Position numbers and translations under genes: made by a program. Below are positions 1-64,000 of a DNA stretch of 64,000 bases, one piece after another. The notes beneath the pieces were generated by a model that saw only the letters and a list, made by a program, of their open reading frames with translations, was not told where the DNA came from and made no database searches. Every line of letters starts with the position of its first letter. Position 1 is the first letter of the stretch. The stretch is from Beijerinckiaceae bacterium (GTDB taxonomy: Bacteria; Pseudomonadota; Alphaproteobacteria; Rhizobiales; Beijerinckiaceae), in contig CANJVX010000011.1 of NCBI GenBank assembly GCA_947478405.1, positions 1 through 64,000 on the forward strand. Reading direction: 5' to 3'.

Positions 1-518
1 AGACGCCCACGGACAAAATAATCCAGCGCAATTTCGGCGATATAGACGAGCATGAGGCTCGTCAGAATCTCAGATGCACCAAGCTTAACACGCAGAAATG
101 CGGGAACCAGAGCATAGAGCATGCCAGCAAGCGCGCCAGACACCAGCATGGCTGGAAGAATCCAATAACCGCCGACCGCATGCTCAGCGCCATGTGTCAC
201 AACAGCAATCGCACCACCGATCAGGCCACCAACAACCAATTGTCCCTCGGCACCAATGTTCCAAAGATTTGCACGGTAACAAAAAGACAGACCGGATGCG
301 ATGAGGATGAGCGGTGCTGCTTTCACAGCCAGTTCCTGCAATGACCATGCATCTGCGATGGGTTCGACAAAATAGACAAAAAATGCCTGTATCGGAGACT
401 TGCCAATCACCGACAGCAAAAGCCCGCCAATCATCACAGCCAAAACAAGCGCCAGCAGGGGCGAGAGAAACTCCATAAGGGGTGAGGGTTCCAAACGCCG
501 TTCCAGCTCAATGCGCAT
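1..518 (-). CDS. ABC transporter permease (BmpC/YufP-like), 3' end cut by window edge
   Basis: Inner-membrane permease of a simple-sugar/nucleoside-type ABC importer. It is absent from the ORF track because it runs off the window. Reading the minus strand from the ATG at 516-518 gives MRIELERRLEPSPLMEF..., then long hydrophobic segments and the sequence NLWNIGAEGQLVVGG, which is typical of this permease family (BPD_transp_2 type). About 172 codons are visible. The start overlaps the end of the upstream ATPase gene by 11 bases, so the two are probably translationally coupled. The second permease and the BMP-type binding lipoprotein expected in such systems would lie beyond the left edge; this is family knowledge and not seen here. 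Confidence 0.85.
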   Translation of the reverse strand, partial: MRIELERRLEPSPLMEFLSPLLALVLAVMIGGLLLSVIGKSPIQAFFVYFVEPIADAWSLQELAVKAAPLILIASGLSFCYRANLWNIGAEGQLVVGGLIGGAIAVVTHGAEHAVGGYWILPAMLVSGALAGMLYALVPAFLRVKLGASEILTSLMLVYIAEIALDYFVRGR

Positions 519-2058
519 GGACAAATCCCTCATCCGCACGCGCCCGCGCTCCACCCATTAGAAGACCGACATTCTCGCGCGTCACATCGCGCGTATTGCC
601 GAGCATAGTTACCTCGCCCTGATGAATGATTGCAATGCGATCTGCGATTTCAAACAATTCATCCAGATCCTGAGAAATGACAAGAACCGCAGATCCCAGC
701 CGCGCCAAATCAATCAGACGCCGCCGGATATCGGCGGCAGCGGACGCGTCAACTCCCCACGTGGGTTGATTCAGCACCAATACGCAAGGTGTCCGCGACA
801 CTTCACGCCCCACCAAAAACTTTTGCAAATTACCGCCCGATAACGTACGCGCCGACGGATCGTGACCCGACATACGCACGCCAAAAACAGTGATTATTTG
901 GCGGGCTAGCTCTTTTGCTGCGGGTAAATCAATTGACAGGCCCCGCATGACCTCACCCGTCGCATGACGTGACAAAATGACATTCTCGGACAGGGTAAAA
1001 TCGAGCGCCGCCGCATGACCATTACGCTCTTCGGGCACAAAGGCCGCGCCATATTGGCGGCGCAGATTGATGCCCTCACGTCCCACGGAAATGCCATCGA
1101 TATGAAGAACGCCGGCACGCCGCGCCAGACGCTCGCCTGACAATGCGGCAAAGAGTTCATCCTGGCCATTTCCGGCAATGCCCGCGATTCCGAAAACCTC
1201 GCCGCCGCGCACTGCAAACGAGATTGCTTTCAGCGAGACGGCATGCAGATCCTCCGCCTCTAGCGACAAAGCATCAACGGCCAGTCGAACGGGGCCTAGA
1301 ATGTCATGCGGCTTGGATCGAACATCCACCAGATGCGTGCCCACCATCATCACCGCTAGAGACCGCACGCTTTCCGCGCGCGGATCACAGGTTGCAACAA
1401 CCTTTCCGGCTCGCAAGATGGTGGCTCGTTCGCATAGACGACGCACCTCTTCGAGCTTATGGGAAATATAGACAACAGCGCGCCCTTCCGCTCGCAATAT
1501 CTCTAGGGTCTTGAACAGGCTCTCAGCTTCCTGCGGCGTCAGAACAGACGTTGGCTCATCGAGAATGATGAGTTTGGGCTCCTGCAAAAGACAACGTGCT
1601 ATTTCGATGCGTTGACGCTCGCCCGCGGACAAGCTCCAGACAGGACGATCTGGTTCAAGCTTCAGCCCGTAACGCGCGGTGAGATCGGCCATGCGCGTGG
1701 CGACAACCTCTATTTTCTCAGAGGGCGGGAGGACCAGCGCAATATTTTCAGCGACCGTCAGATTGTCGAACAGAGAAAAATGCTGAAACACCATGCCAAT
1801 GCCCAAAGCGCGCGCGGCTTCAGGGCTCGCCAAGCGAATATGTTCGCCCTGAAAAAAAATCTCACCGGCGCCGGGCTCCAGGAGGCCGTAGAGAATTTTC
1901 ATGAGTGTCGATTTACCCGCACCATTTTCACCCAAAAGCGCATGGATTTCTCCGGCCCGAATATCGAGATCAATATGGTCATTAGCTAAGTAGGCACCAA
2001 ACCGCTTCACGATACCGCGTATCGAGAAGAGCGGTGCATCGGATTTTAGTAAAGACAT
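508..2058 (-). CDS. ABC transporter ATP-binding protein, double-domain (RbsA/YufO type)
   Basis: Energises the neighbouring permease, with two ATPase cassettes in one chain of about 516 residues. The first has Walker A GENGAGKST (about residue 45), signature LSAGERQRIEIAR and Walker B LIILDEPTSVL. The second has a degenerate Walker A (GIAGNGQDE), signature LSGGNLQKFLVGRE and Walker B LVLNQPTWGVD. A degenerate second cassette is normal for RbsA/YufO-type proteins. The ORF track starts at a TTG (2073) that overlaps the stop of the upstream oxidoreductase. I prefer the ATG at 2058, which starts MSLLKSDAPLFSIRG, but the coupled TTG start is possible. The substrate is likely a nucleoside or sugar, inferred only from the subfamily. 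Confidence 0.9.
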   Translation of the reverse strand: MSLLKSDAPLFSIRGIVKRFGAYLANDHIDLDIRAGEIHALLGENGAGKSTLMKILYGLLEPGAGEIFFQGEHIRLASPEAARALGIGMVFQHFSLFDNLTVAENIALVLPPSEKIEVVATRMADLTARYGLKLEPDRPVWSLSAGERQRIEIARCLLQEPKLIILDEPTSVLTPQEAESLFKTLEILRAEGRAVVYISHKLEEVRRLCERATILRAGKVVATCDPRAESVRSLAVMMVGTHLVDVRSKPHDILGPVRLAVDALSLEAEDLHAVSLKAISFAVRGGEVFGIAGIAGNGQDELFAALSGERLARRAGVLHIDGISVGREGINLRRQYGAAFVPEERNGHAAALDFTLSENVILSRHATGEVMRGLSIDLPAAKELARQIITVFGVRMSGHDPSARTLSGGNLQKFLVGREVSRTPCVLVLNQPTWGVDASAAADIRRRLIDLARLGSAVLVISQDLDELFEIADRIAIIHQGEVTMLGNTRDVTRENVGLLMGGARARADEGFVHAH

Positions 2059-2069
2059 TCCCGAAAGGC

Positions 2070-3041
2070 TCAAGGCAGTAGCACGGACGCGCCCGTGGTG
2101 TTGCGACCACCTAAATCTTCATGCGCCTTGGCCGCATCCGCGAGCTGATAGCGCGCGTGAATAGGAATGGTCACATCACCACGCGAAATCGCGCGCATAA
2201 GATCCTTAGCCATAGCTACATAATCTTCGCGCTTTGCAATGTATGAAAACAGCGTCGGACGTGTGGCAAAAAGCGAGCCCTTTTGCGCCAAAACGCCAAT
2301 GTTAAATGCATCCAATTGCCCGGAGGCCGATCCATAGGACACAAACATGCCGAGCGGGCGCAGACAATCAAGCGAGCCCGGAAACGTGGCTTTGCCCACG
2401 CCATCATAAACAACGTCGCAGAGCTTGCCCTTGGTGATCTCTTTCACACGCGCGACGAAATCTTCGTCATTGTAGAGGATCACATGTTTCGCACCGGCTT
2501 TTTTGGCGAGCTTTGCCTTTTCAGCCGAACCAACCGTACCAATCACGGTTGCCCCCAGCGCCTTGCCCCATTGGCACAGGATAAGCCCAACACCGCCCGC
2601 CGCCGCGTGCACCAGAATAGTGTCGCCTAGCTTCACCTTAAACGTCCGGCGAAGCAAATATTGCGCGGTGAGACCCTTCAGCATCATCGCCGCGCCCATT
2701 TCGTAGGAAATACTCTTGGGCAATTTGATCAGAGATTTAGCTGGCACAATGCGCGCTTCGGCATAAGACCCCAGCGTCGAAACATAAGCGACGCGATCAC
2801 CTGGCTTGAAGTCTGGGACCCCACGTCCAATTGCCACAACTTCGCCCGCACCTTCATTGCCAGGCGTGAATGGCAGCGGCGCTGGATAGGCGCCTTGGCG
2901 GAAATAAATGTCGATGAAATTAAGCCCGATGGCATGATTGCGCACCAGCACCTCACCTTTGGCGGGTTTGGGCAGATCAATATCTTCCAGAACCATGACC
3001 TCAGGTCCGCCGGTCTGATGAATCCGAATGGCCTTGGTCAT
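2070..3041 (-). CDS. qor: NAD(P)H:quinone oxidoreductase, zinc-free MDR family
   Basis: Medium-chain reductase of the QOR type, predicted to reduce quinones or enone-like substrates with NADPH in the cytoplasm. The protein has the GroES-like N-terminal domain (GLNFIDIYFRQGAYP, FTPGNEGAGEVVAIG) followed by the nucleotide-binding domain with VHAAAGGVGLILCQ and VIGTVGSAEKAKLA. The ATG at 3041 is chosen because AGGAG sits 6 bases upstream. The longer ORF start (3119) adds 26 residues with no family similarity. Its stop codon overlaps or abuts the start of the ABC ATPase gene, so it is first in that operon. A functional link to the transporter is not obvious. Confidence 0.88.
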   Translation of the reverse strand: MTKAIRIHQTGGPEVMVLEDIDLPKPAKGEVLVRNHAIGLNFIDIYFRQGAYPAPLPFTPGNEGAGEVVAIGRGVPDFKPGDRVAYVSTLGSYAEARIVPAKSLIKLPKSISYEMGAAMMLKGLTAQYLLRRTFKVKLGDTILVHAAAGGVGLILCQWGKALGATVIGTVGSAEKAKLAKKAGAKHVILYNDEDFVARVKEITKGKLCDVVYDGVGKATFPGSLDCLRPLGMFVSYGSASGQLDAFNIGVLAQKGSLFATRPTLFSYIAKREDYVAMAKDLMRAISRGDVTIPIHARYQLADAAKAHEDLGGRNTTGASVLLP

Positions 3042-3177
3042 GAAAAGCTCCTGATTTAGCGCGCGGGGTCGCCCATCATGCGGTCCCGCCCACAATGGCG
3101 CAACAGGTGGTATCATCATGGCTGTGAATGCACTTAGATAGAGCGGTCATGAGTCGTTACCCCGAAAATCAGGCCCG

Positions 3178-4449
3178 ATGAATTCCAGCCCCAGTGTCAC
3201 AGAAGCATATACGCCCAAGCTCGTGTCCATGTTGCGCGAGGGCTATGGCCGAACAGAACTCAGGGCCGATGTTCTGGCCGGTCTGACTGTGGCAATCGTG
3301 GCTTTGCCCCTCTCCATGGCCATCGCCATTGGTTCGGGTGCCAAGCCTGAACATGGTCTTTACTCCGCTGTGGTCGGTGGCTCCGTCATCTCGGCACTAG
3401 GCGGCAGCCGCTTCCAGATTGGCGGCCCGGCAGGAGCCTTCATCGCTTTGGTGGCAGCCACAATCGGGCACTTTGGCTACGACGGCTTCCTGCTGGCGAC
3501 CCTGATGGCAGGCGTCATCATGCTGGTTATTGGATATCTGCGTCTGGGTTCGCTCATACGCCACATTCCCCACCCTGTGCTGACGGGTTTCACAGCCGGA
3601 ATTGCCGTCATCATATTTGCGGGCGAAATCCGGGACCTGTTTGGGCTGACCATCGCCCATGAACCCACGGAGCTGATTGAGCGTATCGGAGCCCTCTGGG
3701 ATGTGCGCATGAGCGCAAATATGACCGCTATCGCCATGTCCGTATTCTGTCTGGCAATCATCGTGGGGCTCCGCCGACTGGCACCACGCTTTCCGGGCCT
3801 GTTGGCCGCTGTTGTGCTGGCAGGCGCTGGTGTCTGGTTCTTTCACCTTCCCCTTGAGACCATCGGCACAAAGTTTGGTGGCATACCCGGCTCCATTCCC
3901 TTTCCGAGCCTTCCCCAAGCCGATCTTGCCCGCATGATCGAAGTTTTGCCCTCCGCCGTTGCCATTGCGCTGCTAGGAGGCATGGAATCTCTTCTCTCCG
4001 CCGTAGTGGCAGATGGCATGTCGGGGCGCCAGCACCGCCCCAATTGCGAACTCGTCGCCCAAGGCTATGCCAATATTGCCTGTGCGTTGTTTGGTGCACT
4101 GTGCGCTACCGGCACGATTGCCCGCACCGCCACCAATATCCGCGCCCATGCCCATGGCCCGATTGCCGGCATACTCCATTCCCTCTTCCTACTGGGCTTC
4201 ATGCTCTTGGCCGCCCCCTTGGCGAGCTATGTCCCATTGGCAGCACTTGCCGCGGTGCTCGGCCTTGTCGCCTGGAACATGATCGAGAAGGAGGCGATTA
4301 CAGCGATCTTCCGGCATGACAAGGCGGCGGCAAGTGTCATCACTCTGACATTCCTCCTGGTTGTTTTCGTCGACCTTATCGTGGGGATAGGTGCGGGTGC
4401 GGTGCTTGGTCTCATCCTGCAAAGAACGGGGCATCTAAAGGCGCATTGA
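3178..4449 (+). CDS. SulP/SLC26-family anion transporter lacking a STAS domain
   Basis: Multi-spanning inner-membrane transporter of about 423 residues. It shows the conserved SulP N-terminus (DVLAGLTVAIVALPLSMAIA), GLYSAVVGG and the QIGGPAGAF segment, plus roughly ten or more hydrophobic helices. Family members carry sulfate, bicarbonate or other anions; the sequence alone does not settle which. Most SulP proteins end in a cytoplasmic STAS domain. This one stops right after the last membrane helix (GLILQRTGHLKAH), so the domain is absent. No strong ribosome site precedes the ATG. It is divergent from the qor gene across about 135 bases. Confidence 0.88.
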   Translation: MNSSPSVTEAYTPKLVSMLREGYGRTELRADVLAGLTVAIVALPLSMAIAIGSGAKPEHGLYSAVVGGSVISALGGSRFQIGGPAGAFIALVAATIGHFGYDGFLLATLMAGVIMLVIGYLRLGSLIRHIPHPVLTGFTAGIAVIIFAGEIRDLFGLTIAHEPTELIERIGALWDVRMSANMTAIAMSVFCLAIIVGLRRLAPRFPGLLAAVVLAGAGVWFFHLPLETIGTKFGGIPGSIPFPSLPQADLARMIEVLPSAVAIALLGGMESLLSAVVADGMSGRQHRPNCELVAQGYANIACALFGALCATGTIARTATNIRAHAHGPIAGILHSLFLLGFMLLAAPLASYVPLAALAAVLGLVAWNMIEKEAITAIFRHDKAAASVITLTFLLVVFVDLIVGIGAGAVLGLILQRTGHLKAH

Positions 4450-4486
4450 TCTCGCCAAAGGCGCGCCGGAGCCCTAAATAGCCAGC

Positions 4487-5701
4487 ATGAGCGAAACAGC
4501 ACATAGCGACATCATCATCGTGGGCGCGGGCGCAGCAGGTCTTACAGCGGCCCTCGGGCTGGCGCAGGCGGGCTGGCCCGTCATATTGATCGGCCATGCC
4601 GACACGCGTGCCACAGCACGCACTGTTGCCTTGTTCGATGGCTCGCTAAAGCTGCTGCAAAACCTGGGCGTCTTGGATCGCCTGCGCACGGATTTCGCAG
4701 CACTGGAAACCATGCGGATTGTCGATGATACGGGTTCGCTGTTTCGTACACCGCCCGTTGATTTTCGCGCGTCTGAAATTGCCCTCGATGTTTTTGGTGA
4801 AAATATCGAGAACCGCAATCTTGTTGCCCATCTAAGCGAGGGCGTGCGCGCACAATCGCACATCCAATGGATCGAAGCCAAAGTTGTGGACGCACAAGCC
4901 AATGAGACAATCGCCCAAGTAACGCTCGAGGATGGCCGCATCCTGCGCGCAAAACTCCTCGTCTCGGCTGAAGGTCGCAGCTCGCTGCTGCGCAAGATCG
5001 CGGGCATTGCCACGCGCAACTGGGCCTATCCGCAAGTGGCGCTGACAGCGCTTCTACTGCACGACCGGCCGCATCGCGAAATCTCCACCGAATTCCACAC
5101 GCGCCAAGGCCCGTTCACTCTGGTACCTCTCCCCGGCAATGCCGCGGGCCCCCACCGTTCCAGTCTTGTGTGGATGATGGACCCCGCAGAAGCGCGCCGA
5201 CGTGAACGTCTCGATAATGATAAACTCGCGCTAGAGATGACACACCAGAGCCATCACATGCTCGGCAAATTGCGCCTCGAAGGCCCGCGCGGATCTTTTG
5301 CAATGAGCGGCTTGATTGCGCAAACATTCGGACAAAACCGTATCGCACTCGTGGGCGATGCCGCCCATGGCTTCCCGCCAATTGGCGCACAAGGTCTGAA
5401 TCTGGGCATGCGCGACATTGCGCATCTGGTTGATGCACTAACGCTGGGCGAGGATCCAGGCAGCAGCATGACACTTGCGCGCTACGACAATGCGCGGCGC
5501 ACAGATGTGCACTCGCGCGTGGCGGGCGTTGACATGCTGAACCGCTCGCTTCTGTCTGGCCTTCTGCCAGTTGATTTTATGCGCGGTGTAGGCCTGCTTG
5601 CACTCTCCAGCATCCGGCCCCTGAAACGCCTGGTGATGCGCGAAGGTGTGATGCCCCGAGGGCCTGTGCCACGCCTTATGCAGGCTCAGAATAATTTGTA
5701 A
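4487..5701 (+). CDS. UbiH/UbiF-family FAD-dependent hydroxylase
   Basis: Flavoprotein monooxygenase of 404 residues, class A, of the kind that hydroxylates the ubiquinone ring. The N-terminal Rossmann motif DIIIVGAGAAGLTAALG binds FAD. The second FAD signature is the C-terminal GDAAHGFPPIGAQGLNLGMRD, diagnostic of the UbiH/COQ6 family. The DG motif region is less clear. The substrate is probably a ubiquinone precursor, but which ring position is hydroxylated cannot be told from one sequence. The 3' end overlaps a small opposite-strand ORF by 16 bases. Confidence 0.9.
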   Translation: MSETAHSDIIIVGAGAAGLTAALGLAQAGWPVILIGHADTRATARTVALFDGSLKLLQNLGVLDRLRTDFAALETMRIVDDTGSLFRTPPVDFRASEIALDVFGENIENRNLVAHLSEGVRAQSHIQWIEAKVVDAQANETIAQVTLEDGRILRAKLLVSAEGRSSLLRKIAGIATRNWAYPQVALTALLLHDRPHREISTEFHTRQGPFTLVPLPGNAAGPHRSSLVWMMDPAEARRRERLDNDKLALEMTHQSHHMLGKLRLEGPRGSFAMSGLIAQTFGQNRIALVGDAAHGFPPIGAQGLNLGMRDIAHLVDALTLGEDPGSSMTLARYDNARRTDVHSRVAGVDMLNRSLLSGLLPVDFMRGVGLLALSSIRPLKRLVMREGVMPRGPVPRLMQAQNNL

Positions 5702-5820
5702 GGCGCACCACCGACGGCGATCAGATAGAGCAATCCCGTCACGCTCTCGAAGCACGCTATCGTTCCAATCAAGATACTGGCCGACGCGCGCTCGACATAG
5801 ACCTTGTATTGGCTCGCCAT
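5686..5820 (-). CDS. Small hypothetical membrane protein (44 aa)
   Basis: Too short for the ORF track. The minus strand reads MASQYKVYVERASASILIGT..., with one hydrophobic stretch (about residues 15-38) and the end GGAPYKLF. Its ATG shares a base with the stop of the ORF just upstream (TGATG), which suggests coupled translation of two micro-proteins. I do not recognise a family. It overlaps the tail of the UbiH-like gene by 16 bases on the other strand. It could be a chance ORF; the TGATG junction and hydrophobic pattern are the only support. Confidence 0.4.
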   Translation of the reverse strand: MASQYKVYVERASASILIGTIACFESVTGLLYLIAVGGAPYKLF

Positions 5821-5951
5821 CACGCGAGGCTCGGGATGACAATCCCAAGCCCGATCAAGCCCAAAAGGGCCGCCAAAGGGGCCACCAGAGGCGCCAGCGC
5901 GCGCATTTCCTGAAACACTCCCGTGAGAGAGCCGGAATTAGGTGGGGTCAT
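5820..5951 (-). CDS. Small hypothetical membrane protein (43 aa), upstream partner
   Basis: The minus strand reads MTPPNSGSLTGVFQEMRALA... and ends in a strongly hydrophobic segment (LAPLVAPLAALLGLIGLGIVI) that would form one membrane helix. Its stop overlaps the ATG of the next 44-aa ORF. The ATG at 5951 lacks a good ribosome site. A TTG 12 bases upstream is preceded by AGGGGA at a spacing of 6 and may be the true start. The ORF track shows it only as the tail of a 173-aa shadow of the ATPase gene. No family is recognised. Confidence 0.4.
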   Translation of the reverse strand: MTPPNSGSLTGVFQEMRALAPLVAPLAALLGLIGLGIVIPSLA

Positions 5952-6033
5952 TGTGGGTGTCAATGCGTTTCCCCTGTGCATAGACATTCCCCAAGCCTGA
6001 ATGGACTGCCCGCCCGTGCTAAGCCCGTGAACC

Positions 6034-7536
6034 ATGAAAACGCATATCGACGTCGGCCAGACCGGCGCGCAAAGCCCGGCGCTGATCGATCTGGAAGAAC
6101 TTTTGGCAACCCGCCTGCTGGTGCAGGGCAATTCCGGGTCCGGAAAGTCACATCTGCTACGCCGCCTCCTCGAACAGAGTGCCGGCCTCGTCCAGCAGGT
6201 TGTTATCGACCCTGAAGGTGATTTCATAACGCTGGCTGAGCGCTTCGACCACGTGGTCGTCGATGCCGCGCAATCCAATGATGCCGAGCTCACTGCCATT
6301 GCGACTCGTGTTCGCCAGCATCGTGTCTCTGTCGTCCTCAATCTGGAAGGCGTCGAGGTCGATGCGCAATTGAAATGTGCCGCACTTTTCTTGAACGGCT
6401 TGTTCGATGTTGACCGCGATTATTGGTATCCGATGCTGGTGGTGGTGGACGAAGCGCAGCTTTTTGCCCCCGCAACCTCTGCCGATGCATCAGATGAAGC
6501 GCGTCGCTTGTCGCTTGCCGCCATGACCAATCTTATGTGCCGCGGTCGCAAGCGCGGGCTGGCCGGTGTGATCGCAACTCAGCGCCTCGCCAAGCTTGCG
6601 AAAAATGTCGCCGCCGAAGCCTCCAATTTTCTCATGGGCCGCACATTTCTTGATATCGACATGGCACGTGCCGCCGATTTGCTAGGCATGGAAAAGCGTC
6701 AAGCTGAAATATTCCGCGATTTACAGCGCGGATCCTTTGTCGGACTTGGCCCTGCCATTGCGCGCCGCCCGTTGACCATTCAGGTAGGTGATGTGCAAAC
6801 CGCTGATCGTGGCAGCGCGCCCAAACTTCTCCCTCTGCCCGGTGCGGCAACAGATGCTCCCGCCCACGATCTGATTTTTTCCGCTGATACGCCCGCGCCC
6901 AAACCCACTCGCAAGCGGAAGGCCGAAGCAGGCGCCAATGAAACAGCCCGCGTGATGGCGCGGATTGAAACCGCACCCAGACCCGCCTTTGTCGCAGCCC
7001 CCGCGCCCGATCTAACTGACAGCCAGCGCCAACAAGCGATGGACGAGATCATTCTGGCAATGGCTCAGGATGAGCAAAGCGCTTTCCGTCCGGCAGGCGA
7101 TCTACATCGTGACTTTCTGACGCGCTGTCGCATCAAACGCCTGGGCAATAACGTCCCCGATCAGCGCAGCTTTCAAAAGCGACTGCATGTAACGCGCGCG
7201 CAAATGAGCGCCCCCGAAAAAGTCGATCCCAAACTCTGGACCAAGGCCATCAATCTATCAGACAGACTTCCGGACGATATGCGCGCGCCCTTCCTGCTCA
7301 TTGCCCGCGCAGCTGTGGCTGAGCGTCCCGCGCCCGAAGATGCCGAAATCGCGCAGTTTTTCGGGAGCCACTCGCCGAGTCGCGCGCGGCGTCTGCTTTC
7401 CAATATGGAAGAGATTGGATTGATCGTTCTGCGCACCGATTTTCAGGGCGCGCGCATCATCGCTTTGCCTGAGCTTGATATCGAGACACGCGCCGTGCAT
7501 CCGAAATTGCGCAAGAATAAAAATGGTGCCGTCTGA
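6034..7536 (+). CDS. HerA/DUF87-type ATP-binding protein
   Basis: Cytoplasmic P-loop ATPase of 500 residues in the HerA-FtsK superfamily (DUF87). Walker A is LLVQGNSGSGKSHLLRR (about residues 30-46). Walker B is MLVVVDEAQLFAP (about residues 133-145). The segment RGRKRGLAGVIATQRLAKLAK resembles the sensor/arginine region of these ATPases. The C-terminal third (from about residue 330) has a helical, winged-helix-like character (ARRLLSNMEEIGLIVLRTD). HerA proteins usually work with a NurA nuclease, and none is next to this gene. The role in DNA processing is inferred from family only. Confidence 0.8.
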   Translation: MKTHIDVGQTGAQSPALIDLEELLATRLLVQGNSGSGKSHLLRRLLEQSAGLVQQVVIDPEGDFITLAERFDHVVVDAAQSNDAELTAIATRVRQHRVSVVLNLEGVEVDAQLKCAALFLNGLFDVDRDYWYPMLVVVDEAQLFAPATSADASDEARRLSLAAMTNLMCRGRKRGLAGVIATQRLAKLAKNVAAEASNFLMGRTFLDIDMARAADLLGMEKRQAEIFRDLQRGSFVGLGPAIARRPLTIQVGDVQTADRGSAPKLLPLPGAATDAPAHDLIFSADTPAPKPTRKRKAEAGANETARVMARIETAPRPAFVAAPAPDLTDSQRQQAMDEIILAMAQDEQSAFRPAGDLHRDFLTRCRIKRLGNNVPDQRSFQKRLHVTRAQMSAPEKVDPKLWTKAINLSDRLPDDMRAPFLLIARAAVAERPAPEDAEIAQFFGSHSPSRARRLLSNMEEIGLIVLRTDFQGARIIALPELDIETRAVHPKLRKNKNGAV

Positions 7537-7537
7537 T

Positions 7538-8353
7538 TTAGCGACGCGTCACATAATCAGTGAGCATATTGGCCGCTGACTGGCGCTCGGAATCACTCGC
7601 CACTTTCAAAGCCTTGTCATGCAGCTCGGCAACCCATGCATTTTTGGGATCATCGCCCGCATTTTCGATCGCCAATGTCAAAAACATGAGCCCCTTGGCG
7701 CGCTGCCGCTGCACACCTTGTCCGGTGAACAAAAGATTGCCAAGCAAGGCCTGACTTTCCAAATGGTTTTTGTCGGCTGCCAGTACGAGCCAGCCAGCGG
7801 CCTGACGCGGGTCTTTCTTGATGCCCACGCCATCAAGATAGATGCGCGCCAGATTATATTGCGCATTCGGGTCACCAAAAGTGGACGCTGCGAATTGGAA
7901 CAATTCATGCGCGCGGAATACATCCGGCTTCATCTTGATCTGCGGCAAACCATTCAGCGCATAAATACCGACCGCAACATAGGCGCTTGCGACAATACCC
8001 ATCTCGCGGCGAGAAAGTGTATCTTCGTCGTAATTGCTGACGATCTGCAGAAAATAATCATAGGCTTTGGCGTCATCATGGGGAACGCCTTCGCCAGAGG
8101 CATACATGCGAGCCAGCTTCCATTGTGCCAAAGACTGGCCACCGGCCGCCGCATATTTCAACGCTTCGATCGAAAAGGCGGAATCGCCTGCCCGCAAACC
8201 AACAATGGCCTCGTTCAACGCATGAAGGGGAGTTTGGAAGAGCGGCATCGGCGGCTTCACGCCAGCCGGACTCTCTGACCCATCCAGCGCCATGGCCGGA
8301 CTGGCAAGCCCTAAGCAAAGGGCGAAGAGAACAAATTTCTCAAACACGCGCAT
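7538..8353 (-). CDS. exoR: ExoR-like periplasmic Sel1-repeat regulator
   Basis: Secreted Sel1/TPR-like repeat protein of about 271 residues, close to the roughly 268 of rhizobial ExoR. In Sinorhizobium and Agrobacterium, ExoR is a periplasmic inhibitor of the ExoS (ChvG) sensor kinase and so restrains exopolysaccharide synthesis via ChvI. Visible here are a signal peptide (FVLFALCLGLASPAMA) and repeats such as QWKLARMYASGEGVPHDD, QYNLARIYLDGVGIKKDP and QALLGNLLFTGQG. The ATG at 8353 gives a clean signal peptide; the longer track start is a GTG at 8377. The kinase/regulator pair is not in the window. The ExoR assignment is by overall similarity from memory. Confidence 0.75.
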   Translation of the reverse strand: MRVFEKFVLFALCLGLASPAMALDGSESPAGVKPPMPLFQTPLHALNEAIVGLRAGDSAFSIEALKYAAAGGQSLAQWKLARMYASGEGVPHDDAKAYDYFLQIVSNYDEDTLSRREMGIVASAYVAVGIYALNGLPQIKMKPDVFRAHELFQFAASTFGDPNAQYNLARIYLDGVGIKKDPRQAAGWLVLAADKNHLESQALLGNLLFTGQGVQRQRAKGLMFLTLAIENAGDDPKNAWVAELHDKALKVASDSERQSAANMLTDYVTRR

Positions 8354-8696
8354 GGACCGCAATCTCGTTCGCTTCACACAAGGTCAGCGGGCCATAGTCT
8401 TGACAGCTTGTGCACAACCTTGGAAGGGGCGACGCCGCGCAAAAGCTCAAGCCAAAGCACTGCAATGAAAAGAGAGTTAACGGGTTAACAGGGCAAATAG
8501 GCCGGCCAGCCAGGCAATTCTTCACTGTCGATCGACGTCCCACGTCCCGCCCCCGCCCGCGCCCCCGGCCACATCAGTGCGACCGTTCACAGCCGAGATA
8601 GCGCGGGGTTTATGGCTGAATCGCGGCACAGAACCCAGACCGGAGAACCCGCGAAACGATCCCTGGAAACTGTTGCCCAACTGCAACGCTTGGGCA
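8354..8696. other. Intergenic region between exoR promoter side and valS 3' end
   Basis: About 340 bases with no convincing gene. It holds a tandem pair GTTAACGGGTTAAC (8476-8489), a C-rich tract around 8535-8572, and an inverted repeat GCCCAA/TTGGGC around 8675-8697 at the end of valS that could be a weak terminator. The 63-aa plus-strand ORF here is arginine/proline-rich and looks accidental. The promoter of exoR should lie in the left part. Confidence 0.5.
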
Positions 8697-11420
8697 TCAG
8701 GAGAGGCGGTCGAGAGCTGCCTTCATTTTTTCGATCCGAGACACCGCATCGCCACGGCGCTCCCGATTTTCCTCCACGACCTCATCGGGCGCGCGAGCCA
8801 CAAAATCCGCATTGCCGAGTTTGGCGTCGATCTTCTTCACCTCGCCCTCGAACTTGCCGATTTCCTTCTGGAGGCGGGTCTTTTCGGCAGAAATGTCGAT
8901 GATCCCATCGAGCGGAAGAGCCACCAGCGCCCCGCGCACGATCATCTGGGCCGAATTGGCAGGGGGCACCTCGGCAAAGGAGAGCTCCGACACGCGCGCC
9001 AGACGCTTCAGCGTATCAAGCGCCCGCCCAGCCCGTGCCTGGACATCCGTCGATACACCGACCAGAACCAGCGGCATCTGGGCGCCTGCTGGCACATTCA
9101 TCTCGGACCGCACCGAGCGGATTTCAGAGATCAGATCAACCATCCAGCCAATCTCGGCTTCCGCGCCCTCATGCTCGAGGCCATGCAGCACCGGCCATAC
9201 AGCCAAAGCGAGAATGGAGTTGCGCGCGGGGCCTTCAGCACCCTTGATGGCCCAAAGCTCTTCAGTGAGGAAGGGCATGAACGGATGCAGGAGCTTGATG
9301 ATCAGATCGAGCACATGGGCCGTGGTCGCGCGCGTCTCATCCTTGGCCGGACCATCTTCGCCCTGCAAAATCGGCTTGGTCAGCTCGACATACCAATCGC
9401 AGAAAATATTCCAGACGAAACGATAAGCGCCATTGGCTGCATCATTAAAGCGATAGGCTTCAATGGCCCCACTCACCTCCGCCACCGCCTTTTGAGCTTC
9501 GCCCAAAATCCAGCGGTTCACATCAATCGTCAATTTTTCGGGCGCAAAATCAACCGTGCGCGCGCAGCCATTCATTTCGGCAAAGCGCGAGGCATTCCAG
9601 AGCTTGGTTGCAAAATTGCGATAACCTTCAACGCGCGACGTCGCGAGTTTGATATCGCGTCCCTGTGCGGCCATGGCCGACAGAGTGAAGCGCAAAGCAT
9701 CCGCGCCATAAGTGTCAATGAGATCGAGCGGGTCGATCACATTGCCCTTGGACTTGGACATTTTCGCGCCCTTCTCGTCACGCACGAGCGCATGAATATA
9801 GACATGCTTGAACGGGATCTCGTCCATGAAATGGATGCCCATCATCATCATGCGGGCAACCCAGAAGAAGATGATGTCAAAGCCCGTGACGAGAACGCTT
9901 GTGGGATAATAGCGCTTCACTTCCGGCGCATCATCGGGCCAACCCAGTGTCGAGAACGGCCAGAGTGCTGACGAGAACCATGTGTCGAGCACATCTTCAT
10001 CACGCTTCAATTCAACCTGATGGCCGAAATGTTTTTCCGCCTTCGCATGCGCTTCAACTTCCGTCAGCGCGACGAAAACTTCGCCTTCTGGCGCATACCA
10101 AGCCGGAATCTGATGGCCCCACCAAAGCTGGCGCGAAATGCACCAAGGCTGAATATTCTCGAGCCATTCAAAATACGTCTTTTCCCAATTTTTGGGGATG
10201 AAACTTGTTTTGCCTTCACGCACGGCTTTCAGCGCGGGCTGAGCAAGGGTGTGAGCATCCACATACCATTGGTCTGTGAGCCACGGCTCAATCACCACGC
10301 CAGAGCGGTCGCCGTGGGGCACTTGATTGAGATGGGGTTCAATCAGCGGACACAGGCCACGCTCTTCCATCATCGCAATAATGGCCTTGCGCGCAGGCGC
10401 GCGATCCACGCCATGAAGAGCCATGACAATGGCAAGATCGTCCGAGCTTTTCACGCCAGCCAAAAACGCTTCATTGTTCTCGAGAAGCAAACGGCCTTCG
10501 GCATCCAGAATATTGATCATCGGCAGCGCGTGACGTTTGCCAACTTCAAAATCGTTGAAGTCGTGGGCAGGTGTAATCTTCACCGCGCCCGTGCCCTTTT
10601 CAGGATCGGCATAAGTGTCGCCCACGATCGGAATGAGACGACCGACAAGGGGCAGCAAGACCTTCTTGCCGATCAGATACCCCAGCTTTTCATTTTCCGG
10701 ATGCACGGCCACCGCCGTATCGCCCAGCATTGTTTCAGGCCGCGTTGTGGCAACCGTGATGAAGGTCGAGGCATCTTCCGGATCGTAGGTTTTTCCTTCG
10801 AGCGGATAATTGAAATGCCAGAGATGCCCTTTGGTCTCGACCTGCTGCACTTCGAGATCGGAAATGGCGGTGAGCAATTTCGGGTCCCAATTCACAAGGC
10901 GCTTGTCCTTGTAGATGAGACCTTGCGCGTGCAAATCAACGAAGACTTTCAGCACCGCGCGCGACAGACCTTCATCCATCGTGAAACGTTCACGCGACCA
11001 ATCGCACGACGCGCCCAGACGCTTCAGCTGATTGACAATCGTGCCGCCAGATTCCGCCTTCCACGCCCAAACCTTTTCGAGAAACTTTTCGCGGCCCATA
11101 TCACGCCGGCCGGGCTCCTGGCGTTCAGCAAGCTGACGCTCAACCACCATCTGCGTCGCGATGCCCGCATGGTCTGTGCCTGGCTGCCACAACACATCCT
11201 TTCCACGCATGCGCTCGAAGCGGCACAAAATGTCCTGCAGCGTATTGTTGAGCGCGTGCCCCATATGCAGCGAGCCCGTAACATTGGGCGGCGGGATGAC
11301 GATCGAAAAGGTATCAGCTCGTGCCCGATCCGCGCGTCCCGCACGAAAGGCCTGCGCCTGCTCCCAAACAGACGAAATGCGCGCCTCAACGCTGGCGGGA
11401 TCGAAAGTCTTTTCCATCAT
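8697..11420 (-). CDS. valS: Valyl-tRNA synthetase
   Basis: Class I aminoacyl-tRNA synthetase of about 907 residues that charges tRNA-Val and edits misacylated threonine. The HIGH motif is in PPNVTGSLHMGHALNNTL (near residue 45) and the KMSKS loop in KGAKMSKSKGNVIDP. Between them lies the CP1 editing region (TTRPETMLGDTAVAVHPE). The C-terminus is a charged coiled coil (LQKEIGKFEGEVKKIDAKL), as expected for ValRS. The ORF track start (11441) is a TTG; the ATG ATG pair at 11420/11417 is more likely. It follows popZ on the same strand, a common order in alphaproteobacteria. Confidence 0.97.
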   Translation of the reverse strand: MMEKTFDPASVEARISSVWEQAQAFRAGRADRARADTFSIVIPPPNVTGSLHMGHALNNTLQDILCRFERMRGKDVLWQPGTDHAGIATQMVVERQLAERQEPGRRDMGREKFLEKVWAWKAESGGTIVNQLKRLGASCDWSRERFTMDEGLSRAVLKVFVDLHAQGLIYKDKRLVNWDPKLLTAISDLEVQQVETKGHLWHFNYPLEGKTYDPEDASTFITVATTRPETMLGDTAVAVHPENEKLGYLIGKKVLLPLVGRLIPIVGDTYADPEKGTGAVKITPAHDFNDFEVGKRHALPMINILDAEGRLLLENNEAFLAGVKSSDDLAIVMALHGVDRAPARKAIIAMMEERGLCPLIEPHLNQVPHGDRSGVVIEPWLTDQWYVDAHTLAQPALKAVREGKTSFIPKNWEKTYFEWLENIQPWCISRQLWWGHQIPAWYAPEGEVFVALTEVEAHAKAEKHFGHQVELKRDEDVLDTWFSSALWPFSTLGWPDDAPEVKRYYPTSVLVTGFDIIFFWVARMMMMGIHFMDEIPFKHVYIHALVRDEKGAKMSKSKGNVIDPLDLIDTYGADALRFTLSAMAAQGRDIKLATSRVEGYRNFATKLWNASRFAEMNGCARTVDFAPEKLTIDVNRWILGEAQKAVAEVSGAIEAYRFNDAANGAYRFVWNIFCDWYVELTKPILQGEDGPAKDETRATTAHVLDLIIKLLHPFMPFLTEELWAIKGAEGPARNSILALAVWPVLHGLEHEGAEAEIGWMVDLISEIRSVRSEMNVPAGAQMPLVLVGVSTDVQARAGRALDTLKRLARVSELSFAEVPPANSAQMIVRGALVALPLDGIIDISAEKTRLQKEIGKFEGEVKKIDAKLGNADFVARAPDEVVEENRERRGDAVSRIEKMKAALDRLS

Positions 11421-11522
11421 GGGATTATCGTGCTCATGCAAATGACGGCGCGCAGCTGCGCGACTCTGGGGGTCAGCTTAAAAACCCGAGCGGGATTAGA
11501 CTGTCAATGAAAGTGATCAGCC

Positions 11523-12116
11523 TCAGCGCGGTCCGCGCGCCACGCGCTCGATCTCGGCACGCACCAAACGCTCGACAATGGTGGGCAGATTGTCATCAAG
11601 CCATTCCTTGAGCATCGGCCGCAGCAGATCGCGCGCCATGGCATCAAGGGCCTCAGGGTCGGGAATAGCAACCTGCGCCGTGGACAGAGCCTGAAAAGAA
11701 GCAGCAACGGCAGAGCCGCTTTCAACGGAAAGCAACGGCCGGTCTAATTCCTCAACCTCAACCCTCGGCGCCACCTCAGTCAACGGCACCGGTTCGGCCT
11801 CGACCAGACGCGGAGGGCCAGACGCAGTACGAAGCGGCTCTGGTTGACGGGCAATAGGGGGATAGGCTGGCTCAGGGCGCGGCACGCGCGGGGCAAAAGG
11901 CGGCGGCGAAAGGCTAAACTCCCCGCTTGGGCGCACCGGAGGCAGGGGGCGGGGCTCAAATGCCGGCTCACGGACCGGGGCGCGAGCTGTCAATGGCAAG
12001 ACCTGATCGTCTGCAATAATCCGGCGGATGGAGGCAAGGATCTCCTCCATCGAGGGCTCATGGGCCCGCTGTTGGGCAGCTTTCGATTCCGGAATGGCGG
12101 ACGGCATAGCGGTCAT
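11523..12116 (-). CDS. popZ: PopZ-like polar organizing protein (DUF2497)
   Basis: Intrinsically disordered, proline-rich protein of 197 residues with the two conserved ends of the PopZ/DUF2497 family: the N-terminal helix EPSMEEILASIRRIIADD and the C-terminal oligomerisation region LRPMLKEWLDDNLPTIVERLV. In Caulobacter and rhizobia PopZ forms a matrix at the pole that captures ParB/origin and signalling proteins. The middle (about residues 40-130) is low-complexity and rich in Pro, Glu and Arg, as in PopZ. It sits between tolC and valS on the same strand, a conserved neighbourhood. Confidence 0.88.
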   Translation of the reverse strand: MTAMPSAIPESKAAQQRAHEPSMEEILASIRRIIADDQVLPLTARAPVREPAFEPRPLPPVRPSGEFSLSPPPFAPRVPRPEPAYPPIARQPEPLRTASGPPRLVEAEPVPLTEVAPRVEVEELDRPLLSVESGSAVAASFQALSTAQVAIPDPEALDAMARDLLRPMLKEWLDDNLPTIVERLVRAEIERVARGPR

Positions 12117-12284
12117 GGCCTATGGTGCTCTTGTTAAACGCTCACGGAAACACATGCGGGCCAGCAAACATCTGCCGTGCGCAGACGCACATTGAACGCA
12201 GCGCACCTGCAGAGCAAGGCACAGAGCAAAGGCTAAAGAAAAGCTGTTGTGGACAGGCGTAAAAAGCGCCCGCAAGAGGCCCTA

Positions 12285-13715
12285 TCAGCGACCGTCGGGT
12301 GTACCCGTCCCGATCCACTTGCCCCTGACCTGAGCATAATGGACGCTCGGATCATAAACGTCGACCTCAAGGCCAAGCATGGAGGCCGAAAGACGACCGG
12401 TAGACGCCGTCAGCGAATAGGAACCCACCACGCGTTCGCGCTGAGCTGTGACAAGAAGCACGCGAGCGTTCAGGAGAGCCTGCTGGGCATTGAGCACGTC
12501 AAGCGTCGTGCGCTGACCAACCTTGGCTTCTTCGCGAACACCATTCAGCGCGATTTCCGCCGCACGCACCTGCGCCTGTGACGCCTGAATCACGGCAGAC
12601 GAATTCGACCACACACCCCAAGCAGAAACAACCTGCCCGCGAATGGTTTCGCGCTGCAAATCAGCCTGCAATTGCGACTGCTGGAATAATTCCTTCGCCT
12701 GACGCACGTTGGAATATACAGCGCCGCCTTCGTAAATCGGCACTGAGAGAAGGGCGACAACCGATGCGGAATTGGTTTTCACATCCGGCGTTGTCACCAC
12801 ATCATTACGGCGCGAAAAAGTCCCGGTGAGCCCAATTGTTGGGTAAAGCTGGCCTTCGACAACTCGAACATAGATCCTCGCCGCTTCAGCGGTGAAGCGC
12901 GCCGCCTGCAAACCTGGATGTTCCATCTCGGACATGCCAATAGCCGCTTGCAACGACGGAGGGATCAGCTTGTCGAGCGGACGGGCCGGCTGCAAATTTT
13001 TTGGGTCGTCGCCAATATAGCTACGATAGTTCGCAATGCTGCTTTGCAAAGTCGACTGCGCTGTGAAGGCTTCTGCCTGAGCTTGCGCCAGCGAGGCTTC
13101 AGACTGCGCTACATCCGTGCGAGTCACTTCACCCACTTGGAAACGGTCACGCGCCTGCCGAAGCTGCTGCTCCAGCACTTCCACATTGTTGCGGCGCAAA
13201 TTCAGAATGGCTGTATCGCGAAACACATTCATGTAGGCGATTACAGCGCTCGACAGCACATTTTGTTCCGTTAAACGCAACGTTTCACGCGCGGCAAAAA
13301 TCTGCGTCTCAGCGCGATCCACACCATTCATGGTACGATTGCCGTTCCACAAATTCTGCGTCACAGACACACCATTACCACGCGGGTTAGTCGAATACTT
13401 CGTATCCCCAGGTGTTTTATAAGACGACCCCGCATGCTGGCCTAGCCAGCCGCGACCCACATCAACCGTAGCTGTAACGTTCGGGCGATAACCCGCCAAA
13501 GCATTGGGCATACTCTCATCGACCGCGCGCACACTCGCGCGCTGCTGGTTCAGATCGGGGTTGATGACATAGGCTCGCGCTAGCGCTTTGGAGATCGTCT
13601 CAGCGCCTGCAGGCGAACAGGCCACCGAAACGACAACAGCGGCCGAGAGCGCAACGTTTAGGAGCCGGGAGCGGAGACGCCCGGATTCCATACGGCTCAA
13701 AATCCTGCCCGGCAT
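12285..13715 (-). CDS. tolC: TolC-family outer membrane efflux/secretion channel
   Basis: Outer membrane channel of 476 residues for type I secretion or tripartite efflux. There is a signal peptide (LLNVALSAAVVVSVACSPAGA) followed by the TolC repeat structure: first half with ALARAYVINPDLNQQRASVRA and RLTEQNVLSSAVIAYMNVFRD, second half with the equivalent EVGEVTRTDVAQSEASLAQA and KVGQRTTLDVLNAQQALLNAR segments. The start is well supported by GAGGA five bases before the ATG. It is first in a tolC-popZ-valS series with gaps of about 170 and 100 bases. The partner transporter is not in the window. Confidence 0.93.
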   Translation of the reverse strand: MPGRILSRMESGRLRSRLLNVALSAAVVVSVACSPAGAETISKALARAYVINPDLNQQRASVRAVDESMPNALAGYRPNVTATVDVGRGWLGQHAGSSYKTPGDTKYSTNPRGNGVSVTQNLWNGNRTMNGVDRAETQIFAARETLRLTEQNVLSSAVIAYMNVFRDTAILNLRRNNVEVLEQQLRQARDRFQVGEVTRTDVAQSEASLAQAQAEAFTAQSTLQSSIANYRSYIGDDPKNLQPARPLDKLIPPSLQAAIGMSEMEHPGLQAARFTAEAARIYVRVVEGQLYPTIGLTGTFSRRNDVVTTPDVKTNSASVVALLSVPIYEGGAVYSNVRQAKELFQQSQLQADLQRETIRGQVVSAWGVWSNSSAVIQASQAQVRAAEIALNGVREEAKVGQRTTLDVLNAQQALLNARVLLVTAQRERVVGSYSLTASTGRLSASMLGLEVDVYDPSVHYAQVRGKWIGTGTPDGR

Positions 13716-13738
13716 TTCTTTCCTCGAATCACGACCAC

Positions 13739-13840
13739 TAATTCAAACATTGTTAACCTTACTGGTTACTGAAACAACAACGGAAACAACCCAGGGGTGA
13801 CCAATCGTAACCAAGAGGGGAAACCTACCGCTAGCCAAAG
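13739..13840 (-). promoter_or_regulatory. Candidate operator region upstream of tolC (GGTTAC half-sites)
   Basis: On the minus strand, TTGGTTAC-GA-TTGGTCAC forms a near-perfect 8-base direct repeat. About 30 bases further on come GTAACCAG and AAGGTTAAC. The arms TGGTTAC and GTAACCA also pair as a long inverted repeat. The cluster lies just before the tolC start and is AT-rich. It may be a regulator binding site; which regulator is unknown. Confidence 0.3.
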
Positions 13841-13907
13841 TCGCAATTAATGAAACAAATCATAAGTGATGACGCAACAATGATACATATAGTAATGCCT
13901 AGAATAA

Positions 13908-14585
13908 TCAGAAAATAAAAGACTGGTGACGCACGAAGGCATCAAGCACGGGGACTGACGCATCAAACAGAACCCGTTGGCTGGTTTCGCCAGCAATTTT
14001 CTCGAACCGTGTCACTTTTCCGGTTTGTCCGGCAATCTTCCGAACCGCAATCAACCGCCCTCCGGGCGAAAGCTTGCCCAAGAGTGGCTCAAAATTGTCT
14101 TCAACCGCCCCATTGATAAAAATGAGATCAAAATGTCCTGAGACAGTCGCCCCGTCCAGAGAACCCGTAACAGTCTTGGCATTGGAAATGCCAGCTGCCG
14201 ACAGGTTCGACCCGGCGGCAGCCGATAACTCACCCAGCGACTCCAGCGCAATAACCTCGCGGGCGAGACCGGCCAGAAGCGCTGCCGAATAGCCGGCCCC
14301 GCCAGCAACATCCAGAACACGGTCCGACGCGCGCACAGCGGCGCCCTGCAACATGCGGGCGAGAACGAGCGGTGCCAGCATGATGCGCAGAGCGCCATTG
14401 GCGCGAACCTCAAGTGCGGCATCCGAATAGGCCAGCGGCCGCAGACTTGCAGGCAGAAAGACCTCGCGAGCCACGGCCTCAAAACGGCCAATCACATCCT
14501 GATCCGTCACATCGAATGTGCGGATCTGGCAATCCACCATCGTTTGGCGTTGAGTGGCGAAATCGGATTGGACAGCGACGTTCAT
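13908..14585 (-). CDS. pcm: Protein-L-isoaspartate O-methyltransferase-like protein
   Basis: SAM-dependent methyltransferase of 225 residues, related to PCMT, which repairs isoaspartyl residues in aged proteins. The N-terminus RQTMVDCQIRTFDVTDQDVI matches the alphaproteobacterial PCMT-like proteins found beside tolC. The SAM-binding motif I is DVAGGAGYSAALLAGLA, and the motif II area is FDLIFINGAVED. The ATG at 14585 has GGAG at a spacing of about 6; the ORF extension to 14705 is unsupported. Motif I differs from the classic isoaspartyl form, so the substrate could have changed. Confidence 0.8.
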   Translation of the reverse strand: MNVAVQSDFATQRQTMVDCQIRTFDVTDQDVIGRFEAVAREVFLPASLRPLAYSDAALEVRANGALRIMLAPLVLARMLQGAAVRASDRVLDVAGGAGYSAALLAGLAREVIALESLGELSAAAGSNLSAAGISNAKTVTGSLDGATVSGHFDLIFINGAVEDNFEPLLGKLSPGGRLIAVRKIAGQTGKVTRFEKIAGETSQRVLFDASVPVLDAFVRHQSFIF

Positions 14586-14721
14586 GGGCGCTCCGGCTAA
14601 GGCTGCGAACCACGCGAAGAATTCGCGCTGATCGGACTCAGAATGGGACGAGCTTATAGGCGAGACCCCTGCCCGCTGTCCATGCGTTCCAAGCGGCTCT
14701 GACAAGAAGTCGAGAGGCGCA

Positions 14722-15177
14722 TCACGCGCCTTTCAGCTTCTTGTTGCATTGGCTCCAATAGCCGCCGCCCTTTTCCTGCCAGCGCAATCCGCCATTGCCG
14801 CCTGTGGCCTTATTGGCCTGAAACTGCTCGCTGCAGGTCTTTTGCCGCGCCTGACCGGGCCGCAGATCGGCAAATTTTCCTGCCACCGCGGCGGGGAATA
14901 CCAATGTAGCAATGTTTTTGACGCCAATGGCTGGTGGCTGGCTCACGGGTTTGGACGAGGGATTGGCAGACGGTTTCTCACCCGCGGCCGGCGCTGAAGC
15001 TGACAGCCCGGCGCGACATTCGGCAAGAAATTTGGGCCAGGTCGCGCCTTGGGTCGCACCCGAGGCTTTCGCTGCCTGCCACTTTTCCCCGCAGGTTTTC
15101 ATAGCCCCATCCTGCGCTAACGCGCCCTGCGACAAAACAAAAACCAATGATCCACCAACCACAAGAGATTTAAACAT
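14722..15177 (-). CDS. Secreted protein with two PsiF-like cysteine motifs
   Basis: Small exported protein of about 151 residues with an evident signal peptide (KSLVVGGSLVFVLSQGALA). It carries two related blocks: TCGEKWQAAKASG...WPKFLAECR near the N-terminus and TCSEQFQANKATGG...YWSQCNKKLKG at the C-terminus, joined by a Ser/Pro/Ala linker. The blocks share a C-x3-(W/F)-x-A-x-K-A pattern and a closing cysteine, reminiscent of PsiF repeats, so each may form one disulfide in the periplasm. The start is the ATG at 15177 (AAAGG upstream); the track start is TTG. The function is unknown. Confidence 0.7.
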   Translation of the reverse strand: MFKSLVVGGSLVFVLSQGALAQDGAMKTCGEKWQAAKASGATQGATWPKFLAECRAGLSASAPAAGEKPSANPSSKPVSQPPAIGVKNIATLVFPAAVAGKFADLRPGQARQKTCSEQFQANKATGGNGGLRWQEKGGGYWSQCNKKLKGA

Positions 15178-15252
15178 GGAAATGCCTTTCAAAATTGAAG
15201 GCCACCATGAAAGCCCCTGCGCGCCGAAACGACAAGATCAACTTACGCAGCG

Positions 15253-15879
15253 TTAGCGTGACGAAATCTGCGGACGTCCATGCGCAGCCCCAATTGATAC
15301 CCAGACATTGGGGTTCTGTTGTGATTGAATTTTCATGAAACGATAAGGTGTGCGCCACCACAGATGCAGATCATCACTCAAATTGTCGAGAATAAGGTCA
15401 CCTCGATCCGTGCGCACCGTCAGAACAGCATGACCGTCCAAATTTCCATCCCGCACAACCGTGATCAGCAATGCGCCCTGCGGAAAGCCCTCGGCCAGCA
15501 GCCGCTTGCGCTTCTGTAATGCATAATCCTCACAGTCGCCCTGGCCGTCTTCTGCATAGTCCCAACGATCAATATCATGCCAATGATCATAATCTAACAA
15601 AGGCTTAATTGAAGCATTCACCTGCTTATTGACTCGATTAATGAGCGCAACATTCGCATCGCTCGCATGTATATCGCTGCGCGCGTCCCATGCCTTCTCG
15701 CAATCCTGCTTGTAGCGCGAACAAAAATCGGCCCAACCAGACGGCGTCAAGGTCGCTTGGCCCAGTTCAAGAAAAGGGCTGCGTAGTTGAGCTTGCGCCT
15801 GCGCCGGCGGCTCCACCGCGGCAAGACACAAGCAAGCAATCATCAAAAGAATGAAATATCTAAAGAAGCCCGAAAACAT
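15253..15879 (-). CDS. Transglutaminase-like cysteine protease (BTLCP/DUF920)
   Basis: Exported protein of about 208 residues in the bacterial transglutaminase-like cysteine protease family. Candidate catalytic residues are Cys in GQGDCEDYALQKR, His in NLDGHAVLTV and Asp in LILDNLSDD. A hydrophobic leader (FFRYFILLMIACLCLAAVEPP) precedes the domain. In other bacteria such proteases (LapG type) cleave adhesins next to GGDEF/EAL proteins, but no such partner is here. The ATG at 15879 is chosen for the AGGGGG six bases before it; the track start at 15966 lacks one. Confidence 0.85.
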   Translation of the reverse strand: MFSGFFRYFILLMIACLCLAAVEPPAQAQAQLRSPFLELGQATLTPSGWADFCSRYKQDCEKAWDARSDIHASDANVALINRVNKQVNASIKPLLDYDHWHDIDRWDYAEDGQGDCEDYALQKRKRLLAEGFPQGALLITVVRDGNLDGHAVLTVRTDRGDLILDNLSDDLHLWWRTPYRFMKIQSQQNPNVWVSIGAAHGRPQISSR

Positions 15880-16155
15880 CCATCGCCCCCTGTCAGCATG
15901 GAGGCAATATGGCGGCGGGACTTTGAGAGGTGTTGAAACACTTGTAGCTAATTGCGCAATGCGCATTTACCGTGAATTCAACCGATTATTGTTAAATCAA
16001 AGCGGATGAACAATCTTAGGTTGTTTTTCTGCTTCTATTTAAAGAAGAAAAACGCATAAACTGACGTTGCGTCAAAGCCTGTTTCCCAGCGCGGCGTGAT
16101 GCAAGAAGGTTAATGCGACGGCGCCGGTAACGTCCTCAGTCAAAAAAAAGGTGCG

Positions 16156-16995
16156 ATGGTGAATCTCCCTTTAGCAACGTCTGACGAATTGCAAACCAGC
16201 GCAGCGGGACTTTCCCCGGAAGATGTGCTAGTCTTGCAAGATGCTTGGCGTCGCCTCGAGATCATGCCTTTTGGCGCCCGTCTCACCGCCGCCATTGGCC
16301 GCCGCATTGATGATGCCACGCTGATTCTGCCTGAGCGCCTCCGCGAAATTGCAAGGAAGGCCGCGACGCGCGCGCTGTCATCGGCCATGAAGGCCACGCT
16401 GAAAAGCTTAAGCCACGCGCCACGCCGTCCCTCCCCACGACTCCATCAAATGCTGGCAGTGACATCCGGGGCAGCCGGAGGCGCCTTCGGTTTCATGAGC
16501 CTGCCAGTAGAGTTGCCGATTTCAACAATGATCCTTTTGCGAGCGATTGCAGATATCGCGCGCGCCGAAGGCGAGGACCTCTCCCACCCCGATGCTGCTT
16601 TGGCCTGCATCGAGGTGTTTGCGCTAGGCTCACATTCAAAGGACGATGACTTCCTATCATCTTCCTACTTCGCCATGCGTGCCTTGCTGGCACGAAGTGT
16701 TTCAGATGCGGCGCAATATGTGGCGGCAAGCGCCACGGCGAGCCAAACAGCGCCCGTCATCCTGAATTTAATCAACCAGATCGCTGCGCGTTACGGCATA
16801 GCAGTCACAAAGAAAATTATGGCACAGGCTGTTCCGCTTTTGGGCGCCGCCGGAGGTGCGGCCATCAATTACGCCTTCATTCAACATTTCCAATCCTTGG
16901 CAAAGGGACATTTTGCCATCCGCCGGCTTGAACTCAAATATGGTGCTGCATTCATACAAAAACGCTACGAGGCATTGCAAGGATCTGCTTTATAA
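16156..16995 (+). CDS. EcsC family protein
   Basis: Protein of 279 residues with the EcsC-type core: GAAGGAFGFMSLPVELPISTMILLRAIADIARAEGEDL, then ACIEVFALGS, and a C-terminal Gly/Ala-rich amphipathic segment (VPLLGAAGGAAINYAF). EcsC-family proteins are found in many bacteria with no firm biochemical role, sometimes linked to ABC transporter/secretion phenotypes in Bacillus. The ATG follows a purine-rich AAAAAAAAGG. It is monocistronic by appearance, with gaps of about 160-190 bases on both sides. Confidence 0.8.
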   Translation: MVNLPLATSDELQTSAAGLSPEDVLVLQDAWRRLEIMPFGARLTAAIGRRIDDATLILPERLREIARKAATRALSSAMKATLKSLSHAPRRPSPRLHQMLAVTSGAAGGAFGFMSLPVELPISTMILLRAIADIARAEGEDLSHPDAALACIEVFALGSHSKDDDFLSSSYFAMRALLARSVSDAAQYVAASATASQTAPVILNLINQIAARYGIAVTKKIMAQAVPLLGAAGGAAINYAFIQHFQSLAKGHFAIRRLELKYGAAFIQKRYEALQGSAL

Positions 16996-17153
16996 TCGTA
17001 ATCGACACATTTATTGTTGCGGTCCGGACGCAAACGTCGAGAAATGAAAGACTTTGCTTACCCTCTGGCTACAGCTCAGCTTGACGCCGATGGCTTAGCA
17101 ATGGAAATAAAAGGCCATGCGCGCTGCATTTAAGCGCATGGGAGTTGTTTTTC

Positions 17154-19178
17154 TTGTCCCAAGACGCGGCCAAGTCTTTTACTGATCATTCCCTGAATGA
17201 CGCGGTCGTACCACCCCCGCGCCACACGCGGTTTCTGATCCTTGTCATCTGCGCCATTTTTCTTCCCTTCGGCTTATTCGTCATCGGCGCCAGCAACGCT
17301 TGGATGGCCACGGATGAAGAAGCTATGGTGACGATGGAGCGCGTGTCCTCGCTCCTTCATGAACATGCTGTGCGCAGCTTTGAAACGCATGAAGCTATGA
17401 TCATGGCGCTCGACCAGCGCTTGTCGGGGCTTGATCGTGCCGGAATTCGCACCCAAACCGACGATCTCGGCTCCTTTGTTGCGGCCCTGCGTCATTCTTC
17501 GCCCGCCGTTGCAGGGCTTGCGCTGGTTCACCCGCCGGGTCAGCTCGTTCTTTCAAGCCAGTCCATCTCGATCGATACAAAACGGCTGGTCGATCCTGGT
17601 GCGATCAAGAGCCTGCGCGATCAAAATCGCCGCATCGCTGTCAGCCGTGCCTCGGAGCCTGATGAACAAGGTGCCAGTCAATTCGTGCTCGCCCGCCGCC
17701 TGCTGCTGCGCGGCAATGAAGAAAGCCTGATTCTTTCCACCTTCGATACCAGCTTTTTTACAAGCTTCTACGATCCGCTCCGGCGCGATGCCGGCGACCT
17801 GATTGCATTGGTGCGTGATGATGGATCGGTGTTGGCGCGCACCCATCCCCCTGCAACCGAAACGGCTAAAGAGGCTGAAGAACCTGCAAGAATTCTGAAA
17901 AAAGCCAATCTGCAAAATTCAACCCTGCGAGAGAACGGCGCGCGATTGAAACCCTCGATGGCCTATGTCGTTCGCCAAGTCGGCGACTACCCGGTATATC
18001 TAGTTTTGCGCCGGCCACTGTCTGAACTCGTCACCTTGTGGATCTGGCGCGTTCTTCCCTATGCACTTTTGTGCTTCTCCAGCATTGCCTTCATGTGTTT
18101 GTTGATCTGGCGCACGGCAACGGCGACGCAGCGCGAACAGCGCGCCTATGCCAAGCTCGCGGTGGAAGCGACCGAACATGCCGCCGTCACCAAGGCCAAT
18201 CTGCGCATGCGCCGCTTAATGGAGGCCAATGTCTTTGGTGTCATCACCTGCAGCGAAGACCGGATTGTAGAAGCCAATGATGCCTTTCTCGAATTGGTGG
18301 GCCTGACGCGCGGCCAGTTTCTCAAGACAGGCTTCAACTGGCTTGGCAAGGATGGTATTGAGCTGGTGCGGGACAGGCGCGTGACCGGAGTGCTGCGCAA
18401 ACGTGGCACCTGTCCGCCGCTTGAGACAGAAATCCGTCTAGACGACAATAAAACCGTGCCCGTCCTGATCGGCGCTACGCTTTATGAAACCAATCCTTTT
18501 ACGTGGACTTGCTTCGTCCTTGATCTCACTGAAAGACGCGAGCGCGAGGCGCAGCAGATTTTCGTCATGCGGGAACTGAACCACCGCACCAAAAACCTGC
18601 TCACCGTGATCCGGTCCATCGCCGGACAGCTCGCGCGCACCGGCAAAGATCTCGACGATTTCAAAGACCGTTTCAACAATCGCCTCGCCGCGCTGGCCTC
18701 TGCCCATGATGCGCTGGTGGAAAGCAATTGGGTCGGCGCCTCACTGGCCGATCTTGTCCATTCGCAATTCAGCCAGTTCCAGGATCTGTCTGGCGGGCAG
18801 ATTGTCGCCACCGGACCGCCGATGAAATTGTCACCCCGCGCGGCGCAAGCCATTGGCATGGGCCTTTATGAACTCATGACCAATGCTGTGAAATACGGGG
18901 CCCTATCGTCGCCCGATGGGCGCATCCTCGTGACATGGGACGTCCCCGACGCCGGCGAGCCACGGCTCTTCCATATGGAATGGCGTGAGCATGGTGGCCC
19001 AACCGTCTCCGCGCCACGCCATCGCGGCTTTGGTCATATTGTCATCGCCGACATGACGGCGCGCTCACTCTTCGGCGACGTGGATTATCGATTTGAAAGC
19101 GACGGCGTCGTCTGGAAAATCATTGCCCCGCTTGAAAATGTACGCGAGGTCGACGCTTCAGAATCCCAAGCTGCCTGA
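17154..19178 (+). CDS. HWE-family sensor histidine kinase
   Basis: Membrane sensor kinase of about 674 residues. In order it has a first membrane helix (LILVICAIFLPFGLFVIG), a periplasmic Cache-like region of about 220 residues, a second helix (LPYALLCFSSIAFMCLLIW), a PAS domain, and an HWE kinase core. The phosphoacceptor is His in RELNHRTKNLLTVIRS. The N-box is GLYELMTNAVKYGAL and the W-x-E motif is MEWREHGGP. HWE kinases often feed the general stress response, but no response regulator or PhyR/NepR gene is adjacent. No ATG is available near the start. The TTG at 17154 has GGAG 9 bases upstream; the track's TTG at 17145 abuts it. Confidence 0.88.
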   Translation: MSQDAAKSFTDHSLNDAVVPPPRHTRFLILVICAIFLPFGLFVIGASNAWMATDEEAMVTMERVSSLLHEHAVRSFETHEAMIMALDQRLSGLDRAGIRTQTDDLGSFVAALRHSSPAVAGLALVHPPGQLVLSSQSISIDTKRLVDPGAIKSLRDQNRRIAVSRASEPDEQGASQFVLARRLLLRGNEESLILSTFDTSFFTSFYDPLRRDAGDLIALVRDDGSVLARTHPPATETAKEAEEPARILKKANLQNSTLRENGARLKPSMAYVVRQVGDYPVYLVLRRPLSELVTLWIWRVLPYALLCFSSIAFMCLLIWRTATATQREQRAYAKLAVEATEHAAVTKANLRMRRLMEANVFGVITCSEDRIVEANDAFLELVGLTRGQFLKTGFNWLGKDGIELVRDRRVTGVLRKRGTCPPLETEIRLDDNKTVPVLIGATLYETNPFTWTCFVLDLTERREREAQQIFVMRELNHRTKNLLTVIRSIAGQLARTGKDLDDFKDRFNNRLAALASAHDALVESNWVGASLADLVHSQFSQFQDLSGGQIVATGPPMKLSPRAAQAIGMGLYELMTNAVKYGALSSPDGRILVTWDVPDAGEPRLFHMEWREHGGPTVSAPRHRGFGHIVIADMTARSLFGDVDYRFESDGVVWKIIAPLENVREVDASESQAA

Positions 19179-19269
19179 TCTTTTTGGCGCCTGAAGGACC
19201 CGGCCGAACGGCACGCGCAAATCCGTGAACGAAGCACTATCCGTTCATACGATCAAAATTGAAGGAAAG

Positions 19270-19345
19270 TGGCTCCCCGAGCAGGGCTCGAACCTGCGAC
19301 AATTCGATTAACAGTCGAATGCTCTACCAGCTGAGCTATCGGGGA
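19270..19345 (-). tRNA. tRNA-Asn (anticodon GTT)
   Basis: The minus strand gives TCCCCGATAGCTCAGCTGG..., folding into a full cloverleaf with acceptor stem TCCCCGA/TCGGGGA and anticodon loop CTGTTAA (GTT). The T-loop is GCAGGTTCGAGCCCTGC and the CCA end is encoded. Length 76. Confidence 0.97.
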
Positions 19346-19536
19346 CCGTGTCGCGCTGCGACGGGGTGGCGTATAGCAAGCGGGTCCGGCTTTGCAAAGC
19401 GCAAAAAGCTCAAGAGGTCGACTTTCTGGGAACACAGGATAAATTTCGCCGTGTCGGACGGCTATGTCCTTGCCGCAATCCCCTGCCCTTGCTAAGACCC
19501 CCCGAGCCTGCGGCACTCCCCGCAGGCATAGCTTGA

Positions 19537-19610
19537 GGCCTCGTGGCGGAGTGGCTACGCAGAGGACTGCAAATCCTTGCACCCCGGTTCGATTCCGGGC
19601 GAGGCCTCCA
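19537..19610 (+). tRNA. tRNA-Cys (anticodon GCA)
   Basis: GGCCTCGTGGCGGAGTGGCT... folds with acceptor stem GGCCTCG/CGAGGCC, anticodon loop CTGCAAA (GCA), T-arm CCCGGTTCGATTCCGGG and encoded CCA. Length 74. A GCCTGCG/CGCAGGC hairpin (19506-19527) lies just upstream. Confidence 0.97.
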
Positions 19611-19750
19611 ATTCTCCTCCCAGCGCATGCAATCGTAACAGCCGCCACATCTTAACCATGGCCGCCCGAAGACCGCCCAACGGCACTGACTCAATCCACC
19701 GGTGCTTCCCAAACGTAGCTCTGAGGACCACCGAGGACAAAAGCTTCAGA

Positions 19751-21223
19751 ATGCCGCCGATCCCTTCCCGTCCCGCCATCGTCTGGTTCCGAGACGACCT
19801 GCGCCTATCCGACCATCCCGCTCTGCAGGCTGCCCGAGAAAGCGCCAGCCCCCTCATCTGCATCTATATTCTGGACGAGGAGAGCCCCGGCATCCGTTCC
19901 TTGGGCGGCGCTTCGCACTGGTGGCTGTACCAGTCACTCAACTCCCTCTCGGCCGCGCTGGAGAAGACCGGCGCCCGGCTTGACATCCTGAAAGGGGCAG
20001 CCAAGCCTATCGTGACCGATCTGGCGCGCGCCGCCGATGCCAGCGCCATTTATTGGACACGTCGCTATGGCCAAGCCGAAATTGCTGTGGATCGCGAAAT
20101 CAAGGCGGCCCTGTCGGACGACGGCCTGACTGTCAAAAGTTTCAACGGCCAACTTTTGCACGAGCCCTGGGATGTGCAGACCAAGGGCGGTGATTTCTTC
20201 AAAGTCTATTCGCCTTTCTGGCGCGCAGCTCTGGCAAAGGGCGAGCCCGATGGCCCGCTACCACGCCCGACAAAGCTGAAAAGCGCCAACTGGCCGGCCA
20301 AGGCCCCAAAACGCGTCGCCCTCGACAGGCTTGGCCTCCTGCCCAAAAAACCTGATTGGACGGGCGGCCTGCGCGACACATGGAACCCGGGTGAAAAAGG
20401 TGCGCAGGAACGACTGTCCTCCTTTCTCGAAACACGCGCCAAAAATTATGCGACCCTGCGTGATCGACCCGATCAACCCGGCACATCCAATCTCTCGCCG
20501 CACTTGCGCTTTGGTGAAATCTCACCCCGTCAGGTCTGGCATGCCACACGCCATGCGCAGGCCTCAGGTGGCGTGCCCGCACGCGATGCCGACAAATTTC
20601 TGGCCGAAATAGGCTGGCGCGAATTTGCCTATCACCTGCTCTATCATTTTCCGGACTTGGGCACGAAAAACTTCCAAGCAAAGTTCAATGCCTTCCCCTG
20701 GAACGATCTAAAATCTACTGAGCTAAAAGCCTGGCAGCGCGGGCAGACAGGCTATCCGATTGTCGACGCCGGCATGCGCGAACTCTGGCACACCGGCACG
20801 ATGCACAATCGCGTGCGCATGATTGCCGCCTCGTTCCTTGTGAAAGATTTGCTCGGCGATTGGCGTCTGGGCGAAGACTGGTTTTGGGATACACTCTGCG
20901 ATGCATGCCCCGCTAATAATACGGCGAGCTGGCAATGGGTGGCGGGATCGGGTGCGGATGCAGCGCCCTATTTCCGCATTTTCAATCCCACATTGCAGTC
21001 CCAAAAATTCGATCCTGACGCTGCTTATGTGCGCCGCTGGGTACCCGAACTGGCAAAGCTGCCGGACAACTGGATTCACGAACCTTGGAACGCGCCTGAT
21101 CCCGCGCTAAAAAGCGTAGGTATTGTTCTGGGCAAAACCTATCCCAAGCCGATGGTCGATCATGCGCGCGCACGCGACCGTGCACTTGCCGCCCTCGCTT
21201 CCACCAAAACAGATATGGCCTGA
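19751..21223 (+). CDS. phrB: Deoxyribodipyrimidine photolyase (class I)
   Basis: Light-driven DNA repair enzyme of 490 residues that splits UV-induced pyrimidine dimers using FADH. The N-terminal antenna domain is recognisable in IVWFRDDLRLSDHPAL. The FAD-binding domain shows TGYPIVDAGMRELWHTG, MHNRVRMIAASFLVKDLLGDW and ACPANNTASWQWVAGSGAD. The ATG at 19751 is chosen because longer starts run into tRNA-Cys. It is followed at once by the FAD oxidoreductase gene, so it leads a stress/lipid operon. In several alphaproteobacteria photolyase genes belong to the RpoE-ChrR singlet-oxygen regulon. Confidence 0.95.
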   Translation: MPPIPSRPAIVWFRDDLRLSDHPALQAARESASPLICIYILDEESPGIRSLGGASHWWLYQSLNSLSAALEKTGARLDILKGAAKPIVTDLARAADASAIYWTRRYGQAEIAVDREIKAALSDDGLTVKSFNGQLLHEPWDVQTKGGDFFKVYSPFWRAALAKGEPDGPLPRPTKLKSANWPAKAPKRVALDRLGLLPKKPDWTGGLRDTWNPGEKGAQERLSSFLETRAKNYATLRDRPDQPGTSNLSPHLRFGEISPRQVWHATRHAQASGGVPARDADKFLAEIGWREFAYHLLYHFPDLGTKNFQAKFNAFPWNDLKSTELKAWQRGQTGYPIVDAGMRELWHTGTMHNRVRMIAASFLVKDLLGDWRLGEDWFWDTLCDACPANNTASWQWVAGSGADAAPYFRIFNPTLQSQKFDPDAAYVRRWVPELAKLPDNWIHEPWNAPDPALKSVGIVLGKTYPKPMVDHARARDRALAALASTKTDMA

Positions 21224-21224
21224 T

Positions 21225-22577
21225 ATGAAAATCGCCGTCGTCGGCACAGGAATTACCGGACATGCGGCAGCCCTTGCGCTGTCGCAACACGCCCATGGCC
21301 ATGACATCGTGCTCTATGAGCGCGAGCCTCGGGCGGGCGGCCACACGGCCACAGTCGATATTGATTATGACGGCACGCCGATTGCGGTTGATACCGGCTT
21401 TATCGTCTACAACGAGAAGAATTATCCCAATCTCACAGCTATGTTCGATTACCTGCAGGTTCAGACGCAGGCGTCTGACATGAGCTTCTCGGTGTCAGCA
21501 GATCGCGGCGCCTTTGAATGGTGCGGACAGGATGGCAAAGGCGTTTTGAACGCCCTCTTTGCCCAGCGCAGAAACATCTTATCCCCATCATTCCTCGCGC
21601 TGCTCCTTGAAATCGGCCGGTTCCAGAAACAGGCCATCAGAGACGCGCGCGCCGCCGCGATTGGCGAGGGCACGCTGGCAGATTACCTCGCACGAAATGG
21701 GTATTCGCAGCGCCTGTGCCGCGATTATCTCGTGCCGATGGGGGCGGCCATCTGGTCGACAAGCCCGCGCGAAATGTTGAATTTCCCGGCTACCAGCTTC
21801 ATCGAGTTTTTCGACAATCATTGCTTATTGCAGTGGGACCGACCGCGCTGGCGAACCGTTACCGGCGGTAGTCGCGAATATTTGCGCAAATTAGCCAATC
21901 TCTTTGGCGATCGATTGCGCCTCAATTGCGCAGCGATTGCAATCACGCGCGATGCCGACCGTGTGACGATCCGCGATGCGCGCGGCGGTGTTGAGACATT
22001 TGATCAAGTCATCATGACCGCACATGCACCCGATTCCCTGAAAGCGTTGGCTGATTCGGACGAAAACGAGCAAGCCATTCTGGGCGCATGCCGCTATGCG
22101 CCCAATGATGTCTGGCTGCATCGCGACACTGCACTCATGCCAAAGCGCCAAGCGGCCTGGGCCGCATGGAATTTCCTGCGCGAAGGGAATGTGGATGACC
22201 GCGCCTGTGCCGTCACCTATTGGATGAACAAGCTGCAGGGCATTGATCCGGCCAAACCGCTGTTTGTCACGCTCAACCCGCCCTTTGCGCCCAAGCCCGA
22301 ACTCACCTTCGCTCAGTTCAATTATCAGCATCCGCAATTTGATACGGCCGCGCTTGCAGCACGCAAGCGCCTGAATGACATTCAGGGCGTACGCCGCACA
22401 TGGTTCGCGGGCGCTTGGACGGGTCATGGCTTCCATGAAGATGGATTGCTATCGGGCATTTCGGTGGCCGCACGCCTTGGCTGTCCGGCGCCTTGGGCCC
22501 ATATGCGCGAAACGGACCCCCTGCCGATTTCGACCCTGCCGGTCGAAGCCGACAAGAAAGTGGAACTCGTTTTATGA
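21225..22577 (+). CDS. FAD/NAD(P)-binding oxidoreductase, COG2907 type
   Basis: Flavin oxidoreductase of about 450 residues in the amine oxidase/desaturase superfamily. The N-terminal dinucleotide motif is KIAVVGTGITGHAAALALSQ. Further conserved blocks include PRAGGHTATVDIDYDG, VDTGFIVYNEKNYPNL and the C-terminal GAWTGHGFHEDGLLSG. COG2907 proteins are regularly found with DUF1365 and a Cfa-like methyltransferase, as here, and a role in fatty-acid modification is suspected from that context. The true start is the ATG at 21225, one base after the photolyase stop. The track extension is an artefact. The gene overlaps the next by 4 bases (ATGA). Confidence 0.9.
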   Translation: MKIAVVGTGITGHAAALALSQHAHGHDIVLYEREPRAGGHTATVDIDYDGTPIAVDTGFIVYNEKNYPNLTAMFDYLQVQTQASDMSFSVSADRGAFEWCGQDGKGVLNALFAQRRNILSPSFLALLLEIGRFQKQAIRDARAAAIGEGTLADYLARNGYSQRLCRDYLVPMGAAIWSTSPREMLNFPATSFIEFFDNHCLLQWDRPRWRTVTGGSREYLRKLANLFGDRLRLNCAAIAITRDADRVTIRDARGGVETFDQVIMTAHAPDSLKALADSDENEQAILGACRYAPNDVWLHRDTALMPKRQAAWAAWNFLREGNVDDRACAVTYWMNKLQGIDPAKPLFVTLNPPFAPKPELTFAQFNYQHPQFDTAALAARKRLNDIQGVRRTWFAGAWTGHGFHEDGLLSGISVAARLGCPAPWAHMRETDPLPISTLPVEADKKVELVL

Positions 22578-23404
22578 GCGAAACCCGCTTTATGCCGCCG
22601 GACTCCTGCCTTTCGATTTATCGCGGGCCGGTGATGCATGCGCGCATGAAGCCGGTGACGCATCGTTTCACCTATGACGTCTTCTCGACCCTGATTGATC
22701 TCGACCGGTTAACGGAGCTGAAGTCCCTCTCGCCGATCTTTTCAGTCGGGCGGTTCAATCTTCTGTCATTTTCGCCCGAAGATCATGGTCCGCGCGACGG
22801 GTCCGACCTGCGGGCCTATGTCGATGGGGCGTTGGGCAAGGCTGGGATTGAGATACCGGCCGGGCGGGTGCTGCTTTTGTGCTATCCGCGCGTATTGGGT
22901 TTCACCTTCAACCCGCTGTCGGTCTATTATTGTTACAATGCGCAAGGCGCGCTGGCCGCTCTGGTTTATGAGGTACGCAATACATTTGGCGAAGCCCATA
23001 CCTATGTCGCTCCGATCTCACCGGGCGAGGCCACGGGCCACGAAGTGCGCCAGGAACGCGACAAGATCTTCTACGTCTCGCCCTTCCTCGACATGTCGAT
23101 GCGCTATCATTTCCGCTTGCAACCCCCCGGCGAGACTCTGAAGCTGCGAATTCTGGAGACCGACGCACAGGGCCCGATCCTGGCGGCCACTTTTAATGGC
23201 ACACGCGAGGAGGCCAATACCGTCAGCCTGCTTGCGAACTTCTTGCATATCCCCCTGATGACCTTCAAGATTGTTGCAGCTATTCATTGGGAAGCGTTGC
23301 GCCTTTATATCAAAGGCCTGCGCATCCGCCCCCGCCCCGTCCCGCCAGCGCCGCTGAGCTATCGTGGACAAAACACCAACGCGCTTCCGGATGCACGCCC
23401 TTGA
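22574..23404 (+). CDS. DUF1365 domain-containing protein
   Basis: Protein of about 276 residues in the DUF1365 family, which has no established activity. Conserved pieces are IYRGPVMHARMKPVTHRFTY at the start, YPRVLGFTFNPLSVYYCYN in the middle (GFTFNPLSVYYCY is the family signature) and KIFYVSPFLDMSMRYHFRL. The start overlaps the preceding stop (ATGA), so translation is coupled. Its constant partners, COG2907 oxidoreductase and a Cfa-like methyltransferase, are both here, pointing to membrane fatty-acid modification. A part in furan fatty-acid formation is a reasonable inference, not shown. Confidence 0.88.
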   Translation: MSETRFMPPDSCLSIYRGPVMHARMKPVTHRFTYDVFSTLIDLDRLTELKSLSPIFSVGRFNLLSFSPEDHGPRDGSDLRAYVDGALGKAGIEIPAGRVLLLCYPRVLGFTFNPLSVYYCYNAQGALAALVYEVRNTFGEAHTYVAPISPGEATGHEVRQERDKIFYVSPFLDMSMRYHFRLQPPGETLKLRILETDAQGPILAATFNGTREEANTVSLLANFLHIPLMTFKIVAAIHWEALRLYIKGLRIRPRPVPPAPLSYRGQNTNALPDARP

Positions 23405-23409
23405 ACATC

Positions 23410-24657
23410 ATGACGAGCACCCAGTCCTTTCCGCATGATCATATCATCGTCACCAAGGACAACGTCGCCAGCCTCGCGCAGCCCTATCCTTTCGCAGTTC
23501 GTCGCGCGTTATCTTTTGCGCTCATGCTGGAGCGTGGCCGCCTTGATGTCCAAATGCCCGATGGCCGCACCCTCGTCTTCCAAGGCTCGGAGATTGGACC
23601 CAACGCGCAGATGATCGTGCATGATCTCGCCTTTGCCTCTTCGCTTGCTACTGCAGGTGAGGTCGGCATTGCAGAAGCCTTTCTGAAGGGCCATTGGGAG
23701 AGCCCCAATCTCACGCACTTTCTGGAATTGTTCTGCGTGAACCAACCCGTCATCCGTAAATTGCTCGAGGGAAAGCCGCTGGTTCGGCTCATCCAGCGCG
23801 TGATGCATTGGCGAAACCGCAACACCAAGTCCGGATCTTTGCGCAACATTCACGCGCATTACGATCTGGGGAATCAATTCTATTCCGCTTGGCTCGACGG
23901 CACGATGACCTATTCTTCCGCGCTGTTCACCGGTGCGGGACAAGACCTTGCTGAAGCGCAGCGTGAAAAATATGCCGCTCTTGCCCGCGATATTGATCTG
24001 CAGCCGGGCCAGCATGTTTTGGAAATCGGCTGCGGCTGGGGTGGCTTTGCTGAATATGCGGCGGGAGAAATCGGCGCGCGCGTGACTGGCCTGACAATCT
24101 CCAAAGAACAATTTGATTTCGCCACCGAGCGCATGCGCAAGGCGGGTCTGCAAGACCGCGTCGAAATCAAAATGCAAGATTATCGCGACGAAAAAGGCAC
24201 GTTTGATCGCATCGCCTCCATCGAAATGTTTGAGGCGGTGGGAGAAGAATATTGGCCGATTTATTTCCGGCAATTGCGCGATCGCCTGAAAACAGGCGGC
24301 AAAGCGGGATTGCAGGTCATCACCATTCAGGATGAAATCTTCCCCCATTATCGGGGCGAGATCGATTTCATTCGCCGCTATATTTTCCCCGGTGGCATGT
24401 TGCCTACGCCCACCATCATGCGCGACATGGGCGACCGGCACGGGCTTGCGCTGTCTGCCGAACGCATTTTCGGCCTTGATTATGCGCAGACGCTTGCTCA
24501 TTGGCGCGACAGCTTCCGTAAGGCCTGGCCGCAACTGACTCCACTCGGTTTTGATGAGCATTTCCGTCGGATGTGGGAATATTACCTCGCCTATTGCGAA
24601 GCCGGTTTCCGCGCCGGCACCATCGACGTGCGGCAAATGGTTTTTGCAAAGGATTGA
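23410..24657 (+). CDS. Cyclopropane-fatty-acid-synthase-like phospholipid methyltransferase
   Basis: SAM-dependent enzyme of about 415 residues of the Cfa family, acting on unsaturated acyl chains of membrane phospholipids. Motif I is VLEIGCGWGGFAEYAAGEIG, and HAHYDLGNQFYSAWLDGTMTYS is the family signature. In E. coli Cfa the segments FEHVG and LLHTIG are conserved; here they read FEAVG and LQVITIQ, so the bicarbonate-contacting histidine appears to be missing. That pattern fits a methylase making branched acyl chains (UfaM-like, furan fatty acid route) better than a classic cyclopropane synthase. The start ATG at 23410 is 6 bases after the DUF1365 stop. Name left open for this reason. Confidence 0.88.
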   Translation: MTSTQSFPHDHIIVTKDNVASLAQPYPFAVRRALSFALMLERGRLDVQMPDGRTLVFQGSEIGPNAQMIVHDLAFASSLATAGEVGIAEAFLKGHWESPNLTHFLELFCVNQPVIRKLLEGKPLVRLIQRVMHWRNRNTKSGSLRNIHAHYDLGNQFYSAWLDGTMTYSSALFTGAGQDLAEAQREKYAALARDIDLQPGQHVLEIGCGWGGFAEYAAGEIGARVTGLTISKEQFDFATERMRKAGLQDRVEIKMQDYRDEKGTFDRIASIEMFEAVGEEYWPIYFRQLRDRLKTGGKAGLQVITIQDEIFPHYRGEIDFIRRYIFPGGMLPTPTIMRDMGDRHGLALSAERIFGLDYAQTLAHWRDSFRKAWPQLTPLGFDEHFRRMWEYYLAYCEAGFRAGTIDVRQMVFAKD

Positions 24658-24658
24658 C

Positions 24659-25984
24659 ATGAGCAAGGCGACGCGCGCCACATTGGCAGCCTATGCATTG
24701 CCAGCGGTTCCGCTCGCCATTCTCACCTTGCCCCTCTATGTGCTCGTACCAGCATTCTATGCCCGCGAGCTAATGCTTCCTATTGCGGCCGTTGGCTCGG
24801 CGCTTCTCATCGTACGCATCATTGATGCACTGGCGGATCCGCTGGTCGGCCTCTTTGCTGATCGCTGGCGACCAGAGTTTGGCCGCCGCCGTGCTTGGCT
24901 GGCGCGTGCCTGCATTCCCACCGCGCTTTGCACTTACATGCTCTTTGTTCCCGCCGCGGGTGCGGGTCTCGCCTATCTGATCTTCTGGGGCATGGCCCTA
25001 TCAGTGGCCTGGACTGCAGCCATTGTCCCCTACACAGCTTGGGGAGCAGAACTCCTTCCCGATTATGCCGGACGCGTGCGCATTGCGGCTTGGCGCGAAA
25101 TGTTCGCGCTCATCGGCACATTGCTCGCCCTCTTCGCCCAAGCGCTCGTGCCGATGGCTGGATATACGGGCGATGGGGCTGTGCTGATGGCGCTCGCCCT
25201 GTTCATCCTGATCGCTTTGCCGCTGACGAGCCTCATCTGCGTGCGCTTTGTGGATGAGCCTGTTGACCTGTCACAGCGCAGCCTCTCCATGTTCGAGGGC
25301 TTGGGCTTCATGCGCGCCAACAAACCCTTCTTGCAGCTCATCGCGGCCTTTCTCGTCAATGGCTTTGCCAATGGCCTGCCAGCGACGCTTTTTCTGTTTT
25401 ATGTCGGCGAAAAATTGAGTGCGCCTGATGCCGCGGGCCCGCTTCTCGTTCTCTATTTTCTCTGCGGTATTGCCGGGGTGCCCTTCTGGCTCTGGCTCGC
25501 GCGCCGCACCTCTAAACATGTCGCGTGGTGCATGGGCATGTTGCTCGCATGTGTGTGTTTTACACCCGCCCCTTTTCTGGGCGAAGGCGATCTAACCCTC
25601 TTCGCAGGCATATGCATCGGCACTGGATTGGCGCTTGGAGCCGATCTCGTTCTGCCGCCCGCTATTCAGGCGGATGCGATTGATGTCGACACTGCTGCAT
25701 CAGGCGAACAACGCTCAGGCCTCTACTTCGCCGCCTGGGGGCTCGCCACCAAACTCGCTTTGGCTTTGGCGGTGGGGTTTGCTTTTCCAGTGCTGGGCGC
25801 AGCCGGCTTTGATCCGGCGGCAAATCTACGCGAAAGCAGCGGGCTAGCCATGCTGGGCTTTCTTTATGCGGGCCTGCCCATATTTTTGAAACTCATCGCC
25901 ATCGCGCTGATGTGGAGATTTCCCCTGGACCGCGATACGCAGACACAATTGCGCGCGACCATTGAAGGCAATAGAGCACGCTGA
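24659..25984 (+). CDS. MFS transporter, GPH (MelB-like) family
   Basis: Twelve-helix inner-membrane transporter of about 441 residues. The loop between helices 2 and 3, DALADPLVGLFADRWRPEFGRRRAWL, carries the DP-x3-G-x3-DR-(x)-GRRR signature of glycoside-pentoside-hexuronide symporters. The start is the ATG at 24659, one base after the Cfa-like stop. Its place at the end of the photolyase/lipid operon, and the similar transporter in the Rhodobacter RpoE regulon as I recall it, suggest that it moves a lipid-related or stress-related compound rather than a sugar. The substrate is unknown. Confidence 0.88.
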   Translation: MSKATRATLAAYALPAVPLAILTLPLYVLVPAFYARELMLPIAAVGSALLIVRIIDALADPLVGLFADRWRPEFGRRRAWLARACIPTALCTYMLFVPAAGAGLAYLIFWGMALSVAWTAAIVPYTAWGAELLPDYAGRVRIAAWREMFALIGTLLALFAQALVPMAGYTGDGAVLMALALFILIALPLTSLICVRFVDEPVDLSQRSLSMFEGLGFMRANKPFLQLIAAFLVNGFANGLPATLFLFYVGEKLSAPDAAGPLLVLYFLCGIAGVPFWLWLARRTSKHVAWCMGMLLACVCFTPAPFLGEGDLTLFAGICIGTGLALGADLVLPPAIQADAIDVDTAASGEQRSGLYFAAWGLATKLALALAVGFAFPVLGAAGFDPAANLRESSGLAMLGFLYAGLPIFLKLIAIALMWRFPLDRDTQTQLRATIEGNRAR

Positions 25985-25990
25985 AACACT

Positions 25991-26731
25991 TTACCGCCCG
26001 GTCGTTTTTCCCACCAGCCAAAAATAGGCTGAATAAGGCAGCATGTTGATGGCTTTCAGCATCCACGCCATGCGCTTGGGGAAAGCGATCTCAAAACCGC
26101 CATGTTCAAAACCGCGCAAGATACGGCGCCCTGCTTCCTCGACCGAAATCAGGAACGGCATAGGGAAATCATTCTTGTCGGTGAGCGGTGTTTTTACAAA
26201 GCCCGGGCAGACGATCTGGATAGTTATGCCCAATCTGTCGAGATCAAACTTCAAAGACTCACACATCGTAATCAATGCAGCTTTGGATGATGAATAAGCG
26301 ATGGAGCGAGGCAATCCGCCATAGCCTGCAACAGATGAATTGACCGCAATCTGTCCACGTCCACGCGCCTTCATCTTGCGCACCAATGGGCCAATCAGAT
26401 TAACAGTACCATCAACGTTGACAGCAAATGTTTTGCGAAACCCATCTCCGCCCAGATCGTCATCGCTGTCAGGAAAAAATGTGCCGACATTGAGAAAGGC
26501 AAGCGCAATCGGTCCAAGCTCAGCTTCAACCTCATCAACCAGCGCCTGCATGGCTGCGCGGTCTGTCACATCGCCGGGCTTGGGAATGATGATGCCGCCT
26601 GCAGAAGCCAGCTCATCAGCAAGTCTGGTGAGATCTTCCACGCGCCGCGCAACAGCGACCACGCGAAATCCTTTCACAGCAAGCTGGCGCGCGACTTCCG
26701 CACCAATGCCCGAACTGGCCCCTGTTACCAA
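25991..26731 (-). CDS. SDR-family oxidoreductase, start uncertain
   Basis: Short-chain dehydrogenase of about 246 residues or more. The cofactor motif is VTGASSGIGAEVARQLA. The catalytic set is Asn (FLNVG region), Ser (VNSSVAGYGG) and Tyr-x3-Lys in SIAYSSSKAALITM. The C-terminus has WMLKAINMLPYSAYFWL. The track start is a TTG placed inside the first beta strand. In-frame sequence continues upstream (YRARASDGLALVTGASS) to an ATT/CTG that overlaps the chrR stop, with no ATG or GTG, so the real start may be non-canonical and coupled to chrR. It is convergent with the MFS gene and probably co-transcribed with chrR. Confidence 0.85.
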   Translation of the reverse strand: MVTGASSGIGAEVARQLAVKGFRVVAVARRVEDLTRLADELASAGGIIIPKPGDVTDRAAMQALVDEVEAELGPIALAFLNVGTFFPDSDDDLGGDGFRKTFAVNVDGTVNLIGPLVRKMKARGRGQIAVNSSVAGYGGLPRSIAYSSSKAALITMCESLKFDLDRLGITIQIVCPGFVKTPLTDKNDFPMPFLISVEEAGRRILRGFEHGGFEIAFPKRMAWMLKAINMLPYSAYFWLVGKTTGR

Positions 26732-26766
26732 CGCAAGACCGTCAGACGCCCGTGCGCGATAGGGAA

Positions 26767-27483
26767 TCAGCGCCGATCTCCGAACAGATGCTGCAGCAAC
26801 CGCCCGAACGGGCCGGTCAGATGGAGCGGCGCATCAGTCACCGCAAAGCAAAGGCAATCTTCACCTGCGTCCGAAACCGGCTTGTGATCGAGATCGGCTT
26901 CAGCGACAGCAATGTCGCCGCGCCCGTAATGGCCGGTCACGTCTGAAAACCCGCCCTGCAGAACGAGTGTCACTTCAGACCCTTCATGCGTATGAGAGGG
27001 CATGCGACGACCTGCGCGCACCCAGAGCAGGCTCGCGTCGCCACGACCCTTGTCCTCGATGCGGAATTCTTTCACGCCCGGCAGTTTCGCGCGCCATTGG
27101 ATCGCGTTCAGATCCTGCCCCAGATAATGGCGCAAGGGCGAGGGCAAAATATCTGATCCAGCCACGAGTGGTGCAGGACGACGCCGGGCCGGCTCGGTCG
27201 CAAAAATAGCGGCCAGTCTCTCATCACGATGTGAAAGGGGCTCGGGGACCCCGCGGTGAAGCTCCTCGGCCGCCAGATCTTCCATCGCCGCCACAAAACG
27301 ACGCGACTGAGGCTTCAGCACCAGATGGGAGGCAACAAGTGCGTGAAGGCTCGGATCGAGCGAACCAGCTCCGTAGGCCGCCAAAAGTACATCGACGGCT
27401 TCACCCTGAGCCTCGGAACCACTGGTCTCACGTTTCAAATCAAGCCCCTGCCCATCTCGTGCCCGTCTGCTATAAGCAGTCAA
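26767..27483 (-). CDS. ChrR-like cupin anti-sigma factor with altered zinc motif
   Basis: Protein of 238 residues with the two-domain layout of ChrR, which binds and inhibits the ECF sigma factor RpoE until singlet oxygen appears. The N-terminal helical domain has LLAAYGAGSLDPSLHALVASHLVL. The C-terminal cupin has the metal ligands in RMPSHTHEGSEVTLVLQGGF and DLDHKPV. In ChrR the N-terminal zinc site uses His-x3-Cys-x2-Cys; here this reads HLVLKPQS, so both cysteines are absent, as is the early histidine. It uses a TTG start with a strong GGAGG 8 bases upstream. No sigma gene is adjacent. It may be an orphan or modified regulator. Confidence 0.8.
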   Translation of the reverse strand: MTAYSRRARDGQGLDLKRETSGSEAQGEAVDVLLAAYGAGSLDPSLHALVASHLVLKPQSRRFVAAMEDLAAEELHRGVPEPLSHRDERLAAIFATEPARRRPAPLVAGSDILPSPLRHYLGQDLNAIQWRAKLPGVKEFRIEDKGRGDASLLWVRAGRRMPSHTHEGSEVTLVLQGGFSDVTGHYGRGDIAVAEADLDHKPVSDAGEDCLCFAVTDAPLHLTGPFGRLLQHLFGDRR

Positions 27484-27543
27484 GTCAAGCGCCTCCGCGC
27501 AAGCTTCATTGCCACTGACCCAATCAAGTCAATGAATCCATAC

Positions 27544-27573
27544 CGGTTACGCGCCATTTTACAAAACGGATCA
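27544..27573 (-). promoter_or_regulatory. Candidate RpoE/ECF11-type promoter for chrR-SDR
   Basis: The minus strand reads TGATCC, an 18-base spacer, then TAACCG, ending about 60 bases before the chrR start. TGATCC with a TAA-type -10 element is the known pattern of promoters used by RpoE of the ChrR-controlled group. It suggests that the operon is switched on by such a sigma factor encoded elsewhere. No matching site was found before the photolyase gene. Confidence 0.5.
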
Positions 27574-27651
27574 CGTGACCCAAATGATTTGTCAGCCGAG
27601 ATGTAAGAAAAAAAAGACACCCTTCTCATCAAATTCACCGAGTTTTGCCTG

Positions 27652-28683
27652 ATGACGACCGCTCCAGACGTCCTTGCTGCCATCGGCGACACGCCCCTGA
27701 TCAAGTTGCGCTATGCCTCGGAGGCAACCGGCTGCACGATTTTGGGCAAGGCAGAATTCATGAACCCCGGCGGATCCGTCAAGGATCGCGCGGCGCTCGC
27801 CATTGTGAAGGATGCCATCGGCCGGAGGCTACTCAATCCAGGTGGACTGATTGTCGAGGGCACGGCTGGCAATACCGGCATCGGCCTCGCAATGGTCGCC
27901 AATGCGCTCGGCTTCAAGACCGTCATCGTTATCCCAGATACGCAGTCGCAAGAAAAAAAAGACATGCTTCGCCTTCAAGGCGCCGAGCTGATCGAAGTCC
28001 CGGCTGTGCCTTATGCCAATCCGAATAATTACGTGAAAGTGTCCGGACGTCTCGCCGCACGCTTGGCCAAAGAACATGCGCAAGGCGCAATCTGGGCCAA
28101 TCAATTCGACAATATCGCCAATCGTCGTGGTCATTACGAAACCACTGGGCCGGAAATTTTTACCCAGACCGATGGTAAGGTCGACGGCTTTACTTGCGCA
28201 GTCGGCACGGGCGGGACTTTGGCTGGTGTGGGCATGGCGTTGAAAGAGCGCAACAAGAACATCAAGATTGCGATCAGCGATCCTATGGGGGCCGCACTCT
28301 ATCATTTTTATGCGCATGGTTCCCTGAAAGCCGAAGGCTCTTCCATTACCGAAGGAATTGGACAGGGCCGCATCACCGCCAATCTCGAAGATGCACCCAT
28401 CGATATGGCGTTTCAGATTAGCGATGAAGACGCCTTGCCGATCCTCTTCGATCTTGCCGAACAGGAAGGCATGTTGCTTGGCGGCTCCGCGGCCATCAAC
28501 ATTGCTGGCGCGATGCGACTGGCCAAAGAGATGGGGCCCGGTCATACGATCGTGACCATCTTGTGCGATGGTGGCGCCCGTTACGCATCAAAACTCTACA
28601 ATCCGGAATTTCTGCGCAGCAAAAATCTGCCTGTCCCAGGCTGGATGGCGCGCGCGTCGAGCATTCAGCCTGATTTCCAATAA
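27652..28683 (+). CDS. cysK: Cysteine synthase-like PLP enzyme
   Basis: PLP-dependent beta-replacement enzyme of 343 residues, expected to make cysteine from O-acetylserine and sulfide. The PLP lysine is in NPGGSVKDRAALAIV. The substrate loop reads EGTAGNTGIGLA where classic CysK has EPTSGNTG. The phosphate-binding loop is AVGTGGTLAGVG. The altered loop and extra C-terminal length mark a rhizobial-type variant, so substrate preference could differ from housekeeping CysK. It is divergent from chrR and is followed 12 bases later by the sulfurtransferase gene, consistent with a sulfur metabolism pair. Confidence 0.88.
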   Translation: MTTAPDVLAAIGDTPLIKLRYASEATGCTILGKAEFMNPGGSVKDRAALAIVKDAIGRRLLNPGGLIVEGTAGNTGIGLAMVANALGFKTVIVIPDTQSQEKKDMLRLQGAELIEVPAVPYANPNNYVKVSGRLAARLAKEHAQGAIWANQFDNIANRRGHYETTGPEIFTQTDGKVDGFTCAVGTGGTLAGVGMALKERNKNIKIAISDPMGAALYHFYAHGSLKAEGSSITEGIGQGRITANLEDAPIDMAFQISDEDALPILFDLAEQEGMLLGGSAAINIAGAMRLAKEMGPGHTIVTILCDGGARYASKLYNPEFLRSKNLPVPGWMARASSIQPDFQ

Positions 28684-28695
28684 AAGGTTATTGCC

Positions 28696-29547
28696 ATGAC
28701 CGAACTCCCACCTGCCCCGCTCGTCTCGACGCAATGGCTCGCCGAGCGCCTTGGTACACCGGCGCTGGTGATCCTCGATGGCTCTTGGTATTTGCCCGCG
28801 CTCAGCCGCAATCCGCGCAAGGAATATCTTGAGGGTCATATTCCCGGCGCCGTCTTTTTCGATCTTGATGCCATCTCAGCACAAGAGACATCGCTCCCCC
28901 ATATGATGCCTGATCCAGTTTCCTTTGCGAATTCCATGCGCAGGCTTGGTATCGGCGATGGCGCACAGATTGTGATTTATGACGGAATGGGTCTTTTCTC
29001 TGCTCCGCGCATCTGGTGGATGTTGAAAGCATTTGGCGCCAAAGACGTGCATGTGCTCGACGGCGGTCTGCCGAAATGGAACGCAGAAAATCGCGCGCTT
29101 GAAGATGGCGAAACAAAACGCGCTGAAGCGCCTTTCACCACACGCCTCGACCATTCCGTTCTGGCCACAATGAGTGATGTGCAATGCGCGCTTGATAGCC
29201 AATCAGTTCTGGTCCTAGATGCCCGACCCGCCGAACGTTTTCGCGGCGAAGTGGCGGAGCCACGCCAGGGCCTGCGCATGGGACATATCCCGGGTTCCAA
29301 GAGCCTGCCCTTCTCGCTTCTGCTGGATAACGGACGCCTGAAGTCACCTGACAAAATACGCGACGTCTTTCGTGATCTGGGCATCGCCGCAAGCCAGCCA
29401 GTCATCACGAGCTGCGGATCCGGCGTGTCGGCTGCGATCATTACTCTTGCGCTGACGGTAGCCGGTCACAAGCCCGGCGCGCTCTATGATGGATCATGGG
29501 CGCAATGGGGCCTACCGGATGGGCCACCTATTTCAACAGGCATCTGA
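28696..29547 (+). CDS. sseA: 3-mercaptopyruvate sulfurtransferase
   Basis: Two-rhodanese-domain protein of 283 residues. The catalytic loop of the second domain is SCGSGVSA, close to the CG(S/T)GVTA of mercaptopyruvate sulfurtransferases and unlike the CRKGVT of thiosulfate sulfurtransferases. Other family motifs are YLEGHIPGAVFFDLDAIS and HIPGSKSLPFS. It transfers sulfur from 3-mercaptopyruvate to thiols or cyanide. It sits directly behind cysK and probably shares its transcript, which ties it to cysteine breakdown or sulfur trafficking. Confidence 0.93.
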   Translation: MTELPPAPLVSTQWLAERLGTPALVILDGSWYLPALSRNPRKEYLEGHIPGAVFFDLDAISAQETSLPHMMPDPVSFANSMRRLGIGDGAQIVIYDGMGLFSAPRIWWMLKAFGAKDVHVLDGGLPKWNAENRALEDGETKRAEAPFTTRLDHSVLATMSDVQCALDSQSVLVLDARPAERFRGEVAEPRQGLRMGHIPGSKSLPFSLLLDNGRLKSPDKIRDVFRDLGIAASQPVITSCGSGVSAAIITLALTVAGHKPGALYDGSWAQWGLPDGPPISTGI

Positions 29548-30221
<674 letters not shown>

Positions 30222-30227
30222 TCTTTC

Positions 30228-30288
30228 GGGCGCACAACGCCCAAACCACTTGCCTGCCACCTGGCCGGAACGCCTCTCGGCGTCCCGG
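30228..30288 (+). other. Two hairpins between glnB and glnA
   Basis: GGGCG-cacaa-CGCCC (30228-30242) follows the glnB stop. A stronger stem CCGG(A)ACGCC-tctc-GGCGT(C)CCGG (30265-30288) follows, with only a weak T run (GTCTTTGAG). They could attenuate read-through or set mRNA stability so that glnA and glnB levels differ. Confidence 0.4.
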
Positions 30289-30351
30289 TCTTTGAGAACT
30301 ACCGGGCCCGCAGCGGCCCCGGCTCATTCCACACCAAGAGGGACTTTCAAG

Positions 30352-31761
30352 ATGAAGAACGCCAAGGATGTCCTCAAGTCGATCAAGGACAACGACATTA
30401 AATATGTCGATCTGCGTTTTACCGATCCGCGCGGCAAGTGGCAGCATGTCACCTTCGACCAATCGCTCGTTGACGAAGAGATGTTTTCCGAAGGCACAAT
30501 GTTCGACGGATCCTCCATCGCTGGCTGGAAGGCGATCAATGAATCCGATATGACGCTCGTGCCTGATCCGACCTCGGCCTGCATTGATCCGTTCTTCGCT
30601 GCCTCCACGATGGTCATCACCTGCGACGTTATCGAGCCCTCTACCGGCGAACCCTACAATCGTGATCCGCGCGGCATTGCCAAGAAGGCAGAAGCCTATC
30701 TGAAGACGACCGGCATCGGCGACACGGCTTTCTTTGGTCCGGAAGCTGAATTCTTCGTCTTCGACGACGTGCGTTTCATGGCGGACCCCTACAACACAGG
30801 TTTCGTGCTCGACAATATCGAATTGCCCACCAATATGGATACGCCCTATGAAGGCGGCAATCTCGGACATCGTGTGCGCACCAAGGGCGGCTATTTCCCC
30901 GTACCCCCGATCGACTCGGCGCAGGACATGCGCGGCGAAATGCTGGCTGCCATGCAATCCATGGGTGCCGTCGTTGAAAAGCACCATCACGAAGTGGCTT
31001 CCGCACAGCATGAACTTGGTCTCAAGTTCGGCACGCTGACGACCATGGCCGACCATATGCAGATCTATAAATACTGCATCCATCAGGTCGCGCAGAGCTA
31101 TGGCAAGACCGCAACTTTCATGCCCAAGCCCGTCTTTGGTGACAATGGCTCAGGCATGCATGTGCACCAGTCGATCTGGAAGGCCGGCAAGCCGGTCATG
31201 GCTGGCAACAAATACGCTGACCTCAGCCAGGAATGCCTCTGGTACATCGGCGGCATCATCAAGCACGCGAAGGCGCTCAACGCTTTCACCAACCCGTCCA
31301 CCAACAGCTACAAGCGTCTGGTGCCAGGCTATGAAGCCCCCGTGCTGCTCGCCTATTCGGCGCGCAACCGTTCTGCCTCTTGCCGTATCCCCTATACGTC
31401 AAACCCGAAGGCCAAGCGCGTGGAAGTGCGCTTCCCCGATCCTGCCGCCAATCCCTATCTGGCCTTCTCATCCATGCTGATGGCGGGACTCGACGGTATC
31501 CAGAATAAGATCGATCCGGGCGCGGCTATGGACAAGGATCTCTACGACCTTCCCCCCAAGGAATTGAAGAAAATCCCGACTGTTTGCGGCTCGTTGCGTG
31601 AAGCGCTTGGCAATCTCGACAAGGACCGCACCTTCCTGAAGACAGGCGGCGTGTTCAACGACGACTTCATCGACAGCTATATCGAACTGAAGATGCAGGA
31701 CGTGATGCGCTTCGAAATGACCCCACATCCGGTCGAGTTCGACATGTATTATTCCTGCTGA
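30352..31761 (+). CDS. glnA: Glutamine synthetase type I
   Basis: Dodecameric GSI of 469 residues that joins ammonium to glutamate using ATP. Visible motifs are [18 protein letters not shown] near the N-terminus, the Glu cluster in [23 protein letters not shown], and [12 protein letters not shown]. The adenylylation site is the tyrosine in [10 protein letters not shown], so activity should be controlled by GlnE under PII. The ATG at 30352 has GAGGG nearby; the track start at 30250 runs into the hairpin region. It is the second gene after glnB and is closed by a strong terminator. Confidence 0.98.
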
Positions 31762-31783
31762 TTGTATCGCTGGAGGAGACGAC

Positions 31784-31813
31784 AAAGGCCCGGAGAGATC
31801 CGGGCCTTTTTTT
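31784..31813 (+). terminator. Rho-independent terminator after glnA
   Basis: Perfect 10-base stem AAAGGCCCGG with loop agagat and CCGGGCCTTT, followed by more T residues (seven T in all). It lies 22 bases after the glnA stop. Confidence 0.92.
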
Positions 31814-31832
31814 GTAAAGCAGCGCCCCCGCA

Positions 31833-31919
31833 TCAATGCGAGCGTGAGCGAAGCAATTCAGACAAGCCATGCGTGCTGCCTTCGGATTACCACGTCGGGC
31901 TTAGCCCTGTCCGCAATGA
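31833..31919. repeat. REP-like intergenic element, copy 1
   Basis: Left arm TCAATGCGAGCGTGAGCGAAGC, and a right part ending GGGCTTAGCCCTGTCCGCAATGA. The ends TCAATGCG/CGCAATGA are near-inverted, the usual look of dispersed Hyphomicrobiales intergenic elements. Sits after the glnA terminator. Confidence 0.6.
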
Positions 31920-32028
31920 TCGCGCCAAAGACCAGACCAAAGCCCACGCTTCCGCTTCCCGTTGATCCCCGTCAATGCTGATGGACCCAAACAGGGCAAC
32001 ACTGCGTTCACCCAAAAGGAGAGCGCTA

Positions 32029-32394
32029 ATGTCGCATTTTCATGCCGTTGTCTGGATCGACCATACACAAGCAAAAGTTTTCCGCTTCAATGGTGAGGCT
32101 GCTGAAAAGCTGGTGCTGGAGGCTCATCATCCAAAACATGCAGAAAAACATCACATCGATGAACAAAATTTCGAGTCTGTCGCCAAAGCTTTAGCTGATG
32201 CGGGAGAAGTTCTCATCACGGGGCCGGGCCAAACAAAAACAGCTCTGATGAAACATATTGCCCAGCACGATGCTCACCTTCTGTCGCACATCACAGGCAT
32301 TGAATCGGCCGATCATCCAACCGACGGACAAATTCTCGCTCATGCGCGCCATTATTTCGAAATCCACGATCACTTGACCGCACAAAAAGTTTAA
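32029..32394 (+). CDS. baeRF-like 'translational machinery' protein
   Basis: Histidine-rich protein of 121 residues with the pattern WIDHTQAKVFRFN at the start, LITGPGQTKTALMKHI in the middle and GQILAHARHYFEIHD at the end. It resembles short proteins that annotation pipelines call 'translational machinery protein', related to the bacterial eRF1/Pelota-like (baeRF, host-attachment) fold. Those proteins have been proposed to act on ribosomes, without firm proof. The ATG at 32029 has AGGAG 8 bases upstream. The next gene is a small cytochrome c about 30 bases away; a link is unclear. Confidence 0.65.
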   Translation: MSHFHAVVWIDHTQAKVFRFNGEAAEKLVLEAHHPKHAEKHHIDEQNFESVAKALADAGEVLITGPGQTKTALMKHIAQHDAHLLSHITGIESADHPTDGQILAHARHYFEIHDHLTAQKV

Positions 32395-32423
32395 GAGCGC
32401 GGTCACCAAACAGGATGGTCGCC

Positions 32424-32756
32424 ATGCACCTGCGCCCGAGCCTCCTCATTGCAAGTTTCATCTTTGTGTCTGCGCACGCGGGTGGAAGCGCGAGCGCCGC
32501 CCAGGATTCCGAACTCGTCAACCAAGGACGGCTACTCGCACAATCCATGTGTTCGGATTGTCATACGTTGGGGGGGCAGACACGAAGCGATCATGCTGCA
32601 CCCGATTTGGCTGCCGTCGGTGCCATGCGATCCACCACGACGCTTTCGTTGCGCGTCTTCCTCAGATCATCGCATGCCAACATGCCCAATCTCATTCTGG
32701 AAAATGTTCAGATAGAGGCCCTGTCAGCCTTTATCCTCGACCTTGGCGGCAAGTAA
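32424..32756 (+). CDS. Small c-type cytochrome
   Basis: Exported monoheme cytochrome c of about 110 residues. There is a signal peptide (LLIASFIFVSAHAGGSASA), a heme attachment site CSDCH and a likely distal Met ligand in ANMPNLIL, with a closing helix IEALSAFILDLG as in class I cytochromes. It should carry electrons in the periplasm, and its redox partner is unknown. The ATG at 32424 is favoured over 32415 because AGGA then has a workable spacing. Confidence 0.85.
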   Translation: MHLRPSLLIASFIFVSAHAGGSASAAQDSELVNQGRLLAQSMCSDCHTLGGQTRSDHAAPDLAAVGAMRSTTTLSLRVFLRSSHANMPNLILENVQIEALSAFILDLGGK

Positions 32757-32937
32757 CCGACCATTACCGAGGCGATGAATGCCACCGAACGGGCAAGAGC
32801 GCTGTGATTTAGTCCTGTTCCACATATGTTCCCTGTTGCGCCCCAGATAGGCTATGGTGCATCACCCCCAAGATGAATCGGGGACGTGAACCGGCGTGGC
32901 CCTACGGCCCGCACCCACCAGCACCAACAGGGCAATC

Positions 32938-34983
32938 ATGGCGTCAGATCGCGATCTTTTCGGCACAGGCGGCCCAAGCCGCAAGGCAAAGCCGGCCAAG
33001 CCCGCGGCAGAGCCCCGCAAAACCAGCGGCACGCCCGATGAGGCTGGCTATACCGCCGCCTCCATTGAAGTGCTGGAAGGGCTTGAGCCGGTCCGTCGTC
33101 GGCCAGGCATGTATATCGGCGGCACGGATGAAGCGGCCCTCCATCACCTCTTTGCCGAAGTCATCGACAATTCCATGGACGAGGCTGTGGCGGGCCATGC
33201 GACTTTTATCGAGGTTCATCTCGCTGCCGATGGTTGGCTCACCGTCACTGACAATGGCCGCGGCATACCGATTGATCCGCACCCCAAATATCCGAAAAAA
33301 TCTGCGCTCGAAGTCATCATGACCGTGCTGCATGCGGGCGGTAAATTTGACAGCGGCGCCTATCAGACATCAGGCGGTCTGCATGGCGTGGGCATTTCCG
33401 TTGTGAACGCTCTGTCAGAACGTCTCGAAGTCGAAGTGGCGCGCGGACAGGTTCTCTATCGCCAGGTTTTTGAAAAAGGCCTCGTAAAGAGCAAGCTCGA
33501 GACGGTCGGCAAGGCGCCCAACCGTCGCGGCACACGTGTGCGATTCAAACCTGACCCGGAAATTTTCGGCAAGGCGGCGCATTTCAAACCGGCGCGATTG
33601 TTTCGTATGTCACGATCCAAAGCCTATCTCTTTGGTGGTGTCGAAATCCGCTGGACCTGCACGCCCGCGCTCGTCGCAGGCAGCGAAATTCCCGCGCAAG
33701 CCGTATTTCATTTCCCCGGTGGCCTAAAGGATTATCTGGCGCAGGATATTGAAGGCAAAGAACAGGTTGTCGAACAGGTCTTCACCGGCAAGGTGGAAAA
33801 GCCCGGCGGCCATGGCTCACTGGAATGGGCTATCTCATGGCTCGTGCAGGATGATGGCTTCGTCCATTCCTATTGCAACACCATCCCGACGGCTGATGGC
33901 GGCACGCATGAAGCAGGTCTGCGCACAGCCTTGTTACGCGGCCTGAAAGATCATGCAGAACGCGTCAATCAGACCAAGCGCTTTTCAAATGTCACCAGCG
34001 ATGACGTGATGGCGACATGCGCGGCGCTGATCTCCGTCTTCATCCGTGAGCCGGAATTTCAGGGCCAAAACAAAGGCCGTCTGATGACGGTGGAAGCAGC
34101 GAAGATCGTTGAAAACACGATGCGCGATGCCTTCGACCATTGGTTGGCGAGCGCGCCCACCACAGCAAACAAATTGCTCGACTGGACGATCGAACGCTCT
34201 GAAGAGCGCTTGCGCCGACGCGCCGAGAAGGACGTTGCGCGCAAAACTGCCACACGCAAATTGCGTCTGCCAGGCAAATTGGCTGATTGCTCCAATGCCT
34301 CGTCGGACAATTCCGAACTCTTCATCGTTGAGGGTGACTCGGCCGGTGGCTCCGCCAAACAGGCGCGTGATCGCGCCTCACAGGCTATTCTGCCGTTGCG
34401 TGGTAAGATTCTCAACGTAGCCTCGGCCACGCGCGACAAACTCGCCGCCAATCAGCAAATTTCTGATTTGGCCCTGGCATTGGGCTGCGGAACAGGCTCG
34501 CAATATAAAAGTGCCGAGTTGCGCTACGACAAGGTCATCATCATGACCGACGCCGATGTCGACGGCGCGCATATTGCCTCGTTGCTGATCACTTACTTTT
34601 ATCGGCAGATGCCAAAACTCATCGATGAGGGGCATCTCTATTTGGCCGTGCCCCCACTCTATAAAATGACGCAAGGCTCCAAATCGGCCTACGCACGCAA
34701 TGATGCCCATCGCGATGAGCTGATGCGCACGATTTTTGCCGGACGGGGCAAGGTCGAGATGAGCCGTTTCAAAGGCCTCGGCGAAATGCTGCCAGCCCAG
34801 CTCAAGGAAACGACGATGGACCCGCGCAAGCGGACCCTGCTGAAAGTCGTCATTCAGCCAGAGGACCGGGAGGAGACCTCATCCTCCGTCGAGCGGCTGA
34901 TGGGCAACAAGCCAGAGGCCCGTTTTGCCTTCATTCAGGAGCGGGCAACCTTCGCCGCTGAGAAGGAATTGGTCGATATCTGA
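32938..34983 (+). CDS. parE: DNA topoisomerase IV subunit B
   Basis: ATPase subunit of the type II topoisomerase that separates daughter chromosomes, about 681 residues. The GHKL fold shows EVIDNSMDEAV, VTDNGRGIPID and GGLHGVGISVVNALS. The TOPRIM domain has FIVEGDSAGGSAKQARDR and DADVDGAHIASLL. The C-terminus ends in the usual GNKPEARFAFIQERA. The length and absence of the GyrB insertion favour ParE over GyrB. The ATG at 32938 has AGGG upstream; the GTG at 32896 used by the track adds 14 doubtful residues. Confidence 0.94.
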   Translation: MASDRDLFGTGGPSRKAKPAKPAAEPRKTSGTPDEAGYTAASIEVLEGLEPVRRRPGMYIGGTDEAALHHLFAEVIDNSMDEAVAGHATFIEVHLAADGWLTVTDNGRGIPIDPHPKYPKKSALEVIMTVLHAGGKFDSGAYQTSGGLHGVGISVVNALSERLEVEVARGQVLYRQVFEKGLVKSKLETVGKAPNRRGTRVRFKPDPEIFGKAAHFKPARLFRMSRSKAYLFGGVEIRWTCTPALVAGSEIPAQAVFHFPGGLKDYLAQDIEGKEQVVEQVFTGKVEKPGGHGSLEWAISWLVQDDGFVHSYCNTIPTADGGTHEAGLRTALLRGLKDHAERVNQTKRFSNVTSDDVMATCAALISVFIREPEFQGQNKGRLMTVEAAKIVENTMRDAFDHWLASAPTTANKLLDWTIERSEERLRRRAEKDVARKTATRKLRLPGKLADCSNASSDNSELFIVEGDSAGGSAKQARDRASQAILPLRGKILNVASATRDKLAANQQISDLALALGCGTGSQYKSAELRYDKVIIMTDADVDGAHIASLLITYFYRQMPKLIDEGHLYLAVPPLYKMTQGSKSAYARNDAHRDELMRTIFAGRGKVEMSRFKGLGEMLPAQLKETTMDPRKRTLLKVVIQPEDREETSSSVERLMGNKPEARFAFIQERATFAAEKELVDI

Positions 34984-35203
34984 CAAAGCCTCTGCCTGTG
35001 GGAGAGGTGAGACACATTGGCTACCCCTTTTTCATTGACTTACCCGCCGTTCACGCTATTCCTACCCTTGGTGCACCGGCCTCCGCGCGAGCCCGTCTAC
35101 CCGTTCCGCTCCGTTTCCGGCAGCGTGCTCCCGAATTTCTTTTATTCGCGCAAGTCAGCGGTGGCCCACAGCCCTAAGTCCGCTGCGTTAGGCAAACTCA
35201 CAT

Positions 35204-36790
35204 ATGTCATTTGATCAACTCGGCCTGAGCGAGAAAGTCCTGCAAGCGGTTGTGGCATCCGGCTACACAACCCCGACACCCATCCAAGAACAAGCCATCC
35301 CCTTCGCACTGGCTGGGCGAGATGTGCTCGGCATTGCCCAGACAGGCACAGGCAAAACAGCAGCTTTCACACTGCCCATGCTCTCACGGCTTGAATCCGG
35401 CCGCGCGCGCGCGCGCATGCCACGCACACTCATTCTCGAACCCACCCGCGAACTCGCAGCGCAGGTCGAAGAAAGCTTTGTCAAATATGGTGCCAACCAT
35501 AAGCTGAATGTGGCTCTGCTGATTGGCGGCGTCTCTTTCGCCGATCAGGAAACAAAAATCATGCGCGGTGCAGATGTCCTGATCGCAACACCGGGCCGTC
35601 TCCTCGATTTTGCCGAACGCGGCAAGCTGCTGCTCACAGGCATTGAAATCCTCGTCATCGACGAAGCTGATCGCATGCTCGACATGGGATTCATTCCCGA
35701 CATTGAGCGCATCTGCAAACTCGTTCCATTCACACGCCAAACCTTGTTCTTCTCGGCCACCATGCCGCCAGAGATCACACGCCTGACGGAGCAATTTCTG
35801 CATAATCCGGCACGTGTGGAGGTGGCTCGCGCCTCCTCAACCGCGACCACCATCACGCAAGGCCTCGTTGCCTCCCACGGCGGCGGCTTGAAACGCGAAA
35901 CATTGCGTCGCCTCATCCGCGAAGCAGTGGATCTCAAAAACGCGATCATCTTTTGCAATCGCAAACGCGACGTCGCTATCGTTCACAAATCCCTCCAAAA
36001 GCATGGCTTTGCTGCCGGAGCTTTGCATGGCGATATGGACCAGCGGGCCCGCATGATCTCGCTCGACAATTTCAAGAATGGCGATATCAGCCTGCTCGTC
36101 TGCTCGGATGTTGCAGCACGTGGGCTCGATATTCCCGATGTCAGCCACGTCTTCAATTTCGATGTGCCCACACATGCTGAAGATTACGTGCATCGCATTG
36201 GCCGCACTGGTCGCGCGGGCCGATCAGGTGTTGCCTATACAATCGTCACCCGCGCCGATGAGCGCTATGCGGACGATATTGAAAAACTTATCAACAAAAA
36301 GATCGACTGGATCGGCCCCAAACTCAGCGAATTGCCGGAAGGCGAATTTTCTGAAGAGGAGCGTCCGCGTGGCCGTGGCCGCGGGGAACGTGGCGAACGA
36401 GGACCGCGTCGTGAACGGGGCGAGCGTCGCCCGCCTCGCGCACCGCGCGAAGCCGAAGATGCAGTGGAAAAGGTTGCCCCCGTGCGTGAAGAATCAATCG
36501 AGCAACCGGTGCGTCAGGAGCGACCTGCACGTCAAGACCGTTCTGAGCGCCCTGAGCAGCCGCGCCGCGAACGCCCAGAGCGTTTCGAGCGCCCTGATCG
36601 CAACGCCCCTCCCAATGGCGAGCGTCGTCGATACCGCGATGACGATGATGATGGCCCACCCGTGGTCGGGCTTGGAGACCATGTGCCAAGCTTCCTACTT
36701 CGCCCCGTTATGCTGAAGCCGCTGAAAGCCACCGAGACCGAAGCCGATCAAGAAGACGAGGCCAAACCGGCCCCTGCTACACAGGAGTAA
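35204..36790 (+). CDS. rhlE: DEAD-box RNA helicase, RhlE-like
   Basis: ATP-dependent RNA helicase of 528 residues. Motifs in order are the Q motif (YTTPTPIQEQAIP), motif I AQTGTGKTA, PTRELAAQ, motif II VIDEADRMLDMGF, motif III FFSATMPPE, and motif VI HRIGRTGRAG. After about residue 385 comes a long basic, acidic and Arg-rich tail (RGRGERGERGPRRERGERR), likely a disordered RNA-binding extension. Such helicases help ribosome assembly and mRNA decay, often more in the cold. The 220 bases before it hold no gene and may be a long leader. It ends at a bidirectional terminator. Confidence 0.92.
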   Translation: MSFDQLGLSEKVLQAVVASGYTTPTPIQEQAIPFALAGRDVLGIAQTGTGKTAAFTLPMLSRLESGRARARMPRTLILEPTRELAAQVEESFVKYGANHKLNVALLIGGVSFADQETKIMRGADVLIATPGRLLDFAERGKLLLTGIEILVIDEADRMLDMGFIPDIERICKLVPFTRQTLFFSATMPPEITRLTEQFLHNPARVEVARASSTATTITQGLVASHGGGLKRETLRRLIREAVDLKNAIIFCNRKRDVAIVHKSLQKHGFAAGALHGDMDQRARMISLDNFKNGDISLLVCSDVAARGLDIPDVSHVFNFDVPTHAEDYVHRIGRTGRAGRSGVAYTIVTRADERYADDIEKLINKKIDWIGPKLSELPEGEFSEEERPRGRGRGERGERGPRRERGERRPPRAPREAEDAVEKVAPVREESIEQPVRQERPARQDRSERPEQPRRERPERFERPDRNAPPNGERRRYRDDDDDGPPVVGLGDHVPSFLLRPVMLKPLKATETEADQEDEAKPAPATQE

Positions 36791-36817
36791 AAAAGGCCGC
36801 CCTTGAGGCGGCCTTTT
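36791..36817. terminator. Bidirectional rho-independent terminator
   Basis: AAAAGGCCGCC-cttga-GGCGGCCTTTT: an 11-base perfect stem with A and T runs on both sides. It lies between the converging helicase and TctC-like genes and should stop both. Confidence 0.92.
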
Positions 36818-36819
36818 CT

Positions 36820-37857
36820 TTACTTGTTACCGAAGGCGATCGCGGCTCTGGCTTTGTCTAGAAGATCCTGTGGCGTGGCATAAAGTTTGGCGATGATTTT
36901 TTGCAATTCCTCGCCAGCAATTGGATCGATATCGAGATTGATACGCTTGGCTTCGCCCACCATATCGGGATCGGTCATCGTTGACATGAAAGCCTTGCGC
37001 AGCATTGCAACACGTTCGTCAGGAACACCGGGCGCCACCACATACGGGCGCCCAAAGGTTGTCTGGGAATAGATCAATTCGAGAATCTGCTTCTGCTCGC
37101 TCGTCTTGGCAAATTCGCGAGCCAGCGGAACACCCATTTTGTCGAGCTGCGGATAGCCAACATTGCTCTCCTGCACGAGCGGTTTGACCATATTCTCCTT
37201 GAACCATGTCGGATAGGTCGCTGCCACACTGGACCACGTCTCGCCGCATGCGCCCTGCACCTCGCCTTTTTCAAGCGCAAGATTGATCTCGCGTGTGCCG
37301 GGATAGCCCGCGACAATCTTGAACTTTGCGCCTAAAAGATTACGCAGCAGTGCTGGAAAATCACGCGTTGACGCGCCTTCAGCCGACGCACCCATCACCA
37401 ATTCTTTTTCAAACGCATCCGCCATGGTTTTGACCGGCGCATCGGTGCGCACGAGGCAGACATAGGCATCGCTATTGGCATTGCCGATATAATTGAACTT
37501 AGACATGTCATGCGTCTGGCGTTTCACATCACCAAACAAAGGATCGACAACTGCTCCCATAAACAGCGCACCGATCACCGTGCCGTCTTTGGGCGCAACA
37601 TTGTAAATATGCGAGGCAGCAATGTTGGAGGCCGCACCTGGTATATTTTGCACCACAATCGTCGGATTGCCGGGAATATGACGATTGATAAAGCGCGAAA
37701 TCAGGCGCCCATAGAGGTCATAGCCGCCGCCTGGCGACGAGCCGATAATGATCGAAACATTACGGCCCTTGTAAAATTGTGCCAGCGAATCCTGCGCTTG
37801 GCCCTGACCCGTCAACCCGATGATGCCGGCGAGCGCCAGCCCCGCATGTCGTAACAT
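36820..37857 (-). CDS. TctC/Bug-family periplasmic solute-binding protein, copy 1
   Basis: Exported binding protein of 345 residues of the Bug (TctC) family, which captures carboxylates and other small organic anions. The N-terminal leader is LALAGIIGLTGQGQAQ. Family blocks are VSIIIGSSPGGGYDLYGRL, HIPGNPTIVVQNIPGAASN and APKDGTVIGALF. It shares all these with a second copy at 40266-41297. No TctA/TctB membrane genes are present, so it may work with a remote transporter or as an orphan sensor of substrate, as many Bug proteins do. Confidence 0.88.
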   Translation of the reverse strand: MLRHAGLALAGIIGLTGQGQAQDSLAQFYKGRNVSIIIGSSPGGGYDLYGRLISRFINRHIPGNPTIVVQNIPGAASNIAASHIYNVAPKDGTVIGALFMGAVVDPLFGDVKRQTHDMSKFNYIGNANSDAYVCLVRTDAPVKTMADAFEKELVMGASAEGASTRDFPALLRNLLGAKFKIVAGYPGTREINLALEKGEVQGACGETWSSVAATYPTWFKENMVKPLVQESNVGYPQLDKMGVPLAREFAKTSEQKQILELIYSQTTFGRPYVVAPGVPDERVAMLRKAFMSTMTDPDMVGEAKRINLDIDPIAGEELQKIIAKLYATPQDLLDKARAAIAFGNK

Positions 37858-38039
37858 GCCGTCCTCCTTGATTCTTTTTGCCCTTCATGAGGCATGGATC
37901 GTCAGTTTATGCGCGGGGGCGGCGCTTGCAAGGGCTTGTGTCCAAAGGCTACATTCCACGCCCCAACCGTGGCCCGAAAAGAGGCGCGGGATCGGTTCCC
38001 TCAGATGGGGCCGGAGGCAATGACAAGGAAGGAGCCATT

Positions 38040-39026
38040 ATGGCGCGCGACATCGAACTGACACTGGCCTGCGGCGATTATGAAATCGTGCGAGCCCTCA
38101 AAGAGGGCACGGTCAAGCCCGATGGCATTCAGCTCACCATGGTGACCAAGCAGGATTCCTCGACCCGCCATTGGCGTTTTCTGCGCAACGGCGAATTCGA
38201 CGTCGCCGAACTCTCCAGCTCGTCCTATCTCATTGCGCGTGACCAAGGCTTTGAGATCAATTCGCTGCCGGTCTTCCTGCATCGCCGCTTCCGTCACGGC
38301 TTCATCTTCGTCAACACCAATAAGGGCAGAAAAACGCCCAAGGATCTCATCGGCAAGAAGATCGGTGTGAAGTCGTATCAGGTCTCTGCCATTCTCTGGC
38401 TGCGCGGAATTCTCGAACAAGAATATGGCGTGCCGCACAAGAGCTGCGAATGGTTTTCGGAAATCGACGAAGACGTCGAATTCGTGCCACCCGCAGATCT
38501 GAAACTGACGCGCCTGCCCGACGATAAATATGTCGAGAAGATGCTCGTTTCAGGGGAACTTGACGCCGTGCTGCATCCTGATCTGATCGAGCCATTCCTT
38601 GAAGGCAATCCGAATGTAGCGCGTCTTTTCCCCGACTATAAGAATGATGAAATCGCTTATTACAAGAAGACGCAGATCTTTCCGATCATGCATGTCATGG
38701 GTATTCGCAATTCCATCGTCGAAAAATATCCCTGGGTGCCAGTCGAACTCTACAAGGCATTTGATGAGGCCAAGCGTATCGGCATGAGGCGTATGGAAAA
38801 CCCGCGCATCGCCCCAGTCGTCTGGTATCGCGAGGCTTGGGAAGAGCAGGAAGAATTGCTCGGCAAAGACCCTTGGCAATATGGTATGACCGACAAGAAT
38901 ATCCATAATCTGGAGACGCTCGTTGGCTATTCGCGCGAACAGGGTCTGATGAAAAACAAAATGTCGCTCGACGAATTATTCCTCAATGTCGAGCAAGGCC
39001 GCAAACGCGGCACAAACCGCGTCTAA
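38040..39026 (+). CDS. 4,5-dihydroxyphthalate decarboxylase-like / binding-protein-fold protein
   Basis: Protein of 328 residues similar to a family annotated as 4,5-dihydroxyphthalate decarboxylase or ABC substrate-binding protein. The start ELTLACGDYEIVRALKEGTV, then WRFLRNGEFDVAELSSSSYL and KKIGVKSYQVSAILWLRGIL, follow the type II periplasmic-binding fold. There is no signal peptide, favouring a cytoplasmic enzyme. The ATG at 38040 has AGGAAGGAG six bases before it. With the TctC-like proteins and LLM oxidoreductase around it, a role in breakdown of an aromatic acid is plausible. The true substrate cannot be told. Confidence 0.75.
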   Translation: MARDIELTLACGDYEIVRALKEGTVKPDGIQLTMVTKQDSSTRHWRFLRNGEFDVAELSSSSYLIARDQGFEINSLPVFLHRRFRHGFIFVNTNKGRKTPKDLIGKKIGVKSYQVSAILWLRGILEQEYGVPHKSCEWFSEIDEDVEFVPPADLKLTRLPDDKYVEKMLVSGELDAVLHPDLIEPFLEGNPNVARLFPDYKNDEIAYYKKTQIFPIMHVMGIRNSIVEKYPWVPVELYKAFDEAKRIGMRRMENPRIAPVVWYREAWEEQEELLGKDPWQYGMTDKNIHNLETLVGYSREQGLMKNKMSLDELFLNVEQGRKRGTNRV

Positions 39027-39042
39027 TTACCCAACACGCCCA

Positions 39043-39119
39043 TCATGGCGAGCTGAGCAAAGCAATCCAGTCGGCCTCACAAGGGCTCTGGATCGCTTTG
39101 TCGCTACGCTCCTCGCAAT
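39043..39119. repeat. REP-like inverted repeat, copy 2 (both arms)
   Basis: Left arm GGCGAGCTGAGCAAAGCAATC and right arm, on the other strand, TGCGAGGAGCGTAGCGACAA..GATCCAG, pairing around TCGGCCTCACAAGGGCT. It lies between two converging genes and may act as a terminator-like hairpin. Confidence 0.75.
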
Positions 39120-39126
39120 AACTCTT

Positions 39127-40122
39127 TTATGAGAGTTTTGGCCAGACTTCGCTGCGGAACAATTCCAGCGACGTCTGCAATTCTGGCAAGCTTTGATCAC
39201 CAAAAGCAAATTGCCCGACAAGGTAATTGCATTGCGAGACGCCGAGCTGATCTTTCAAAAAATCCGCCACTGTGGCAGGCGAGCCGGCAATGCCCTTACC
39301 CTGCCCATGCAAGGCCTGCCAATTATCGGGGCGTGGATGGCGCGCAGTTGAGCCAAGTTTGCGCGCCAGATGCGTAAAGGCTTTATGCCAGAATGGATAG
39401 GCGCGGCAGGCAATCTCGTGCGCTTTTCCATCGTTCTCTGCGACAACAATGAAGCGACCAAGCCCTAACAGCAAATCAGTGCCCGCCCCCGCCGGCAATG
39501 CCGCACGATAGGCCTGCGAACACTCGCGCGCCTCATCAGCGGCATCGAGCGAAATGGTTTGCCATTGATTATGAGCTGCGCGCGTAGCGCTTTCTGGTGA
39601 ATGCACGCCATACCAGACGGGTGGCATCGGTTTTTGAAACACGCTGACTTTAAGTTCCACTTCATCAAGCGGTGCAGCACGACCCGGCTCGCGATAGACA
39701 CCCGTTTTCAAGGCCTCGAGCACAAGTGGCAGTCGCTCGCGAAAGATGGCCTCGGCCTCAGTTGGCTCAATGCCATAAAAACGCAATTCAGCAGGCGACG
39801 AGCCGCGGCCGAAGCCCACAATCAGGCGTCCGTGCCCGAGTTGGTCGAGCATGCAGATTTCCTGCGCCAGACGCAGCGGATGATAGAGCGGCAGCGCATA
39901 GACCATCGGCCCGAAACGCAAATGCTTCGTGCGCTGGGCCACAGCGGCCAGGAACACATTTGGCGAGGGCGCCATGCCCAGTTCCGTGCCGTGATGCTCC
40001 GCCAGATGATAGGCGTGGAAACCAGCCTGATCATAGGCCTCGATCAGCGTGAGCCGCTCTTCGAGAAACTGCGCGATAGGAAGGAACGCATTGTCGAGAT
40101 GATCGAAGACGCCGACCTGCAT
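39127..40122 (-). CDS. LLM class flavin-dependent oxidoreductase
   Basis: Luciferase-like monooxygenase of 331 residues with a TIM-barrel fold, expected to use FMNH2 or F420 with oxygen. Family segments are AYHLAEHHGTELGMAPSP near residue 40, LRLAQEICMLDQLGHGRLIVGFGRG and FYGIEPTEAEAIFRERLPLVLEAL. The substrate is unknown. It faces away from the second TctC-like gene, with a promoter region of about 140 bases between them, and may take part in the same catabolic function. Confidence 0.88.
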   Translation of the reverse strand: MQVGVFDHLDNAFLPIAQFLEERLTLIEAYDQAGFHAYHLAEHHGTELGMAPSPNVFLAAVAQRTKHLRFGPMVYALPLYHPLRLAQEICMLDQLGHGRLIVGFGRGSSPAELRFYGIEPTEAEAIFRERLPLVLEALKTGVYREPGRAAPLDEVELKVSVFQKPMPPVWYGVHSPESATRAAHNQWQTISLDAADEARECSQAYRAALPAGAGTDLLLGLGRFIVVAENDGKAHEIACRAYPFWHKAFTHLARKLGSTARHPRPDNWQALHGQGKGIAGSPATVADFLKDQLGVSQCNYLVGQFAFGDQSLPELQTSLELFRSEVWPKLS

Positions 40123-40265
40123 GAATTCCAGCCCTTCCTTCTCTTTTTATGCATGGAACAATTCCTGGGGGGCTTCTGTCAAGCCAAGGTTGACCTCCCC
40201 TCCCCTTATGGCATGGTGCGCCCAAGCGTCAGCTCCAAGGACGCACAGATTCTCGGGAGAGCAGC

Positions 40266-41297
40266 ATGACCCAACGGGGCATCGGCCTCGCTCTGGTAGC
40301 AACGCTATTTGCGGGTGCAGCCAGCGCGCAGGAAGACATTGCCAGCTTCTATCGCGGCAAGAATGTGCAGATGATCGTCGGCTCATCCGCCGGTGGCGGC
40401 TATGACCTCTATGGCCGCCTTGTCGCGCGTGCCATTGGCAAACATATCCCCGGCAACCCGACCGTGATTGTCAGCAATATGACCGGCGCCGGCTCCATTG
40501 TTGCGACCCAACATATTGCCATTGCCGCCCCCAAAGACGGCACAGTGATGGGCGCTGTCTTTCCGGGTGCGATAATGGAGCCGCTGATCGGCGACAAGGG
40601 CAAGGTGAAATATGACGCCCGCAAACTGTCGTTTATCGGCAGCGCCAATAACGAACTTTACGTCTGCATCATCCGGGCCGATGCATCCCAAAAAACATTT
40701 GAGGATTTTCTCAAGGGTAATGTGCTGATTGGCGCCAGTGCGGCGGGCGGTTCGACACGCGATTTCCCGCTCCTGCTCAATTCTGTCTTCAACGCAAATT
40801 TCAAGATCGTGTCCGGATATCCGGGTTCAACTGAAATTCTTCTCGCCATTGAAAAAGGCGAAGTGCAAGGCACATGCGGAGTCGGCTGGTCGACGATCTC
40901 AGTTCAAAAATCACAATGGCTGAAAGACAATTTCATCCGAATCGTCGCGCAAGAAGGTATGCGCTCCGAGCCCCAACTCGACAAGGCGGGCGTGCAGCTC
41001 GCCTATTCATACGCCAAAACAAAAGAGCAGCAGCAAGTGATGCAGGTACATTACGAGCCTCTGAACTTCGGTCGCCCCTTCATTGCCGCACCCGAAGTGC
41101 CCGCTGACCGCCTCGAGGCTCTACGAACAGCTTTCATGAAATCAATGGCCGATCCTGACCTGAAAGCGGAAGCAGAGCGTCTCAAACTCGATGTGTCGCC
41201 AATATCGGGCGCTGAAATGACAAAGATCGTCAACCGGATCTACGATTTGCCACAAAGCGCCATCGATGCTGCACGCGCCGCCATTGGTAGCAAATAA
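40266..41297 (+). CDS. TctC/Bug-family periplasmic solute-binding protein, copy 2
   Basis: Exported protein of 343 residues, clearly related to the protein at 36820-37857: both have GSS-GGGYDLYGRL, KHIPGNPT or RHIPGNPT, APKDGTV and GYPG followed by EKGEVQG-CG. The leader is GLALVATLFAGAASAQ. No transporter membrane subunits are nearby. It is followed 20 bases later by the MetE-C-like gene and is probably co-transcribed with it. The two copies may bind different but related acids. Confidence 0.88.
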   Translation: MTQRGIGLALVATLFAGAASAQEDIASFYRGKNVQMIVGSSAGGGYDLYGRLVARAIGKHIPGNPTVIVSNMTGAGSIVATQHIAIAAPKDGTVMGAVFPGAIMEPLIGDKGKVKYDARKLSFIGSANNELYVCIIRADASQKTFEDFLKGNVLIGASAAGGSTRDFPLLLNSVFNANFKIVSGYPGSTEILLAIEKGEVQGTCGVGWSTISVQKSQWLKDNFIRIVAQEGMRSEPQLDKAGVQLAYSYAKTKEQQQVMQVHYEPLNFGRPFIAAPEVPADRLEALRTAFMKSMADPDLKAEAERLKLDVSPISGAEMTKIVNRIYDLPQSAIDAARAAIGSK

Positions 41298-41317
41298 GAC
41301 AAAAATGGAACATCCGA

Positions 41318-42439
41318 ATGAGTATCACGCATAATCCACCCTTCCGCGCTGAAATTGTCGGATCCTTTCTGCGCCCCGATGCCATCAAAAGCGCACGTGA
41401 CGCCCATCACGAAGGGCGCATCAGCCACCCTCAATTGCGCGCGATCGAGGATGAAGAAATCCGCAAGGTCATTGCCATGCAGGAGTCAGTCGGGCTCAAA
41501 GTCGCCACCGATGGTGAATTTAGGCGCTCGACCTATTCTGAAAACTTCACCACGCAGGGCCTCACCGGCGTGCGCAGCGAACATGTGGGCGGTGGTGACT
41601 GGGCCTATTCTGATGGACAGGGTGGTAAGCGCGCTGCACGCGTGCCGGTTGTTGGCGCACTTATCCGCTGGTCGCAATCGGTCAATGCGCCTGACTTCAC
41701 TTTTCTGAATGCCAATGCAAAAACAGCATTGCCGAAAATCACCTTGCCCGGACCGTGCTATATTCACTACCGGTCAGGTCGGGAAAATATCTCGCGCGAT
41801 GTCTACCCCAAGCTCGAGGATTTCTGGGACGACCTCGCCAAAGCCTATCATGCGGAAATGAAAGCGCTCTACGACGCCGGTTGCCGCTATTTGCAGCTCG
41901 ACGAAACCTCGCTTGCCAAGCTCGGCGATCCGAAAATCCAGACCGCGCTTTCTGGTCGTGGGGATGATTGGCGCGAGCTGATTGAAGTCTATACAGACGC
42001 CCTGAATGCCGTCGTGGATGGTGCGCCCAAGGGCATGCATGTCGCCATGCATCTGTGCCGCGGCAATCAGGCCGGCCATTGGCAGGCAGAAGGTGGCTAT
42101 GATGTTGTCGCCGAACGCCTGTTCAAGAAAGTGCGGATTCAGACCTATCTGATGGAATTTGACAGCCCGCGAGCAGGCAATTTCGATCCTCTGCGTCATC
42201 TGCCCAGCGACAAAATGGTCGTGCTCGGTCTCATTTCATCCAAAGTGCCGCAGCTTGAAGATCGCGGTATTGTGCGCAAACGCCTCGATGAAGCAGCGAC
42301 AATCGTGCCGATTGATCAGCTCGCCATTTCTGCACAATGCGGCTTTGCCTCTTCCGTGCCAGGCAATCCGCTGACCGAGGCAGACCAACGTGCCAAGCTC
42401 GAAATGGTCGTCTCGTTGGCACAGGAAGTCTGGGGCTAA
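41318..42439 (+). CDS. MetE C-terminal-domain-like (cobalamin-independent) methyltransferase
   Basis: Protein of 373 residues corresponding to the C-terminal catalytic barrel of MetE, without the N-terminal half. Likely zinc ligands are His and Cys in MHLCRGNQ and the late Cys in SAQCGFAS. The N-terminus FRAEIVGSFLRPDAIKSA is typical of this stand-alone family. Such proteins include alkyl transferases for small thiols or corrinoid-linked methyl groups as well as methionine synthases, so methionine synthesis is not certain. It shares an operon with a TctC-like binding protein, which favours a catabolic or demethylation role. Confidence 0.85.
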   Translation: MSITHNPPFRAEIVGSFLRPDAIKSARDAHHEGRISHPQLRAIEDEEIRKVIAMQESVGLKVATDGEFRRSTYSENFTTQGLTGVRSEHVGGGDWAYSDGQGGKRAARVPVVGALIRWSQSVNAPDFTFLNANAKTALPKITLPGPCYIHYRSGRENISRDVYPKLEDFWDDLAKAYHAEMKALYDAGCRYLQLDETSLAKLGDPKIQTALSGRGDDWRELIEVYTDALNAVVDGAPKGMHVAMHLCRGNQAGHWQAEGGYDVVAERLFKKVRIQTYLMEFDSPRAGNFDPLRHLPSDKMVVLGLISSKVPQLEDRGIVRKRLDEAATIVPIDQLAISAQCGFASSVPGNPLTEADQRAKLEMVVSLAQEVWG

Positions 42440-42501
42440 AACGATCAACTTGCGAGGTCGACCAAAACCCCGCAAGTTTCAAATTCTGCAGAGAGAATGC
42501 C

Positions 42502-42840
42502 ATGCGCCTGAATGGGATCATGTTGGGATTCGCACTAGCTGTTTGCACTGCGCCTCAAACGCACGCCGATATGCTGGCGCTGGATTGCAAAAGCAGCCGC
42601 AACCAACCCTATAAAGTCACCTATGACACCGAGGCCAAAGAGCTGAAACGCGCAACGAGTGAGGGTATCCAAAGTTATAAAATCGTCCGCTCACAATTCG
42701 AATTGAACGGCGATGCGCTTGTCTGGGGCCAGGCCAAAGAATTGCATGGCGATATTCTTGTGTTCTTTGGCTCGAAACAAATGGTCAAAAACTTTTTCGG
42801 CAACGGTAGTGAAGTCACAGACACCTGCACACAAAAGTGA
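42502..42840 (+). CDS. Small secreted hypothetical protein
   Basis: Exported protein of 112 residues with leader GIMLGFALAVCTAPQTHA and two cysteines (DCKSSRN near the mature start, DTCTQK at the end) that could form a disulfide. The body alternates beta-type residues (YKVTYDTEAKEL, DALVWGQAKELHG). No family is recognised. It follows the MetE-like gene by about 60 bases and may be on the same transcript. GAGAGA precedes the ATG. Confidence 0.65.
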   Translation: MRLNGIMLGFALAVCTAPQTHADMLALDCKSSRNQPYKVTYDTEAKELKRATSEGIQSYKIVRSQFELNGDALVWGQAKELHGDILVFFGSKQMVKNFFGNGSEVTDTCTQK

Positions 42841-42846
42841 GGCAGA

Positions 42847-43179
42847 TTACGCGCTCTCACTCTGAGATGATTTATTTTTAAAGATCAGCATCACATTGCG
42901 AAGATAGATAAAAATTGACAACGACTGACCCATGATAATCACAGGCTCGCGGCGCTGGATGCCATAAACCAGGGTCATCGTGCCACCGACGATCGACAAA
43001 AACCAGAAAGCGATGGGGACAACAGAGCGGACCGCGCGCTCTGATGCCAACCATTGGACCAGAAAGCGCGCAGTAAAAACCAATTGCGCGAGTAGGCCGA
43101 AAACCAGCCAGAGATCAAAACGAGTGACGAAGACGTCGTAGAGATAGTCACCGACCGCTTGTGAAAGAGAATAAATCAT
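42847..43179 (-). CDS. Lipid-A-biosynthesis N-terminal domain (LAB_N) protein
   Basis: Small membrane protein of 110 residues with three hydrophobic helices. The segment AQLVFTARFLVQWLASERAVRSVVPIAFWFLS is the LAB_N signature, first seen fused to LpxB. Stand-alone copies accompany polyprenyl-phosphate sugar synthases and ArnT-like transferases, as here, and may help flip or pair with lipid-linked sugars. It is the last of four genes on the minus strand, 3 bases after the GT2 gene. Confidence 0.9.
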   Translation of the reverse strand: MIYSLSQAVGDYLYDVFVTRFDLWLVFGLLAQLVFTARFLVQWLASERAVRSVVPIAFWFLSIVGGTMTLVYGIQRREPVIIMGQSLSIFIYLRNVMLIFKNKSSQSESA

Positions 43180-43182
43180 ATC

Positions 43183-43911
43183 TCAGACCTCCGTCACGAT
43201 CGGAAGGCGTTTGCGTCTCTTTATCAACCAGCGCACGCCCACAAGATCAAGAATGCCAACCCACAAGCGATCGAAGAACCCATAATTAGAGACACCCGTC
43301 AGACGCGGACGGTCAATGACATCCACGTAAGCAATGCCGAGCCCTTCCCGACGCACAAGGGCCGGCATAAAGCGATGCAACGCATCAAAATAGGGCAATG
43401 CGAGATAGGCATCGCGGGGGAAACATTTGAAGCCGCACCCTGTGTCGCGCGTCCCATCATTGAGCACGCTCGCTCGCACACGATTGGCAATGCGCGATTG
43501 CCAGCGCTTGAATGGCGTATCTTTGCGCCCCACCCGCTGACCTTGCACGAGACCACAATGAGGGCCCGCCCGTCGCAGTGCAGCCAGAAAAGCCGGCATG
43601 AAGGCCGGATCATTCTGTCCATCACCATCCAGCGTGATGATGACAGGCGCGCGCGCCGCGCGCACACCAGAGCGCACAGCCGCCGATTGACCACAGGAAA
43701 CCATGTGCTGGATCTGGCGTAGCCAGGGCCGTGACCCAGCCAAGCGCAGCAATTCCGCGCCTGTGCCATCGGTCGAACCATCATTCACATAGATGATCTC
43801 AAACGCGCCTTCAGGAGCCAAAGCGCGCTCGATCTCGGTGATCAGAGGCTCGACATTCCCCTCTTCATTGCGCACGGGCACAACGACGCAGACGCCGGGA
43901 GCTTCACTCAT
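43183..43911 (-). CDS. GT2 glycosyltransferase (polyprenyl-phosphate sugar synthase type)
   Basis: Glycosyltransferase of 242 residues in the dolichol-phosphate-mannose synthase group. The nucleotide-sugar motifs are VVPVRNEEGNVEPLI, YVNDGSTDGTGAEL and the DxD in ITLDGDGQNDPAFM. It has no C-terminal membrane helices. It probably loads a sugar onto undecaprenyl phosphate at the inner membrane. It overlaps the upstream PAP2 gene by 4 bases. The LAB_N and GT39 neighbours suggest that the sugar ends up on lipid A or another surface lipid. Confidence 0.9.
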   Translation of the reverse strand: MSEAPGVCVVVPVRNEEGNVEPLITEIERALAPEGAFEIIYVNDGSTDGTGAELLRLAGSRPWLRQIQHMVSCGQSAAVRSGVRAARAPVIITLDGDGQNDPAFMPAFLAALRRAGPHCGLVQGQRVGRKDTPFKRWQSRIANRVRASVLNDGTRDTGCGFKCFPRDAYLALPYFDALHRFMPALVRREGLGIAYVDVIDRPRLTGVSNYGFFDRLWVGILDLVGVRWLIKRRKRLPIVTEV

Positions 43912-44705
43912 ATTTTCACTCCAGTTCCAGTCACGCCCGCAAAAGCGCTCGAGATCAGGCCCGCCCCGCGTGCCTCTATCCCGCTTTTACGCGAGCGAAA
44001 AACAATCTGCCGCGCGGCAAAGGCGCGGCGCAACACAATGACCGTAGCTAAGCCCAAAGCTGCACCGGCAATCACATCGGAAAGATAATGCGCGCCCGTG
44101 ATGACACGCGACGCAGCGATCAAAACCGCCAGAACAAAAAGCCAAGTGCCCAGACGCGGCGCCATAAACGCAAGCGCTGTGACGGTGGCAAAGGCTGTGA
44201 CCGTATGGCCAGACGGGAAGCTCAACACCGAAGACTTCCATGAAAACATGTCAAAATGGAAAGGACCGACCATATCGAGTAAGCGCGGACGAGCACGCCC
44301 GAAAAACATTTTAAAGGCAATAGACAGCAAGCCGGCAACTGCATTGACGGAAAGTACAAAGAGAGCCCGTCCAGCAAAAAGCCCGAGCATCGCATCAACG
44401 CGTCTGCCCCATCCACGCTGTCGCAGGGCGAGTGCTGCAACAATACAAGCAAAGCAGGTGGCGAAGATCCAACCGGATTCACCAAGACGCGTGATAGTTG
44501 AAAAGAAATCATAGAATGGTGGCGCGATGGATTTGATATTGCGCGCGATAGCCTCGTCGCCATAAAGGGCGACCACAATAATGGACAGGCACACAATCAA
44601 CGAAAGGCCGGCCTCCATGCGGCGCGTATTGCGCGCATGAAACCGATGCAACCGCTTCCACCGCGAGATGAAATCTCGTGAAACGATATGAAGTGAGCCG
44701 ATCAT
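43908..44705 (-). CDS. PAP2-family membrane phosphatase
   Basis: Integral membrane phosphatase of 265 residues. The three PAP2 motifs are visible: K-x6-RPR in KMFFGRARPRL, PSGH in LSFPSGHTVTAFA, and R-x5-H in SRVITGAHYLSD. Family members remove phosphate from lipid A (LpxE, LpxF), undecaprenyl pyrophosphate or phospholipids. Within this operon a lipid A phosphatase or recycling of the polyprenyl carrier are the best guesses. It overlaps the genes on both sides by about 4 bases. Confidence 0.92.
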   Translation of the reverse strand: MIGSLHIVSRDFISRWKRLHRFHARNTRRMEAGLSLIVCLSIIVVALYGDEAIARNIKSIAPPFYDFFSTITRLGESGWIFATCFACIVAALALRQRGWGRRVDAMLGLFAGRALFVLSVNAVAGLLSIAFKMFFGRARPRLLDMVGPFHFDMFSWKSSVLSFPSGHTVTAFATVTALAFMAPRLGTWLFVLAVLIAASRVITGAHYLSDVIAGAALGLATVIVLRRAFAARQIVFRSRKSGIEARGAGLISSAFAGVTGTGVKI

Positions 44706-46411
44706 GGCGCCGAAACTTTCACCGCATAAATGCCCATGTCGAGCTTGCGCCCACCGTTGAGGTTCAGCCCTTCAACACGCGAGATGAGGGCAACATTCGA
44801 CGACGCAGACAGAGCGGACTTAAACGCCGCCTCGCCACGCGCATCGACAAAAGCGACACGACACGGAGCGGCTACCACGAAACGCGCAGCTTCTTCTCCA
44901 CTCGCCAGCAATAGGTCCGTGCCGGTCAAAAAAACAAGGCTCGGTTCATTGAATCCGACAGTCGCAGCCGACACCTGCGCGCAAGATGATTGCGACCCGA
45001 GCGCTTGGCGGGCGACATCGGCAAGGCGCGGAGATATGCGCCAAGCCTCAAAAGGTCCGCTCGTCATGATCCCGGAAAAAACGAAAACATAAGTGCAAAG
45101 GCTCAATGCAACGCCTGATAGAAGCGTGGTCTCAATCCTCTGCCGGCCAATATCGCGCATCAGAAACACGACAAGCCAGAGAAAGAACGGCAGAACAACC
45201 AAGGCAGGGATGCCGGGCCAGCGCCCGCTCCAGACGCACAAGCCGATCCCGGCAATCAAGAGAATGAGTGGGATCAATGGTACAAAACGCAAGACAAAAC
45301 GGGCCCAGACGCGCGTGAGCGCAAGCTCTCCGCGCTCAATCGCCACCATCACCAGAATGGCGAGCGCCGGATAGGCTGGCAAAACATAATGCGGCAGCTT
45401 TGTCGGCACGGCCTCGAACAAGAGCCAAACCGGCACGATCCAGGCGATGAGAAAAACGATCCCCGGCTCGCGCCGTGCGCGCCAAACAAAAGGCGCTGCC
45501 AATGCTGCAAATGGCGCGAGCGGCCAAGCTGTTGCCCAGAACACAGCAAAATAAGTACCAGGCGGAGCGCCATGGCTTTCCTGGCCTGTACCCACTTTTC
45601 CCAGCATGTCATTGCCAACGGATTCGGCCAGAAAGGAACCCTTGGTCGCAATCATGATCAGCACGAACCATGGCACAACAATCAGCAGCGCCCAGATAAG
45701 CCCAGGCAGAGGCCGCGCGGCCGCAAACCATTTTACGCCACGATCCTTCACTGCCAGAACAAGGCCAGCAAAGAGGGGCACCATCGGTGTAATTGGTCCC
45801 TTCACCAGAAGCCCGACACCGATGGCCGTCCAGAAAATGGCTGGCAATGTCCAACCGCGTTGCTTAGCGGGTTGAAGATAAAAGCGCGCAAGTGCGCCCA
45901 TGGCGGCCATGATTGTAGCCAAGACCACAGCATCCGTTTTGGCCAGACGCGCCTCGACACCGATGAGAATGGTTGAGCCGAAAAGAAGCGCAGCAAGACA
46001 AGCATTGCGCCGCGTGACGAAGACGAGCGCAGTCCAATAAGTCAGCAGGACGCAGGACACCGCGCCCAGCAGAGAGACGAGGCGATAGAGCCAGATGGTC
46101 GTGCGCGCTTGGGGAACACCGAGTGCTTCTGCCGCACCCACAACGCTGGCCTGCATCCAGTAAATGCCAACCGGCTTTTTGTTGCGCGCCTCATCCTGGA
46201 AGCGGATGGCAACATAATCACTTGTCTCAAGCATCTGCTTGGTGGCCTGCGCAAAGCGCGGCTCATCGCGATCCATCGGCTGCAATGTGAAAAAGCCCGG
46301 CAGGAACAGCGCAAGCGACACCAGCACAAGCGAGATTGCAGCCCGCCGATGCGAGACGAGACTGTTGTCGAGGGCCGCTACGGCTGGCTCGAGAATGCGG
46401 GCTATGGTCAT
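44702..46411 (-). CDS. GT39/ArnT-like membrane glycosyltransferase
   Basis: Polytopic transferase of 569 residues that uses lipid-linked sugars on the periplasmic side. The conserved first loop is MDRDEPRFAQATKQMLETSD, followed by RNKKPVGIYWMQA, matching ArnT (DE-R-A and KPP--YW motifs). About ten to twelve helices follow, and then a soluble C-terminal part. It heads the operon with PAP2, GT2 and LAB_N genes. Together they form a minimal set for making a polyprenyl-phosphate sugar and adding it to lipid A or a similar acceptor. The sugar (aminoarabinose, galacturonate or other) is unknown. Confidence 0.9.
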   Translation of the reverse strand: MTIARILEPAVAALDNSLVSHRRAAISLVLVSLALFLPGFFTLQPMDRDEPRFAQATKQMLETSDYVAIRFQDEARNKKPVGIYWMQASVVGAAEALGVPQARTTIWLYRLVSLLGAVSCVLLTYWTALVFVTRRNACLAALLFGSTILIGVEARLAKTDAVVLATIMAAMGALARFYLQPAKQRGWTLPAIFWTAIGVGLLVKGPITPMVPLFAGLVLAVKDRGVKWFAAARPLPGLIWALLIVVPWFVLIMIATKGSFLAESVGNDMLGKVGTGQESHGAPPGTYFAVFWATAWPLAPFAALAAPFVWRARREPGIVFLIAWIVPVWLLFEAVPTKLPHYVLPAYPALAILVMVAIERGELALTRVWARFVLRFVPLIPLILLIAGIGLCVWSGRWPGIPALVVLPFFLWLVVFLMRDIGRQRIETTLLSGVALSLCTYVFVFSGIMTSGPFEAWRISPRLADVARQALGSQSSCAQVSAATVGFNEPSLVFLTGTDLLLASGEEAARFVVAAPCRVAFVDARGEAAFKSALSASSNVALISRVEGLNLNGGRKLDMGIYAVKVSAP

Positions 46412-46494
46412 CCGGCCTCTGGCGGGGCTTGAGTCGAGGCAATCGAGCGCTCGGTCCCGCCTTTTAGGCCGGACAGCTCAGGCCGGCAAGACCT

Positions 46495-47289
46495 TCAGCC
46501 CTGCGGCCAGAGCCCCCTGTCCTTCAGAAAACCAGCCATGGCAGAATCGAAAGCCGCAGGATCCTCAATGCAGCAAGCATGGCCGGTACCCGGCAGCACG
46601 ACATGGCGCGCATCGGGAATATGCTGAGCCGTCTCTTGGCCCCGACCCAGCGAATTGTCGTGCTCGCCATTGATGACCAGCACCGGCATATCAAGCCCGC
46701 CCAAGCGAGGCAGCATGTTTTCAGATCCCCGCGCCTCAAAAATACGGGCAATGGAAGCGCCGTCAAGCAAATGCGCGTCCTCGCAAAACATGTCCATCAC
46801 CCAGCGGCCAAGTTTGGTATCGGTAAAGCCCGGTGCAAATAGCTCTGGCATGTAATCGCGCCTGTAGATGGCAGGACCAATTTTGATGAAGGCATCAATT
46901 CGTTTTTGAATATTTCCGCCAGGCCGGCTGGAGCCGCCCACCAGAACCAACCCACGCGCGCGCATGGCATGATCGAGCCCGATCTTCAGCGCAATGCCGG
47001 AGCCAACACTCACGCCCAGAAACAAGGATTGCACGAGCCCCAGATCATCGCAGACGCCGAGCACATCCTGCACCATATCTTCCAGTGTGAACGGATCTGT
47101 CGGCTTGTCGGACAGGCCATAGCCACGCAGATCGATGGCTATGCACCGGTAAAAATTAGAAAAATGCGCCATCTGGAAGGTGAAGAGACGCCGGTCATAG
47201 GGATTGGCATGAACCATCACCAAGGCCGGGCCCTCGCCCCTATCCTCATAATGGATGCGCAGACCGTTAGCCGTCGAATATGGCATCAA
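46495..47289 (-). CDS. Alpha/beta-hydrolase
   Basis: Alpha/beta-hydrolase of about 264 residues. The nucleophile elbow is LGVSVGSGIAL, the oxyanion region HANPYDRRLF, and the catalytic His is probably in GTGHACCIEDP, with Asp in INGEHDNSL. The start carries two adjacent Met codons. No substrate can be assigned; related proteins include esterases and 3-oxoadipate lactonases. It follows the suf operon on the same strand after about 90 bases holding a REP-like element, so co-transcription is uncertain. Confidence 0.85.
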   Translation of the reverse strand: MMPYSTANGLRIHYEDRGEGPALVMVHANPYDRRLFTFQMAHFSNFYRCIAIDLRGYGLSDKPTDPFTLEDMVQDVLGVCDDLGLVQSLFLGVSVGSGIALKIGLDHAMRARGLVLVGGSSRPGGNIQKRIDAFIKIGPAIYRRDYMPELFAPGFTDTKLGRWVMDMFCEDAHLLDGASIARIFEARGSENMLPRLGGLDMPVLVINGEHDNSLGRGQETAQHIPDARHVVLPGTGHACCIEDPAAFDSAMAGFLKDRGLWPQG

Positions 47290-47306
47290 GACCTCCCTTT
47301 CAAACG

Positions 47307-47369
47307 CTCATAGCGAGCGAAGCGAAGCAATCAAATCTTGTCCTGCGACAATTGAGCTTTCTTCGTCGC
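47307..47369. repeat. REP-like element, copy 3, with hairpin
   Basis: TCATAGCGAGCGAAGCGAAG CAATC is a clear arm of the same repeat. Just after it, CTGCGAC...GTCGCAG (about 47343-47371) makes a 7-base stem. It lies between sufA and the hydrolase. Confidence 0.6.
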
Positions 47370-47380
47370 AGATCTAGGGC

Positions 47381-47761
47381 CTAAGCCTTCGCAGGCTCGA
47401 TCGCGACACTCTCGCCGCAACCGCAGGCTGACGTCTGATTGGGATTGTTAAAGACAAAGCCCGAAGAGAGCTTGTCCATTTTGAAATCCATTTCGGTGCC
47501 GAGCAGGAACATCACGGCCTTGGGATCGATCAGGACCTTCACGCCCTTGTCCTCGATCACCTCGTCATGGGGGCCAACGGCCTCTGCCCATTCCATTGTA
47601 TATGACATGCCGGCACAGCCGCCGTTTTTCACACCCACGCGCAAACCAGCGAGGGTTTTTTCCGACCCATCCATGATTTCGCGAACCCGCGCCGCAGCAG
47701 AATCCGTCAGCTTCACAATCTGAGGCCGCGGTCTTGGATTTCCTGGTGCTGCAATTGCCAT
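47381..47761 (-). CDS. sufA: Fe-S assembly scaffold/carrier SufA (A-type)
   Basis: A-type iron-sulfur carrier of 126 residues. The three conserved cysteines are in NGGCAGMSYTMEW and SACGCGESV. It carries clusters from the SufBCD scaffold to target proteins. The N-terminus PQIVKLTDSAAARVREIM is typical. It is the last gene of the suf operon, about 50 bases after sufT. Confidence 0.95.
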   Translation of the reverse strand: MAIAAPGNPRPRPQIVKLTDSAAARVREIMDGSEKTLAGLRVGVKNGGCAGMSYTMEWAEAVGPHDEVIEDKGVKVLIDPKAVMFLLGTEMDFKMDKLSSGFVFNNPNQTSACGCGESVAIEPAKA

Positions 47762-47813
47762 TTTCGTCTCCCTCAGCCGGGTTCAAGGCCCTGCGAATGA
47801 GTCAGATTGAAAC

Positions 47814-48194
47814 CTACCACATATCCAACGCGACGCGCGCTTCATCCGACATGCGACTTTGATCCCAAGGCGGATCGAAGACCATCCGGGCCTTCGCGCC
47901 GGCAACACCCGGGACAGCCGACACAGCATTCTCAACCCACATCGGCATTTCACCAGCTACCGGGCACGCGGGTGCGGTCAGCGTCATATCGATATTCACG
48001 AAACGCGATTCATCAACATCGATCTTGTAGATCAGCCCAAGCTCGTAAACATCGACCGGGATTTCCGGATCAAACACCGTCTTCAACGCGACGATAATGT
48101 CATCGGTCAATCTCTCCAATTCCTCGGGCGGAATGGAGGGATTGAGCTCCAGATCGGGCTTGTTGCGCTGCGTATCGTTCGACAGGTCTGTCAT
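47814..48194 (-). CDS. sufT: SUF-associated MIP18/DUF59 protein SufT
   Basis: DUF59 (MIP18) protein of about 126 residues that assists maturation of Fe-S proteins. Conserved parts are VFDPEIPVDVYELGLIYKIDV and the cysteine-bearing TLTAPACPVAGEMP, with the C-terminal VFDPPWDQSRMSDEAR. The ATG at 48194 is chosen over the track start, which overlaps sufS. It lies within the suf operon between sufS and sufA, the order typical of alphaproteobacteria. Confidence 0.93.
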   Translation of the reverse strand: MTDLSNDTQRNKPDLELNPSIPPEELERLTDDIIVALKTVFDPEIPVDVYELGLIYKIDVDESRFVNIDMTLTAPACPVAGEMPMWVENAVSAVPGVAGAKARMVFDPPWDQSRMSDEARVALDMW

Positions 48195-48207
48195 TGGGTT
48201 CGCAACC

Positions 48208-49440
48208 TCAAGCAAACAGGGTTTCGGCTTTGGCGAGCGCATCTACCAGCGCATCCACTTCAGCCCGCGTATTATACATAGCAAATGATGCACGGCACGT
48301 CGAAGTCACACCAAAGTGCGTCATCAGCGGCATGGCACAATGGGTGCCCGCACGCACAGCCACACCTGACCGATCAATGACAGTGGCAACATCATGCGCA
48401 TGCGCACCCTTCATCTCGAAGGAAACAATCGCACCCTTGCCCGGCGCCGTGCCGATGAGACGAATGGAATTCAGCCGTTCCATGCGCTCCTGCGCATAGG
48501 AAGCCAGCGCATTCTCATGCGCGCGGATCCGCGAACGACCGATCATCTGCATGTAATCCAGCGCCGCGCCCAGACCTATGGCCTGAACAATCGGCGGCGT
48601 GCCCGCTTCAAAACGATGCGGTGGCGTGTTGTAGGTCACACGATCCATGGCGACAGTCTCGATCATTTCGCCGCCACCATTGAAGGGCGGTAATTTTTCG
48701 AGCCATTCACGCTTGCCATAGAGCACGCCAATGCCGGTGGGCCCATAGGTCTTGTGGCCGGTGAAGACATAGAAATCGGCATCAAGATCGCGCACATCGA
48801 CATCAAGATGACAGGCGCTTTGCGAGCCATCCACCATCACCGGAATGCCACGCGCATGTGCAATGCGGATCACATCCTTGATCGGCACAATTGTACCCAG
48901 CACATTGGACATATGCGTGATGGAAACGATCTTCGTCTTGGCCGTAAGCGTCTTTTCAAATTCATCCAGCGAGAACGAGCCATCTTCGCCCACGCCCACC
49001 CACTTCAGCACCGCGCCCTTGCGCTCGCGATGAAAATGCCAGGGCACAATATTGGAATGGTGCTCCATGATCGTGAGCACAATTTCGTCGCCCTCCTGAA
49101 TGAAGGCCTGACCGAAGGAGGCTGCAACGCAATTGATCGCTTCGGTGGCGGAGCGGGTAAAAACGATTTCATCAACCGATTCCGCATTCAGAAAACTGCG
49201 CACTTTCTCGCGCGCACCCTCAAAAGCTTCGGTCGCCGCATTGGCGAGATAATGCAATCCACGGTGCACATTGGCATATTCATGCTCATAAACATGCACC
49301 ATGCGCTCGATCACTTGACGCGGCTTTTGGGCCGAGGCCGCATTGTCGAGATAGACAAGCGGCTTGCCATAGGGGCGCTCGTTCAGGATGGGAAAATCCC
49401 GGCGGATAGCTTCGACATCATAGGGCGCGTTCATATTCAT
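48208..49440 (-). CDS. sufS: Cysteine desulfurase SufS
   Basis: Class II PLP cysteine desulfurase of about 410 residues that supplies sulfur for Fe-S clusters. The PLP lysine is in FTGHKTYGPTGIG. The catalytic cysteine lies in the short loop RAGTHCAMPLM, as in SufS (group II). GGAGG lies 5 bases before the ATG at 49440, and this ATG shares a base with the sufD stop (TGATG). The track's longer start is unneeded. A separate IscS-like desulfurase opens the same operon. Confidence 0.95.
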   Translation of the reverse strand: MNMNAPYDVEAIRRDFPILNERPYGKPLVYLDNAASAQKPRQVIERMVHVYEHEYANVHRGLHYLANAATEAFEGAREKVRSFLNAESVDEIVFTRSATEAINCVAASFGQAFIQEGDEIVLTIMEHHSNIVPWHFHRERKGAVLKWVGVGEDGSFSLDEFEKTLTAKTKIVSITHMSNVLGTIVPIKDVIRIAHARGIPVMVDGSQSACHLDVDVRDLDADFYVFTGHKTYGPTGIGVLYGKREWLEKLPPFNGGGEMIETVAMDRVTYNTPPHRFEAGTPPIVQAIGLGAALDYMQMIGRSRIRAHENALASYAQERMERLNSIRLIGTAPGKGAIVSFEMKGAHAHDVATVIDRSGVAVRAGTHCAMPLMTHFGVTSTCRASFAMYNTRAEVDALVDALAKAETLFA

Positions 49441-50795
49441 CATGACCTCCGCGCCGACAACCACGCGCCGATCAGCGTGGTGAGATGGGCGCGCAACGCT
49501 TCATTTTCAACGCGGTCTGTTGCCTCATCGACAAAGGCTTCAAGCAGCATGGCTTGCGCATCCTCTTTCGGCAGGCCGCGCGCCATGGCGTAAAAAACCT
49601 GATCATCGTCGAGCTGGGCGACCGTCGCGCCATGTCCGCAGACGACATCATCTGCGAAAATCTCAAGTTCAGGCTTGTTGTTCATCGACGCGCCATCAGA
49701 CAGCAAAATGGCATGGCTCTTCATCGCGCCATCCGTCTTCTGTGCGCCGGGCGCCACACTCACCTTGCCCTGATAGACGCCAGTGGCATCACCATCGAGC
49801 ACGGTTTTGAAATATTCACGGCTGTGACAATGGGGTGCCACATGTTGAACAATCAAAGTCGTATCCGCATGATCCTTGCCTTTGAGAAGCGAAGCGCCAG
49901 CCAATTGGCCGCGCCCCTGCGCGCCATCAAACCGCATGAAGGCTTGACGGCGCAACAACCCGCCACCCAGTGCCAATGTGAAGGAATTGAAATTGGCCGA
50001 TGCGGCAAGCGTCGTCATCAAAGACGCGACATAAGTCGATCCACTGGCCAAAGGCGCGGGCACGAAGACATGCTCGACGCTGGCGCCCTCGCCCACGGCT
50101 ATCACCAACGCGCAATTGCGATGCTCGGCCGTCATGCTTTCGCAAGCCTCAGACTCGATCAAAGTCACCTGCGCGCCTTTGCTCACGCGCAAGGCGGAAC
50201 GCGCATAGACCGCCTGACCCACAGCACCTGACGAAAGAGAGACAATTTCCAACGGCTGCTCGAGAGTTGTGTTCTGAGCAATATCGACCAGCACACCGCC
50301 TTGCATGAAAGCCGTGTTCAGCGCGAGCGCTACATCGCTTTCACCCAATCCGCGCGCAGCCAATAATTCAACCGCCGCCGCATCACCGCACACCAACGCA
50401 TCAGCAAGCGACATAACGCGAACGCCTTTCGGCAGAGCCGCGGCATCGGACAGATCAGCGATAAAATAACCATCAACGAGTACCAGCCGCCAAGTCTTAA
50501 GACCAGCAATGCGGGGCACTAATTTCTCAAGCCGCACACGCAGGGCCGAAGTCGCCGACGCCGGGGGCTGTGCGGCCATAGGCAATGCTTCGCGGAGCGC
50601 GCCGCGTAAATCCGTATAATGCCATGCTTCGACACGACGCGATGGCAGACCAGCAACAACAAACGAGTCAAAGGCGGCCGTGCGCAGAGCATGCACAGCC
50701 CCGCTTCCTGGAAGCACCTTGCGCGCATCAGCAAAATCGGCGGCGAGTTTCGCCTCCGCTGCCGTCGGCAATGCTTTCACTGCCTGTGTCATCAC
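49440..50795 (-). CDS. sufD: Fe-S assembly protein SufD
   Basis: Structural partner of SufB in the SufBC2D scaffold, 451 residues, a right-handed beta-helix protein. The C-terminal signature KPELEIFADDVVCGHGATVAQLDDDQVFYAMARG is characteristic, and the N-terminus has SRRVEAWHYTDLRGAL. It overlaps sufC by 4 bases and sufS by one, showing tight coupling. Confidence 0.95.
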   Translation of the reverse strand: MMTQAVKALPTAAEAKLAADFADARKVLPGSGAVHALRTAAFDSFVVAGLPSRRVEAWHYTDLRGALREALPMAAQPPASATSALRVRLEKLVPRIAGLKTWRLVLVDGYFIADLSDAAALPKGVRVMSLADALVCGDAAAVELLAARGLGESDVALALNTAFMQGGVLVDIAQNTTLEQPLEIVSLSSGAVGQAVYARSALRVSKGAQVTLIESEACESMTAEHRNCALVIAVGEGASVEHVFVPAPLASGSTYVASLMTTLAASANFNSFTLALGGGLLRRQAFMRFDGAQGRGQLAGASLLKGKDHADTTLIVQHVAPHCHSREYFKTVLDGDATGVYQGKVSVAPGAQKTDGAMKSHAILLSDGASMNNKPELEIFADDVVCGHGATVAQLDDDQVFYAMARGLPKEDAQAMLLEAFVDEATDRVENEALRAHLTTLIGAWLSARRS

Positions 50796-51541
50796 GCCGC
50801 CTCACCGACGTAATCGCGGTAGCCATTGGCTTCGAGTTCAAGCGCCAGATCTTTGCCGCCCGTCTTCACAATCTGCCCCTTCGACATCACATGCACCGTG
50901 TCGGGCACGATATAGTCGAGCAGACGCTGATAATGGGTGATGACAAGGAACGACCTCTTGGGATCGCGCAAAGCGTTCACGCCTTCCGAGACAATGCGCA
51001 GAGCATCAATATCGAGGCCTGAATCTGTCTCATCCAGAATTGCGAACGTCGGCTCCAGCAGCGACATTTGCAGCACTTCCATGCGCTTCTTTTCGCCACC
51101 CGAAAAACCGACATTCAACGCGCGGCGTAGCATCTCCTGCGGCACGCCGAGTTTATCGGCACCCGTCTTCACACGCTTGATAAAGTCGGGCGTCGTCAAT
51201 TCCGCTTCACCGCGCGACTTGCGCTGCGCATTGAGACAGGCCTTCAGGAAGGTCATGGTGGTGACGCCGGGAATTTCGAGCGGATATTGGAAGGCCAGAA
51301 ACACACCCTTGGAGGCGCGCTCGGCAGCATTCATCTCCAGAATACTTTCGCCATTCAGCAGGATTTCGCCGCCCGTCACCTCATAGCCGACGCGGCCAGA
51401 AATGACATAAGACAGCGTCGACTTGCCCGAACCATTGGGCCCCATGATAGCGGCGACTTCGCCATCTTTCACGATGAGCGAAAGACCATTAATGATCTTC
51501 TTACCGTCAATTTCGGCGTGGAGATTACGAATTTCGATCAT
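50792..51541 (-). CDS. sufC: Fe-S assembly ATPase SufC
   Basis: Soluble ABC-type ATPase of 249 residues that drives rearrangement of SufBD. Walker A is MGPNGSGKSTLSYV, the signature NVGFSGGEKKRMEVLQM is specific to SufC, and Walker B is AILDETDSGLDID. It sits between sufB and sufD. Confidence 0.97.
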   Translation of the reverse strand: MIEIRNLHAEIDGKKIINGLSLIVKDGEVAAIMGPNGSGKSTLSYVISGRVGYEVTGGEILLNGESILEMNAAERASKGVFLAFQYPLEIPGVTTMTFLKACLNAQRKSRGEAELTTPDFIKRVKTGADKLGVPQEMLRRALNVGFSGGEKKRMEVLQMSLLEPTFAILDETDSGLDIDALRIVSEGVNALRDPKRSFLVITHYQRLLDYIVPDTVHVMSKGQIVKTGGKDLALELEANGYRDYVGEAA

Positions 51542-51582
51542 TTTTATCGTGTCCGTTTCAAAGGGGCGAAGCGTAAGATGCC

Positions 51583-53052
51583 TCAGCCGACTGAGCCCTC
51601 AAGGCTAATGGAAATCAGCTTCTGCGCTTCAACCGCGAATTCCATTGGCAACTGTTGCAGCACATCACGCACGAATCCATTGACGATCAGGGCTGTCGCC
51701 TCTTCCGCCGAAAGTCCGCGCTGCATGCAATAGAACAGCTGGTCCTCAGAAATTTTTGAAGTGGTCGCTTCGTGCTCAAACACTGCACTCGCGTTCTTCG
51801 CCTCGATATAGGGGATTGTATGCGCGCCGCAGGTTTCGCCAATCAGAAGTGAATCGCAATTGGTGAAATTGCGCGCATTGCTCGCGCGCTTCTGCGCCAA
51901 GACCTGTCCGCGATAGGTATTATTGGAGCGTCCCGCAGAAATGCCCTTCGAGATGATGCGGCTGGTCGTATTCTTGCCCAGATGAATCATCTTGGTTCCG
52001 CTATCTACCTGCTGGCGACCATTGGAAATCGCGATTGAATAAAACTCACCACGCGAGTTATCGCCGCGCAAAATGCACGAGGGATATTTCCACGTAATAG
52101 CCGAGCCGGTTTCCACCTGCGTCCATGAAATTTTGGAGCGCGCGCCAAAGCAATCGCCGCGCTTGGTGACAAAATTATAAATGCCACCCTTGCCCTCAGA
52201 ATCGCCCGGATACCAATTCTGCACGGTCGAATATTTAATCTCGGCATCATCGAGCGCGATGAGTTCAACCACCGCAGCATGCAGCTGGTTTTCATCGCGC
52301 TTGGGCGCCGTACAACCTTCGAGATAGCTCACATAAGAGCCCTTGTCGGCGATGATCAGCGTGCGCTCGAACTGGCCCGTGTTCTGCTCGTTGATGCGAA
52401 AGTAAGTCGACAATTCCATCGGGCAACGCACGCCGGGCGGAATGTAGACAAAAGATCCATCGGAGAAGACAGCCGAATTCAGCGTCGCGTAATAATTGTC
52501 GGAGACCGGCACAACCGAGCCCAGATATTTCTTCACCAGTTCCGGATGCGAATGGACCGCTTCCGAAATCGGGCAGAAGATCACTCCGGCTTTGGCCAGC
52601 TCTGCCTTGAAGGTTGTCGCCACAGAGACAGAATCGAAAACGGCATCCACCGCCACGCGGCGCTCTTGCACGCCGGCCAAAATCTCCTGCTCGCGCAGCG
52701 GGATTCCGAGCTTCTCATAGGTGCGTAGCAATTCGGGATCGACCTCATCGAGGTTCTTGGGACCCGGCGAGTTTTTTGGGGCGGAATAATAATAGAGATC
52801 CTGATAATTAATTCTCGGATAGGAGACACGCGCCCAGTCCGGCTCGCGCATAGTCAGCCACAAGCGATAGGCTTCCAGTCGCCATTCGGTCAGCCACACG
52901 GGCTCGTTCTTCTTCGCCGAAATAAACCGGACAATATCTTCGTTGAGGCCCTTGGGCGCCTTCTCCGATTCAATATCGGAGACGAAGCCATACTTATAGG
53001 CATCGACATCGACAGACTTCACCCGATCGACTGTCTCTTGGACCGCCGCCAT
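51583..53052 (-). CDS. sufB: Fe-S assembly scaffold SufB
   Basis: Core scaffold subunit of 489 residues on which clusters are built. Conserved segments are [63 protein letters not shown] and the C-terminal [21 protein letters not shown]. It follows the IscS-like gene after about 90 bases and leads sufCDS-sufT-sufA. Confidence 0.97.
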
Positions 53053-53139
53053 GCTCTTCTCCTCACCTCGGCGGTTTCAAGGACCGCTGGTTTGGCTTCA
53101 CTTCAGTTTACGGCCCAGATGGCTGAGCCGATCAATCCT

Positions 53140-54303
53140 TCAGGCCGCATTCTTGTCCGAACGCAATCTGATATTCTTTACCGCGTTCTTGAGCGCCTCG
53201 CAAAAGGCCTCGATATCGCGCTCGCTATTGTCGGGGCCCAAACTGACCCGTAAGGCCCCGCGCGCAAGCTCGTCGGCCGCGCCCATGGCCCGCAATACAT
53301 GCGATGGTTGCACCTTGCCCGACGAGCAAGCCGAGCCGGAGGAGACCGCAATTCCTGCCAGATCTAGGGCGATCAGCAGGGTCTCCGCCGAAACACCCGG
53401 CACCGCAAAGGCGCTGGTCTGGGCCAAACGCGCTGTGCTTTGACCGAAGAAAACGGCATCGGGCAGAAGCCCTACAACCTTAACTTCCAGATGGTCGCGC
53501 AAGGCGCTCAGCCGGTCCATCTCCGCCAAAGTCAGTCGGGCGACGTCTGCTGCGGCCCCAAAGCCGGCAATGCCCGCAACATTCTCTGTTCCTGCCCGAA
53601 GGCCCTTTTCCTGTCCGCCGCCCTTCACGAGGGCCGCCCCGTTCATATGGAGACGCACATTGGCAAACGCCAGCGCGCCGACACCCTTGGGGCCGCCAAT
53701 CTTATGGGCCGAGATGAAAAGCGCATCGGCGCCAAGGGCCGCCAGCGGAAGGCGCCCGGCTGCTTGCACAGCGTCACAGACCAAAAGCCCGCCTGCCAAA
53801 TGGACCAGCGCCGCCGCCTCGGCGATCGGCTGGATGACGCCGGTCTCATTATTAGCGACCTGCAAAGCCAGCAACACGCGCTCGCCTCCGGCCGCGTCCA
53901 GCATGGCCTTGAGGCCAACCAGATCCAGGACACCAGCGCCCGTCAGAGGCACGGCGGCAAAAAATTCGGGGGCGAACCGGTGGCCCTGCAGCACGCAGGG
54001 ATGTTCACCCGCGGCTGCAAAGAGCCGAGTTAGCGGCTTGCCGCCATCGCTCAGCGATGGCGAGAGAACAAGATTGGCTGCTTCCGTCCCGCCCGAGGTG
54101 AAAGTGATATCGCGAGGGCGAACGCCCAAAAGGGTCGCAACAGACGCCCGCGCCGTCTCAATGGCCGCCCGAGCTGCGCGGCCCTCTGCGTGGACCGAAG
54201 AAGCATTTCCTGGAAGGTCAATGGCGCTCAGCATGACCTGCCTGGCACTTGCCAACAGGGGGGCTGTTGCATTGTGATCGAGGTAAATTCGCTGCGCGCT
54301 CAT
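53140..54303 (-). CDS. NifS/IscS-type cysteine desulfurase, first gene of suf operon
   Basis: PLP cysteine desulfurase of 387 residues of the NifS/IscS group. The N-terminus is IYLDHNATAPLLASARQVML, the PLP lysine is in FISAHKIGGPKGVGA, and the catalytic cysteine is in the longer loop VSSGSACSSGKVQPSHVL (group I). Its position ahead of sufB is usual in Hyphomicrobiales, giving two desulfurases in one operon. The ATG at 54303 is chosen. The track ORF extends 152 codons antisense into the divergent hydrolase gene, which is not credible. The Irr-box candidate lies about 110 bases upstream. Confidence 0.93.
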   Translation of the reverse strand: MSAQRIYLDHNATAPLLASARQVMLSAIDLPGNASSVHAEGRAARAAIETARASVATLLGVRPRDITFTSGGTEAANLVLSPSLSDGGKPLTRLFAAAGEHPCVLQGHRFAPEFFAAVPLTGAGVLDLVGLKAMLDAAGGERVLLALQVANNETGVIQPIAEAAALVHLAGGLLVCDAVQAAGRLPLAALGADALFISAHKIGGPKGVGALAFANVRLHMNGAALVKGGGQEKGLRAGTENVAGIAGFGAAADVARLTLAEMDRLSALRDHLEVKVVGLLPDAVFFGQSTARLAQTSAFAVPGVSAETLLIALDLAGIAVSSGSACSSGKVQPSHVLRAMGAADELARGALRVSLGPDNSERDIEAFCEALKNAVKNIRLRSDKNAA

Positions 54304-54409
54304 CAAGGTCCCGGGATGGTCTCGCAAAATTCTTGCAATCACACTGCCCGGGCATGCTAAGAACGCCCCGGATCGCGTCGGTCTCCCACTTTGGGAGAGG
54401 GTGTTGGCA

Positions 54410-54426
54410 GTTAGAATAGTTCTAAC
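54410..54426. promoter_or_regulatory. Irr box / iron control element (ICE) candidate
   Basis: GTTAGAA-TAG-TTCTAAC is a perfect 17-base palindrome close to the ICE consensus TTTAGAA-N3-TTCTAAA bound by the heme-responsive regulator Irr in Hyphomicrobiales. It lies in the divergent region, about 107 bases before the suf operon start and about 100 bases before the hydrolase gene. A second hairpin TCTCCC-actt-tGGGAGA lies 12 bases to its left. Confidence 0.75.
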
Positions 54427-54528
54427 AGCTAATAGGGGTTGCCCTCTTGTGAAGTCAAGCCAAGGGACCGCGCTGACAAATTTTTGAAGCCCCGGTCGAA
54501 CACTCGGCCTGCTTCCTTGAGGATCGCA

Positions 54529-55218
54529 ATGCCTGAAATCATTTTCACGGGGCCGGCTGGCCGTCTCGAAGGCCGTTTTCATCCCTCGAAGCAGCGTGGC
54601 GCGCCGATCGCGGTCATTCTTCATCCCCACCCGCAATTCGGGGGAACGATGAATAATCAGATCGTCTACAACCTCTATTACACATTCGCCGAGCGCGGCT
54701 TCTCCGTGCTGCGGTTCAACTTTCGCGGTGTGGGCCGCAGCCAAGGCAATTTCGACCATGGCACCGGCGAGCTGTCGGATGCCGCTGCCGCACTCGATTG
54801 GGTGCAGGGCATCAATCCGGAAGCTCGCGCCTGCTGGATTGCGGGTGTCTCTTTCGGCTCCTGGATCGGCATGCAGCTGTTAATGCGCCGCCCCGAGATC
54901 GAGGGCTTCATCTCGATTGCCCCGCCTGCCAACCGCTTCGACTATTCCTTCCTGGCGCCTTGCCCCTCTTCAGGGCTTTTCGTCCATGGCGATCAGGATC
55001 GTGTTGCCCCGCTCAAGGAAGTTATGGCCCTCATCGAAAAGCTGAAAACCCAGCGCGGCATCATCATCGAACATGCCGTCATCCCGGGCGCCAACCATTT
55101 CTTTGAAAATCGCGTCGATGAGCTGATTGCCGAAGTCGGCCATTATCTCGACCGCCGCCTCGACAATCCACCCCGCTTACCGACCCCGGCCCGCGCCAAA
55201 AAGGGCACCGAAGACTAA
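54529..55218 (+). CDS. Alpha/beta-hydrolase, COG2945-like
   Basis: Alpha/beta-hydrolase of 229 residues. Features are HPHPQFGGTMNNQIVYNL near residue 30, RFNFRGVGRSQG, nucleophile AGVSFGSWIG, Asp in VHGDQDRVAP and His in IPGANHFFEN. This set matches small intracellular hydrolases annotated as dienelactone-hydrolase-like or COG2945. The ATG has GAGG at a spacing of 7. It is divergent from the suf operon and shares the intergenic region with the Irr box, so iron control is possible but unproven. Confidence 0.88.
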   Translation: MPEIIFTGPAGRLEGRFHPSKQRGAPIAVILHPHPQFGGTMNNQIVYNLYYTFAERGFSVLRFNFRGVGRSQGNFDHGTGELSDAAAALDWVQGINPEARACWIAGVSFGSWIGMQLLMRRPEIEGFISIAPPANRFDYSFLAPCPSSGLFVHGDQDRVAPLKEVMALIEKLKTQRGIIIEHAVIPGANHFFENRVDELIAEVGHYLDRRLDNPPRLPTPARAKKGTED

Positions 55219-55415
55219 AGCGTTCCAGCCTGCAATTCGGGCGCGGGAGTGAAGGGCGCTTCCGCGCTCATCATGTCGCGTTTGGCGGCCAGTGAAAAAC
55301 TCAGCGTCACGAAGATGACGGCGAGCCCCACGACAATATCAAGGGCAGAAAAAGCTCTCGATCTGGTTGAGTATAGAGCCTTAAACCGCTGCGAATAAGA
55401 AATAAATTTTAGCAT
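55215..55415 (-). CDS. Small single-helix membrane protein
   Basis: Protein of 66 residues with a basic N-terminus (SQRFKALYSTRSRAFSA), one membrane helix (ALDIVVGLAVIFVTLSFSLAA) and a Pro/Ala-rich tail. GAGG lies 7 bases before the ATG, which supports translation. The end overlaps the tail of the convergent hydrolase gene by 4 bases. No family is recognised. Confidence 0.6.
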   Translation of the reverse strand: MLKFISYSQRFKALYSTRSRAFSALDIVVGLAVIFVTLSFSLAAKRDMMSAEAPFTPAPELQAGTL

Positions 55416-55476
55416 AGCTCAACCTCAAATGTATCAAGCAATGCGCGCAGTCTAGCGCACGGAGATTGACGTAAGG

Positions 55477-56589
55477 TCAATGCGATAAGGGCCAGACAAG
55501 CCGCCCGCCCGTGAGCGGATGAGCGACACCCGTTGTGCCAGGATAAGTTAAAGGTAGCCCACGAGCCGACCGCACCGCCAGAAAAGCAAAGGCCTGCGCT
55601 TCAAGCGCGCCAGCATCCCATCTATATTCATTTGATGAACGAACTTCCGAGTTTAATTCGTTACCAAGAAAAGATAAAAGCGTATCGTTTAACGCACCGC
55701 CGCCGCAGACAATCCAGAGGCTTGGGGGTGTGGTCACATGGGCCAGCAAGCGCGCAACCGCCCGCGCCGTAAAGGCGGTGAGCGTCGCCGCCCCATCGGC
55801 ATCCGACAGATTTTCGACCCCGCTCACATCAAAAGCATTGCGATCCAAACTCTTAGGGGGTGGCACCGCAAAGAAGGGGTGGGCGAGCCAGCGCAACAGC
55901 AGTGCCTCATTGGGCGTCCCGGCAGCCGACAAAGCCCCACAAGCATCATAGGGCGCTCCCGTTCGGGCCAAGACGAAATCATCGAGCAACGCATTGCCGG
56001 GACCCGTGTCGCAAGCCAACAGATCAGAACCCGCCGAAAGCAGCGTGGCATTGGCGACCCCGCCAATATTCAGAAAAGCGACCCCCGCGGGCAGATCTGC
56101 CCCCGCCGCCAAAGCCTGATGGAAGACGGGAACGAGTGGCGCTCCCTGCCCGCCTGCGGCCACATCGGCCGAACGAAAATCGAAGACAACAGGACGGCCA
56201 ATTTCATCAGACAGAGCCTGCCCGTCACCCAGCTGGACGGTGAGACCCGTTTCGGGACGGTGCAGAACAGTCTGTCCGTGGAAGCCGATAAGGTCGACAC
56301 TGGCCAGATCGATCGCCTGCGTCTTGCAGAAGGTCCGGACAGCCTCGGCATGGGCACGAGTGAGAAAAGCTTCCGCCTGCGGCAGTATGCCGGGCCGGGC
56401 TGCCGAGCTGGTCAGGGCGCGCGCATCATCAAGCGCAGCGCGCAACAAGCGGCGCTCGGGGTCCGAATAAGGCCGCGTGGCAAAGGCACCGAGGTGAACC
56501 TGAGTCTTCCCGTCCGTCTCAACAAAGGCAATATCGATCCCATCGAGCGAGGTGCCGGACATCAGGCCTATGGCGCGGGAAAGTGTCAT
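55477..56589 (-). CDS. anmK: Anhydro-N-acetylmuramic acid kinase
   Basis: Sugar kinase of 370 residues that phosphorylates and opens 1,6-anhydro-MurNAc during peptidoglycan recycling. The N-terminal signature is GLMSGTSLDGIDIAFVETDG. Further ATPase-fold motifs are GFHGQTVLHRP, FLNIGGVANATLL, CDTGPGNALLDDF and the late WIVCGGGALNDTLL. It is divergent from tyrS, the usual arrangement in Hyphomicrobiales. Confidence 0.95.
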   Translation of the reverse strand: MTLSRAIGLMSGTSLDGIDIAFVETDGKTQVHLGAFATRPYSDPERRLLRAALDDARALTSSAARPGILPQAEAFLTRAHAEAVRTFCKTQAIDLASVDLIGFHGQTVLHRPETGLTVQLGDGQALSDEIGRPVVFDFRSADVAAGGQGAPLVPVFHQALAAGADLPAGVAFLNIGGVANATLLSAGSDLLACDTGPGNALLDDFVLARTGAPYDACGALSAAGTPNEALLLRWLAHPFFAVPPPKSLDRNAFDVSGVENLSDADGAATLTAFTARAVARLLAHVTTPPSLWIVCGGGALNDTLLSFLGNELNSEVRSSNEYRWDAGALEAQAFAFLAVRSARGLPLTYPGTTGVAHPLTGGRLVWPLSH

Positions 56590-56614
56590 AAGACCAAATT
56601 AAACCAATGGGCCC

Positions 56615-56645
56615 TTCAATGCGAGCGCAGCGAAGCCACACCGAC
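56615..56645. repeat. REP-like element, copy 4 (single arm)
   Basis: TTCAATGCGAGCGCAGCGAAGC matches the left arm of the other copies, but no right arm is visible. It sits in the 120-base gap between anmK and tyrS. Confidence 0.55.
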
Positions 56646-56711
56646 AGCGCAAGCAGCGTTGCACAGATGCCCCCCGTCGATTAAACCCGGCCGACCTGAT
56701 CGAGGACCACC

Positions 56712-57974
56712 ATGTCGACCGATTTCCAGCCCAAATCCGATTTCCTCGCCATCCTCAAAGAGCGCGGCTATATCCACCAATGCTCCGACTTTGCGGGTGT
56801 GGATGACAAGGCCAAGGCTGGCGAGCTGATCGCCTATATCGGCTTTGACGCGACGGCCTCTTCCCTGCACATAGGCTCGCTTTTGCAGATCATGATGCTG
56901 CGCTGGCTGCAAAAGACGGGCGGCAAGCCGATCCCGCTCATGGGTGGCGGCACGACGCAGGTCGGCGACCCCTCTGGGCGCGACGAGAGCCGCAAGCTCC
57001 TCACACTCGACCAGATTGAAGCCAACAAGACCGGCATCCGTCAGGTCTTCACAAAATTCCTGACCTTCGGCGACGGCAAGACCGACGCGGTCATGAGCGA
57101 TAATGCCGAATGGCTGACGGCCTTGAACTACATTCACTTCCTGCGCGATGTCGGCCGCCACTTCTCGGTCAATCGCATGTTGTCGATGGACTCGGTCAAG
57201 ATGCGGCTCGATCGCGAGCAGGAACTGTCCTTCATCGAATTCAACTATATGTGCCTTCAATCCTATGATTTTGTCGAGCTGAACAAGCGCTACGGCATCA
57301 CGCTGCAAATGGGCGGCTCCGATCAATGGGGCAATATTGTCATGGGCATTGATCTGGGCCGCCGCATGGGCACGGGCCAGCTCTATGGTCTCACCTCTCC
57401 CCTGCTCACCACAGCCTCGGGGGCCAAGATGGGCAAGACAGCGTCCGGCGCAGTCTGGCTGAACTCGGACATGCTGCCCGTCTATGATTACTGGCAGTAC
57501 TGGCGCAATACGGAAGATGCCGATGTCGGTCGCTTCCTCCGCCTCTTCACCGAATTGCCGATGGATGAAATCCACCGCCTCGAAAATCTTGGTGGCGCAG
57601 AAATCAACGAGGCCAAGAAGATGCTGGCCAATGAAGCGACCGCCATGTTGCATGGGCGCGAGGGCGCCGATCATGCAGCAGAAACCGCACGCAAGACGTT
57701 TGAAGAAGGCGTGCTCTCGATTGCTCTGCCCACCATCGAACTGCCACTTGCTGATTATGCGTCAGGCATGGGTGTGCTCAGCGCATTTGTGAAAGCCGGA
57801 CTGGTTGCCTCGACTGGCGAAGCGCGCCGCCAGATCAAGGGCGGGGGCCTGCGCCTGAATGATGCGGTTGTGACGGATGAGCGCGCGACTTTGTCTGCAT
57901 CAGATCTGACCAGCGAAGGCGTGGTGAAATTGTCGATGGGCAAAAAGAAGCACGTGCTCCTCAAGCCGGTTTAA
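56712..57974 (+). CDS. tyrS: Tyrosyl-tRNA synthetase
   Basis: Class I synthetase of 420 residues that charges tRNA-Tyr. The HIGH-equivalent is [11 protein letters not shown], the KMSKS-equivalent [13 protein letters not shown], and the tyrosine pocket includes [11 protein letters not shown] and [11 protein letters not shown]. The C-terminal S4 RNA-binding domain has [23 protein letters not shown]. The start [15 protein letters not shown] follows GAGG-rich sequence. Confidence 0.97.
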
Positions 57975-57995
57975 AGAAAGACAGGGGATGGCAAC

Positions 57996-58553
57996 ATGAC
58001 GGACCTGCATTCGCTACCCAGCGATCTGCCGATCCCGATTGACGATGGCGCTGCGAAACATCTGGTCGGGCTTTGCCTCCCCTCTATTGCGCTAGCTTCT
58101 ACGCTTGGTGCGCCCGTACAGCTCGATGTGCTTTCTGGCATCAGCGTCATTTACGCCTATCCAATGACGGGCCGCCCTGACATCGCGTTGCCTCAGAATT
58201 GGGATCTTATCCCCGGCGCACGCGGCTGCACGCCTCAGGCCTGCTCCTATCGAGATCATTATTCTGAGCTTCTATCATTCGGTGCCCAGCTCTATGGCCT
58301 GAGCACGCAATCACGCGACTATCAAAAAGAAATGGCAGAACGTCTTCACCTGCCTTTTGCAGTCTTGAGCGATGAAGGACTGAATCTCACAGCTTCCATC
58401 TCGTTGCCGACTTTTGAAGCAAATGGCATGACGCTCTTGAAGCGCCTGACATTGATCTGTCAGGACAACAGAATCATTCACGTCAATTATCCAGTTTTCC
58501 CGCCAGATAAGGACATCGACCAAGTCATCTCGTTTTTAAGAACCGCCATTTAA
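57996..58553 (+). CDS. Peroxiredoxin, BCP/PrxQ-like
   Basis: Peroxiredoxin of 185 residues. The active site is ARGCTPQACSYRDHYSELL, with the peroxidatic and second cysteine five positions apart, as in PrxQ-type enzymes. YAYPMTGRP precedes it and GLSTQSRDYQKEMAERLHLPFAVLSD follows. It removes peroxides using thioredoxin-like donors. It starts 21 bases after tyrS and is probably co-transcribed with it. Confidence 0.88.
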   Translation: MTDLHSLPSDLPIPIDDGAAKHLVGLCLPSIALASTLGAPVQLDVLSGISVIYAYPMTGRPDIALPQNWDLIPGARGCTPQACSYRDHYSELLSFGAQLYGLSTQSRDYQKEMAERLHLPFAVLSDEGLNLTASISLPTFEANGMTLLKRLTLICQDNRIIHVNYPVFPPDKDIDQVISFLRTAI

Positions 58554-58559
58554 GCGCGC

Positions 58560-61500
58560 TTATCGCAATGGCGAAAGGCGGCGCGTCGGCGCATATGGTA
58601 GAGGAGCGCCATCTTTGTCCTCATCCTGTGGCTGCGGCTGCGGAGTAGCCGCCGGTGGCTGCGGCATCGGTTCAGTGCCCGAATCCCCTGCCCCGAAAAT
58701 TTTGCGCAGGAACCCGGGCGCCAAAGCTGACAGCGGATTGATGGTGAGCACAGGCGCTGTTGAAGGACCACTGAGGCGGAAATTCAGGCCAAACAAACCT
58801 TCATTCGCGCCGCCACCAAGAAACACGCCAAAGAGCGGTATCTTCGAGAAGAAATTGTTGAGCCCATAGGCTGGCACAAATGTTCCCGTCACATTGACCC
58901 GATCATTCAGCGTATCGAGCGTGCCCTCGATCGTGGTGCCAGCTTCCGGTCCATAAATTACGCCGTCGCGCAATTCGATGCGGCCCTGCCCCCGTGTGAA
59001 ACTCACCTGCATTTTGGTGAAGGCGGCCGCATTCGTATCAATCTTGATCTGGCCAGAGCGGTCGCGCTGCGCGACACCCTCCGACACAAGTCGACGCAGA
59101 GCGGGTTCATTGCGCACAATGAAATTCTGGACATTCACCGTGCCATTGATCTCGCCATCGCTCAACAGCGCATTGAATTGCAGTTTTCCGCCCTCCATAC
59201 GCTTATAAAGATCGAAGAACGACAGAAGCGCGCCGCCATCATTGGTCGTGAGGTTGATCTGCGGCTCGCCCTGCAAGCGTACGACATTGCCGGCAACAAC
59301 ATCACGGCCAAACTTGCCATTGAGTGTGAAAATGCGGATCTGTCCAGAGCGGCGCCCCATGCGCAAAGTCACATTCGTTGCCGATTGGTTGTTATAACCA
59401 GCAACATTATTGGCCTTCAGATCGACATCGAAATCTTTTGAGGGGCCGGCACCCGGACGTGGCGCGGTGCCGGTCGTGAGCAATCGCAGAAACGGCTTGG
59501 CATCAACCGTCTTGCCGCTGATTGATAATTTTAAAATTTCCTTCGTCTGCTCAGCCATGATCTGCATGTCATCGCCGGGCGACAGGCGTACCTGCGTCAG
59601 CTTCAACTTCTCCATGCCGCCAATCTGATCAAGCTCAATCGTGCCTTTCGCATAGGCCGACCCGCCATCGAAGACGAAATTTTCAAGATCCGGACCATTA
59701 AGGTCATTGATCAAAGTAAAAGACGCTTTCGCAGCCTTGCCCGCAGGCTTCACAAAGCCGGGCAAGAGATTATCTATATTCGCGCGTGTGAAATCGATCT
59801 CAACCTGTGCGCGCTGCTTCTCGCGTTGCCCAAGGGCGGCCGTCATTTTCGCGCCGATCGGGCCTGTGAGCGTCTGGCCGAAATTAAGGCCGAGTTTCGT
59901 GCGGGCTGCATCATCCAGAATCATGCCGATGATGGCCTCGGTTGGCGTCTCTAATTGCTTGCGCAATTCAATCGTCGCAGGCGCACCAAACAGACGCCCC
60001 TGCCCGGACGCGCGCAACATGCCGCGTTCGGCAGTGAGGTTGAGCGTCCCCGCTTCCAGCTTTTCCTGCCCCACGAGTTTGTCGACCGTGAAATTGGTCA
60101 GCGCCGCGCTGGCACGCACACGAGTATCTTCCGGCTTGATGTCATCGGAGAGCTTCAGATCGATGACGATCGAGCCGTCAATGCGCCCCTTCACCGTCGC
60201 CGCATCGATAGGCACTTGCGCATAGGCCTTCAGGCGCTCACGCTCGAACAAATCAGCCACAGCGTCCAGCGGTCCATTCATGCGCAGATTGATCGTAGCG
60301 GGTGCAGGCTTCACCTGCATGTCGGGAATACTGATCGAGCCCTCCACAACATTGAGCTTTTGACCCGACACATCCATCTGACCGCGTGTTGCGACGAAAT
60401 TGGCAGTACGTCCCGTTACAACACCAGTCCCATCGAGGGCGGAAAATGGCGGCAAGCTCGGCACGGCCTCAAGCGTTGTGCCTGATAATCTGAAATTCAA
60501 TCGCATCTTGTCATCAGGCGGCTGCAAGTCTTTTTTCAACAACTCGAAGGTCTGCGGATCAAAATCGACCCAGAGCGAACCTTCCTCCAGCGTTCCGCCC
60601 TGCAACACGCGTATGAACCAAGCCCGCGCCCGCGGCGCAACCGGCGTCGGCCATAAGCGCACAACAGATAAAGCCGGCATGCGGGCAGCACGGCCCGTGA
60701 AACGGAAAGACGGACCCGCCTCAGACAATTTCAATTCAGCCTGACCCGACAGCGAAATGTCAGGTCCGGCCAGCTCAAGGCGGTCAATCAAGATCTGACG
60801 GTCAGCAGCAATGAAACGGGCGTCGACGATGCCACGATCCACAATCAGCGGTTTTTGATTTGGGCGCTCTGGCCCATAGACCGATCGCTCCAATGTGCGA
60901 CCTGAAATCTGCCAGGCATTACTGCCAGGTGCTGGAGGCGTCACGGAGCCAGAAACAGCAAAACGCGTTTCACCCGCTTGCAACAAGGTGCGGTTGAGAT
61001 CGAAACGCCGCGACGTCCCATTCCATTCAAAGAGGCCTTCGATCTGATCAATCGAGATCGTCTCATGATCCTTATCGTCAAGTTTGAAAATGCCCGAGCC
61101 GGTAGCAAAACGTCCATTTGCCGAAGCAAGCTGATTGTCACGGCCCAGCGTGACATTCATCTGCGCAGAGATGGGCATGGAAAAACTGAAGCCGGGGTCG
61201 CGCATGCCTGTGACGAGCTGCAACTCGGCAAGCGTAAGGTTGGTCAATGAAATATCGAGCGTGCGCGTCTCACCCGGACGCCCATTGGCCAAAGCCTCGC
61301 CACGCCAGCGCCCATTGGGGCCGCGAGCAGACAAAAGCAGAGCCGCGGAATCTTCCGCACGATCAAAATCGAGTTCGAAATCCTGAAAGCTTGTCAGCTG
61401 ATGGGTGATCTGGTCTTCGAAGACCAAGTTTCCGCCTGAAATACCAAGACGGCGCAGCGCGCCCGCCGCAGAATTTCGACGCATGGCATTGTCGAGCAGC

Positions 61501-62180
61501 GTTTTCAGCGCCTCACCAATGGCAATCATCGCATCGCCGCTGGGCACATCAAGCGACGGACCAGCGGCTTTTGCTCGTGTGGACGCCGAGATCGGATGTG
61601 CGCCAGTGAGCAAGAAAGGTTCAGAGCCCGCCGACAAGGCGACTGCTCCATCGGCCATCACCGACAGACGCAATTCCATATCTATGAGTTCAAGACGACG
61701 CGGCGAAATTTCTCCATAGAGAAGTGCCAGCGGATTGATTGAGACATCAGCCTTAGGCGCCACAATCACAATGCGTCCCTGCGAATCCTTCAGCGTGAAC
61801 CCTTGCATGGCCAGACGGGGACCATGATCGGAATCTTCCAGCGCAAGGGGACCGACTTCGGCGCTGTAGCCATCGCCCAACCGGCTGGAGAGTGCAGCGG
61901 CAAAGGGAGCGCGCAACATGTTGAGTTCGATCGGCCCCTCCGAAAGACGATTGAAAACATAGGCCGAGACAAAAACCGGCGACAGGCAGAGCAGCGCGAG
62001 GATGACGAGCGAAACGAAGATCACACGTCCGCGCCGACGCGGGTGACGTGTCGCGCGCAGACGCACCGGAGCATCCGGAGGCGCAACTCCCGGGGGAGAG
62101 GTCCTCAGGTTGTCCGCAAGGCCCTGTTCATCCTGCGACTGATCACTCAAACTGATTGTCCCGCCAATAATCGGACCCAT
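58560..62180 (-). CDS. Large AsmA/YhdP-like envelope protein (DUF3971/AsmA C-terminal)
   Basis: Protein of 1206 residues with one N-terminal membrane helix (VIFVSLVILALLCLSPVFVSAYVF, about residues 52-75) followed by a very long beta-rich periplasmic region and a proline-rich end. This is the layout of AsmA-like proteins such as YhdP, TamB and AsmA, which form bridge-like structures thought to carry phospholipids from inner to outer membrane. The C-terminal part (GTIELDQIGGMEKL, GVIYGPEAGTTIEGTLDTLNDRVNVTGTFVPAYGLN) fits the AsmA_2/YhdP C-terminus. It is divergent from bcp. The transport role is family knowledge. Confidence 0.88.
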   Translation of the reverse strand: MGPIIGGTISLSDQSQDEQGLADNLRTSPPGVAPPDAPVRLRATRHPRRRGRVIFVSLVILALLCLSPVFVSAYVFNRLSEGPIELNMLRAPFAAALSSRLGDGYSAEVGPLALEDSDHGPRLAMQGFTLKDSQGRIVIVAPKADVSINPLALLYGEISPRRLELIDMELRLSVMADGAVALSAGSEPFLLTGAHPISASTRAKAAGPSLDVPSGDAMIAIGEALKTLLDNAMRRNSAAGALRRLGISGGNLVFEDQITHQLTSFQDFELDFDRAEDSAALLLSARGPNGRWRGEALANGRPGETRTLDISLTNLTLAELQLVTGMRDPGFSFSMPISAQMNVTLGRDNQLASANGRFATGSGIFKLDDKDHETISIDQIEGLFEWNGTSRRFDLNRTLLQAGETRFAVSGSVTPPAPGSNAWQISGRTLERSVYGPERPNQKPLIVDRGIVDARFIAADRQILIDRLELAGPDISLSGQAELKLSEAGPSFRFTGRAARMPALSVVRLWPTPVAPRARAWFIRVLQGGTLEEGSLWVDFDPQTFELLKKDLQPPDDKMRLNFRLSGTTLEAVPSLPPFSALDGTGVVTGRTANFVATRGQMDVSGQKLNVVEGSISIPDMQVKPAPATINLRMNGPLDAVADLFERERLKAYAQVPIDAATVKGRIDGSIVIDLKLSDDIKPEDTRVRASAALTNFTVDKLVGQEKLEAGTLNLTAERGMLRASGQGRLFGAPATIELRKQLETPTEAIIGMILDDAARTKLGLNFGQTLTGPIGAKMTAALGQREKQRAQVEIDFTRANIDNLLPGFVKPAGKAAKASFTLINDLNGPDLENFVFDGGSAYAKGTIELDQIGGMEKLKLTQVRLSPGDDMQIMAEQTKEILKLSISGKTVDAKPFLRLLTTGTAPRPGAGPSKDFDVDLKANNVAGYNNQSATNVTLRMGRRSGQIRIFTLNGKFGRDVVAGNVVRLQGEPQINLTTNDGGALLSFFDLYKRMEGGKLQFNALLSDGEINGTVNVQNFIVRNEPALRRLVSEGVAQRDRSGQIKIDTNAAAFTKMQVSFTRGQGRIELRDGVIYGPEAGTTIEGTLDTLNDRVNVTGTFVPAYGLNNFFSKIPLFGVFLGGGANEGLFGLNFRLSGPSTAPVLTINPLSALAPGFLRKIFGAGDSGTEPMPQPPAATPQPQPQDEDKDGAPLPYAPTRRLSPLR

Positions 62181-62292
62181 GTGTTCCGATTCGTCGCGAA
62201 CTATAGAAGTTCATGGGCTCGGGCGCGATCCGCCCGCCATGTCTTCTCGTAACGGTCTGGACAGGCAATAAGACAAAAGGAAGGCGACAGAC

Positions 62293-62763
62293 ATGACTGC
62301 CAAGCTCGAACCCGGCAAGAAAGCTCCTGCTTTCGACCTGCCAACCGACGGCGAAGGCCGCATCAAGCTCGCGGGTCTCAAGGGCCAGAAAGTCGTGCTT
62401 TACTTCTATCCCAAGGACGACACGTCGGGCTGCACGCAAGAAGCCATAGAATTCAACGGGCTTCGTAAGCAATTTGAAAAGATTGAGACCTTGATCCTCG
62501 GCGTCTCGCCAGATCCGGTCAAAAGCCATGACAAGTTCAAAGCCAAACACGGTCTCGAATTCGGTCTGATCTCGGATGAGAGCAAGGCCATGCTCGAAGC
62601 CTATGGCGTCTGGGTCGAAAAGAGCATGTATGGCCGCAAATATATGGGGGTCGAGCGCACAACGGTCCTGATTGGCGCTGATGGCAAGATCGCGCAGGTC
62701 TGGAACAAGGTGAAAGTGCCCGGCCACGCCAAAGAAGTGCTGGCCGCGGCCAAGGCGCTCTAA
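62293..62763 (+). CDS. bcp: Thioredoxin-dependent thiol peroxidase (Bcp), one-Cys form
   Basis: Peroxiredoxin of 156 residues of the Bcp/PrxQ family. The context YPKDDTSGCTQEAIEFNGL holds the peroxidatic cysteine; the second cysteine five residues later found in many Bcp proteins is replaced by Ile, so it is likely a one-cysteine enzyme. RTTVLIGADGKIAQVWNKVKV is typical of the C-terminus. GGAAGG lies upstream of the ATG. The M23 peptidase gene follows after about 80 bases. Confidence 0.93.
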   Translation: MTAKLEPGKKAPAFDLPTDGEGRIKLAGLKGQKVVLYFYPKDDTSGCTQEAIEFNGLRKQFEKIETLILGVSPDPVKSHDKFKAKHGLEFGLISDESKAMLEAYGVWVEKSMYGRKYMGVERTTVLIGADGKIAQVWNKVKVPGHAKEVLAAAKAL

Positions 62764-62842
62764 GGCGTTAACCTGCCGCTAACCATAAACTCCCTAGCGT
62801 AACCCTGCCCGGCACCTGCATTGCCGCCGGGCGGGGATTTTG

Positions 62843-63901
62843 ATGAAAACCATTTACCTGACCCTGCAGCAGGGGGAGCACCTCGCCTGCTGGCGCCTCA
62901 CACTTCCAAGGCTCGCCGTCTGCGGCCTCGCACTTGTGGGTGGCCTCGGCATAACCCTCTTCCCCGGCATCCCCGCAGATCCGCAGACGCTCGAACAAGC
63001 CAAGCGCCGAATGGGCATTCTGCAGGCCGAGCTTGAACGCGCCACAAGCCAGCAAGCCATGACGGCTGATCTTCTGAATGGAAAATTGGCTGAAGCACAG
63101 AAAAGGCTAGCCCGCCTGGAAAGTCAGGGCCAAGCCCTGAACCAGCTTTCCCCCAACCGGCCGGCACCGGTTCGGCTACGTTTGCTCGAAGAAGCGATGG
63201 ATCGGCATGAGCGCCAGCAAATCAACGAACTGACAACCCTCGCCGACGACCGACGAAACGAGGCGATCCGAATCGACAAGGCACTGGCGGAGGCTCGCAT
63301 CAGCCTGCCTGAATTGCCGACCGTCTCTTCCGACGCCGGCGGCCCCTTTATTCCGCTCGCCGCAGCTTTTTCCGGCCTTTTCGCAGACCGGCTCGCAGGC
63401 GCCGAGCCTTGGCTCATGCGCCATGCCCATCTGACCGAACATTTGCCCAACTTGCCGCTGCGCGCGCCTTTCTCGGGACGCCTCGAAATTTCCTCCGGCT
63501 TTGGTGCCAGAGCCGACCCCTTTCACGGCCGTGCGGCCTGGCATAGCGGGATTGATCTGCGCAGCGACGCCGGCTCCCAAGTACTGGCAACCGGCGCTGG
63601 AAACGTGACCGCCACAGGCTGGAATGGCGCTTATGGCCTGTCCGTGGACATCGACCACGGAAATGGGCTCTCGACCCGCTATGCCCATCTCTCCCGCCTC
63701 TTGGTGCGCGAGGGCGAACGCGTCGACGCGCTCCAGCCCATTGCACTGTCAGGCGCAAGCGGGCGCACAAAAGGCGCGCATCTCCATTACGAATTACGCG
63801 TCGATGGCGAGGCAACCGATCCCAGGCGCCTGTTCAAGGCCGGAGAAAAAATCGGGCTCTTGCCTATAGCGTCCTCACGCATGCGTGAGGCTGCACAATA
63901 A
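62843..63901 (+). CDS. M23-family metallopeptidase (LytM/NlpD-like)
   Basis: Cell-wall-associated protein of about 352 residues. A membrane anchor or signal helix (LAVCGLALVGGLGITLFPGI) is followed by a coiled-coil region (about residues 50-150, LNGKLAEAQKRLARLESQG) and a C-terminal M23 domain. Zinc ligands are seen in AWHSGIDLRSD (His and Asp) and HLHYELRVDG (second H-x-H). Such proteins cut peptide cross-links in peptidoglycan or activate amidases. The ATG at 62843 is chosen; the track starts at the TTG just before. Confidence 0.9.
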   Translation: MKTIYLTLQQGEHLACWRLTLPRLAVCGLALVGGLGITLFPGIPADPQTLEQAKRRMGILQAELERATSQQAMTADLLNGKLAEAQKRLARLESQGQALNQLSPNRPAPVRLRLLEEAMDRHERQQINELTTLADDRRNEAIRIDKALAEARISLPELPTVSSDAGGPFIPLAAAFSGLFADRLAGAEPWLMRHAHLTEHLPNLPLRAPFSGRLEISSGFGARADPFHGRAAWHSGIDLRSDAGSQVLATGAGNVTATGWNGAYGLSVDIDHGNGLSTRYAHLSRLLVREGERVDALQPIALSGASGRTKGAHLHYELRVDGEATDPRRLFKAGEKIGLLPIASSRMREAAQ

Positions 63902-64000
63902 AAATGCAGGGCGGCAACAAGCGCACAGCCCTAAGTCATTTCCTGTCAAAAAAAGCTGCAGATTTTGAACTTGCCTAAGAGATGCTCAGGCACAGACGTC
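63902..64000. other. Right edge, no gene seen
   Basis: Short non-coding end with a CACAGCCCTAAGTC motif (63924-63937) that also occurs 23 bases before the RhlE gene. The next gene start is beyond the window. Confidence 0.4.

Follow-up and report, generated by a model that had tools for sequence, protein, structure and literature searches.

A ChrR-like protein without the N-terminal zinc site, encoded apart from rpoE and predicted to act as a zinc-free anti-sigma factor

I analysed a window of 64,000 nucleotides from the genome of a Beijerinckiaceae bacterium, which includes a chrR-like gene on the reverse strand (Table 1). The longest open reading frame of this gene spans positions 26767-27483 (-) and encodes 238 amino acids; translation probably starts at TTG 27438 and not at TTG 27483, since relatives have a common start at the former. 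The product matches the TIGR02451 family (anti_sig_ChrR) with 163.8 bits, above the cut-off of 124.5, over model positions 5-214 of 216. The match covers both domains at full length, and profile and fold both place the protein in the ChrR family, in agreement with an earlier, sequence-only reading of this frame as a ChrR-like regulator. Against the ChrR equivalog NF051881 it scores 115.6 bits, below the cut-off of 300. The closest relative of solved structure is Rhodobacter sphaeroides ChrR (2z2s_B, E 2.1e-38), an ECF11 anti-sigma factor, and the predicted function is the inhibition of an ECF11 sigma factor.

A short-chain dehydrogenase (SDR) gene lies 35 bp downstream, is a conserved neighbour, and likely shares an operon with the chrR-like gene. 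The whole arrangement, comprising the SDR, MFS_2, CMAS-type methyltransferase, DUF1365, flavin amine oxidase and phrA genes, is conserved in relatives. In R. sphaeroides, ufaD and ufaO (RSP1091-1090) are located immediately upstream of rpoE-chrR, and the breakdown of ChrR under singlet oxygen requires them (PMC3818230, PMC7074977, PMC7380195); R. palustris RPA2571-2569 shows the same order, ufaD-ufaO-ufaM (PMC7380195). The ufaD, ufaO and ufaM genes of Rhodobacter serve in furan fatty acid synthesis and bring about the destruction of ChrR. From domain content and gene order, putative Ufa functions were assigned to the window genes. A cysK gene is divergent at 27652, and no sigma gene adjoins the chrR-like gene, as had been noted from the sequence; the usual adjacent ECF11 sigma gene, which is not part of the profile definition, is absent.

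Table 1. Features of the chrR-like locus, in window coordinates.
Feature	Position	Strand	Evidence
DNA photolyase phrA	19577..21223	+	PF03441 7.5e-89, PF00875 2.5e-48
Flavin amine oxidase-like protein, UfaD (RSP1091)-like by position	21123..22577	+	PF01593 3.6e-21
DUF1365 protein, UfaO (RSP1090)-like by position	22493..23404	+	PF07103 4.4e-78; order as R. palustris RPA2571-2569 (PMC7380195)
UfaM-like / cyclopropane-fatty-acid-synthase (CMAS)-type methyltransferase	23287..24657	+	PF02353 5.4e-83
MFS_2 (sugar/cation symporter type) transporter	24551..25984	+	PF13347 8.8e-72
Short-chain dehydrogenase (SDR)	25991..26731	-	adh_short 3e-44
chrR-like gene, ChrR without zinc site	26767..27438	-	223 aa from likely TTG start; TIGR02451; AlphaFold2 match to 2q1z/2z2s
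Cupin-like (sensor) domain, H-x-H, E, H and C-x-C kept	26836..27114	-	Pfam Cupin_7 2.6e-11
Former zinc knuckle HLVLKPQS	27304..27327	-	H31 kept, C35 to K, C38 to S, by alignment
ECF11 (sigma-E) type promoter TGATCC-N18-TAAC upstream of chrR-like	27546..27573	-	motif match

Alignment to R. sphaeroides ChrR (2z2s_B) places K57 at C35, S60 at C38 and E28 at H6, while H31 is kept as H53, so that a single one of the four anti-sigma-domain zinc ligands is left. H31 is likewise all that remains of the zinc-binding anti-sigma (ZAS) site, H-x24-H-x3-C-x2-C, and on this alignment the protein is not filed under the ZAS subfamily. The cupin ligands H141/H143/E147/H177 are all present, as H164/H166/E170/H200, and so is the C187/C189 (C-x-C) pair. 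The sequence-only reading had reported the loss of both cysteines and of the early histidine alongside an intact cupin site (H-x-H, E, H), and the alignment agrees on each count; its description of HLVLKPQS is refined in one respect, as this stretch still holds the zinc ligand H31. A sequencing error, which that reading had named as a possible refutation, is excluded: the 17 relatives identified in genome contigs all share the cysteine loss, among them the isolates Roseibium polysiphoniae and Oricola nitratireducens, and so do 75 sampled loci.

These loci come from a census in which ChrR and RpoE were extracted from 119 genomes at family level and 150 at order level, and the ligands scored. 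A ChrR was counted as unlinked if no RpoE was present in the fetched flanks (mostly ∼3 kb, in some cases 1.5 kb). By this definition, 75 unlinked ChrRs are without both cysteines and 2 have both, and the two genomes with the latter also carry a cysteine-less copy. Two ChrRs each, one cysteine-less and one HHCC, occur in genomes G204 and G173 (loci L216 and L218); the HHCC copy there adjoins an SDR gene, with no RpoE found in its flanks. Beside RpoE, 57 ChrRs have both cysteines, 3 have one, and 10 were scored without (9 clearly, 1 with the site outside the match). Of the 85 cysteine-less proteins, 84 retain the cupin ligands H, H, E, H. In another genome with a lone RpoE, a highly diverged ChrR-like protein (L104 in G035) has lost the cupin metal ligands as well.

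Could the anti-sigma domain still bind metal, through H31 and non-cysteine ligands? H31 is indeed kept in 71 of the 75 unlinked cysteine-less proteins, yet S, R, K or N predominate at position 35 in this set, 64 of the 75 have N or S at position 38, and neither a conserved ligand at position 6 nor an alternative conserved ligand set was found among them. I therefore consider such a residual site very improbable.

A tree of ChrR built without the zinc-site columns groups 74 of the 75 unlinked cysteine-less proteins into one clade (SH-aLRT 99) spanning 16 families; the outlier is most likely the protein of G023, a contig-end fragment. Since the split members form one clade, the association between splitting and cysteine loss counts as a single event. 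The zinc site itself was lost more than once, because the linked cysteine-less proteins require about four changes on the tree. At least 9 genomes have a cysteine-less ChrR directly beside rpoE, and cysteine loss therefore does not dissolve the pair.

The sequence-only reading had called for a genome search for an ECF11-type rpoE, with or without its own chrR. Sigma-factor searches identified a single ECF11 RpoE gene, which stands alone on a different contig (G000:C8:61429-61998); among solved structures, its product matches R. sphaeroides RpoE best (2q1z_A, E 1.9e-45). No anti-sigma gene was found beside it on contig C8, and no other ChrR in the source genome (3.03 Mb, 95% complete; search at E 0.001). 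The suggestion that the chrR-like gene is a second, unlinked copy is thus not supported: although G173 and G204 illustrate that a cysteine-less ChrR can coexist with an HHCC one, the protein is the only ChrR of its genome and the RpoE stands alone. As the assembly is incomplete, a further copy could, with low probability, have escaped detection; I consider it highly unlikely that the gene is a degenerate duplicate accompanying a canonical rpoE-chrR operon at another site.

The surroundings of the lone rpoE (L038:4036-6255) are themselves conserved: in at least 25 of 45 loci it adjoins an IalB-like gene, usually in divergent orientation, and in close relatives a DUF1223 gene. A new anti-sigma gene at this locus was considered and rejected, the recurrent neighbour being the divergent IalB-like gene, whose product has a secreted look. 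A link to phototrophy was also rejected, as no photosynthetic reaction-centre gene was found in the source genome.

Nearly all genomes sampled from the split ChrR clade have a lone RpoE, and the RpoE tree divides in the same way as the ChrR tree. Lone RpoE loci were retrieved from 46 genomes, with no ChrR in any of the loci checked. RpoE occurs in 94 genomes of the order sample; 93 of these also have ChrR, one does not, and ChrR never occurs there without RpoE. No sampled genome holds both the linked and the split version, where ∼14 would be expected in the order sample (P 9e-10, a value that ignores relatedness). Such mutual exclusion is the pattern of interchangeable versions of one system.

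The promoter upstream of the chrR-like gene is the only exact TGATCC-N18-TAA match in the window and, by motif, places the gene in the ECF11 regulon. Using a leave-one-genome-out weight matrix, at a cut-off that 5% of random stretches exceed, ECF11 promoter sites were detected for 38 of 40 split chrR genes and 17 of 20 linked rpoE genes, but for only 1 of 42 split rpoE genes. Thus chrR remained an RpoE target after the split and rpoE did not, and the motifs suggest that the split circuit is one of negative feedback without rpoE autoactivation. It could be argued that the chrR-like protein regulates a different sigma factor, with the lone RpoE free or otherwise regulated, as a second ECF-type sigma gene (EcfG-type) is present in the genome. 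That gene, however, sits next to its own PhyR-type regulator, the presence of ChrR tracks that of ECF11 RpoE, and the chrR-like promoter is of the ECF11 type; I give this alternative very little weight.

A sigma-E promoter motif is also found upstream of an rpoH-type sigma gene in the source genome, which agrees with the Rhodobacter cascade from RpoE to RpoHII (PMC6852236). ECF11-type motifs lie directly upstream of two membrane-protein genes of the same genome, DUF2177 (L157:1056-1508) and DUF2269 (L147:1005-1493), which are candidate members of the RpoE regulon. Although RpoE acts directly on phrA in Rhodobacter, no good sigma-E site was found before the phrA-ufa operon of the source genome (window 19300-19800). 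A promoter of this type was rejected there, which counts against the explanation proposed below.

The AlphaFold2 model of the chrR-like protein consists of four helices followed by the cupin (mean pLDDT 77.8). In a Foldseek comparison it matches ChrR of the RpoE complex (2q1z) with E 8.6e-17, and the 2q1z/2z2s ChrR match extends over 187 columns. Column entropy of the anti-sigma domain is 1.72 in the split clade versus 1.85 in the HHCC set, and dN/dS between close relatives is ∼0.12-0.15 (the cupin is tighter, at 0.03-0.05), consistent with a domain under purifying selection. The residues aligned to R. sphaeroides positions 66, 70 and 73 are R, L and I in 0.88-0.99 of the split clade. The anti-sigma domains of ChrR and E. 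coli RseA have a common fold that is held by zinc or by protein packing (PMC6852236), and a zinc-free anti-sigma domain is plausible because either can hold it. RseA is a membrane protein without a cupin and shows no significant sequence similarity to the chrR-like protein, but its anti-sigma domain is likewise a helical bundle, one that works without zinc (PMC6852236).

The main evidence against a working zinc-free anti-sigma factor comes from R. sphaeroides, where ChrR requires zinc for inhibition (PMC6852236). With three of the four ligands gone, and with the gene unlinked and preceded by an RpoE promoter, the protein might instead be a stand-alone cupin effector, as had been suggested from the sequence: the anti-sigma domain would no longer bind RpoE, RpoE would be controlled otherwise, and the chrR-like gene would merely be an RpoE target. 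Yet the domain is conserved, including the three positions above, and is predicted to keep its four helices, the co-occurrence of ChrR with RpoE is nearly perfect, and no other candidate regulator stands at the lone rpoE locus, where the recurrent neighbour is the IalB-like gene. I regard this alternative as unlikely.

It is probable, in my assessment, that the chrR-like gene encodes a working anti-sigma factor that acts in trans on the lone RpoE through a zinc-free N-terminal domain and a metal-binding cupin sensor. From the observed sequence, predicted fold, clade, co-occurrence, promoter motifs and synteny, I infer RpoE binding, the absence of zinc, the signal and the proteolysis as follows. 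The N-terminal four-helix domain, kept stable by protein packing like that of E. coli RseA, would hold the organism's single ECF11 RpoE in trans, and the cupin would still bind metal and take in the stress signal. In Rhodobacter, cupin residues E147 and H177 are needed for release, and C187 and C189 are not (PMC6852236). Singlet oxygen would lead to destruction of ChrR that depends on the cupin and on furan fatty acids, and the freed RpoE would transcribe chrR-SDR, the rpoH gene and other targets; with a sigma-E promoter on chrR and none on rpoE, the circuit would give negative feedback without rpoE autoactivation. Among the three possibilities raised by the sequence-only reading, the sensing of singlet oxygen without anti-sigma-domain zinc is thus the best supported. 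For the broader proposal, of an order-wide lineage whose singlet-oxygen response has a zinc-free anti-sigma domain, senses via the cupin and furan-fatty-acid route only, and in which RpoE induces ChrR and not itself, I see an even chance.

Compared with R. sphaeroides ChrR, the protein has the same two-domain fold (here predicted), cupin metal ligands and C-x-C pair, together with an ECF11 sigma partner in the genome, an ECF11 promoter and a ufa-type neighbourhood. It differs in that H6, C35 and C38 are absent, the gene lies outside the rpoE operon, and its rpoE is without a sigma-E promoter. The operon-linked cysteine-less ChrRs (e.g., in G015, G039, G049, G109 and G177) also combine the loss of both cysteines with kept cupin ligands, and have S or A at position 38, but they are still beside rpoE and occupy separate tree branches, and so represent separate losses.

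A full-text search found no account of an unlinked or cysteine-less ChrR; an earlier mention elsewhere is possible, but this large branch, without the zinc site and away from rpoE, appears to be without description in the searchable literature. TIGR02451 labels these proteins as ordinary ChrR, and the split RpoEs would be classed as orphans by an analysis that seeks an anti-sigma gene solely next to the sigma gene. The role of the anti-sigma-domain zinc of ChrR in sensing singlet oxygen is under debate (PMC6432622), and becomes testable through this clade: dozens of species without the zinc site, but with the sigma factor, the cupin and the neighbourhood, constitute a natural experiment on the role of zinc in sensing and inhibition. 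These species also present a sigma/anti-sigma operon that has been split up, with changed feedback logic and in a form mutually exclusive with the canonical version. If the broader proposal is true, the zinc of the anti-sigma domain would not be the required singlet-oxygen sensor.
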